A stretch of 32,787 nt of DNA, taken from a virus. The first letter of the stretch is position 1. Every line of letters starts with the position of its first letter. The translations under genes were made by a program, and so were the position numbers. Shown piece by piece: positions 1 through 32,787 of this stretch. The DNA is taken from positions 1-32,787 of IMG/VR virus record IMGVR_UViG_3300050121_000300, one strand, 5' to 3'. Under the pieces are notes generated by a model. The model saw only the letters and a list, made by a program, of their open reading frames with translations, was not told where the DNA came from and made no database searches.

Positions 1-1032
1 TTAAATAAGGTCAACAGCCTTCTTAAGTTCAGCTATATCCTTGTGTGTATAGACCTTATCTGTAATATCTGTGCTAGCATGGCCCATAATGCGCTTGATA
101 CTTACTTTGTTGGCTCCTGCATTGTCCATCAGTGTTGCGAAGGTGTGACGGCAATCGTGTGGCCTGTGATCAAGTTCCAGTTGTACCATGAGGGTCTTCC
201 ATTTCTCTTCATAATAGTTCCAATACCTCATCTGCTTATCTTCGTGGTTTGTAACCAGAAATTCATGGCCTTCTGATTTCCACTTAGCGACAAACTGAAG
301 AATTTTCTTATTTATCGGTATTATTCTGTTCTTCCCGGCCGCAGTCTTAAGGCCACCCTTCATGGTGCGGTTGTCTATATCGACATTGGCCGTTTCCATG
401 AGCAATAATTCGCCGATTCGCAAGCCCGTGAAGATCATGATTAAAACGGTATCGATGAAATCCATTCTATCTACATTGCTAAACAGAAATTCTATTTCTT
501 CCTGGGTGAACGGCTTCCTGGTGCTTTCCGATTCATCTTTACCGATCTCAACAAACTTAGAATAATCCTTAGTGACAATATCAGTTTCAAGAGCGTACTT
601 AAAAAGCTGGTTGAATAGTACTTTGATTTTCTTTATTGTCCCGTGTCCTCTTTCGCACTGGTCTATCACACTTTGCATGTGTGGTTTTTTTATTTCAACG
701 AACTTTATGTCGTGTATCTCACTTGACAATTTATAGGCAGCGTTATATCCATTGATCGTTGATTTTGTTGCCTTACTATATTTCTGTTCAGACCATCCTT
801 CAAAGACTTCAGCGAACGTCACAGTAGCTGCCTCCATCGAATAAGGATTTTTATTATATTCTGCAAGCGCGATCATGGCGTCAGGACGAGTCTTATGGTA
901 TCCAAGGTTCCGGTATAGCTGTTTACCGTCATCATTCCAACCAGTGGTTATTCTGACACCAAATGGTTTTCTCCTTTTGCCGGAAAGCTTAAAAACACAA
1001 CCATAACCATTTGGGTTCTTAATGACGTTCAC
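1..1032 (-). CDS. int: Phage tyrosine recombinase (integrase)
   Basis: This is a site-specific recombinase expected to integrate and excise the element at att sites. The 343-residue product has the usual order of an N-terminal arm-binding domain, a SAM-like core-binding domain (about 70-165) and a C-terminal catalytic domain. All catalytic residues are visible: R205 in GLRIGE, K229, H292 and R295 in HDCRHT, H318 in MGH and Y328 in VYTH. It lies at the element's left edge and is transcribed leftward, so attL should lie just left of the window. The start is odd. A GTG at 1032 overlaps the GGAGG ribosome site, whereas an ATT at 1023 sits 8 bases from it. Family identity is secure; the exact start is not. 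Confidence 0.96.
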   Translation of the reverse strand: MNVIKNPNGYGCVFKLSGKRRKPFGVRITTGWNDDGKQLYRNLGYHKTRPDAMIALAEYNKNPYSMEAATVTFAEVFEGWSEQKYSKATKSTINGYNAAYKLSSEIHDIKFVEIKKPHMQSVIDQCERGHGTIKKIKVLFNQLFKYALETDIVTKDYSKFVEIGKDESESTRKPFTQEEIEFLFSNVDRMDFIDTVLIMIFTGLRIGELLLMETANVDIDNRTMKGGLKTAAGKNRIIPINKKILQFVAKWKSEGHEFLVTNHEDKQMRYWNYYEEKWKTLMVQLELDHRPHDCRHTFATLMDNAGANKVSIKRIMGHASTDITDKVYTHKDIAELKKAVDLI

Positions 1033-1106
1033 CTCCGTCTATTTTGGTAGGTTCCCTGATAATTAGAATGCTCTTATAATTTGATAGGCAAGCCCTCCTA
1101 AAAGCG

Positions 1107-1742
1107 TTACTTATACTTTTCACGGGTAAATTTTTTCTTAGCCAGCTGTTTTCCAAGACGCATTGAGCTATCAAGGGAGATTCGCATAAGTTCCTTTGAT
1201 TCGTCGTCTAAGAGTTCTCCGTTAAATGAGAGAGACACATTATTTCCGAAGCTTCCAAGCATATTTTCTAAGTCCGAAGCAATGTCTTTTGGGGATAGGA
1301 TGTTAGGTTTGTATATCTCAATTTTTGATCGATTAAGGCAAGCCAAAAAAGCTTCTTTGAATTCACCAGATAGCGGTTCTTTTATCATAATAATCATATC
1401 TGAAGGGTCTATCAGGAATGGAACGTCATAGTACACTTCTTTAAAACTGCTGAATACTCGGGTTAAATTATTGTATACGTCGGTGGGGAAATAGGGCTGC
1501 CGAGATTCGTCATATTTTACTAAGGATTTTATAGTATCTATTATCTTCCTGTCAAAGCCGGTGCTCAAGAAATCAACAGACACTTCAAAATAATCGGCTA
1601 CCTTTTGAATTTTTTCAATAGAAGGGGAACTCTCGTTCCATCTACGTATTGAGCCATTTGCTAGAGATACCTCTTTTTCTAGATGCGAAATCGGTAAATT
1701 TTTCTTTCTACATAAAAACTGCACATTTTCGCAAATTCCCAA
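1107..1742 (-). CDS. XRE-family phage repressor (CI-like)
   Basis: This is a probable lysogeny repressor. The 211-residue product has an N-terminal XRE helix-turn-helix (about residues 5-62, with the recognition stretch near LANGSIRRWNES) and a C-terminal region of about 140 residues I do not recognise. I see no clear LexA/S24 Ala-Gly/Ser/Lys self-cleavage pattern, so induction may differ from lambda CI. The start is TTG at 1742, chosen because AAGGAGATGA lies about 10 bases upstream. It is divergent from the Cro-like gene and separated from it by the symmetrical operators at 1771-1828, which it most likely binds to control both directions. Confidence 0.88.
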   Translation of the reverse strand: MGICENVQFLCRKKNLPISHLEKEVSLANGSIRRWNESSPSIEKIQKVADYFEVSVDFLSTGFDRKIIDTIKSLVKYDESRQPYFPTDVYNNLTRVFSSFKEVYYDVPFLIDPSDMIIMIKEPLSGEFKEAFLACLNRSKIEIYKPNILSPKDIASDLENMLGSFGNNVSLSFNGELLDDESKELMRISLDSSMRLGKQLAKKKFTREKYK

Positions 1743-1770
1743 CTTATATCATCTCCTTAAAAGATGCTTG

Positions 1771-1799
1771 ATTATATTAGCGTATACGCTATAACTTTA
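1771..1799 (-). promoter_or_regulatory. Repressor promoter (PRM-like)
   Basis: By symmetry the minus strand carries a perfect TATAAT (1771-1776) and a 17-base spacer holding the other operator palindrome. The -35 at this spacing (1794-1799) reads TAAAGT and is weak. The predicted transcript has a leader of about 20 bases before the TTG start of the repressor. A strong -10 with a poor -35 suggests a weak or activated promoter. Confidence 0.55.
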
Positions 1800-1828
1800 T
1801 TGACTTATAGCGTATACGCTAATATAAT
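1800..1828 (+). promoter_or_regulatory. Early rightward promoter (PR-like)
   Basis: TTGACT at 1800-1805, a 17-base spacer and a perfect TATAAT at 1823-1828 make a near-consensus sigma-A promoter. Operator palindrome 1809-1820 lies inside the spacer, so bound repressor would exclude polymerase. It would drive the Cro-like and following early genes. Confidence 0.8.
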
Positions 1829-2004
1829 AACACTAACAGCTTATATATTCGCGTACATGGTAATCCTGTGACCACAGGTTATATTTTATGTATTCTATTT
1901 TAGAATATTTTCTAATTTGTGTCAATATTTAAGCTTAAATTTTCTATTTTTCAAACGGAAGCACAGAGAAACAAAAGTCTACATAGAAGGAGTGAATTTG
2001 AAAC

Positions 2005-2204
2005 ATGCAACATTACTCAGAGTTTGGCTTAAAAGCTAGAACGGTCATGCTCCAAAAAAAAACATAAAGTCCAAGACCATTGCAAAAGAACTGGGTGTGT
2101 CTGCAGCCTATGTTTCCGATATCCTCAGAGGCGCGCGGATCGGTAAGGGAAGGAAGGAGCAAATTGCGAAAATCCTTGGCATAGAAGAGGAGGCTAAAAA
2201 GTGA
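2005..2204 (+). pseudogene. Cro-like HTH regulator, broken at an A9 run
   Basis: From ATG 2005, after an AGAAGGAG site at 1985-1992, the frame reads MQHYSEFGLKARTVMLQKKT and stops. One extra A in the nine-A run at 2054-2062 would join it to the downstream frame (NIKSKTIAKELGVSAAYVSD, then an RG-rich stretch and IAKILGIEE). The result is a 66-residue helix-turn-helix protein of Cro/small phage-regulator type. The restored frame ends in GTGA, overlapping the start of the next gene, which supports it as the ancestral frame. The break may be a real mutation, a sequencing undercall, or a case rescued by slippage on the A run. Confidence 0.72.
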
Positions 2205-2407
2205 CTAGTGATGGTAATGGCGGTAAGAGTGTTTCTATCCAGAAAGCTGCTGAGTTGCTTAATAAGTCACAACAATTTGTCAGAGTCGGGTTACAAAGAG
2301 GAATCTTACCATTTGGGTCGGCAGTGAAATTAAGCACGAAGTGGACTTATTATATTTCACCGGCGAGATTTTACGACTACGCGGGATTGGAGCAGAAAAG
2401 AGCGTAA
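2201..2407 (+). CDS. Small HTH protein of MerR/excisionase type
   Basis: The 68-residue protein has an HTH_17/excisionase-like pattern: SIQKAAELLNKSQQFVRVGL as the helix-turn-helix, followed by a short wing and a YYISPARFYDYAG tail. It may act as an excisionase or early regulator. The start is GTG at 2201, preceded by GAGGAGG and overlapping the upstream stop by GTGA, which implies translational coupling to the Cro-like gene. It is the second gene of the rightward early operon. Family assignment rests on this short pattern only. Confidence 0.75.
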   Translation: MTSDGNGGKSVSIQKAAELLNKSQQFVRVGLQRGILPFGSAVKLSTKWTYYISPARFYDYAGLEQKRA

Positions 2408-2459
2408 TGTTCAAAGTTAAGGATCGTGTCTTAGTGGCAGGACGATTATTTTTTTTATA

Positions 2460-2523
2460 TACGACTTAATAGCTAGGGGGTTAACCAAAGAGGTGACGAT
2501 AACCCCCTAGCTATTAAGTCGTA
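2460..2523. repeat. Perfect 24-base inverted repeat (long hairpin)
   Basis: The arms 2460-2483 and 2500-2523 are perfectly complementary over 24 bases around a 16-base loop. A run of eight T precedes the left arm and none follows the right arm, so it is not a standard rightward terminator. Reading leftward gives an A run after the stem, so it is not a leftward one either. It lies between the small HTH gene and the inverted gene at 2615-2959. A protein-binding site, a single-strand origin-like hairpin, or a recombination scar are possible. Confidence 0.9.
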
Positions 2524-2614
2524 GGTGGTTTGTGCCTCTTTGAGCAGTCCCATGGCTGCCTTCTGTTCGAGTGTGGAATAACATAAGGAGGCGAAATGAT
2601 GAAAGAACTGGTCA

Positions 2615-2959
2615 TTAAATTGGCAAGATGCTCCTGATTTTAACTAGGTATTCCAGGACGCTAACGAGCCCATCCTTAAACCTGGATTCCATGTAGATGA
2701 TTCCAGTATCCGACAAGTAAGTTTCGTACGCAATACCATCTGCGTAAAAACATTCAAGAAGACTGACGCGATCCAATTCTCTGCAAGTCTCATCAACATC
2801 CTCAGCTGTCCATTTAAGGGCAATACTTTGGTGAATATCCATCGAGCTACCAAACCTCTTAGCTTGTGCTTTTGAGAGGCCGTCTTTGCGTTTCTGGCAA
2901 TATTGCTTATAAAGCAAACATATTAAGGCATCAGAGTCTCTTGTAAGTTGTATCTCCAA
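2615..2959 (-). CDS. Conserved-looking small phage protein, inverted in the early region
   Basis: The 114-residue product starts at TTG 2959, chosen because AAAGAGGTGA sits 5-8 bases upstream. Longer readings to 2980 or 3001 lack a site. It begins MEIQLTRDSDALICLLYKQY and ends with an acidic/hydrophobic helix-rich part (ECFYADGIAYETYLSDTGII). Composition and frame are those of a real soluble protein, and the layout suggests a winged-helix-like or regulatory fold, but I cannot name a function. It is transcribed against all its early neighbours, so it is probably an independent cassette or moron. Confidence 0.7.
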   Translation of the reverse strand: MEIQLTRDSDALICLLYKQYCQKRKDGLSKAQAKRFGSSMDIHQSIALKWTAEDVDETCRELDRVSLLECFYADGIAYETYLSDTGIIYMESRFKDGLVSVLEYLVKIRSILPI

Positions 2960-3242
2960 ATTAATCACCTCTTTACGCATCGATATTGGAAGCCTTGACA
3001 ACTACCAATTCGACACGAAAGAGGGAAAACCTGTAAATGTTGAGAAACGCAGGTCTGTTGAGGCGATAGCCTACAATTAAACGTAAGCTTAAGAAAAAAG
3101 AAGCAACTGATAAAAATATTGTATTAAGACATTGTGCTTTTGGGGCTATTGAAAAATGCAACTCCCCACTACAGCGTTTGATACAGGAACGTTTGCAGGA
3201 GATCGAGTTTGATAATTTGCTGGCATGAGAGAGGTGAATACT
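2960..3242. other. Spacer with possible decayed coding remnants
   Basis: No confident gene. One plus-strand frame runs open to a TAA at 3076-3078 (with YQFDTKEGKPVNVEKRRSVE), and a second runs from about 3070 to a TGA at 3226-3228 (with CNSPLQRLIQERLQEIEFDN). Joined by one +1 shift they would make a protein C-terminus, but no start is evident and I do not recognise it. The promoter of the gene at 2615-2959 should also lie here. Confidence 0.4.
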
Positions 3243-5585
3243 ATGGAACTAGATATAAGCTTCGGAAAACATCGCGCAGATACAAACTGGAAACCCGAAT
3301 ATCTAAACTGGGATGAATTCGTCGATGGCCGGCTACGAAAGGTCAGGCGCACGTCTGAGACGATGGCACAGTACGACAAAATGAATAACATCGCCCGTGG
3401 AAAGCTTAAAGACGGTCCGGCTTTTGTGGGCGGACTCGTCCGAGGCGGACGCAGGAAAAAAGAGAATGTAGACACGCGTAGTTTGATTACCCTGGACGCG
3501 GATCACGTGGAAGACGACGGGTTTCTGTTCGCGGCTGAACTTGTTTTAGGTGGAACGGCCTACGCAATCTACTCCACGCACAGCTACAGGGCGGGAAAGC
3601 AGAAATACCGTCTCGTCATACTGCCTGATCGAGCGATGAACCCAGACGAGTACGGAGCAGTTAGTCGGATGCTGGCGAATCAGATCGGCATGGACTATTT
3701 CGACAAGACGACCTTTGAAGTCCACCGGCTGATGTACCTCCCGAGTTGTTCCAAGGATGCTGAGCCGATGCTGGAAGTTTACGAGGGTGAGCCATTATCC
3801 GTGGATAGCATCCTTGCTGATTATGATGACTGGCGTGATCCTCTCCAATGGCCGAGACATACCGACGATAAGGTACAAAGACAAACGTTCCGACGGATGG
3901 AAGATCCTAAGGCTAAGCTGGGCGTTGTGGGGGCGTTCTGTCGTTGTTACTCCATATCCGAGGCCATTGATACCTTCCTTGCCGACGTATACGAAGCAGT
4001 AGACGATGGGAATACACGGTACACGCATATTGGCGCCAGTAGTTACGGGGGTTTGGTCGTTTACGATGAGGATATGTTCGCCTACTCTCATCATGAGAGT
4101 GATCCCTGCAGTGGCAGAGAGGTCAATGCTTTTGATCTAGTCCGGCTGCACAAGTTCGGCAAGTTAGATGACCGAGCAAGTGAGAACACTAACATCGACA
4201 AACTACCGAGCCATACTGCCATGGTGGCATTTGCAACGCAAGATGGAAAAGTAAAACGACTGATAATGGCTGAAATCCATGGGGAGTTTGGTAATGTGGC
4301 TGAAGAAAGCCCAGACGAAGACCCAGAGGGGAATCATTGGGAGGAAAGCCTCGAACTTCACCCGAAGAGTGGCCACCCATTACCGACAGCTGCAAACATA
4401 GAGCTGATCCTGATGCATGGTGAAAGGAGTGATGTCCTTGCGTATGATGCTTTTGGTAATACGGAGGTCATACGCAAACCGTTGCCGTGGCGAGGTCAGG
4501 AAAGACTGAATAGAGCTTATGAGCCGTGGCTAGGGGCAGACGACAAGAGGCTCCAGCATTGGTTTGCAAAAACCTACAAAGTAAATACAACGAAGGCTAT
4601 ACAAAATGCTTTTACGGAGGTTGTCCACAGTAATACATTTCACCCAATTAAGGAATACCTGGAGTCGCAAAAATGGGATGGAATCGCTCGAGTCGACAAA
4701 GTATTTGTTGATTATCTTGGGGCCATGGATACCCCATACGTTTGGCAGGTAACACGCAAGATGCTCGTCGCGGCGGTTTCACGTTTATATAATCCCGGCT
4801 GCAAATTTGATGAAATGCTTGTTCTAATTGGGCCACAAGGGGCCGGGAAGAGTAGTTTACTTCAGAAACTGGGCTATAAATGGTTCAGTGATAGCTTACG
4901 GACGTTTGATAATAAGGAAGCCGGTGAACATCTACAGACTGGGTGGATTTTCGAAATCAGCGAGCTGTCGGCGATGAAGAAAGCTGAAGTCGAAGAGGTC
5001 AAGGCTTTTTTGTCAAAAACAGAGGATAGGTATCGGGTAGCTTACGATCGCCAAGTCTCAGAGTTCCCGCGAAAATGCGTCTTCTTCGGCACGACGAACA
5101 CCCGGGGCTTTCTCCGGGATATGACGGGAAACCGACGTTTTTGGCCTGTGGATATAGAACCATCGAGAGCTAGGTTTAGTCATTGGAAACAACTCACGGA
5201 GGAGGTTGTGGGGCAAATCTGGGCGGAAGTATTACACCTTTTTAAGGCGGGAGAATCCTTGGCGTTGGATAAAGAGGCCGGGGGAGAAGCAAAACGGCAG
5301 CAGGCGCTGCATATGGAATCTGACCCACGGGAAGGAATTATCCAAGAATGGCTTGAGACACCGGTACAAGATAATTTTGCCAGAGAGTCATACACACACA
5401 AACGCGTATGCGCGGCACAAATCTGGACGGAATGCATGAATAAACGAAAAGGAGATATGCGCCCATGGGAGGCAAAGGAGATATGTGACATTCTCCGACA
5501 CACACCAGGGTGGAGAGAATTGAAACGTGTACGCCTTCCAGGGTATGGTCAACAAACCGCGTTTGAGCGAAGCAGTAAGCCGTAA
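3243..5585 (+). CDS. PrimPol-VirE-type replication protein (primase/helicase)
   Basis: The 780-residue product is predicted to prime and unwind phage DNA. Its N-terminal part looks like an archaeo-eukaryotic primase-polymerase domain: the LDADH acidic motif near 83-87 and the STHSY ... YRLVI stretch near 110-125. Its C-terminal half is a virulence-associated E/superfamily 3-type ATPase with Walker A GPQGAGKSS near residues 529-537, an acidic Walker B-like EISEL near 575, and a TTN/R-finger-like FFGTTNTRGFLRD. The ATG at 3243 is chosen because AGAGAGGTG lies 6 bases before it. An origin-like repeat cluster follows immediately, which fits an initiator-primase role. Confidence 0.9.
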   Translation: MELDISFGKHRADTNWKPEYLNWDEFVDGRLRKVRRTSETMAQYDKMNNIARGKLKDGPAFVGGLVRGGRRKKENVDTRSLITLDADHVEDDGFLFAAELVLGGTAYAIYSTHSYRAGKQKYRLVILPDRAMNPDEYGAVSRMLANQIGMDYFDKTTFEVHRLMYLPSCSKDAEPMLEVYEGEPLSVDSILADYDDWRDPLQWPRHTDDKVQRQTFRRMEDPKAKLGVVGAFCRCYSISEAIDTFLADVYEAVDDGNTRYTHIGASSYGGLVVYDEDMFAYSHHESDPCSGREVNAFDLVRLHKFGKLDDRASENTNIDKLPSHTAMVAFATQDGKVKRLIMAEIHGEFGNVAEESPDEDPEGNHWEESLELHPKSGHPLPTAANIELILMHGERSDVLAYDAFGNTEVIRKPLPWRGQERLNRAYEPWLGADDKRLQHWFAKTYKVNTTKAIQNAFTEVVHSNTFHPIKEYLESQKWDGIARVDKVFVDYLGAMDTPYVWQVTRKMLVAAVSRLYNPGCKFDEMLVLIGPQGAGKSSLLQKLGYKWFSDSLRTFDNKEAGEHLQTGWIFEISELSAMKKAEVEEVKAFLSKTEDRYRVAYDRQVSEFPRKCVFFGTTNTRGFLRDMTGNRRFWPVDIEPSRARFSHWKQLTEEVVGQIWAEVLHLFKAGESLALDKEAGGEAKRQQALHMESDPREGIIQEWLETPVQDNFARESYTHKRVCAAQIWTECMNKRKGDMRPWEAKEICDILRHTPGWRELKRVRLPGYGQQTAFERSSKP

Positions 5586-5590
5586 ATTTG

Positions 5591-5642
5591 CTGCTTCACC
5601 TCTGCTTCACTCTACTGATACAGTGAAGCAGAGGTGAAGCAG
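5591..5642. repeat. 21-base inverted repeat built of CTGCTTCAC units
   Basis: Arms 5591-5611 and 5622-5642 are perfectly complementary with a 10-base loop. Each arm contains two CTGCTTCAC units separated by CT, giving four units in two orientations, and a fifth lies at 5657-5665. No T run follows, so a terminator is unlikely. Confidence 0.9.
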
Positions 5643-5743
5643 GAAAAATCTGCTTACTGCTTCACTGTAAATCCTGTTGTATCTAGGTTCCCAGGATTAT
5701 TGATACAGTGAGACAGTAACTTATCCATATAAGAATAAAAGTA

Positions 5744-5795
5744 ATTTAGCATAGGAAGAGGTAGTACAGTAACCCCTATGCTCCCTATGCTAAAT
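5744..5795. repeat. 12-base inverted repeat with CCTATGCT units
   Basis: ATTTAGCATAGG at 5744-5755 pairs with CCTATGCTAAAT at 5784-5795. A further CCTATGCT unit stands at 5774-5781, making a tandem pair on the right side. It is part of the same repeat-rich spacer. Confidence 0.8.
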
Positions 5796-5909
5796 GTAAT
5801 ATATAAAAGGTACGAGCTATTTAACTACTCACTGCACACATAAGGAATATGATATTAATTTTTAAGTGGAAATGCTGTCGGACACTTTTCATTTATGGAG
5901 GCGAAGACA

Positions 5910-6275
5910 ATGATATATAGACCTTGCAAAATTAGTGAAATATCGATACGTAATGGAATGAAAGAATGGGTAGAGAGTCGTCAGAGTATCTGTGAAGACC
6001 CGAGAATCTACTATGAGCTGCCAAGGGAGATAAGGTGCGTGCTGGACATGTGGATAGACGACAGTATTTGGCCCAGCAGAAGAGTAAGAGCTAGACGTTC
6101 CAGTTATGGATTAAAGGCAGATTTTCAAAGGGATACGGGTATCTATATATACACCGGGGTATTCAACGGGGCTATGTTAGAAGCAGGTTATCAGCCGGTG
6201 AATTCGAAAGATACGAATTGGAACTTTAAGATAAACGTAATCAACAGGGGATGGAGTAATAGACGCCACCCATAA
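5910..6275 (+). CDS. Phage hypothetical protein
   Basis: The 121-residue product starts at ATG 5910, 8-10 bases after GGAGGCG; the in-frame ATG at 5895 precedes that site and is unlikely. It is basic and aromatic, with no membrane segment and no motif I can name. The stretch MWIDDSIWPSRRVRARRSSY has the look of a nucleic-acid-binding surface. It is the first gene after the origin-like spacer and stands 19 bases before the sigma-like regulator, so the two are probably co-transcribed. Confidence 0.75.
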   Translation: MIYRPCKISEISIRNGMKEWVESRQSICEDPRIYYELPREIRCVLDMWIDDSIWPSRRVRARRSSYGLKADFQRDTGIYIYTGVFNGAMLEAGYQPVNSKDTNWNFKINVINRGWSNRRHP

Positions 6276-6294
6276 GAACGAGGAGGGATAAGCG

Positions 6295-6825
6295 ATGGAT
6301 ATAATCGAGGCTGCTGAAATATGTAATCAAAGTGTTTCGAGGGATGCACGTAACGATGCATTGTGGCTCACTAAGCGACACTTAGAAGGGTTTAGAGCCC
6401 AGAAGCAATACGTGTTAAACCTCGAGGAAGATATCGATGATCGGTATGAAATGACTAATAAAATGATAGCAACATACGATGAGCATATTGGACATAGTTC
6501 GGTAGAAATGCTTCATCCTGGAGCAGTACTGGCAGTTGATGAGGAGCATCAAGAACAAAGGGCAGAATTAGTCAAGGCAAAACGCATAGCGGAAAGATTA
6601 GAGAAAGCCATAAGTGATTTGCCGAGAACAGAACGGACGATTATCGAACAAAGGTATATTGAACCAAAGCCAAGGCCATGGGAAGGGATTGCTGAGTCAG
6701 TAGGTTATGACAGACGATGGTGCTTAAGACTTCACTCTCGGGCGCTGAGAAGTGTTGCTGTACATTTATTTGGACTAGAGGTTGTCTTAAAGCAAGAACA
6801 AGAAAGAAAACTTAAACGTGGATAA
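6295..6825 (+). CDS. Sigma-like late transcription regulator (ArpU/RinA type)
   Basis: The 176-residue product is mostly helical, with a central coiled-coil-like part (about 60-115). Its C-terminal region resembles sigma factor region 4 (ISDLPRTERTIIEQRYIEPK followed by a helix-turn-helix around WEGIAESVGYDRRWCLRLHS). Proteins of this kind sit just before the packaging genes in many Firmicute phages and switch on late transcription. The ATG at 6295 follows GAGGGATAAGC. The duplicated TACGCCAC motif just after its stop may be its target. Confidence 0.78.
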   Translation: MDIIEAAEICNQSVSRDARNDALWLTKRHLEGFRAQKQYVLNLEEDIDDRYEMTNKMIATYDEHIGHSSVEMLHPGAVLAVDEEHQEQRAELVKAKRIAERLEKAISDLPRTERTIIEQRYIEPKPRPWEGIAESVGYDRRWCLRLHSRALRSVAVHLFGLEVVLKQEQERKLKRG

Positions 6826-6849
6826 TACGCCACTTTTACGCCACCTTTT
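6826..6849 (+). promoter_or_regulatory. Tandem TACGCCAC repeat, possible late-gene site
   Basis: TACGCCACTTT (6826-6836) is followed directly by TACGCCACCTTTT (6837-6849). The repeat starts at the stop of the sigma-like gene and precedes the packaging operon, so it could be the late regulator's binding site. No sigma-A -35/-10 pair is obvious here. Confidence 0.4.
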
Positions 6850-6882
6850 AGTCCTTAAAACCTGCTAAAATAATATTGTCAG

Positions 6883-6910
6883 AGGTGCGAAGAAATTCGT
6901 GCCTTTTCTT
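6883..6910 (+). terminator. Weak terminator-like hairpin
   Basis: A 9-pair stem with two G-U pairs (6883-6891 with 6896-6904) closes on a GAAA loop and runs into TTTTCTTT. It would separate early from late transcription or be read through by a late complex. Confidence 0.5.
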
Positions 6911-6938
6911 TATGCCTATTTATCCAGGAGGTGCCGCG

Positions 6939-7091
6939 GTGTCCCAGCCACCATTTAAACACCTTAACACTAAGAAGTCTAAGCAAAGGGAACCGGCTAA
7001 ATATCCTCCAAAGATTAAGTATGAGGATACAAAGAAGTTCAACGCGTTTGATCGGATGATGCGTGGGAATAAGGGTGTGTGGTTGAGCTAA
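6939..7091 (+). CDS. Small basic phage protein
   Basis: The 50-residue product starts at GTG 6939, six bases after a strong AGGAGGTG. The upstream in-frame extension to 6876 crosses this site and is unlikely. It is very lysine- and proline-rich (HLNTKKSKQREPAKYPPKIK) and has no recognised domain. Its stop shares one base with the ATG of the HNH gene (TAATG), which implies coupled translation. Its position beside HNH and terminase genes suggests a DNA-packaging or nuclease partner, unproven. Confidence 0.65.
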   Translation: MSQPPFKHLNTKKSKQREPAKYPPKIKYEDTKKFNAFDRMMRGNKGVWLS

Positions 7092-7438
7092 TGCCATTAA
7101 GACCATTACGACCATGCAAGAAAGCGGCTTGCCCGCAGTTGACAAGGGGCGCAGGCGGATACTGTGATGAACATAAACAGTTAGCCTATGAACGTGACAA
7201 GTATCGAGGGTCAGCAAGGCAACGCGGATACGACAGTACATGGGAGAGGTTGCGTAAGATAGTTCTCAGAGAGAACCCCTTGTGCCATGACTGCCTGGAC
7301 AGGGACAGGATCACACCCGCCAAGGAAGTACATCACATCAAGAAGGTACGAGAGCACCCTGCTTTAAGGTTAGTTAAGACGAACCTAATGTGCCTATGCA
7401 AGGCATGCCATAACAGACGCACGGCTAAGGGCGAATGA
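7091..7438 (+). CDS. HNH endonuclease of the packaging module
   Basis: The 115-residue HNH nuclease carries a zinc-binding CxxxxC ... CDEH element near the N-terminus, a central CHDC pair, the catalytic HHIKKV, and a terminal CLCKACHNRR element that completes the beta-beta-alpha-metal fold. Such nucleases sit next to terminase genes in HK97-like cos phages and are needed with terminase for cos cleavage in several of them. I place the start at ATG 7091, overlapping the upstream stop. A GTG at 7079 would add four residues. Confidence 0.92.
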   Translation: MPLRPLRPCKKAACPQLTRGAGGYCDEHKQLAYERDKYRGSARQRGYDSTWERLRKIVLRENPLCHDCLDRDRITPAKEVHHIKKVREHPALRLVKTNLMCLCKACHNRRTAKGE

Positions 7439-7556
7439 TCAAGCACCTACCCCAAGGGGGGCCTATTGGCTCTAGAGCAAACTACAGCAGGACCGATGAT
7501 ACCTCGTGTGTGAGAAAAAATCCGTTTTTGAAAGTTTTGGGGAAGGAGTGGTGGCC
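7439..7556 (+). other. Candidate cos region
   Basis: The 118-base gap between the HNH and small-terminase genes contains a CCCC-AA-GGGGGG stretch near 7451-7462 and short repeats. In HNH-bearing cos phages the cohesive-end site commonly lies here. I see no sequence that proves it. Confidence 0.35.
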
Positions 7557-8096
7557 ATGGGCGGCAGAAATGGACAACCAGTTAACTTAATATTAGCAAA
7601 AGGCCTCAGTCACCACTTAACCAAAGCGGTGATTGAGCAAAGAAAAGCGGCTGAAATAAAAACAGGAACAAAGAGTCTCAAGTGTCCCGATTACGTCAAG
7701 AATGATGTCAACGCCTTCAAGCGGTGGAAGGAAATCATCAAAATTTATAAAGATGCTGACTACGTTTCCTCTGGGGATGTCGGTATGTTGGCTCGTTACT
7801 GCATGACGCATTCGGAATACCTGAGACTCCTGGACAGCAGGAAACACCTTGAAGCACTCGAAGCGGATTGGTCACGATACGGCGATATACTACCCGAAGA
7901 TTTCTCATATCGAATAGATCAGATATTAAAACTTAATCCATTGCTGCAGTTAGAAACAGCAATTAACAAAAAGATGGATATGTTGCTTAAGTTAGAGGAC
8001 CGTGCCTTCCTTAACCCGCTGGCCAAGGTCAAGAACGTGTCTAAGAAAGAACCACCAGCACAGGAAGATCCGAACGCTGGGATGTTTGGTGATTGA
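7557..8096 (+). CDS. terS: Terminase small subunit
   Basis: The 179-residue product should recognise the packaging start and recruit the large subunit. The pattern (basic N-terminus, then CPDYVKNDVNAFKRWKEIIK, a helical middle with YCMTHSEYLRLL, and a proline-rich tail ending in PPAQEDPNAGMFGD) matches the P27-type small terminases of HK97-like Firmicute phages. ATG 7557 is chosen because GGAAGGAGTGG sits just before it; the in-frame 7506 start has no site. It is followed after one base by the large subunit. Confidence 0.88.
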   Translation: MGGRNGQPVNLILAKGLSHHLTKAVIEQRKAAEIKTGTKSLKCPDYVKNDVNAFKRWKEIIKIYKDADYVSSGDVGMLARYCMTHSEYLRLLDSRKHLEALEADWSRYGDILPEDFSYRIDQILKLNPLLQLETAINKKMDMLLKLEDRAFLNPLAKVKNVSKKEPPAQEDPNAGMFGD

Positions 8097-8097
8097 A

Positions 8098-9849
8098 ATG
8101 ATACATCCTACAACTCAATACGCTATCGACGTTGTACATTCTGAACTAAAAGAAATGTGCTGCAAGTGGGAGATCCTCGCCTGCAAGCGCCACTTGGACG
8201 ATTTGGAAAGACAGGAAGCAGAAGATTTCCCATATGTATTTGATGAGAGCCGTGCTGATAGAATCTTTAAGTGGTTTGGTCTTTGCAGACATGTCCGTGG
8301 TGTATTCCAGGGACAACCGATCGAGCTACAACCATGGCAAATGTTTGACCAAGGATGTCTTTATGGATGGGTCCATAAGGATACTGGCATTCGTAGATTC
8401 AGAAAGGCTTACCACAAGCGGGCACGGGGTAACGTCAAATCTACAGAGGTAAGTGGGAAATGCCTTTACCATATGTCGGCCGATGCAGTTTACCCACCCG
8501 GGAGTCCTGAACTTGCGAAGTATGAAATGTCTCCAGAGGTTGAATGTGCTGCCGTCGACAGAGGCCAAGCAAAGCGAGTATGGCAAGACGCTTGTAACAT
8601 GGCCACAGCATCACCAGACATCCTTAAGAGAATGATTGTTAAGAAAACGATTGTACAGCACAAGTCACGTGGCGGTTTCATGCGGCCACTCTCCAAAGAC
8701 ACCAAGAATAAAGACGGTGGGGCTCCTTGTTACTATGAGATTGATGAATACCATGCTCATCCAACCTCTGAAATATACGATATTGGCTATTCTGGGTTCG
8801 GAAAAAGAACACAATCGCTACTCGATATCATTACAACAGCCGGAACAGATGCTGAAAATAAGCCATGCAAAAGTGAAGAAGACTACGCCAAGAAAGTTCT
8901 CGATCGGATTGTTCCGGACGAGAGTTTTTTTATTATGATTCGAGAGATTGATGATGCCGACGATCCACATAATATGAATTGCTGGCCTAAGGCGAACCCA
9001 ATATTGAGATATCCAAACAGCTATTCAAAAGGGTTGCTCGAACAAATAAAAGCCGAATACGAAACGGCATATAATTCGGGAGACCCAAGCAAGATCCGGG
9101 AGTTCCTCGTAAAGAGAATGGATCGCTGGCAATCAGACAGTGAGAACAAATACATGACTGGTTGCATGGATAAATGGAAAGCACTGGCGGTTACACCTAA
9201 GGAGTTCTTGGAGCTGGTGCGAGGACGCGAATGTTTCACTGGATTGGACTTATCTAAATCAACAGACCTGACGGCAGATGGCTTTGTATTTTCCTTGGAT
9301 GATGGCAGATATGCGGTGGATGCCCATGGCTTTATGCCCAAGGAACGAGCAACACAGCACGAACACAGCGACAGAGTACCATATCGATACTGGGCTGAGG
9401 AAGGCTACTGCACCCTTACTGAGGGAGAAGTTACGGACTATAACTTCATCAAGACCCATATTCACGACATGGAGTTCGATGAAAGCTGGAAGATTCAAGA
9501 GTTCGATTACGACCCTTACAATGCAACTCATTTCACGCAAGATCTTGAGAACGAAGGCTATCAAAGGGTTGAGATTCGACAGGGCGTTCAAACCTTATCT
9601 GAGCCAACGAAAAAGTTCAGAGAGCTAATACTACAAGGAAAGATAGTCCACAATGGAAACCCTTTGCTAACGTGGGCCTTATCCAACGCAATTGAAGTTC
9701 AAGACAGCAACGGAAATATTAAATTAAGTAAAAAACATAAAGACGACAGCCAACGGATCGATCCTCTGGCAGCAATTATAAACGCTATGGTTCGGGCGTT
9801 AGTCAATGAGGACACAATATCGATTTATGAAACCCGTGGCGTTCGGTGA
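8098..9849 (+). CDS. terL: Terminase large subunit
   Basis: The 583-residue packaging motor has an N-terminal ATPase and a C-terminal RNase H-like nuclease. The Walker A is the degenerate form usual in this family (RARGNVKST near 107-116). Walker B is EIDEYH near 213-218. Nuclease acidic residues appear in FTGLDLSKSTDLTA (about 379-392), DYDPYNA (about 469) and RIDPLAAIINAM (about 553). ATG 8098 stands one base after the small-subunit stop; the frame extends upstream to 8002 without a site. It should act with the HNH nuclease on concatemers. Confidence 0.96.
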   Translation: MIHPTTQYAIDVVHSELKEMCCKWEILACKRHLDDLERQEAEDFPYVFDESRADRIFKWFGLCRHVRGVFQGQPIELQPWQMFDQGCLYGWVHKDTGIRRFRKAYHKRARGNVKSTEVSGKCLYHMSADAVYPPGSPELAKYEMSPEVECAAVDRGQAKRVWQDACNMATASPDILKRMIVKKTIVQHKSRGGFMRPLSKDTKNKDGGAPCYYEIDEYHAHPTSEIYDIGYSGFGKRTQSLLDIITTAGTDAENKPCKSEEDYAKKVLDRIVPDESFFIMIREIDDADDPHNMNCWPKANPILRYPNSYSKGLLEQIKAEYETAYNSGDPSKIREFLVKRMDRWQSDSENKYMTGCMDKWKALAVTPKEFLELVRGRECFTGLDLSKSTDLTADGFVFSLDDGRYAVDAHGFMPKERATQHEHSDRVPYRYWAEEGYCTLTEGEVTDYNFIKTHIHDMEFDESWKIQEFDYDPYNATHFTQDLENEGYQRVEIRQGVQTLSEPTKKFRELILQGKIVHNGNPLLTWALSNAIEVQDSNGNIKLSKKHKDDSQRIDPLAAIINAMVRALVNEDTISIYETRGVR

Positions 9850-9862
9850 GGAGGTGAACTAT

Positions 9863-10051
9863 TTGTTTAACTTAGGTTTTAAGCTAGAAATAAGCGACGC
9901 CTTGCTTATACTAGGGATACTGATCATAACGTTGGGGATATATTTGATTTCACTCCCAGTTGCAGTAATGTTCCTTGGCTTTTCGCTAGTCGTTCTCGCC
10001 TTCCTCATGAGCCCCAAAAGGGGATCTGAAAAAAGGGGAGGAGGTGAATAA
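9863..10051 (+). CDS. Small two-helix membrane protein
   Basis: The 62-residue product starts at TTG 9863 after GAGGAGGTGA. It has two adjacent hydrophobic segments (about residues 11-29 and 32-48) and a charged C-terminus (SPKRGSEKRGGGE). Small membrane proteins between terL and portal genes occur in Firmicute phages, but their role is unknown. It ends two bases before the portal start, and its own 3' end supplies the portal ribosome site. Confidence 0.65.
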   Translation: MFNLGFKLEISDALLILGILIITLGIYLISLPVAVMFLGFSLVVLAFLMSPKRGSEKRGGGE

Positions 10052-10053
10052 CT

Positions 10054-11316
10054 TTGGGAATCGTATCAAGAATCAAAGCAGAGACCAGGGACAACTCAGG
10101 GACAGGCCTAGTTAATCCGGCTCAGTGGTTTAGAGATTGGTTTGGTGGTGGACCGCCCAGCTCTACAGGGATAAATATAAACGAAGATACAGCAGTAAAA
10201 CTTGTTGCAGTTTTCGCTTGTGTCAGGCTCTTATCGGAGAGTATTGCTATGCTGCCTTTCCCGATGTACAAGTCATTGAAGGTGGGAAAAGAAAAAGCAG
10301 TTTATCACCCGCTTTATACTATCCTGCATGATATAGCTAACCCTGAATGTACATCATTTCAGTTTAGGCAAATTATGATGGTAAACGCTTTACTCTGTGG
10401 AAGTGCTTGTGCTGAGATCCAGAGGGATGAATCCGGTAACGTCATTGCCCTCTGGCCTATCCCGACGAAGTATATCCAGCTAACGAGAAACTCAAATACA
10501 AAAGAACTTGTGTATCAAGTAAATAATCCGGATGGAAGCCAATCGAATCTTTACCCTGAACAAGTTTTTTCGTTGCCGGGTATGGGGTTTGACAATGTAA
10601 AGACATTCAAACCAATCCAGCTGGCCAGGGAAGCCATCGGGCTAGGCCTTGCCACACAAGAGTTCGGAGCAAGATTCTTTGGGCAGGGCACAACAGCAAG
10701 TGGTATCGTGGAATATCCGGGTAAGATGTCAGATAAGGCGTATGACCGCTATACAGAATCGTTTGCAGAAAAATACGAGGGCCTAAAGAATAGCAACAGG
10801 TTAGTATTCTTAGAGGAAGGCCTTAAGTTTACACAGTTAACCATTCCGCCGGAAAATGCTCAGTTCCTAGAGACACGTAAGTTTCAAGTAATTGAAATGG
10901 CACGCTTTTTTAATGTCCCACCACACATGATCATGGATTTCGATGGGGCCACGTTCTCTAACATCGAGCAAAAATCTCTTGAATATGTAACATATTCTCT
11001 TATGCCTTGGTTCGTGAAGTGGGAACAAGCTGTGTACAAGTGCCTACTAATGCCTTCTGAGCGCAAAAAATTCTTCGCTAAGTTCAGCGTTGATGCTTTA
11101 CTTCGCGGGGATTTCAGTACGCGAATGAACGGGTACCATATGATGATCCAGGATGGAGTTTGGAACGCAGACGAGATCAGAGAACTGGAGGATATGAATC
11201 CACAACCCGATGAACAAGGCCAGATTTACTTATGTAATGGCAATATGATTCCTAAAAACATGGCGGGTAAAATAAAAGGAGGTGGTAACGGTGGTACTAG
11301 CAACCCGGCAGGATAA
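10054..11316 (+). CDS. Portal protein, HK97 family
   Basis: The 420-residue product forms the dodecameric portal at one capsid vertex, through which DNA passes. It carries typical HK97/phage_portal features: VFACVRLLSESIAMLPFPMY near residue 50-70, LYPEQVFSLPGMGFDNVKTF, and the membrane-proximal stem region with FFNVPPHMIMDFDGATFSNIEQ. It ends in a glycine-rich tail. The start is TTG 10054 after GGGGAGGAGGTG. The protease gene begins within its last 26 bases. Confidence 0.95.
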   Translation: MGIVSRIKAETRDNSGTGLVNPAQWFRDWFGGGPPSSTGININEDTAVKLVAVFACVRLLSESIAMLPFPMYKSLKVGKEKAVYHPLYTILHDIANPECTSFQFRQIMMVNALLCGSACAEIQRDESGNVIALWPIPTKYIQLTRNSNTKELVYQVNNPDGSQSNLYPEQVFSLPGMGFDNVKTFKPIQLAREAIGLGLATQEFGARFFGQGTTASGIVEYPGKMSDKAYDRYTESFAEKYEGLKNSNRLVFLEEGLKFTQLTIPPENAQFLETRKFQVIEMARFFNVPPHMIMDFDGATFSNIEQKSLEYVTYSLMPWFVKWEQAVYKCLLMPSERKKFFAKFSVDALLRGDFSTRMNGYHMMIQDGVWNADEIRELEDMNPQPDEQGQIYLCNGNMIPKNMAGKIKGGGNGGTSNPAG

Positions 11317-12205
11317 GGAAATCAGAACAATAACAGAGAAGGTGGAACTTCGAGCTGCAGAAGATGGGAAGAAAACAATCGTTGGATATGCGGCAAAGTT
11401 TGGGATGAGATCACAAGACCTCGGGGGATTTGTAGAACAAATAGATCCTCATTTCTTTGATAGTATCTTAAATAACGATACCCGAGGGCTCATTAACCAT
11501 GATCCAAACCTCATCCTCGGTAGGACGGCAAGTGGGACACTTAAACTGTCTGTCGATGAGTTCGGTCTCAGGTACGACATTATCCCGCCTAACACATCGT
11601 ACGCCAATGATCTTATCGTAAGCATGGAGCGCGGGGATATTAGTCAAAGCTCTTTCGCCTTCCAGGTGGATTACGGAAACGATGGGGACAATTGGGAATA
11701 CGATGAGGCAAACGACATCTATATCCGGACTTTACTGAAATGCAAATGTCTTTACGATGTTTCTCCAGTAACGTATCCAGCCTATGAGCAGACGGAAAGC
11801 ATCGTAAGCTCAAGGAGCGTTGACAAAATGAAAAAAATGAGACAGCTAAGGACCAGTGGAGCTGATGATCAAGAATGCGTATGTGAAAGTTGTAATCATA
11901 GCGACAACTGTCAGTCTACGGGTGCGAAGTGTTGCATTTGTGGTAATTGTAATTTAGTTAGTCAATGTAGCAAGCCGGGAGCCAATGGCTGTAACTGCGG
12001 TGATTGTTCTATGGCACAAAATAATTGCTGTGAGACAGGCGCAGATAATTGTTTATGCAGCAAATGCACCAACACGGATTGTTGTAAAGGACACCTAGAC
12101 GGCGGAATGGTGCCAGGATCAATGCGAACTCTAAGAAACAAGGATTATAAAAAGGCCCTTGAAATCAAGAGGAAACGCCTTGATTTAGCCGAAAAATCCC
12201 TTTAA
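11291..12205 (+). CDS. Prohead protease with Cys-rich tandem-repeat insert
   Basis: The first ~175 residues are an HK97-type prohead serine protease (S78/U35) that cleaves scaffold and capsid during maturation. VGYAAKFG, the catalytic His in GLINHDP (H70) and the catalytic Ser in SQSSFAF (S120/S121) are present. Residues 196-265 (11876-12085) are extraordinary: 19 cysteines in 70 residues in four CxCxxC units spaced 19, 19 and 20 residues, each followed by another Cys and a GA-type turn. A normal helical tail (KKALEIKRKRLDLAEKSL) closes the protein, so the block is an insertion in the linker. The start is GTG 11291 after AAAGGAGGTGG, within the portal gene's end. Confidence 0.93.
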   Translation: MVLATRQDKEIRTITEKVELRAAEDGKKTIVGYAAKFGMRSQDLGGFVEQIDPHFFDSILNNDTRGLINHDPNLILGRTASGTLKLSVDEFGLRYDIIPPNTSYANDLIVSMERGDISQSSFAFQVDYGNDGDNWEYDEANDIYIRTLLKCKCLYDVSPVTYPAYEQTESIVSSRSVDKMKKMRQLRTSGADDQECVCESCNHSDNCQSTGAKCCICGNCNLVSQCSKPGANGCNCGDCSMAQNNCCETGADNCLCSKCTNTDCCKGHLDGGMVPGSMRTLRNKDYKKALEIKRKRLDLAEKSL

Positions 12206-12235
12206 AAGAGACAAAAGTCTATAAAGCAGGGTAAG

Positions 12236-12257
12236 AACGCATGAGAATGCGTTTTTT
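12236..12257 (+). terminator. Hairpin and T-run before the capsid gene
   Basis: AACGCAT (12236-12242) pairs with ATGCGTT (12247-12253) around a GAGA loop, and six T follow from 12252. It looks like a short intrinsic terminator or attenuator between protease and capsid genes. Partial read-through or a processed 5' end could adjust the capsid-to-protease ratio. Confidence 0.65.
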
Positions 12258-12298
12258 ATATGTCCAAAATTGAAAGAAGAAAGGTGAGAATAAAAAAT

Positions 12299-13498
12299 AT
12301 GAACATAATTGAAACCAAACAGAAACGTGCATCCATCGTTACCCAAGCAAGGTCTTTCCTAGACAAAGCTGAAGTTGAGGGCAGAGCATTAACCACCGAG
12401 GAAGAAACGTCCTACAACAAGGCAATGGATGATGTTGAAAAGCTCTCTCAGGAAATTGACAGGGAGCAGCGCCAACAAAACCTAGAAAGAGGGATGGGAA
12501 AACCCGAAGAAATCCAAGGGACGAACCTAGATGCTGAAGGAAGAGCCAAGGAAGAAAAGGAAAAAGAAATCAGGTCAGCTTTTGCAAAAGGAATGAGATC
12601 TGGGAACTTTGGGGAATATCGCGACTTACAAATGACGAACGCAACTCAGGCCGGATATTTGGTAGCCCCCGAACAATTTGTGGCAACTTTGATCAAGGAC
12701 TTGGACAACTACTTCTTCATCCGTCAATATGCTAAAAAGTTAACCATTTCCGGTACCCAGTCTTTAGGATTTCCAAAACGCACCGCGCGGGCAAGTAAGG
12801 CCATTCGTGGGACAGAACTTGCGGCTCCTACGCCGGACACGTCACTAGCATTTGGCAAACGGGAATTCCGACCTAAGTGGATGACCGCCGAAATTCTTGT
12901 TTCTAAGCCTTTGCTCCAAAACGCTGCCATAGATCCTGAACAGATTGTGCGTGCCGAGCTTGCCTATGCTTTCGGACAAACGCAAGAAATCGAGTTCATG
13001 ATCGGGAATGGTGCCGAGGAAGCGCTCGGGATATTCACGCCAAGTGATTTAGGTATCAGTACCGCCAGAGACGTTTCCAACGTTGGCCTAGTCCTGAAAT
13101 TTGAATCTCTGATTGATGCTAAGTTCAGCCTTAAGCAACAATATTGGAATAACCTTAAATGGATTTTCCACCGTGATGCAATGAAGCAGATCGTTAAGAT
13201 TAAAGATGGTGATGGTCAGTATATTTGGAGACAATCTGTCATCGAAAGCGAACCAGATCGGCTCCTTGGTTTACCATTCCTGATGTCTGAATATGCGCCG
13301 AACACCTTCGAATCTGGTAACTACGTTGGAATCCTTGGTGACCTGTCTCAGTATTGGATCGCTGACTCCCTGAACATGGAGATCCAAGCTCTGTTTGAAC
13401 TCTATGCCCGCACCAATCAGGTTGACTTCATAGCCCGAGCCGCTAATGATGGAATGCCGGTACTAGAAGAAGCATTTGCTCGAATTGCATTACTGTAA
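12299..13498 (+). CDS. Major capsid protein, HK97 fold
   Basis: The 399-residue product builds the icosahedral shell. The first ~100 residues are charged and coiled-coil-like, matching the delta/scaffold domain that the prohead protease removes. From about residue 105 (TNATQAGYLVAPEQF) it has the HK97 pattern: N-arm, E-loop, and the A/P-domains containing KREFRPKWMTAEILVSKPLL and GNGAEEALGI. The ATG at 12299 is chosen because AAAGGTGAG precedes it. The longer frame from 12260 lacks a site. The gene is flanked by GC-rich hairpins on both sides. Confidence 0.94.
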   Translation: MNIIETKQKRASIVTQARSFLDKAEVEGRALTTEEETSYNKAMDDVEKLSQEIDREQRQQNLERGMGKPEEIQGTNLDAEGRAKEEKEKEIRSAFAKGMRSGNFGEYRDLQMTNATQAGYLVAPEQFVATLIKDLDNYFFIRQYAKKLTISGTQSLGFPKRTARASKAIRGTELAAPTPDTSLAFGKREFRPKWMTAEILVSKPLLQNAAIDPEQIVRAELAYAFGQTQEIEFMIGNGAEEALGIFTPSDLGISTARDVSNVGLVLKFESLIDAKFSLKQQYWNNLKWIFHRDAMKQIVKIKDGDGQYIWRQSVIESEPDRLLGLPFLMSEYAPNTFESGNYVGILGDLSQYWIADSLNMEIQALFELYARTNQVDFIARAANDGMPVLEEAFARIALL

Positions 13499-13500
13499 GA

Positions 13501-13520
13501 AAGGGGAAACCCTTCCCCTT
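13501..13520 (+). other. Short GC hairpin after the capsid gene
   Basis: AAGGGG (13501-13506) pairs with CCCCTT (13515-13520). No T run follows, so it is more likely an mRNA-stabilising or processing stem than a terminator. Confidence 0.5.
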
Positions 13521-13545
13521 AAAAAGAAAGTGAGGACTTAAAAAA

Positions 13546-13983
13546 ATGAATTTAAGCAAAGATGTTAAAATTTCTCAGGTCCTTGGATATTCAGCAGCCG
13601 GAGTTGTAGCAAAAACGAGTGCAGTAATTGATATGCAGGGATTTGCCGGAGCGGTTTTTGTCGCAACCCTAGGAGCTGTAACACTGGGATCGGCTATCGC
13701 ACTCAAGGCCCAGGAAGATATCGTCTCATCCATGGCTAACGTCAAAGATCTTTCCGGGGCAGCTGCAGCATTTACAGCTGGCGCTTCTGATTCAAATAAA
13801 TGCCTCATTGTTGATGTATACAGACCAAAAGAAAGATTTCTCCGTGCGGTACTCTCCCCGGCGACTCAAAACACAGAGATACTTTCAATTGTTGCGATCC
13901 AGTATCAGGCTGGTTGCAAGCCAACTCAAATTGACCCTTCCGTAGCAGCTACGGCGTTGGCCGTAAGTCCGAGCGAAATATAA
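13546..13983 (+). CDS. Putative head decoration or structural protein
   Basis: The 145-residue product follows the capsid gene, where head decoration or stabilisation proteins commonly sit. It is alanine/valine-rich and predicted beta-rich (GAVFVATLGAVTLGSAIALK, LIVDVYRPKERFLRAVLSP), with no membrane anchor or enzyme motif. Two GC hairpins (13501-13520 and 13988-14006) bracket the gene, suggesting its message is separately processed. I infer a virion role from position and composition only. Confidence 0.7.
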   Translation: MNLSKDVKISQVLGYSAAGVVAKTSAVIDMQGFAGAVFVATLGAVTLGSAIALKAQEDIVSSMANVKDLSGAAAAFTAGASDSNKCLIVDVYRPKERFLRAVLSPATQNTEILSIVAIQYQAGCKPTQIDPSVAATALAVSPSEI

Positions 13984-13987
13984 GAAA

Positions 13988-14006
13988 AAGGGGCTTTTAG
14001 CCCCTT
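13988..14006 (+). other. GC hairpin between structural genes
   Basis: AAGGGGC (13988-13994) pairs with GCCCCTT (14000-14006) around TTTTA, followed by AATTT. The T run is short, so it is a weak terminator or an RNA-processing stem. Confidence 0.55.
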
Positions 14007-14024
14007 AATTTGGAGGGATAAGAC

Positions 14025-14246
14025 ATGCCTGATAATAGAAACTGTAAAAACTATGAGACCGATGGCGGAGATACCTGGGAAGTTGGCGGAGCTCTGGATA
14101 TTCAAGCGGGCGGTGCGATCACTGCCAATGGCGTTCAGGCCAACGCCGTCACAAAGCCTGTCGCAGGAACAACCGTTGACGCTGAGAGCAGGGCAGCTAT
14201 TAACGCTATCATTGACGCGCTAAAAGCAGTCGGGATAACAAAATAA
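14025..14246 (+). CDS. Head fiber-like protein
   Basis: The 73-residue product resembles small phage head-fiber proteins (Phage_fiber_2 type). It carries GGAITANGVQANAVTKPVAG followed by a helix, SRAAINAIIDALKAVGI, that would trimerise or anchor it on the capsid. The ATG at 14025 follows TTGGAGGG. It sits between the decoration-like gene and the first connector gene, fitting an accessory capsid role. Confidence 0.75.
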   Translation: MPDNRNCKNYETDGGDTWEVGGALDIQAGGAITANGVQANAVTKPVAGTTVDAESRAAINAIIDALKAVGITK

Positions 14247-14262
14247 AGGGCGGTGAGCTACC

Positions 14263-14850
14263 ATGTCACTAACCCTTAACCTCAAAACTCCTGCAGTTGA
14301 GCCAATGACATTAACAGAGGCGAAGAACTTTTTGAGGGTAGATCTTGACGATGACAATATTTACATTGGTTCCTTGATTACTTCTGCCAGGGAATATTGC
14401 GAATCCGTGACCATGAGGGCGCTTGGGACTCAAAAGTTTGAACTTGTCCTAGACGATTTCCCCTCCATTAAGGATTTTATTGAAATTCCAAGAGCTCCTT
14501 TACAAAAAGTTGATACGGCACAATACAGGAATTCCTTCGGAGAGATAAAGGATATTGATCCTGCAACTATCCTATTTGATTATGACAGTGAACCAGGACG
14601 AATAGTTTTAGCCTATAATCGGTTCTGGCCTATCTTCATTCCCTATCCTGCTGGTGCGGTGATAATCAATTACACGGCCGGTTATACTGCCCTAAACCCT
14701 ATGCCCATTGGAATCAAGCAAGCAATGTTTTTACTTATTGGCCAGTGGTACACAAACCGCGAGCCGATGGTAGACAGAAGATTGACGGAACTAAAGTATT
14801 CCGTAGACTCATTGCTCGCACCGTACCGGGTAATTACTTTAAGGTGGTGA
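14263..14850 (+). CDS. Head-tail connector, gp6-like
   Basis: The 195-residue product matches HK97 gp6/YqbG-type connector proteins, which form a ring below the portal. The family's start is clear (MTLTEAKNFLRVDLDDDNIYIGSLITSAREYCE), as is a beta-rich middle ending in INYTAGYTALNPMPIGIKQA and the helix LLIGQWYTNREPM. It overlaps the next gene's region at GTGATG, so the two are translationally coupled. Confidence 0.9.
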   Translation: MSLTLNLKTPAVEPMTLTEAKNFLRVDLDDDNIYIGSLITSAREYCESVTMRALGTQKFELVLDDFPSIKDFIEIPRAPLQKVDTAQYRNSFGEIKDIDPATILFDYDSEPGRIVLAYNRFWPIFIPYPAGAVIINYTAGYTALNPMPIGIKQAMFLLIGQWYTNREPMVDRRLTELKYSVDSLLAPYRVITLRW

Positions 14851-14855
14851 GTGAT

Positions 14856-15185
14856 GTGAACATTGGTACCCTGAACAAGCGAATAACTATACTCACGACA
14901 ACTGAGGGCAAAAACGAAGCAGGGGACACAATTCTAGTCCCTGCTACTTTCAAAACAGTGTGGGCGAGCGTATCCCCAACCACGGGTAGAGACTATGTCG
15001 AAGCCAAAAAATTCCAAGCCGAGTTAACCTATAACTTTACCATTCGCTATCTAGCCGGAGTTACGCCCGACATGACGATCCAATTCAAGGACAGAATATT
15101 TCTAATCCAAGACATAATTAATCCCTTTGAGCACAATGCAATGTTGGAGATCAAGGCTATCGAGAGGGTGGTTAAAAATGGCTGA
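14856..15185 (+). CDS. Head closure protein (phage head-tail adaptor)
   Basis: The 109-residue product resembles SPP1 gp16/HK97 gp7-type adaptors: the start NIGTLNKRITIL, the pattern VWASVSPTTGRDYVEAKKFQ, and a C-terminal YLAGVTPDMTIQFKDRIFLI. It closes the head after packaging and docks the tail. The GTG at 14856 has AAGGTGG 9 bases upstream; a GTG at 14847 would overlap that site. It overlaps the following gene by 8 bases. Confidence 0.85.
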   Translation: MNIGTLNKRITILTTTEGKNEAGDTILVPATFKTVWASVSPTTGRDYVEAKKFQAELTYNFTIRYLAGVTPDMTIQFKDRIFLIQDIINPFEHNAMLEIKAIERVVKNG

Positions 15186-15609
15186 TGATTTCGAAGTGAA
15201 GTTTGAGGGAATTAACGATTTTAAAGCAAAACTTGAAGAAGTTAGAGCCATATATCCCTACAAGGAAGAAGAAATTCTTCTGAAATTGGGCGGAATGTTA
15301 AAGGCTAGCTCCAAGGATAAGACACCTTTGGGTGGGGACAAAAAACATTTAAGAGACCAATATAAACTATCCAAGGTGAATTATGAAAAAGATGGAAGCA
15401 ACATAACCATGACGAACAAAAGCCCTCTCTTTCACCTAATCGAAAATGGGCACCAGCAGGTAGTGGGAGGGAAGTTGGCCAACGGCGGTAAGGTGGTTAA
15501 ATTTGTACCCGGAAAACACATGGTAGAAACAGCAATGATCGAATTGGATCAGGTATTGCCAACAGTAGTGGATGCATGGCTGGACGGTATCCTGGGTGGT
15601 GTGAAATGA
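15178..15609 (+). CDS. Head-tail joining protein, HK97 gp10-like
   Basis: The 143-residue product has the HK97-gp10 pattern: FEVKFEGINDFKAKLEEV, a lysine-rich middle KDKTPLGGDKKHLRDQYKLS, and FHLIENGHQQVVGGK with PGKHMVETAM at the end. Such proteins assemble at the neck or tail completion stage. The ATG at 15178 follows GAGGGTGG and overlaps the preceding stop. It overlaps the next gene by ATGA. Confidence 0.88.
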   Translation: MADDFEVKFEGINDFKAKLEEVRAIYPYKEEEILLKLGGMLKASSKDKTPLGGDKKHLRDQYKLSKVNYEKDGSNITMTNKSPLFHLIENGHQQVVGGKLANGGKVVKFVPGKHMVETAMIELDQVLPTVVDAWLDGILGGVK

Positions 15610-16040
15610 TCACACTAGTAAGTGTTAAGAAGGCTGTCAATGATGCGTTAGTTCCAGTTGGGCTAAAGACATATGGAAACGAGGTCAAAGAGGGCTTCAC
15701 TCGTCCTTGCTTTTTTGTTGGGGTAACCCCGGTTACGAGCGAAACCTTCAAGAAAGTTACAAGCGAAAACTCTTTGATGATTGAAATCGTATACTTTTCC
15801 GCAAATAAAACAGACCTGGAAAATCTACAAATGTATGACACGCTGAAAGGGATACTAACTCCAATCCTGACCATAGGAACTAGAAAGCTTTTGGTGAAAA
15901 ATTTCCGGGCGCAAGTCGTTGATGAGACGGATCACATTTATTCAATCAAATTCGACTTAAACTTTTATGATGAAATCGTGGATACCACGCCAGTAGCAGG
16001 CCCAATGGGAACAATAAATTTAAATATAGGAGGTCAATAG
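15606..16040 (+). CDS. Tail terminator/completion protein
   Basis: The 144-residue product lies between gp10-like and sheath genes, where the tail-terminator protein belongs. It begins MITLVSVKKAVNDALVPVGL and contains PCFFVGVTPVTSETFKKVTS and FDLNFYDEI, like the phage tail terminator family near PBSX XkdJ. It should cap the tail tube and sheath. The ATG at 15606 is inside ATGA overlapping the upstream stop, indicating coupled translation. Confidence 0.78.
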   Translation: MITLVSVKKAVNDALVPVGLKTYGNEVKEGFTRPCFFVGVTPVTSETFKKVTSENSLMIEIVYFSANKTDLENLQMYDTLKGILTPILTIGTRKLLVKNFRAQVVDETDHIYSIKFDLNFYDEIVDTTPVAGPMGTINLNIGGQ

Positions 16041-16041
16041 C

Positions 16042-17106
16042 ATGGGATTACCAAACATCGAAGTTATCTTTAAAGCACTGGCCGTAAGCGCGATCGCAAG
16101 GGGTTCCAGAGGCGTCGTTGCAATCGTCTTAAAGGATGCGCTCCACAATGGAGCCAACGTTTACACAGACCCAACAGCAATTCCTCAAGATTACTCGGCT
16201 TATAATCTTAATCAAATTAATCTGGCATTTCAGGGCGGAGTGCAAGCCCCTAATAGCTTGATCGTATACGTTGAACCGGTTGCTTCGGCTGATTACACGG
16301 CAGCCATGACCTATTTGGAAACAGTCAAATGGGATTATGGGTGCGTGCCTGAGATCAGTTCGCCAGATGCTTTGCTATTTGCAACATGGATCAAAGCGGC
16401 TAGAGATTCCAAGGGCCTCCGATCAAAGATGGTCCTGCCAAACACAGCAGGCGACCACGAAGGAGTCATCAACTTTGCCACAGATGGGATTGGCCTGGCA
16501 TCTGGAACGGTAACAGCCACGGATTATTGCAGCCGAATTGCAGGGATTTTAGCAGGGAATCCGTTGACCATGAGTGCAACATACCAAGTTTTATCTGAGG
16601 TCTTGGATGTTCCCCATTCGACTAATGATCAATTTGACACGTTAATTGATGCGGGGAAACTTGTACTGATGAATGATGGAGAAAAGGTTAAGATCGCGCG
16701 TGCGGTAAATAGCCTAGTCACCCTTGTTCCGGGGAAAAGCGCTGACTTTAAGAAAATCAAGATTGTGGACATTATGGATTTAGTCAACAATGACATCAAG
16801 AAAACCTACGACGATAATTATGTCGGCAAGATCCCGAATGATTACGACCATAAGTGCTTGCTCATAACAGCCATTAATGCCTATCTGGAAGGGCTAGAGA
16901 ATCAAATGCTTTTAGACAAAGGTCAGAACAGCGTTGGGATAGACGTGGCAGCCCAAACGTTATACATCCAGGGTATCGGTACGGATACAAGCACAATGAC
17001 TGCACTGGCTATTAAGTCAGCAAACACAGGATCCTCCGTGCTCCTAACCGGCACAGCAAAACCACTTGATGCCATGGAAGACTTAACGCTAAATTTATTT
17101 TTATAG
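16042..17106 (+). CDS. xkdK: Contractile tail sheath protein
   Basis: The 354-residue sheath subunit shows the tail is contractile (myovirus-like). It matches PBSX XkdK-type sheaths: GLPNIEVIFKALAVSAIARGSRG at the start, the domain with NLVFQGG-like LAFQGGVQAPNSLIVYVE, the conserved LVPGKSADFKKIKIVDIMDL and NDIKKTYDDNYVGKIPNDYD, and a C-terminal beta strand (LTLNLFL) for handshakes with neighbours. It follows the terminator gene directly and precedes the tube gene by 13 bases. Confidence 0.93.
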   Translation: MGLPNIEVIFKALAVSAIARGSRGVVAIVLKDALHNGANVYTDPTAIPQDYSAYNLNQINLAFQGGVQAPNSLIVYVEPVASADYTAAMTYLETVKWDYGCVPEISSPDALLFATWIKAARDSKGLRSKMVLPNTAGDHEGVINFATDGIGLASGTVTATDYCSRIAGILAGNPLTMSATYQVLSEVLDVPHSTNDQFDTLIDAGKLVLMNDGEKVKIARAVNSLVTLVPGKSADFKKIKIVDIMDLVNNDIKKTYDDNYVGKIPNDYDHKCLLITAINAYLEGLENQMLLDKGQNSVGIDVAAQTLYIQGIGTDTSTMTALAIKSANTGSSVLLTGTAKPLDAMEDLTLNLFL

Positions 17107-17119
17107 GAGGTATTAATTT

Positions 17120-17548
17120 ATGGACAACTATAAGGCGAGTGACGTGATAAATGGTACCTGGGGGGAAATGTGGTTGAACGGCGACCTGATGGCAGAAACA
17201 ATTGCACTTCAGGCTAAAGTAACATTGACGAAAACAGCGGTAAACATGTGCGGAACGCTTGTGGCGGGACAGAAGGTCACTGGGATGGACCTCAAAGGCA
17301 CCATGAAAATAAACAAGGTGACGTCCTACATGATTAGAGCTAACAGTGCCAACATTAAAGCTGGTAAAACGTCAGAGTATACCATCATTTCTAATTTAGC
17401 TGATCCTCAAAGCATGGGAGCAGAAAGAATAGTGCTAAAAGGAGTCATGATTGACGAATTAACGTTAATAGACTGGGAAGGAAAGAAGAATTTAGAGGAA
17501 TCAATTCCTTTCACTTTCCAAGACTGGGACTTGCTAGATTTGATCTAG
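17120..17548 (+). CDS. xkdM: Tail tube protein
   Basis: The 142-residue tube subunit resembles XkdM: KASDVINGTWGEMWLNGDLM, LVAGQKVTGMDLKGTMKINK and a C-terminal EESIPFTFQDWDLLDLI. It forms the inner tail tube inside the sheath. A strong stem-loop (17521-17561) overlaps its last codons and stop, so its 3' end is also a terminator. This could limit expression of the chaperone that follows. Confidence 0.92.
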   Translation: MDNYKASDVINGTWGEMWLNGDLMAETIALQAKVTLTKTAVNMCGTLVAGQKVTGMDLKGTMKINKVTSYMIRANSANIKAGKTSEYTIISNLADPQSMGAERIVLKGVMIDELTLIDWEGKKNLEESIPFTFQDWDLLDLI

Positions 17549-17566
17549 CAAGTCCCAGTCTCTTTT
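17521..17566 (+). terminator. Strong terminator overlapping the tube gene's end
   Basis: A perfect 19-base stem (17521-17539 with 17543-17561) with a TTG loop is followed by CTTTTC. The left arm lies wholly inside coding sequence, and the TAG stop is within the stem. It should reduce transcription from structural genes into the chaperone and tape-measure genes. Confidence 0.85.
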
Positions 17567-17582
17567 CGAGGAGGATAACCTG

Positions 17583-17729
17583 ATGCTATTTTTAACGATT
17601 GCGTATGTCCATTTGACGATCATTTATATTCAATTAATGATCGTCAATTTTCTAACGGAACCTAACTTAGCAATTATTTTGACCGCACTATGTATTTACA
17701 TAATAATTAAAAAACAGGGGGAATTGTCA
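17583..17729 (+). other. Hydrophobic in-frame leader before the chaperone
   Basis: With its own GAGGAGG site and ATG, this stretch encodes about 49 residues with two hydrophobic runs (LTIAYVHLTIIYIQLMIVNF and IILTALCIYIIIK) and reads straight into the chaperone. It also holds a 12-base perfect inverted repeat (17613-17624 with 17636-17647, TTGACGATCATT). It may be a leader peptide, a membrane-anchored isoform, or structured untranslated RNA. Confidence 0.45.
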
Positions 17730-18131
17730 ATGAACTTAGTCGATAAATTACTCAAAATGGATGCTGGTAAAATAGAAGTTCCATCTAAGACTATCACCAT
17801 AAAATCACGTAAAACGAACCAAACACTCGAATTCCCATGTAAGGCCGTAGATAGTGAAAAGTACGCCGAGATCCAAGAAGGCGCATTGGAAATCCGTAAG
17901 GGTGACGTTAAAAAGATCAATATGTACTCAATGAAAACCCTAATCATCATCGAAGGATGTCCTGATGTATTCAAATCCAAAGAGGTAATGGAACATTTCG
18001 GGACCCCGACACCGAAGGAACTTATCAAAAAGCTCTTGCTCAGCGGAGAGATCGACGACCTCTACAACGGCATCAATGAACTTTCTGGCTATGAAAAGGA
18101 CGACGAGGACGAAGAAACCATAAAAAACTAA
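17730..18131 (+). CDS. xkdN: Tail assembly chaperone, zero-frame product (XkdN-like)
   Basis: The 133-residue product is the chaperone expected to bind the tape measure during tail assembly. It starts at ATG 17730 after CAGGGGGAAT and has the XkdN-like core (MNLVDKLLKMDAGKIEVPSK ... RKTNQTLEFPCKAV). The same frame is open upstream to ATG 17583, itself preceded by GAGGAGG, which would add 49 very hydrophobic residues unlike any chaperone. The zero frame ends directly after a slippery heptamer (18122-18128), and a longer -1 product is expected. Confidence 0.85.
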   Translation: MNLVDKLLKMDAGKIEVPSKTITIKSRKTNQTLEFPCKAVDSEKYAEIQEGALEIRKGDVKKINMYSMKTLIIIEGCPDVFKSKEVMEHFGTPTPKELIKKLLLSGEIDDLYNGINELSGYEKDDEDEETIKN

Positions 18132-18167
18132 TTAACGAAGATAGGAATGTGCAAACAGCCTATCTTC
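18122..18167 (+). promoter_or_regulatory. -1 programmed ribosomal frameshift signal
   Basis: The heptamer A AAA AAC at 18122-18128 is in the zero frame (ATA AAA AAC TAA) immediately before the stop. After an 8-base spacer comes a stem of GAAGATAGG (18137-18145) and CCTATCTTC (18159-18167) with a 13-base loop. This is the classic heptamer-spacer-stem arrangement used in phage tail chaperones (lambda G/GT type). Confidence 0.9.
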
Positions 18168-18301
18168 TTTTCAGGTACAAAAACATGAGCCCCAAGGATT
18201 ACTTCGATAGAAAGCCTGGTGAGAAGAAGATTCTCCGGGCTTTTATTTTGCACGAGATTAAAGAAAGAAACGAAGAAAACTCTCAGGATGGGGGTGATTA
18301 G
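18128..18301 (+). CDS. Tail assembly chaperone, -1 frame extension
   Basis: After the -1 slip, translation continues as LINEDRNVQTAYLLFRYKNM, then SPKDYFDRKPGEKKILRAFI and a charged tail ending at TAG 18299-18301. This adds 57 residues to give a 190-residue fusion, the T-like domain that contacts tail tube and tape measure in other phages. The frame has no good independent start near its beginning. It ends one base before the tape-measure ATG. Confidence 0.85.
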   Translation, partial: LINEDRNVQTAYLLFRYKNMSPKDYFDRKPGEKKILRAFILHEIKERNEENSQDGGD

Positions 18302-20647
18302 ATGGCCCACGTTATTGATGCGATAATAACCCTAAGGGACCAGTTGAGCGGAACACTAAAGAATGTCAACGCAAACCTTTCGCAGTTCCAAAGGCAGGCA
18401 ACATTTGCGGGGAAGAACATGATATCGGTTGGTAAGGACCTGGAAAAAGTAGGGGGGAATCTTACCAAGACGATTACACTGCCCATAGTAGGTTTAGGAG
18501 TTGCGGCAGTGGCGGCGGCGGCAACATTCACACATCAAATGGCCGACATACGCAAAGAAGTTGTGGCAACTGCGGGATCTGCTTCAAAGGCAAATTCTAT
18601 AATGTCCCAGATGTCAAAATCCTCACTGCAATGGAGCGAGGACTTTGGACAGTCTACGGATAGTATAAATGCGGGGTTATTAACACTTGTAAAAGATGGT
18701 TATAGTGGTAGCGTAGCAATGAGTGTAATGCAAACAGCGCTAAATACAGCAAGAGGTAGTAACGAAGACTTAACAACAGCCGTTAATACACTTGGTACAT
18801 CCCTAGAAGCTTACGGATTAAAAACTAATAATGCGGCTAAAACCACACAGAATATGACGCACATGGCTGATACCTTTGCTTATATTGCGAACCATACAAA
18901 AGCAAGCATAAGTTCACTTGGGGAAGCCTTTAGTATAGTTGGCCCAACTGCAAGTGCTTTAAAACAACCCATGGAACAAACAGCCGCAGCAATAGGCATA
19001 TTGCAATCCAATGGTATTGACGCTTCAACTGCGGCGACATCCTTAAAATCAGGATTAGTAAATCTTACAAAACCAACAAAGAAAATGTCAGCCGCAATGA
19101 AGGAAATGGGATTGAACGCATTTGATAGCAAAGGCAGCATGAAAGATTTGCCAACTTTACTTAATAATATAGAAAAGGGTACGACTGGATGGACAAACCA
19201 ACAGAAAGAAGCTGCGGTAGCGACTATTTTTGGGAAAGAGTCATTAGCAAGTTGGAATGTTCTCTTAGCTAAAGGCGGTGGCAATTTAAGCGCGCTCTCA
19301 AAAAGCGCAAAGGGAGCGACGGGGGAAACTCAGAAACTGTCCGACAGTATGAAAAACACATCCGTAAATCAATTTAGTAAACTAAAAGAATCAATTCACG
19401 CGCTTGGTGTTGTGTTTGGGGAAGATATATTACCCTTATTAACACCAATAGTCAACAAACTAACAGATATGGCTAAAAGTTTTAGCAATTTAGATGATAA
19501 TACAAAGAAATCAATCATTAAATTTGCTTTGATTGCGGCAGCAGTAGGACCTCCTATTTTGATAATTGGCAAATTAACGCACGGCATAGGACAAACAATC
19601 GACGGTTTTACTAGACTATCAAAGTCGATATCCAATGCTGGCGGCATCCTGAAATACCTTGCTACACCTGGCGGGATAGTCATCGTGGTGATAATGGCTA
19701 TAGCTGTAGCCGCGTTCCTTTTGATCAAATACTGGGGCCCCATAAGCACCTTCTTCAAGAAAGTATGGAATGAAATTCTTGCCGTAACTCAAAAGGTATG
19801 GGCAGCTATTGGACCTACTATAATGGGAGCTGTAAACAAGATAGTGGCCTTCTGGAACGCAATATGGCCAGAGTTGAAAACGGTATTCGAATTTGTATTC
19901 AAGGTTCTAGCCGTTATTGTTGGTCCGTATATTACCGGAATTTACGTCATAATTAAAGCGGTACTAGGCTTTATAATGGGATGCTGGAAAGATGCTTGGA
20001 ACGTAATTAAAGATTACATCAAATTAGTTTGGGATGTCATTTCGGGTGTAATCAAATATTATTGGGACTTGATTAGCGGGTTAATTCAAATCGGGCTTGA
20101 TATCCTAACTGGCCACTGGGGAGCGGCGTGGACGCACATAAAAGAGTTGGTTGTAACTCTCTGGCATGACATCGGGAGCCTGTTTGGTAACATTGCAACG
20201 GACGCGCTAAAGTGGGGATCAGACTTTGTTAAAGGATTAATAGATGGTATCAAGGGAGCGATAGGTGGCGTAATTGATGCGGTCAAGGGTATTGGCAGCA
20301 CCATCAAGAGCTACCTTCACTTTTCAGTTCCAGATGTAGGTCCATTGACCGATTACATGTCATGGATGCCTGATATGCTCAAGGGAATGAGCCAAGGAAT
20401 AAAGGTTAATACCCATCTAGTAACCGATAAAGTAAAAGATATCGCAGTTGGAATTAAGGCTAATGTACAGCAAGGAACAACGGGGGCGAAAGGGTCAACA
20501 GGATCAACAGGATCAGGAGGGGCGAGTAAGGGTGGCTTTAACCTTACTGTAAATATGTATGGAAACGTCAGCAGTGATTCTGATATAGATAGGTTTGCGA
20601 ACGCTTTAGTGCTAAAACTTAATACAACGGCAGCGAATATGGCCTAA
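18302..20647 (+). CDS. Tape measure protein
   Basis: The 781-residue protein sets tail length and fills the tube. Its N-terminal third matches the PhageMin_Tail domain (IMSQMSKSSLQWSEDFGQST, LVKDGYSGSVAMSVMQTALN). The centre is helical, with hydrophobic spans near 453-475 (GGIVIVVIMAIAVAAFLLIK) and 530-565. The C-terminus has a glycine/threonine-rich linker (TTGAKGSTGSTGSGG) and a final LTVNMYGNVSSDSDIDRFA. ATG 18302 follows the frameshift product's stop by one base with GGGGGTG upstream. At this length a short contractile tail is expected. Confidence 0.93.
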   Translation: MAHVIDAIITLRDQLSGTLKNVNANLSQFQRQATFAGKNMISVGKDLEKVGGNLTKTITLPIVGLGVAAVAAAATFTHQMADIRKEVVATAGSASKANSIMSQMSKSSLQWSEDFGQSTDSINAGLLTLVKDGYSGSVAMSVMQTALNTARGSNEDLTTAVNTLGTSLEAYGLKTNNAAKTTQNMTHMADTFAYIANHTKASISSLGEAFSIVGPTASALKQPMEQTAAAIGILQSNGIDASTAATSLKSGLVNLTKPTKKMSAAMKEMGLNAFDSKGSMKDLPTLLNNIEKGTTGWTNQQKEAAVATIFGKESLASWNVLLAKGGGNLSALSKSAKGATGETQKLSDSMKNTSVNQFSKLKESIHALGVVFGEDILPLLTPIVNKLTDMAKSFSNLDDNTKKSIIKFALIAAAVGPPILIIGKLTHGIGQTIDGFTRLSKSISNAGGILKYLATPGGIVIVVIMAIAVAAFLLIKYWGPISTFFKKVWNEILAVTQKVWAAIGPTIMGAVNKIVAFWNAIWPELKTVFEFVFKVLAVIVGPYITGIYVIIKAVLGFIMGCWKDAWNVIKDYIKLVWDVISGVIKYYWDLISGLIQIGLDILTGHWGAAWTHIKELVVTLWHDIGSLFGNIATDALKWGSDFVKGLIDGIKGAIGGVIDAVKGIGSTIKSYLHFSVPDVGPLTDYMSWMPDMLKGMSQGIKVNTHLVTDKVKDIAVGIKANVQQGTTGAKGSTGSTGSGGASKGGFNLTVNMYGNVSSDSDIDRFANALVLKLNTTAANMA

Positions 20648-20660
20648 AGGAGGTACGGCA

Positions 20661-21326
20661 ATGGAATTTTGGCTAATACAAGGCAATGAAAAACTACAAC
20701 TCCCCGTACCTCCCCCGAATTACGCTATAAAGCGAGCACAAAATAACAGTGTTGTCGTTGTCGAAGGCATCGGAGAAGTAAGCTTTATCGGAAAGCCCAA
20801 GCTGGCAGAAATACCGTCAATAACATCTTTTTTTCCCAACCAAGCCTACAGTTTTTGCCAATATAGCACGTTCCCTACTCCGAAAGAGTGCACAGACCTG
20901 ATTGAAAAATGGATGTTGAGTGGGAATCCCATCCGTTATATCGTGACCGGTGCTATAAATGCGGAATGTACCATAGAAGATTTTGAGTATGGGGAGCAAG
21001 ACGGAACTGGAGATGTGTATTTTACCTTAAATCTAAAAGAATACAAAGTAATAAGTGCGACTGTAACCGCCATAACAACGGTAGCTGCAGTCCCAGCAAC
21101 TACGACAACGCCAGCGACACCCGCCAAGGTTGTTCCAGTAGTGGTGGCAGTAGCAAGGCCAGTAGCGAAAGCAATTCCATTAAAATATACAGTTAAAAAA
21201 GGTGATACACTCTGGGCCATTGCTAAGAGACAATATGGAGATGGGTCTAAGTCCACGGTAATAGCAACCAAAAACGGCATCAAGAACCCTAACTTAATCA
21301 AAGTTGGTCAGGTGTTGCTACTGTGA
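20661..21326 (+). CDS. xkdP: LysM-domain tail protein (XkdP-like)
   Basis: The 221-residue product has an XkdP-like N-terminal domain (about 1-130), an alanine/threonine/proline-rich linker (about 133-172) and a C-terminal LysM domain (YTVKKGDTLWAIAKRQYGDG near 175-194). LysM binds peptidoglycan, and in PBSX-type tails this protein is part of the baseplate/hub assembly. AAAGGAGG precedes ATG 20661. It overlaps the hub gene start by GTGA. Confidence 0.92.
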   Translation: MEFWLIQGNEKLQLPVPPPNYAIKRAQNNSVVVVEGIGEVSFIGKPKLAEIPSITSFFPNQAYSFCQYSTFPTPKECTDLIEKWMLSGNPIRYIVTGAINAECTIEDFEYGEQDGTGDVYFTLNLKEYKVISATVTAITTVAAVPATTTTPATPAKVVPVVVAVARPVAKAIPLKYTVKKGDTLWAIAKRQYGDGSKSTVIATKNGIKNPNLIKVGQVLLL

Positions 21327-22309
21327 TAAAGCTGTACAGCTTAATCAACGGGGTTGTAACAGACATAACCAACGCCATCAAGAGCATAAGCAGCACAGGG
21401 GATAAGGCACAGGCAGCGCGTAAATTAGACATAACGCTAGTCTACTCTACTTGGGACAAGAACCAACCTAGAACAAACATTGAACCCGGTACAAAGATTT
21501 GGCTATTACTTGATGGCAAGGAGATATTTAGAGGTGTAGCTTGGGATAGGGGCATTGATTCGACATCCCAAGGATTACCGGTTGTTGTTTATGACTATCT
21601 AATCTACCTTACGAAATCTAAGGTAACCTACAATTTTAGTAACATAACTGCAGAAGATGCCACTAAGAAAATATGTTCAGATCTTGGAATAAGTGTGGGA
21701 AGCATAGCAACCACGGGCATTAAACTAAACCGTCTTATCGCTCAAAAGTCGGGCTATGATGCCATCATGGAAATGTACACTCAGGCATCTAAAACAAACG
21801 GTAAAAAATATATCCCAGTAATGGACGGAATCAAGTTATCTGTAATCGAAAAGGGAAAAACGGTTGCAAACTACACACTGAGATCACAGTCAGGCAACGC
21901 GAGTAGCAATGTGATAGGCACAAGTTACCATGACACTATGGAGGGCATGATTAACAAGGTGAAAATTTATGATAGTGAAAACAAATACATTAAAGAGGTG
22001 AATAATAATACAGGGGTTGCTCAGTACGGATTACTTCAAGACAACTACACTATGGAGACAGACAAGAATAGCGAAGTTGTCGCTAATGGTATGCTTACCG
22101 GCGTACAAAAAGATGTGACTATTCCGGCATTAGGAAATTGGGATTGTCGAACTGGTTATGCAGTAAACACAGAAATATCATACATTAGCCCTTTACTAAA
22201 AGCAGTTATGTATATTGATGGAGATACCCATACATGGTTACCCGGCACCGGTGAATACACAATGAGTTTGATTCTGAGTTTTGGGAACATCATGGACAGC
22301 AAGGAGTGA
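21323..22309 (+). CDS. xkdQ: Baseplate hub protein (XkdQ/gp27-like)
   Basis: The 328-residue product resembles XkdQ: KLDITLVYSTWDKNQPRTNI, WLLLDGKEIFRGVAWDRGID, and the later GLLQDNYTMETDKNSEV with CRTGYAVNTEISYISPLLK. It forms the hub that connects tube and baseplate. It starts at GTG 21323, overlapping the LysM gene's stop. It is one of the last recognisable tail proteins here; the remaining baseplate genes expected next are absent. Confidence 0.88.
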   Translation: MIKLYSLINGVVTDITNAIKSISSTGDKAQAARKLDITLVYSTWDKNQPRTNIEPGTKIWLLLDGKEIFRGVAWDRGIDSTSQGLPVVVYDYLIYLTKSKVTYNFSNITAEDATKKICSDLGISVGSIATTGIKLNRLIAQKSGYDAIMEMYTQASKTNGKKYIPVMDGIKLSVIEKGKTVANYTLRSQSGNASSNVIGTSYHDTMEGMINKVKIYDSENKYIKEVNNNTGVAQYGLLQDNYTMETDKNSEVVANGMLTGVQKDVTIPALGNWDCRTGYAVNTEISYISPLLKAVMYIDGDTHTWLPGTGEYTMSLILSFGNIMDSKE

Positions 22310-22313
22310 TGCT

Positions 22314-22682
22314 ATGAAAAACCCATATTCTGAAATCATTAATCATATGAGAACGCAGGGGGGAAAGAATAACACGCCTTACGTTCAGGTTGGTGTAGTT
22401 GTAGCTTCCAATCCGTTAACCGTCAAACTAGGTGACTTGCAGATCGGAAAAGGGAATCTCTTGGTTGCCGATTATCTATTACCTAACTATGCACGAAAGA
22501 TCTCCATACCGACAACCACGGCCGTCGGAAACACGACAACGGAAAGCATCACAAGTATCGGTATACCCGATGGAGAAATTGCCCTTACGGATGGTTTAAA
22601 AGCAAATGATGTTGTCGCCCTGATCCCAACGTTGGACGGTCAGACATACATTGTGCTAGCAAAGGTGGTTAGCACAGCATAG
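22314..22682 (+). CDS. xkdR: DUF2577 tail protein (XkdR-like)
   Basis: The 122-residue product matches DUF2577/XkdR: PYVQVGVVVASNPLTVKLGD near the start and DGLKANDVVALIPTLDGQTYIVLAKV at the end. The ATG at 22314 follows AAGGAGTGATG. In PBSX-like phages it is followed by DUF2634 (XkdS) and baseplate J genes (XkdT). Here the next gene is an unrelated DNA-binding protein, so this is where the tail module is cut. Confidence 0.88.
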   Translation: MKNPYSEIINHMRTQGGKNNTPYVQVGVVVASNPLTVKLGDLQIGKGNLLVADYLLPNYARKISIPTTTAVGNTTTESITSIGIPDGEIALTDGLKANDVVALIPTLDGQTYIVLAKVVSTA

Positions 22683-22716
22683 AGGCGGAATGTATCTGAA
22701 GTCTGGAGGCGAAGGA

Positions 22717-23700
22717 ATGGCGTGTAATGCTGTAACAAGGGAACAGTTAATGGCGGCACTGGAGCTTGTAATCTTACAAGGAGTAAGCTCAGCTGATGCA
22801 GCGGTTAAGCTTGGGGTAAGTAAGCAGGCATTATATATACGGTTGCGTAGATTGCCTCAATATCGGGAATACCGAGCGCAGAAAGAAGCTGAAGCGACTG
22901 AGATTAAAAAAAAGGTCTTAGTTATGGGGCGAGCCGGATATACACAAGCAAGTATTGGGCGGGAATTAGGCATTAGCGATGACGTAGCTCGTAATTGGCT
23001 TTTAAAGGCAGGAATTGACACAACTAGAAATGGGAATGACAATCTCGTTTGCCCTGCATGTGGCGGGATAATGAATAAACAATCTCTGTTCTTTTGGTTG
23101 TGTGATAGTTGTAATTCTGAGTGGTGGCCCAAGGAGGCACCTGATGATCCGGACGACTGGACCAGGCCCTGGCGAATCAGGTATGAAGACTGGGGCAAGG
23201 AAATGCTTGGGATATCTGTCAGAATGCTTGAGGAAGGGCATACATTCCAAGAAATATGTACTGAGCTAAATGATCGAGGTATAAAAACACATACGGGTAG
23301 AATATGGAAGTTGGAAAACCTTCATTCATCCCTTGCAGCGAGCGGTATCAACCGCCAGGGTGGGGACAGGACTAGAATAGAAGACATTACAAGAGCAATG
23401 TCTGAGAAGGGATTCTTAGGCAAGGATATCGCTTTGCGACTGAATACAGAAGGACTAATGAATTCCAGGTCCAAGAAATGGACTGGGAGCGGAATTTATA
23501 AGCTATGTAAAAGGATTGGTATTAAGTTAAACAGGGGACAGGTGATCCACTTAGATTCACTAGGCAACCCTGTGGAAGAAAGCACACCATCATTAACGTT
23601 TATGAACTGGGACTCAATAGTAAGCAGAGCAGGGAACCCCCTAAATAAAAATGATCTCGCAATATTGGCGAGTAATAAAGCTAGGAGGCGGTCTTCTTGA
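22717..23700 (+). CDS. Multi-HTH zinc-ribbon DNA-binding protein
   Basis: The 327-residue protein is not a tail protein. Two HTH units stand near 26-47 (ADAAVKLGVSKQALYIRLRR) and 76-99 (ASIGRELGISDDVARNWLLK), with a Cys4 zinc ribbon at C112, C115, C129 and C132. Two more HTH-like units lie near 176-210 (ICTELNDRGIKTHTGRIWKL, like the recombinase domain of serine recombinases) and 234-268. No catalytic serine-recombinase or nuclease core is visible. ATG 22717 follows GGAGGCGAAGG. It may be a late regulator, a transposon-derived DNA-binding module or a moron. Function unknown. Confidence 0.8.
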   Translation: MACNAVTREQLMAALELVILQGVSSADAAVKLGVSKQALYIRLRRLPQYREYRAQKEAEATEIKKKVLVMGRAGYTQASIGRELGISDDVARNWLLKAGIDTTRNGNDNLVCPACGGIMNKQSLFFWLCDSCNSEWWPKEAPDDPDDWTRPWRIRYEDWGKEMLGISVRMLEEGHTFQEICTELNDRGIKTHTGRIWKLENLHSSLAASGINRQGGDRTRIEDITRAMSEKGFLGKDIALRLNTEGLMNSRSKKWTGSGIYKLCKRIGIKLNRGQVIHLDSLGNPVEESTPSLTFMNWDSIVSRAGNPLNKNDLAILASNKARRRSS

Positions 23701-23897
23701 CATGTCCAATCTGTCGATGCCTGCTGGAACCAGTTGAACAAAAACATAGATGTCCGAAGTGCTGCGGAGAATTTTTTACTGTAGAGAAAAAGAAAACTAT
23801 AGACGAAGGTGAGTGGAGCCGCCAACAATACTACAAGGCAGCACGGGACAGTGTTTCAACTTACAGGGCAGCACGAAAAGCAGGATATTTATATTAA
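23697..23897 (+). CDS. Small zinc-ribbon protein
   Basis: The 66-residue product carries CPICRCLLEPVEQKHRCPKC, a Cys4 zinc ribbon, then a lysine-rich tail with SRQQYYKAARDSVSTYRAAR. The start is TTG 23697 after TAGGAGGCGG, overlapping the HTH gene's stop, so the two are translationally coupled and likely act together. It is the last gene before the terminator at 23955. Confidence 0.75.
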   Translation: MTCPICRCLLEPVEQKHRCPKCCGEFFTVEKKKTIDEGEWSRQQYYKAARDSVSTYRAARKAGYLY

Positions 23898-23904
23898 ACA
23901 GGGC

Positions 23905-23930
23905 TTGGCAAATTCGCAAGCGCTTGCCAA
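23905..23930. repeat. Nested palindrome after the late operon
   Basis: TTGGCAA (23905-23911) is complementary to TTGCCAA (23924-23930), and a perfect 12-base palindrome GCAAGCGCTTGC lies inside (23916-23927). No T run follows directly. It could be an operator or part of a composite terminator. Confidence 0.6.
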
Positions 23931-23954
23931 TTTGTATTGTACCCAAACAAAAAA

Positions 23955-23990
23955 AAGCCTCAGCATTTAATTTGCTGGGGCTTTTTTTTG
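23955..23990. terminator. Bidirectional intrinsic terminator
   Basis: An 11-pair stem (23955-23965 with 23973-23983, one G-U pair) is preceded by a run of A and followed by a run of T. It can stop transcription in both directions and separates the phage late operon from the minus-strand genes. Confidence 0.92.
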
Positions 23991-24004
23991 TGTTTAAAAA
24001 ACCT

Positions 24005-24202
24005 TTATATCACCTTAAGCAAAACATAAGAAATACCCACTACAAAAAACGGAAGAAATAACACCACACAACAACCCACGGCAGCGCCAGCTTTTCTTTG
24101 CCTCCCTGATCTGGTCATCGGTATCCCTGTTTTTCTGGAGATGTTTTGTTTTACTTTAGTAACTCCAAGCGCTCTTTTCCATGAGAATCCGCCCTTGTTC
24201 AT
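24005..24202 (-). CDS. Small basic single-span membrane protein
   Basis: The 65-residue product has a very basic N-terminal half (RALGVTKVKQNISRKTGIPM, RSGRQRKAG) and a C-terminal transmembrane segment (CCVVLFLPFFVVGISYVLLK). A similar basic stretch occurs in small proteins of Firmicutes, but I do not know a function. Its ATG overlaps the lipoprotein's TGA (ATGA), so it is coupled to it. It ends just before the terminator at 23955. Confidence 0.7.
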   Translation of the reverse strand: MNKGGFSWKRALGVTKVKQNISRKTGIPMTRSGRQRKAGAAVGCCVVLFLPFFVVGISYVLLKVI

Positions 24203-24705
24203 TTGGCCAACACGACCGATACATTCTCAAAACTAAATCTTGTATTATTGGGATATAACGCAATATTGATTTTATCTGTGCCCTGTACTGGTGAGAATAA
24301 TATAACGTCATCGGCACTTACCCCAGGTTCTAACCAGTCTGCATGAGGGAGCTTTAGCTTTGCGACTCTGTCTAAATTAAATTGAGGGTCACAGTCCAAT
24401 TGCTTGCCATTAGCAATGACCTTATCATCCGCCCTGTTAGGCTGTAATTGAACTTTAGTATTATTAGTATAAGTAACATATATTTTTAGTGAGTCTGAGT
24501 TTTGCTCAACCTTAGTTAGGTTAACCTTAATTCCATTCAGCTCTTTTTCAATGGGCAATGCTACCTTAGTGGCCGCCGGAGTTGCCGGTGTAGCTTGTGA
24601 AGATCCCGTTGAAGGGGCTTCCGCAGTTTTTCGACTACACCCACCAATCGTTATGACCAATGTAAGCATAAGTCCAACTGCTAATAAGTACTCAATTTTT
24701 TTCAT
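24199..24705 (-). CDS. Secreted lipoprotein
   Basis: The 168-residue product has a lipoprotein signal peptide (MKKIEYLLAVGLMLTLVITI then GGC, with lipobox Cys at 23), a Ser/Thr/Ala/Pro linker (about 25-48) and an immunoglobulin-like beta domain resembling DUF4352-type telokin lipoproteins (GIKVNLTKVEQNSDSLKIYV, SFENVSVVLAK). It would sit on the outer face of the membrane. In a mobile element it could act in surface exclusion or as a moron, but that is speculation. Confidence 0.82.
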   Translation of the reverse strand: MKKIEYLLAVGLMLTLVITIGGCSRKTAEAPSTGSSQATPATPAATKVALPIEKELNGIKVNLTKVEQNSDSLKIYVTYTNNTKVQLQPNRADDKVIANGKQLDCDPQFNLDRVAKLKLPHADWLEPGVSADDVILFSPVQGTDKINIALYPNNTRFSFENVSVVLAK

Positions 24706-24740
24706 TTTCTTAAACCTCTTTCTTAATTTCCTTTAGCCAA

Positions 24741-25001
24741 TCAATCTGGCTTTCTAAACTTATCGAGTTCCCTAATATTATCCTTCCCTGATGGGATCAG
24801 GGGATCTGCTGGTGATTGAGAAGCCAGCCAACGAATGTAGTACTCGGAAGTAACGTCAGGAGTAGCACATTTTTCGGCAATCCAGTTTATCAACATATCT
24901 AGTTTCTTCTGGCTCTTGGCGGTAACGATAGGGCAGTCAACGATCTTTTGGGCCATCGCCGCTAGTTCCTCAATCTCCATAGCGTAGATATCTTTTTCCA
25001 T
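24741..25001 (-). CDS. Small acidic hypothetical protein
   Basis: The 86-residue soluble product starts at ATG 25001 after AGGTGATAAA. It is helical (IEELAAMAQKIVDCPIVTAK) and carries no domain I recognise. It lies upstream of the lipoprotein gene in the same direction with a 35-base gap, so it may be co-transcribed with it. Confidence 0.65.
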   Translation of the reverse strand: MEKDIYAMEIEELAAMAQKIVDCPIVTAKSQKKLDMLINWIAEKCATPDVTSEYYIRWLASQSPADPLIPSGKDNIRELDKFRKPD

Positions 25002-25283
25002 TTTATCACCTGCCTAAAGAATATTTTACCATATTTTACTGAAAATACGAGAGATGGTTTATTTAATAAGACAAACTATTTGATAGGACGGTACGTTCAA
25101 TCGTTAAGTCGTTCGCTGGACAATCAGACCTTCAATCGTTAGAAACGAACGATCATAATGGCTGAAATAGGCATGAGAGATCTATGGACAAGTAAAGAAA
25201 AACCAAACATAAGGTGGGAAAGAGAAAGAAAGGAGGAGAATAGGAAATATAGACCCCGAGCCCCCGGCTTGTGAAAAGAGTAA
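25002..25283. other. Spacer with repeats, possible cis site of the mobile module
   Basis: No gene is supported. Two direct copies of TTCAATCGTTA (25096-25106 and 25131-25141) and an inverted pair TCGTTCG (25109-25115) with CGAACGA (25146-25152) cluster here. The cluster lies downstream of the FtsK/replication-relaxation genes, where an oriT or plasmid replication site could be. A purine-rich stretch fills 25195-25240. Confidence 0.4.
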
Positions 25284-25847
25284 TTAGAGCAGGAGAGGTG
25301 CAAGTGGAGCGAAGGATTTAAGGAGTAACAGGAAACCTCCCGCTGCCAATCCTCCACCGATGATCTTAGCATCCGGAGGATTATCCCCTGACTTACTCCC
25401 ACTAGTGTAATAAGCGAATATATCAGATAAGAAATTACCGCCAACCTTAGTTGCTTTATTTTGTTTAGGTGGATTCTTGCGTTTCTCTTCTGCATCAACC
25501 AGGGCTTTATCTTTTCTGCTTGGTGCTTTACCATTTTGCTTAGCTAGTTCAACCCTATAATACGCTTGCTTTACTTGCATATCCCATTGTGTTTTCTGTC
25601 TAATAAGATAGGCTGTAGACTTTCCAATTCCGGATAATATGCCGGCCTTCTCAATGCCTAGATTCTTCATTTCATCGTTATTATAATTAAAGGGAGATAC
25701 TATAAACTGAGTTACATCTACAACGGACGGTTCAGTTGTCATTGCGCTTGCTGGCGGTGATTTCATTAAGGATGTTCCTGATAATAAAAGCAACGACGCA
25801 ATGATTAAATTTCGTTTTATGGATCTCTTTCGCAAAACTATAAACAC
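25284..25847 (-). CDS. Exported protein with C-terminal membrane anchor
   Basis: The 187-residue product starts at GTG 25847 after GGGAGGG. It has a Sec signal-like N-terminus (basic, then NLIIASLLLLSGTSLMKSPP with a likely cleavage after ASA), a lysine-rich middle (QNGKAPSRKDKALVDAEEKR) and a hydrophobic C-terminus (GGGLAAGGFLLLLKSFAPLA). It overlaps the preceding gene by 10 bases and belongs to the same operon as the ATPase. In conjugation-type clusters such a protein could be a cell-envelope component; unproven. Confidence 0.75.
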   Translation of the reverse strand: MFIVLRKRSIKRNLIIASLLLLSGTSLMKSPPASAMTTEPSVVDVTQFIVSPFNYNNDEMKNLGIEKAGILSGIGKSTAYLIRQKTQWDMQVKQAYYRVELAKQNGKAPSRKDKALVDAEEKRKNPPKQNKATKVGGNFLSDIFAYYTSGSKSGDNPPDAKIIGGGLAAGGFLLLLKSFAPLAPLLL

Positions 25848-26521
25848 GCTGATCCCTCCCTAATAATATCGTCAATCAGATTAACATCGTATTTTACAGG
25901 TGTCTTTGATCCTGCAACAAGAGCTTTTATTTTTGCTCCATGCTTTGCAGAGTCAGTAACTAAAATAGCCTTTGGGAAACGCACAGCCCCATCTAATCGC
26001 TTCATAAGTTTTGAATTAGGAAACCCCTCTTTAAGATATAGTTCATCACAGTTGGACACTTTCAAGTATTTGTTTTTACTAACAGATCCACGGCAATACT
26101 CAATAATGTACCAGCGGACTTCTTTGGTCATTGGGATATAAGTCGAACATAAAACATCTACCTTTAGGCCGAATTCTTCGAGTTGATCCAACTCCCATGT
26201 CAGGATCTTCTCGCCTTGCTTACGATTAAACCATACATAAATCCATGATAATCCTAAGTTGTGGAAGGGAAGTCCTGTCAACTTCCCTTGATAATAAACA
26301 GTTGGAGTATTTAAACTCAATCTAGTCTTTTTCACTAATCCCCTTTCAAAAAGTGATTTCATTCGCTCCTGGCATTTACGCTTACCAGATGGGGACTTAA
26401 AGAGTAATTCGGTGAGTTGTTCAGTATCCATCACTCCGCATAAATCAATTGCTTCAAGTATCGCAGCGTCTCTCAGGATTGCCTTCTTTACATTCTGGTT
26501 GTTCTGATTTCTCAGTTTCAA
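25838..26521 (-). CDS. Replication-relaxation family-like protein
   Basis: The 227-residue product begins with a winged-helix-type part (AILEAIDLCGVMDTEQLTEL, KRKCQERMKSLFERGLVKKT) and then a beta-rich half (KVDVLCSTYIPMTKEVRWYI) that matches the layout of the replication-relaxation family of Gram-positive plasmids. TTG 26521 is chosen because GAGAGGGG precedes it. The gene overlaps the FtsK-like gene's end by 68 bases and is coupled to it. It is expected to take part in replication or mobilisation of the element; biochemistry of the family is poorly known. Confidence 0.72.
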   Translation of the reverse strand: MKLRNQNNQNVKKAILRDAAILEAIDLCGVMDTEQLTELLFKSPSGKRKCQERMKSLFERGLVKKTRLSLNTPTVYYQGKLTGLPFHNLGLSWIYVWFNRKQGEKILTWELDQLEEFGLKVDVLCSTYIPMTKEVRWYIIEYCRGSVSKNKYLKVSNCDELYLKEGFPNSKLMKRLDGAVRFPKAILVTDSAKHGAKIKALVAGSKTPVKYDVNLIDDIIREGSACL

Positions 26522-27641
26522 ATTTATACGCCCCTCTCGGAACCTGATTTGACAGAATAGAAACAGCCTCCTTTGCTGACAAATACATAGCTTGAATTTG
26601 CGTATCGGTTTCATTATTCCATATTGCCATACCAGGTTTCTTTTCTAACTCTGCGCCCCGAGTGTTGCCAGACCCTAGAACGATCTGCGAATCGGTAGCA
26701 TCACGCACATAGAAGCATATGGCCCCGGCTAATTGGCTGCGCACATCGGTGAACCCATCCCATAATTTCGCACTCGGTCTTTGTGTTGCGAGCACTAAGG
26801 ATATCCCAGCTACCCGAGATAAAACGGATAAATCCCCAAGGGCTTCAAAGCATTTCTTATTCTTGATTTGTGTCAGTTCATCCACAAACAAAACTAGATA
26901 AGGGAGTTCGTGTTCCTCTCGATATTCGGCGAAGTTCTGACAATCTGACTCTCGCATTAACTTCATTCTGCGTTTCATTTCTGCAATATGTTTATTCAGT
27001 AATTGTTCTGATCCGGCATCATCTAAGGCCAGATTTACCCAAGGTGAGAAGCGAGGGAAGTCAACGCCTTTGCGGTCGATAACGCTCACTCCAACTCCAC
27101 ATAGTAGCAATGCGACCATAGCCCCGAGGAGGAAAGAGGTCTTCCCATAACCCGTCTGGCCACCAACCATCATATGGGGTAGGGTTATCATATCCACGAC
27201 AATGGTTTTTCCGTCAGGAGTTTTACCGATAGGGCAGGGGGCCAACATTTTAGGATATAGAGTAGGATCAAACACAAACTTAATTTCATCTTGGCAGACT
27301 AGTTGATGCGTACTCAAAACTAATTTCCTCCCTTTGCTTGTGATTTCGCAACTAGAATTAGTGTAGCTCTCGAAGTGCCTACGGTTCTTTTCAAATTCAT
27401 CCTTTCCAACACCTGGGGGGAGCGCAAAGATGTAGTCAATGCCAGTTTCCGTCTTATGAACTTTCATAAGTATCGGCTCAAGCCCTTCTTTGTTTTGGAG
27501 ATGCGTACCCTTCACGACTTCCATGATTCCGTTGTCGCCTTTGAATTGCTTGATACCCCAAACAATGATGGAGGATACCAATCCGAGGATGTCAGGTTTT
27601 ACGGCGCCGGATCCCTTTGCTTTACTCTCCATGTGTTTCAT
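26454..27641 (-). CDS. FtsK/SpoIIIE-type DNA translocase/coupling ATPase
   Basis: The 395-residue product contains Walker A GGQTGYGKTSFL (near 157-168), Walker B YLVLFVDELTQ (near 245-255) and a VLATQRP arginine-finger-like motif, all typical of FtsK/HerA DNA pumps. A short hydrophobic stretch near the N-terminus (ILGLVSSIIVWGI) may anchor it. It is shorter than ICE coupling proteins such as ConQ. Its partner genes are a replication-relaxation protein and an exported protein, so DNA transfer or partition is likely. The start is uncertain: ATG 27641 has no clear site and overlaps the upstream gene. Confidence 0.85.
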   Translation of the reverse strand: MKHMESKAKGSGAVKPDILGLVSSIIVWGIKQFKGDNGIMEVVKGTHLQNKEGLEPILMKVHKTETGIDYIFALPPGVGKDEFEKNRRHFESYTNSSCEITSKGRKLVLSTHQLVCQDEIKFVFDPTLYPKMLAPCPIGKTPDGKTIVVDMITLPHMMVGGQTGYGKTSFLLGAMVALLLCGVGVSVIDRKGVDFPRFSPWVNLALDDAGSEQLLNKHIAEMKRRMKLMRESDCQNFAEYREEHELPYLVLFVDELTQIKNKKCFEALGDLSVLSRVAGISLVLATQRPSAKLWDGFTDVRSQLAGAICFYVRDATDSQIVLGSGNTRGAELEKKPGMAIWNNETDTQIQAMYLSAKEAVSILSNQVPRGAYKFETEKSEQPECKEGNPERRCDT

Positions 27642-27843
27642 CCAAACTAATTTGACCAGGTACATTCTTTGGCACACTCCGGCGTGTTTGTGGCCTTGGG
27701 GCCGGGGTCTGTGCCTTAGCATTCAACTTCCTGTAAATATCCACGCTAATCAGGCTGACTAGAACCTCATGGGGAACACTCGCCGTGATGGTGTACTCTT
27801 TGATGGCATCATTCAGGATGCGCTGGATTGCGATAATATCCAT
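27622..27843 (-). CDS. Small protein before the FtsK gene
   Basis: The 73-residue product starts at ATG 27843 after AGGAGTTGAA. It has a helical N-terminal half (DIIAIQRILNDAIKEYTITA, VLVSLISVDIYRKLNAKAQ) and a basic, proline-rich tail (TPAPRPQTRRSVPKNVP). No family is recognised. It overlaps the FtsK-like start, so it is likely co-translated and may be an accessory of the translocase. Confidence 0.65.
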   Translation of the reverse strand: MDIIAIQRILNDAIKEYTITASVPHEVLVSLISVDIYRKLNAKAQTPAPRPQTRRSVPKNVPGQISLDETHGE

Positions 27844-27845
27844 TG

Positions 27846-28025
27846 CTATTCAACTCCTAACTTAATCTTCAATCCCTCTATGGCTACTAACATTTCCTCG
27901 CATTGCTTTTTACTTGGAGGCGAAACCTTGAACATAATAGGGAGGATGAAAAACAGAACTCTCAATCTCAGATACATAATATTGGCCGCTGCCTTTCGCT
28001 TGATAGTCGTCATAGGCTTAGTCAT
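27846..28025 (-). CDS. Small basic/hydrophobic protein
   Basis: The 59-residue product begins MTKPMTTIKRKAAANIMYLR, has a short hydrophobic stretch (VLFFILPIMF) and ends with a lysine/glutamate helix. The start is ATG 28025 after AAAGGAG, overlapping the stop of the RHH-like gene, and its stop lies 3 bases before the next gene. It is a genuine operon member by spacing, but its function is unknown. Confidence 0.6.
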   Translation of the reverse strand: MTKPMTTIKRKAAANIMYLRLRVLFFILPIMFKVSPPSKKQCEEMLVAIEGLKIKLGVE

Positions 28026-28194
28026 TGTTAATGCTCCTTTCCTCGATCAATCCACGTTCAATCAACGCCATTCTGAACCCAACTCTAACGAGATCAGACA
28101 TTTCCCCCTGATGTAATTCTAGATCCCTTACGACCTTCTCCAAGTCTCTGTCGAGCCATTTCCTGAGCTTTGCCCGAAGGACGATGTCTTTCAC
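28018..28194 (-). CDS. Small ribbon-helix-helix-like regulator
   Basis: The 58-residue product starts at GTG 28194 after AAGGAGGTAG; the longer frame to 28260 precedes that site. A strand, then two helices (LDRDLEKVVRDLELHQGEMS, LVRVGFRMALIERGLI) fit an RHH/MetJ-Arc fold, often used for relaxosome or plasmid partition control. It is the first gene of the minus-strand mobile operon. Assignment rests on secondary-structure impression only. Confidence 0.55.
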   Translation of the reverse strand: MKDIVLRAKLRKWLDRDLEKVVRDLELHQGEMSDLVRVGFRMALIERGLIEERSINND

Positions 28195-28262
28195 TTTGCT
28201 ACCTCCTTGCTTCGTTCTTGCTATATCACATCTATATGCTACAAAGTATTTTTCTTGCATGT

Positions 28263-28298
28263 CCCTAAATAATAAATACCTTTAAGCATTTTTTAGGG
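28263..28298. promoter_or_regulatory. Inverted repeat upstream of the mobile operon
   Basis: CCCTAAA (28263-28269) is matched by TTTAGGG (28292-28298) around an AT-rich 22-base centre that could hold a -10 element for the leftward operon. The XRE regulator encoded next door is a candidate to bind it. Confidence 0.45.
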
Positions 28299-28300
28299 CA

Positions 28301-28340
28301 AAAAAAATAAGCCTAATCGGAATTTCATCCAATCGGGCTT
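28301..28340 (-). terminator. Terminator of the XRE gene
   Basis: Reading leftward, AAGCCCGATTGG (28329-28340) pairs imperfectly with CCGATTAGGCTT (28309-28320), followed by a T run (plus-strand A at 28301-28307). It overlaps the last codons of the regulator gene. Confidence 0.75.
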
Positions 28341-28540
28341 TCATCATCTATATAGAAAATATCCTCGACGTTTTTACCGAGTTTCTTAGCAATCCTTAAT
28401 GCTGCGTCTAGTGTTGGCTCGGCTTTATGTCTCTCGTAGCGGTTGTATTGGCTTTGGTTTATCCCTAATAAATCAGCCATCTCGTTCTGCTTGTCGATCA
28501 TCAACTCATGCCTTATTTGACGTAACCTGTTTTTCGCCAT
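28325..28540 (-). CDS. XRE-family regulator
   Basis: The 71-residue protein is a compact helix-turn-helix repressor: NRLRQIRHELMIDKQNEMAD, LLGINQSQYNRYERHKAEPT and a C-terminal LDAALRIAKKLGKNVEDIFY typical of XRE regulators of plasmids and ICEs. The ATG at 28540 follows AAGGTGATAAA. It has its own terminator and stands before the FtsK-containing operon, so it is the likely control switch for that module rather than for the prophage. Confidence 0.85.
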   Translation of the reverse strand: MAKNRLRQIRHELMIDKQNEMADLLGINQSQYNRYERHKAEPTLDAALRIAKKLGKNVEDIFYIDDESPIG

Positions 28541-28662
28541 TTTATCACCTTGGGATATTATTCCATACGAAAGCCTAAAATCCTCTAAACTAAATAAATT
28601 TGATATTTCGCCGCTAATCCATATTTTATTCTTTACTTTTTCCTCCTCCTTTTTTTTATATT

Positions 28663-28688
28663 CTCCCTCCTAGCGAGGGAGATTTTTT
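28663..28688 (+). terminator. Terminator, copy 1 of a repeated hairpin
   Basis: CTCCCTC (28663-28669) pairs with GAGGGAG (28675-28681) around CTAGC, followed by A and six T. No plus-strand gene precedes it, so the transcript it ends is unknown. Confidence 0.82.
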
Positions 28689-28713
28689 ATGTATTTCTAC
28701 GTTTAACCTATTC

Positions 28714-28742
28714 TTTACACAGAGTTAATGGAAAGTTAATAA
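28714..28742 (+). promoter_or_regulatory. Possible promoter between the twin terminators
   Basis: TTTACA (28714-28719), 17 bases, then TAATAA (28737-28742) resemble a sigma-A promoter. It would give a short RNA of about 100 bases ended by the hairpin at 28830-28853. Confidence 0.3.
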
Positions 28743-28829
28743 ATACAGTTTATGATATGTACAACAGATAAACACCCGAAACTTTGCGGTTGAAATATAG
28801 ACCATCTTTGCAGCTTTCCCTTTCTACTA

Positions 28830-28853
28830 CCCCTCCTAGCGAGGGGATTTTTT
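28830..28853 (+). terminator. Terminator, copy 2 of a repeated hairpin
   Basis: CCCCTC (28830-28835) pairs with GAGGGG (28841-28846) around the same CTAGC loop, followed by A and six T. It differs from the copy 167 bases upstream only at the stem's outer bases. Confidence 0.82.
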
Positions 28854-29122
28854 GCGTTATTGGCCTCTACATATTCCTAACACAAAGATTATTAGGGGGG
28901 ACTTTTTCCGCTTTTATGTATGCTCGGATAATTATGGGCATACTAATGGTAAAAAACAGTAGTGTGAGGGTTTATATTATGAAAAATATAAATATTGTAA
29001 AGGGTATTGTTCATGGAGGCCCTTTCTATTATACTATAAGGATAAGCAAGTTGATCACTACTGATACTTGCAAGCATAGATTCTGCCAAAATGATAATGC
29101 AGAACGAAAGGAGACTTTTACC

Positions 29123-29293
29123 ATGACCGAAATGACACAGAAACTTAATAACATCCAACTCCCCCCTAACGTAATGAGGGCACTTGGCCTCGAAACGAAT
29201 TGGCAAAAGAATATCTCCCCCGAATTAATTGAGAAAATAGCTGTGACAGCTGAGAAATATAAAGGTGCTCTGAGGAGGCTCTCAAGGTATTAA
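29123..29293 (+). CDS. Putative antitoxin of the Doc toxin
   Basis: The 56-residue product starts at ATG 29123 after GAAAGGAG; the open frame continues upstream but lacks another strong site. It is small and polar (MTEMTQKLNNIQLPPNVMRA, NISPELIEKIAVTAEKYKGA) and lies 10 bases before the toxin gene, the usual antitoxin-first order. It is not a typical Phd sequence to my eye, so the antitoxin type may be unusual. Confidence 0.68.
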   Translation: MTEMTQKLNNIQLPPNVMRALGLETNWQKNISPELIEKIAVTAEKYKGALRRLSRY

Positions 29294-29303
29294 AGTTTAC
29301 TTT

Positions 29304-29774
29304 TTGAGCGAAGTTGACCTGTTGGCTATTCATTATGTAGTTATTGATGATTACTTTAGCGATTTTAAAGACGGGGAGAACGAACAGAGAGGCGTTAAAG
29401 ATGTCTCTCTGTTTCAATCTGCTCTATATGAGCCACAAAAGACATTTGACAGGAAGGACCTCTATCCAGACATTTTGTCAAAAGCTGCAGCCTATTTGCG
29501 TTCATTTGCATTGAATCATGCTTTTCACAATGGTAACAAAAGAACTGCATTGATGGCTACTATAGTATTTCTAGAGATGAATGGATATGACGTTATTGCC
29601 GATCCCAAAAGATTGTACAGGCTTGCTGTGACAGTAGTAATATCTAAACCCCCCATTAATCAAATAACGCATAAATATTTAAGAAAATATACACGGTTTA
29701 TCGGCACTCGAAATACTTCTTCCCAAAAACATTTGGGGTTCTTACGCTATATACGTGACATAATAATAGGATAA
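29304..29774 (+). CDS. doc: Doc/Fic-type toxin (death-on-curing)
   Basis: The 156-residue product has the Doc form of the Fic motif, HAFHNGNKRTA at residues 72-82, with the family's hallmarks before it (LLAIHYVVIDDYF, FQSALYEPQKTF) and FLEMNGYDV after it. P1 Doc phosphorylates EF-Tu using this motif. The start is TTG 29304. A C-terminal extension past the core (from about residue 120, KYLRKYTRFIGTRNTSSQKH) is longer than a minimal Doc and may be a frame extension into non-homologous sequence. Confidence 0.9.
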   Translation: MSEVDLLAIHYVVIDDYFSDFKDGENEQRGVKDVSLFQSALYEPQKTFDRKDLYPDILSKAAAYLRSFALNHAFHNGNKRTALMATIVFLEMNGYDVIADPKRLYRLAVTVVISKPPINQITHKYLRKYTRFIGTRNTSSQKHLGFLRYIRDIIIG

Positions 29775-29799
29775 TGTACATTACATACATCGCTTATGG

Positions 29800-29828
29800 C
29801 TCTCATCGGAAACGGTGGGAGTTTTCTT
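29800..29828 (+). terminator. Terminator after the toxin gene
   Basis: A 9-pair stem with two G-U pairs (29800-29808 with 29813-29821) and GAAA loop is followed by TTTTCTTT. Confidence 0.75.
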
Positions 29829-29886
29829 TACATCTAAGAATAATATGTGGACATACTAACCCCTAAACTAATAGGGAGGGATTAGT

Positions 29887-30057
29887 GTGTCTGAGCTCGA
29901 TGAACTAATAAAACAAATCGAAGAGTTACGCTTAAGCATGACCAAGATTAAAGAAGGTAGATCTTTTACAGATCAGGAAGTAGTAACTGCAAGTCAAATA
30001 TTAGATGATGCATTAAATAGGTACCAAGTCATGCTGACGAAAATAAAGAAGGACTGA
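29887..30057 (+). CDS. Spo0E-like aspartyl-phosphate phosphatase
   Basis: The 56-residue product starts at GTG 29887 after GGGAGGG. It forms two helices with the Spo0E signature SQxLDxxLxxY (SQILDDALNRY, residues about 36-46). Members remove phosphate from Spo0A and so delay sporulation. It shows the host is a spore former. If it belongs to the element, it could tune the host's sporulation decision; it could equally be chromosomal. Confidence 0.82.
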   Translation: MSELDELIKQIEELRLSMTKIKEGRSFTDQEVVTASQILDDALNRYQVMLTKIKKD

Positions 30058-30100
30058 TAAGATTTAGTAACAGTAACGAGTCCTCTAAATGTAAACGTAA

Positions 30101-30143
30101 AATGATCCCCACCTTAAATATGCCAAGGTGGGGATCATTTTTT
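30101..30143 (+). terminator. Strong intrinsic terminator
   Basis: A perfect 15-base stem (30101-30115 with 30125-30139), 9-base loop and six T at 30138-30143. It ends the Spo0E transcript. Confidence 0.92.
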
Positions 30144-30238
30144 ATATCTGCAGACAAGTTTCCCCTTACTTCGCAAGAAAGTTATGAGATGATGAGGGCA
30201 TATAGCGTCGCTCATGAGGATAAAAGAGAGGATAAGAG

Positions 30239-30790
30239 ATGGTTAAAGAAAATAATTTAATCAGTGATTTATTTTCATCATTATTATTAATTAGTTTATG
30301 CATGGTTATTATTTCGCCATTTATAGCACTTTCGTTTATATCCGTTAAATTTTTGGCTGGATTATTATTTAAAAACATTTTAGCAACGAATTTTATTTCC
30401 TTGTTAGTTACATTAATTATTTTTACATATTTACCAGATAATATTCTAGATATATTATCACCAATAATTGAACGATATGTAGAAACCAACTCCTGCTATT
30501 ATCCACCTGATTATAGAGAAGGTTCAGTTACAATTTTTCTTATGGTTTTATTTAAGGCTGTACGTTTAAGATCACGCTTAAAAATAAGTATTTATGCAAT
30601 ATCTCTTATCTTGATTTTAATTACAAATCTTCAAGACTGCGGCGTATATTTAATTCGGAACCAATACTTAAAGGATATCAGGGTTGTAATTAACGGGGCA
30701 ATTCTAACATTTATTGTTTTTGATAGAATGGTTAATGAATACCATAAATTGCGAGAAAAAGAAAAAGCAGAGGTGCAATCCAAACCATGA
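30239..30790 (+). CDS. Integral membrane protein, unknown function
   Basis: The 183-residue product has about four hydrophobic segments (near 13-35, 45-68, 118-133 and 148-160) and a charged C-terminus. The gene is much more AT-rich than its neighbours, a sign of transfer or relaxed selection. The ATG at 30239 follows GAGAGGATAA. The next gene begins inside its stop (ATGA). Confidence 0.65.
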   Translation: MVKENNLISDLFSSLLLISLCMVIISPFIALSFISVKFLAGLLFKNILATNFISLLVTLIIFTYLPDNILDILSPIIERYVETNSCYYPPDYREGSVTIFLMVLFKAVRLRSRLKISIYAISLILILITNLQDCGVYLIRNQYLKDIRVVINGAILTFIVFDRMVNEYHKLREKEKAEVQSKP

Positions 30791-31032
30791 AAATTCTTAT
30801 GAAACCAATCGAAGTCCTAGCACACTTCGACAACGACGGTCCTCATCCGCTCAGATTCAAACTCGCCGACAAGGAGATCAAGATCGAGCAGGTCGTCTCA
30901 ATGACAGAAGACAAACTGGCCGGCAATAAGATTCTGACCTTTCTATGCCAGAGTGAGATCAAGGGCAAGCTAAGGACTTTCAGAATTAAGTTTGAGATCA
31001 ACACCTGCAAGTGGTATTTATGGAAGATGTAA
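30787..31032 (+). CDS. Small conserved-looking hypothetical protein
   Basis: The 81-residue product starts at ATG 30787 overlapping the membrane protein's stop. It reads as a compact alpha/beta protein (LMKPIEVLAHFDNDGPHPLR, LTFLCQSEIKGKLRTFRIKF) and ends in CKWYLWKM. Its higher GC than the upstream gene suggests different histories. I cannot name a function. A terminator follows directly. Confidence 0.7.
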   Translation: MKILMKPIEVLAHFDNDGPHPLRFKLADKEIKIEQVVSMTEDKLAGNKILTFLCQSEIKGKLRTFRIKFEINTCKWYLWKM

Positions 31033-31034
31033 GA

Positions 31035-31066
31035 TAGGGAGAGCATTAAGCTCTCCCTACTTTGTT
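31035..31066 (+). terminator. Terminator
   Basis: TAGGGAGAGC (31035-31044) pairs perfectly with GCTCTCCCTA (31050-31059), followed by CTTTGTTT. Confidence 0.82.
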
Positions 31067-31095
31067 TATTCATATATTTATGGGTGAATCTTATA

Positions 31096-31218
31096 CTAAT
31101 ACCATCCACGGTAGGGATATGGTGCGTAAGGATACGAAGACGGGTAATAGCGAGGCCTCGATACAGTAGCACCTAAGCCAAAACCCAAAGCAAAGGGAAG
31201 AAATCCAAAACCAAACAT
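31096..31218 (-). CDS. Small Tyr/Pro/Gly-rich spore-type protein
   Basis: The 40-residue product starts at ATG 31218 after AGAAGGAG. It has a hydrophobic start (MFGFGFLPFALGFGLGATVS) and a Tyr/Pro-rich end (RYYPSSYPYAPYPYRGW). Composition recalls small spore-coat or morphogenetic proteins. Function is unproven. Confidence 0.6.
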   Translation of the reverse strand: MFGFGFLPFALGFGLGATVSRPRYYPSSYPYAPYPYRGWY

Positions 31219-31277
31219 AAGATCAACTCCTTCTACATATAATTTGAGATTATCATTACTGGTTGTATAAAATTGAA

Positions 31278-31317
31278 GGCTATCACCTCTTGAGGTGATA
31301 GCCAGCCTTATAGGCTT
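31278..31317 (-). terminator. Terminator with 12-base stem
   Basis: GGCTATCACCTC (31278-31289) pairs with GAGGTGATAGCC (31292-31303), and the minus-strand exit is T-rich. A second small stem (AGCC-TTATA-GGCT, then T5) follows on the plus side. It ends the leftward gene at 31319-31537. Confidence 0.75.
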
Positions 31318-31318
31318 T

Positions 31319-31537
31319 TTAGAAGATCACACCTAAAGCAATAAGAATCAAGATAGCAATAGCAATGATTCCTACGCCGACACCAGCACCAATGCCGCCA
31401 GCAACTGGGGCAATAGGGGGGCAACATACAGGGGGATGGCAACACGCTCCGTGCATTCCGCCTTGAGTCATTTGACCATAATTCATTCCGCTTTGACCAA
31501 ATCCACCAAAATTCATTCCTTGACCCATTCCGAACAT
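31319..31537 (-). CDS. YjcZ-like small sporulation membrane protein
   Basis: The 72-residue product is Gly/Met/Gln-rich at the start (MFGMGQGMNFGGFGQSGMNY), has a Cys-Pro cluster (GACCHPPVCCPPIAP) and a C-terminal membrane helix (GVGVGIIAIAILILIALGVI). This matches the YjcZ/spore-associated small-protein layout. The start is ATG 31537 after AGGAGGAAT. Confidence 0.75.
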   Translation of the reverse strand: MFGMGQGMNFGGFGQSGMNYGQMTQGGMHGACCHPPVCCPPIAPVAGGIGAGVGVGIIAIAILILIALGVIF

Positions 31538-31563
31538 AAGAAATTCCTCCTATTAATTTTAAT

Positions 31564-31704
31564 TTAGAATACGATTCCCATTGCGATGAGAAGAAGAATT
31601 ATAACGACAACTGTAGCGATTCCTGCGCCAAAGCCACGTCCACGATTTTCACAACAACGATCTTCGCAACAACGATCATCACGATCAACATTACCAAATG
31701 CCAT
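31564..31704 (-). CDS. Second YjcZ-like small membrane protein
   Basis: The 46-residue product starts at ATG 31704, chosen for AAGGAGGAAAAGCAA; the longer frame to 31767 precedes that site. It has two CC pairs (RCCEDRCCENR) and a C-terminal helix (IATVVVIILLLIAMGIVF) like its neighbour, suggesting a tandem duplication of spore-type genes. Codons agree with chromosomal origin. Confidence 0.72.
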   Translation of the reverse strand: MAFGNVDRDDRCCEDRCCENRGRGFGAGIATVVVIILLLIAMGIVF

Positions 31705-31838
31705 TTGCTTTTCCTCCTTCGTTAAGAGATATTGCATAATATGCATAGGTTGGAGTATGTGGAACAATATGGTAATTGGACAACGCTTGGGGATTTGGCT
31801 TGATGGTGGGTAATAGTATAAGATATGAGATGAAGGAT

Positions 31839-31870
31839 AAAGGCTAGGTCCTAATCACAAGAGCCTTTTT
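31839..31870 (+). terminator. Terminator or leader hairpin
   Basis: AAAGGCT (31839-31845) pairs with AGCCTTT (31862-31868), ending in six T. It lies upstream of the gene at 31912, so it may be an attenuator. Confidence 0.55.
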
Positions 31871-31911
31871 TGAAATTCGGATTCCCACACGACTGAAAGG
31901 GGAAGTAAACC

Positions 31912-32178
31912 TTGAGAACTCCTTCTGAGACTCTAGACTTTGTAACAAGATTACTTATCAATGATCTCAATATGTTAACTGTGGAGTTAAGGCATGGAAC
32001 TGCCATGATGCCAGACGATAGGGATAAACCTATCCCCATAATTGAGATCACTTTTAAAGACATGAATAAATCGAACTGGCTCAATACTCTTAATACAGAA
32101 CTAAAAGGTTTCCTTCAGGGCAAACACTTCCTGGTAACTGATTGTGATGAGAACTCAATGATAATAGCTTTATTCTAA
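31912..32178 (+). CDS. Small hypothetical protein
   Basis: The 88-residue product starts at TTG 31912 after GAAAGGGGAAG. It is a soluble alpha/beta protein (LDFVTRLLINDLNMLTVELR, IIEITFKDMNKSNWLNTLNT) without a motif I recognise. Frame, start and following repeat suggest a real gene. Confidence 0.6.
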   Translation: MRTPSETLDFVTRLLINDLNMLTVELRHGTAMMPDDRDKPIPIIEITFKDMNKSNWLNTLNTELKGFLQGKHFLVTDCDENSMIIALF

Positions 32179-32563
32179 TAAATATTGAGATAACGAGAAA
32201 GCCCTCGGCATAATGCCAGTGGCCTTTCTCGTTATCTGGACTGTCGACTTCAACCTAATATTGCAGGTGCGGATGATCCCTAAAGGTGGTTTTAAATGTG
32301 GTTTTAACCTTTTCGATTGAAACCACCTTTAAAACCGCTATTAAAACCGCTAATTAAAATATAAAGCCCTTGCACGCCAAGGGTTACAGCCATTCCTAAA
32401 GCGAAATATGAAAGTGATTTTTCAAGTGATTTTGCACCCTAAATATACCCCCTTTTTCACCTGCAGAATCACTTGCAGATTAATGGCTAATTCACTATTC
32501 AAATGGACATTAGCGCGGCCCGCTCAAGGGTATCCTTGCCATTTCTGGCCTGAGGCTAAATTG
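32179..32563. other. 385-base gap rich in short repeats
   Basis: No gene is supported. It contains an inverted repeat (32188-32201 with 32224-32237), GTGGTTTTAA-type and AAAACCGCTA-type repeats (32285-32360), a leftward terminator-like stem (CCCTTG/CAAGGG, about 32366-32384), and AAGTGATTTT repeats with an inverted copy (about 32409-32475). Confidence 0.65.
32188..32237. repeat. 14-base inverted repeat
   Basis: AGATAACGAGAAAG (32188-32201) pairs with CTTTCTCGTTATCT (32224-32237). No T run follows; it may be a weak terminator for the gene at 31912 or a protein site. Confidence 0.7.
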
Positions 32564-32787
32564 TTAGCAGCCCCCGTTAGTTCTTTGCATCTTCTCCTGT
32601 TTACGTACGTCGATCCACTCCAGGAAGTCTTTCTTCTCTACCCTCTTAGACAGCCCAATTTCGAAATTCACCATTCCCCAGACTCTGCCTTTAGCTGAAA
32701 TAGTTCATAAACCCGTCGTCGCGATATCCCAAGATAGCTCGCAATGTTCTGTGCAGTAAGTATCTGGGGAAGATCGTCTTTATTCAT
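32564..32787 (-). pseudogene. Excisionase-like HTH gene, frame-broken
   Basis: From ATG 32787 the frame reads 39 residues (LTAQNIASYLGISRRRVYEL followed by FQLKAESGEW) and stops at 32668. Adding one G to the G4 run (plus-strand C at 32676-32679) continues the protein as NFEIGLSKRVEKKDFLEWID to a stop at 32564. The restored 74-residue protein is a typical excisionase/HTH_17 protein of Clostridia elements. It stands at the opposite end from the integrase and probably marks another integrative element or the end of this one. Confidence 0.78.

Follow-up and report, generated by a model that had tools for sequence, protein, structure and literature searches.

What triggers the proteases of phage heads on time is still not well explained. 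Assembly of the phage head takes place in the cytoplasm. Prohead 1 takes in ~60 copies of the protease in HK97 and ~90 in D3, and purified D3 Prohead 2 contains cleaved capsid protein only, with no protease (PMC12749128). SPN3US gp245 cleaves off its own C-terminal propeptide, 64 residues long (PMC10052503). The S78 proteases examined from other phages, and from phage-plasmids, are 180-214 aa in length and their core leads straight into a short charged/Leu-rich tail. The enzyme considered here, encoded in a viral stretch of 32,787 nucleotides (IMG/VR record IMGVR_UViG_3300050121_000300; the whole of the analysed stretch is termed the window), carries in addition a Cys-rich module. The first-pass annotation had held that ordinary HK97-type proteases are without such an insert, and none of the relatives of about 180-214 aa has one.

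The window enzyme classifies as an S78 head maturation protease. It passes both Pfam S78 (PF04586; 146 bits against a cut-off of 21) and TIGR01543 (84.9 bits against 59), and its gene lies between those for the portal and major capsid protein (MCP), as is expected of the HK97 type. H73 (in NHD) and S124 (in SSF), which correspond to the catalytic His and Ser of the S78 family, are invariant in alignments of S78 proteases. Compared by fold with the PDB, an AF2 model of the whole protein best matches gp21 of T4, a prohead protease (best E 3.1e-3 among the gp21 chains, prob 1.00), the match being limited to the core. The likelier start codon is GTG 11291, which has the Shine-Dalgarno sequence AAGGAGG at 11276-11282, 8 nt upstream; residue numbers throughout count from GTG 11282 (Table 1). 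The phage is contractile-tailed, with sheath and XkdN-like genes present. Elsewhere in the window, overlapping FtsK/SpoIIIE-like and weak Replic_Relax-like genes are oriented opposite to the structural genes (25838-27722, minus strand), and a gene for a Fic/DOC family protein is near the right end (29304-29774).

Table 1. Coordinates, in the window, of the protease gene, its parts and its neighbours.
Feature	Position	Strand	Remarks
Portal protein, upstream neighbour	10054..11316	+	Phage_portal 5.1e-99
S78 (HK97-type) head maturation protease gene with Cys module	11282..12205	+	307 aa from GTG 11282
Catalytic core, Peptidase_S78, residues 20-185	11339..11836	+	Pfam 1.1e-42; TIGR01543; T4 gp21 PDB matches
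Cys-rich module, 73 residues (199-271)	11876..12094	+	Equal length in all four lineages
Unit 1 CVCESCNHSDNC	11876..11911	+	
Unit 2 CICGNCNLVSQC	11933..11968	+	
Unit 3 CNCGDCSMAQNNCC	11990..12031	+	
Unit 4 CLCSKCTNTDCC	12050..12085	+	
C-terminal helix past module, residues 286-306	12137..12199	+	AF2, moderate to low confidence
Major capsid protein, downstream neighbour	12260..13498	+	Phage_capsid 3.7e-50

The module is placed past the catalytic core, in the C-terminal tail. Its initial description as an insert within the prohead protease stands, with the added detail that the core itself is uninterrupted. AF2 helices flank it (170-192 before, 286-306 after), the second matching the C-terminal helix first described as following the insert. 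For the module on its own AF2 yields no confident fold (pLDDT 37), and modeling of the whole protease gives no usable module fold either (module pLDDT about 30). There are 19 Cys in residues 199-268 (11876-12085), at 199, 201, 204, 210, 217, 218, 220, 223, 229, 237, 239, 242, 249, 250, 257, 259, 262, 267 and 268, with 2 in the remaining ~234 residues. A recount agrees exactly with the 19 Cys and four CxCxxC at 19-20 residue spacing first reported (units start at 11876, 11933, 11990 and 12050; spacing 19/19/20), and the numbering then given for the Cys block, 196-265, is that which follows from a start at GTG 11291. When 73 residues with 19 Cys are shuffled, ~1.4% of shuffles have at least four CxCxxC; the pattern alone would thus be modest evidence, whereas its spacing being kept in independent phages is strong evidence. 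Across the four lineages described below, the composition is 18-19 Cys in 73 (25-26%), 0-1 F/W/Y (aromatics are absent in 3 of the 4 copies), 6-8 I/L/V/M/F/W/Y, 6-7 D/E and 3-5 K/R. Nucleic-acid binding is not favored, the module not being basic.

Five separate assemblies, representing four lineages, have the module: the window and its near-twin, and three further contigs (L034, L035 and L036). The near-twin, an IMG/VR contig (L002/L028), is 98% identical to the window over the 5.1 kb compared, and the protease genes differ by 5 synonymous and 0 nonsynonymous changes. (Downstream, window 13500-22548 and the near-twin IMGVR 3300011994_000016 are ~98% identical up to 15.2 kb and 91% beyond, with unaligned gaps near 17.6 and 20.3-20.6 kb, as in mosaic relatives.) On L034 (= L018; IMGVR 3300046463_000016) and on L036 (contig JAUZPB010000037.1, from a MAG labeled Bacteroidota) the bearer is again an S78 protease. 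On L035 (IMGVR 3300002020_000024), it is a head maturation protease of the ClpP/S14 type, which passes Pfam CLP_protease (PF00574; 2.5e-18, 67.1 bits against a cut-off of 20.2) and NF045542 (129.1 bits against 120), is encoded in the same portal-protease-capsid order as in the window, and likewise has the module between its core and a short C-terminal tail. Cultured ClpP-type relatives align to the L035 protease over residues 4-220 only, short of the module, and that of Paenibacillus larvae phage Tadhana ends without it. What had been put forward as a feature of one protease is instead a transferable domain found also on a ClpP-type head protease.

Head proteases of the two types can be found beside related portals: those of the Caldibacillus phage CBP1 (L192) and L036 are 39% identical, and the protease is ClpP-type in CBP1 and S78 in L036. 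Head proteases are swapped as units, and this may make it easier for the Cys module to move between them. A separate S78 protease ORF (L004:2533-5056) has a C-terminal extension of ~500 residues, part Gly/Ala-rich and with a repeated CGRD.DGKFSSGN motif; it is a large head-protease addition different from the Cys module. With regard to hosts, portals related to that of the window come from phages infecting Clostridia or other Bacillota; for the L036 portal, the relatives are in phages of Staphylococcus, Caldibacillus, Lactobacillus, Clostridioides and similar. A Bacillota host is therefore likely for the module phages. JAUZPB010000037.1 is a 37 kb Bacillota-like temperate phage contig, with a serine recombinase, in a Bacteroidota-labeled MAG, and the label may reflect a binning error. 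Bacteroidota as home of the module was considered and rejected: in 396 genomes the one strong match is L036's own, and 4 others (E 0.003-0.009) are chance-like.

In all four lineages the module is 73 residues long with zero indels, at pairwise identities of 64-79%, so the Cys spacing, whose retention in relatives the first-pass annotation had proposed to check, is kept. Invariant are 17 Cys together with 23 non-Cys residues (H9, H74 and 21 others), and the conserved non-Cys stretches are HSDNCQS, CSKPG, NCC.TG and KGH. Synonymous sites are saturated in 5 of the 6 module pairs (pS >=0.85) and pN is 0.13-0.19, which marks the likeness as the work of strong purifying selection and not of recent copying. 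Direct DNA repeats among the units are weak (76% over 17-21 nt), and the early view that the DNA of the repeats has diverged under selection on the protein pattern is borne out. Units at the same position in different phages are 68% alike on average, compared with 34% for neighboring units; with unit i nearest to unit i of the other phages, the four-unit array was already complete in the ancestor.

Portals and MCPs of the four lineages are far less alike than the modules, at ~20-28% identity where alignable, the exception being the L034 and L036 portals at 66%. The S78 cores that bear the module do not group as a single clade (AU p=0.00042, for a core tree of 13 rows), and the core of the window enzyme shares 55% identity with that of the module-free Paenibacillus phage Pd_22F as against 43-44% with those of L034 and L036. 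Given that the cores of the carriers are not one clade and that portals and capsids have diverged, the module has been gained, exchanged or lost several times. The comparisons establish, at the level of sequence, one homologous and transferable domain of fixed length, on at least two unrelated protease families and at the same gene position. Its preservation evidently depends on no single kind of protease, portal or capsid; a capsid or portal protein as its partner is not favored, as those diverge and the module does not. The conservation of its non-Cys residues speaks more for a small, defined domain than for a loose sponge for metal.

The module seems to be rare. No relative of it was detected in 50,697 phage records or in 72,556 plasmids, and when 84,980 genomes of bacteria and archaea were scanned once by pattern, L036 was the sole match. 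Peptide- and DNA-pattern scans of IMG/VR matched only the module contigs already named, Cys-only and partial DNA patterns there giving mostly low-complexity or out-of-frame chance matches; as the patterns in these scans of collections were short and exact, distant relatives could escape them. SEG masking is excluded as the reason for absent BLAST matches, alignments being equal with the filter on and off. There was no match to the module in Pfam at E up to 10, none inside it in NCBIfam at E up to 1, and none in PHROGs or PDB, and a search of the literature found no described case of such a module on head proteases. It constitutes a new family of domain, without an entry in Pfam, NCBIfam or PHROGs, borne by an enzyme of familiar type.

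The 17 invariant Cys, the near lack of aromatics and the reducing cytoplasm lead us to infer that the module binds metal. Each of the four CxCxxC...C units, with its four Cys, could hold one ion, zinc being the likeliest. More tentatively, the module, lying in the C-terminal tail, would be carried by the protease into the prohead and may act as a metal- or redox-responsive clip that clips, holds back or releases that tail, with effects on the timing both of protease activation and of tail removal. Taken as a whole, this reading of a transferable metal-thiolate domain, likely with Zn(II), in a tail that enters the prohead and affects protease activation or tail shedding, has in our estimation about an even chance of being right. 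Against it stand the lack of a confident AF2 fold and of any profile match to a metallothionein or zinc-binding family, and no autocleavage site was identified in the module-bearing proteases. That the two protease folds carrying the module are unrelated makes a specific allosteric interplay with the catalytic domain unlikely and leaves, as mechanisms, tethering, tail shedding, a host partner in common or plain chemistry. The broader notion that phages attach a novel metal-binding domain to head proteases of unrelated fold and so make prohead maturation dependent on metal or redox, i.e. a portable switch, is possible, though more doubtful than probable.

Where the metal-thiolate reading has the module acting on the tail, it might otherwise serve as a scaffold, of Cys or zinc, showing conserved surface loops (such as HSDNCQS, CSKPG and KGH) that recruit or block a conserved host partner, be it a chaperone, a host protease or another cell factor, while the head is assembled. 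That non-Cys residues are kept while head proteins are ~20-28% identical would place such a partner outside the head genes, and with Bacillota-like portals the hosts may share a factor; however, the fold itself could demand equal conservation and the module has no relative in any annotated family, and we consider this explanation unlikely. Quite unlikely, in our judgment, is that the protease is a mere vehicle for chemical cargo, tens of modules buffering metal or guarding head proteins from oxidation and later being lost or digested. The module's indifference to protease fold and to portal and capsid type suits cargo, and 60-90 proteases per prohead would bring >1000 thiols (PMC12749128), but a sponge would have no need of a fixed length or of 23 invariant residues besides Cys, and the lack of protease in D3 Prohead 2 (PMC12749128) makes lasting virion protection improbable.

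A metal-free disulfide-rich domain, structural or a spacer of the EGF or knottin type, is very unlikely. Though Cys-rich tandem repeats with Gly turns are typical of disulfide-rich repeats too, head assembly is cytoplasmic, the likely hosts are anaerobic to judge from the portal relatives, the number of conserved Cys is odd (17, with totals of 18 in two lineages and 19 in two), and CxC spacing with loss of aromatics suits thiolate clusters better. A neutral or decaying repeat, or an artefact of assembly, could have been suspected from there being a single protease with the module in the window and none in all cultured phages searched. It now has practically no weight, being refuted by conservation: saturated synonymous and few nonsynonymous changes in four lineages from five assemblies. 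Decay of the Cys pattern in homologues and misassembly were the grounds on which the first-pass annotation would have given up its claim; what was found is retention of 73 residues and 17 Cys. Its interpretation is supported in part, namely for an added module, for strong purifying selection and for a metallothionein-like composition, metal or redox binding and control of activation being putative.

The presence of this conserved domain on two unrelated head proteases, whatever the capsid or portal type, amounts to natural evidence for some general control or chemistry bearing on these enzymes inside the prohead. The module is small and separable, and its function is thereby open to deletion or transplantation tests.

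Metallothioneins are rich in Cys and poor in, or devoid of, aromatics, with CxC motifs and four-unit Cys arrays. The module resembles them in all four respects (25-26% Cys, CxC motifs, 0-1 F/W/Y, a four-unit array); however, it matches no profile of any metallothionein or zinc-binding family, is fused to a protease where they are small free proteins, and has strongly conserved non-Cys residues. 'Metallothionein-like', as it was first called, is therefore apt for composition (26% Cys in the window, and the scarcity of aromatics) and not for family membership: the module cannot be filed as a metallothionein, and its metal binding is putative. The CDGSH iron-sulfur domain, with Cys spacing that is partly alike, was rejected, there being no DGxH and no Pfam match. 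Among head proteases, the S78 enzyme of Pd_22F (PF04586; TIGR01543) has in common with that of the window a core ~55% identical, the portal-protease-MCP order and a charged/Leu-rich C-terminal tail. The L035 core is of the same type as the ClpP-related head protease (NF045542; PF00574) of Tadhana and has the same gene position, but L035 has the Cys module near its C-terminus whereas Tadhana and the other examined ones are without it. With the SPN3US gp245 propeptide the comparison is by position and length, both being C-terminal extensions of head proteases and of similar length.
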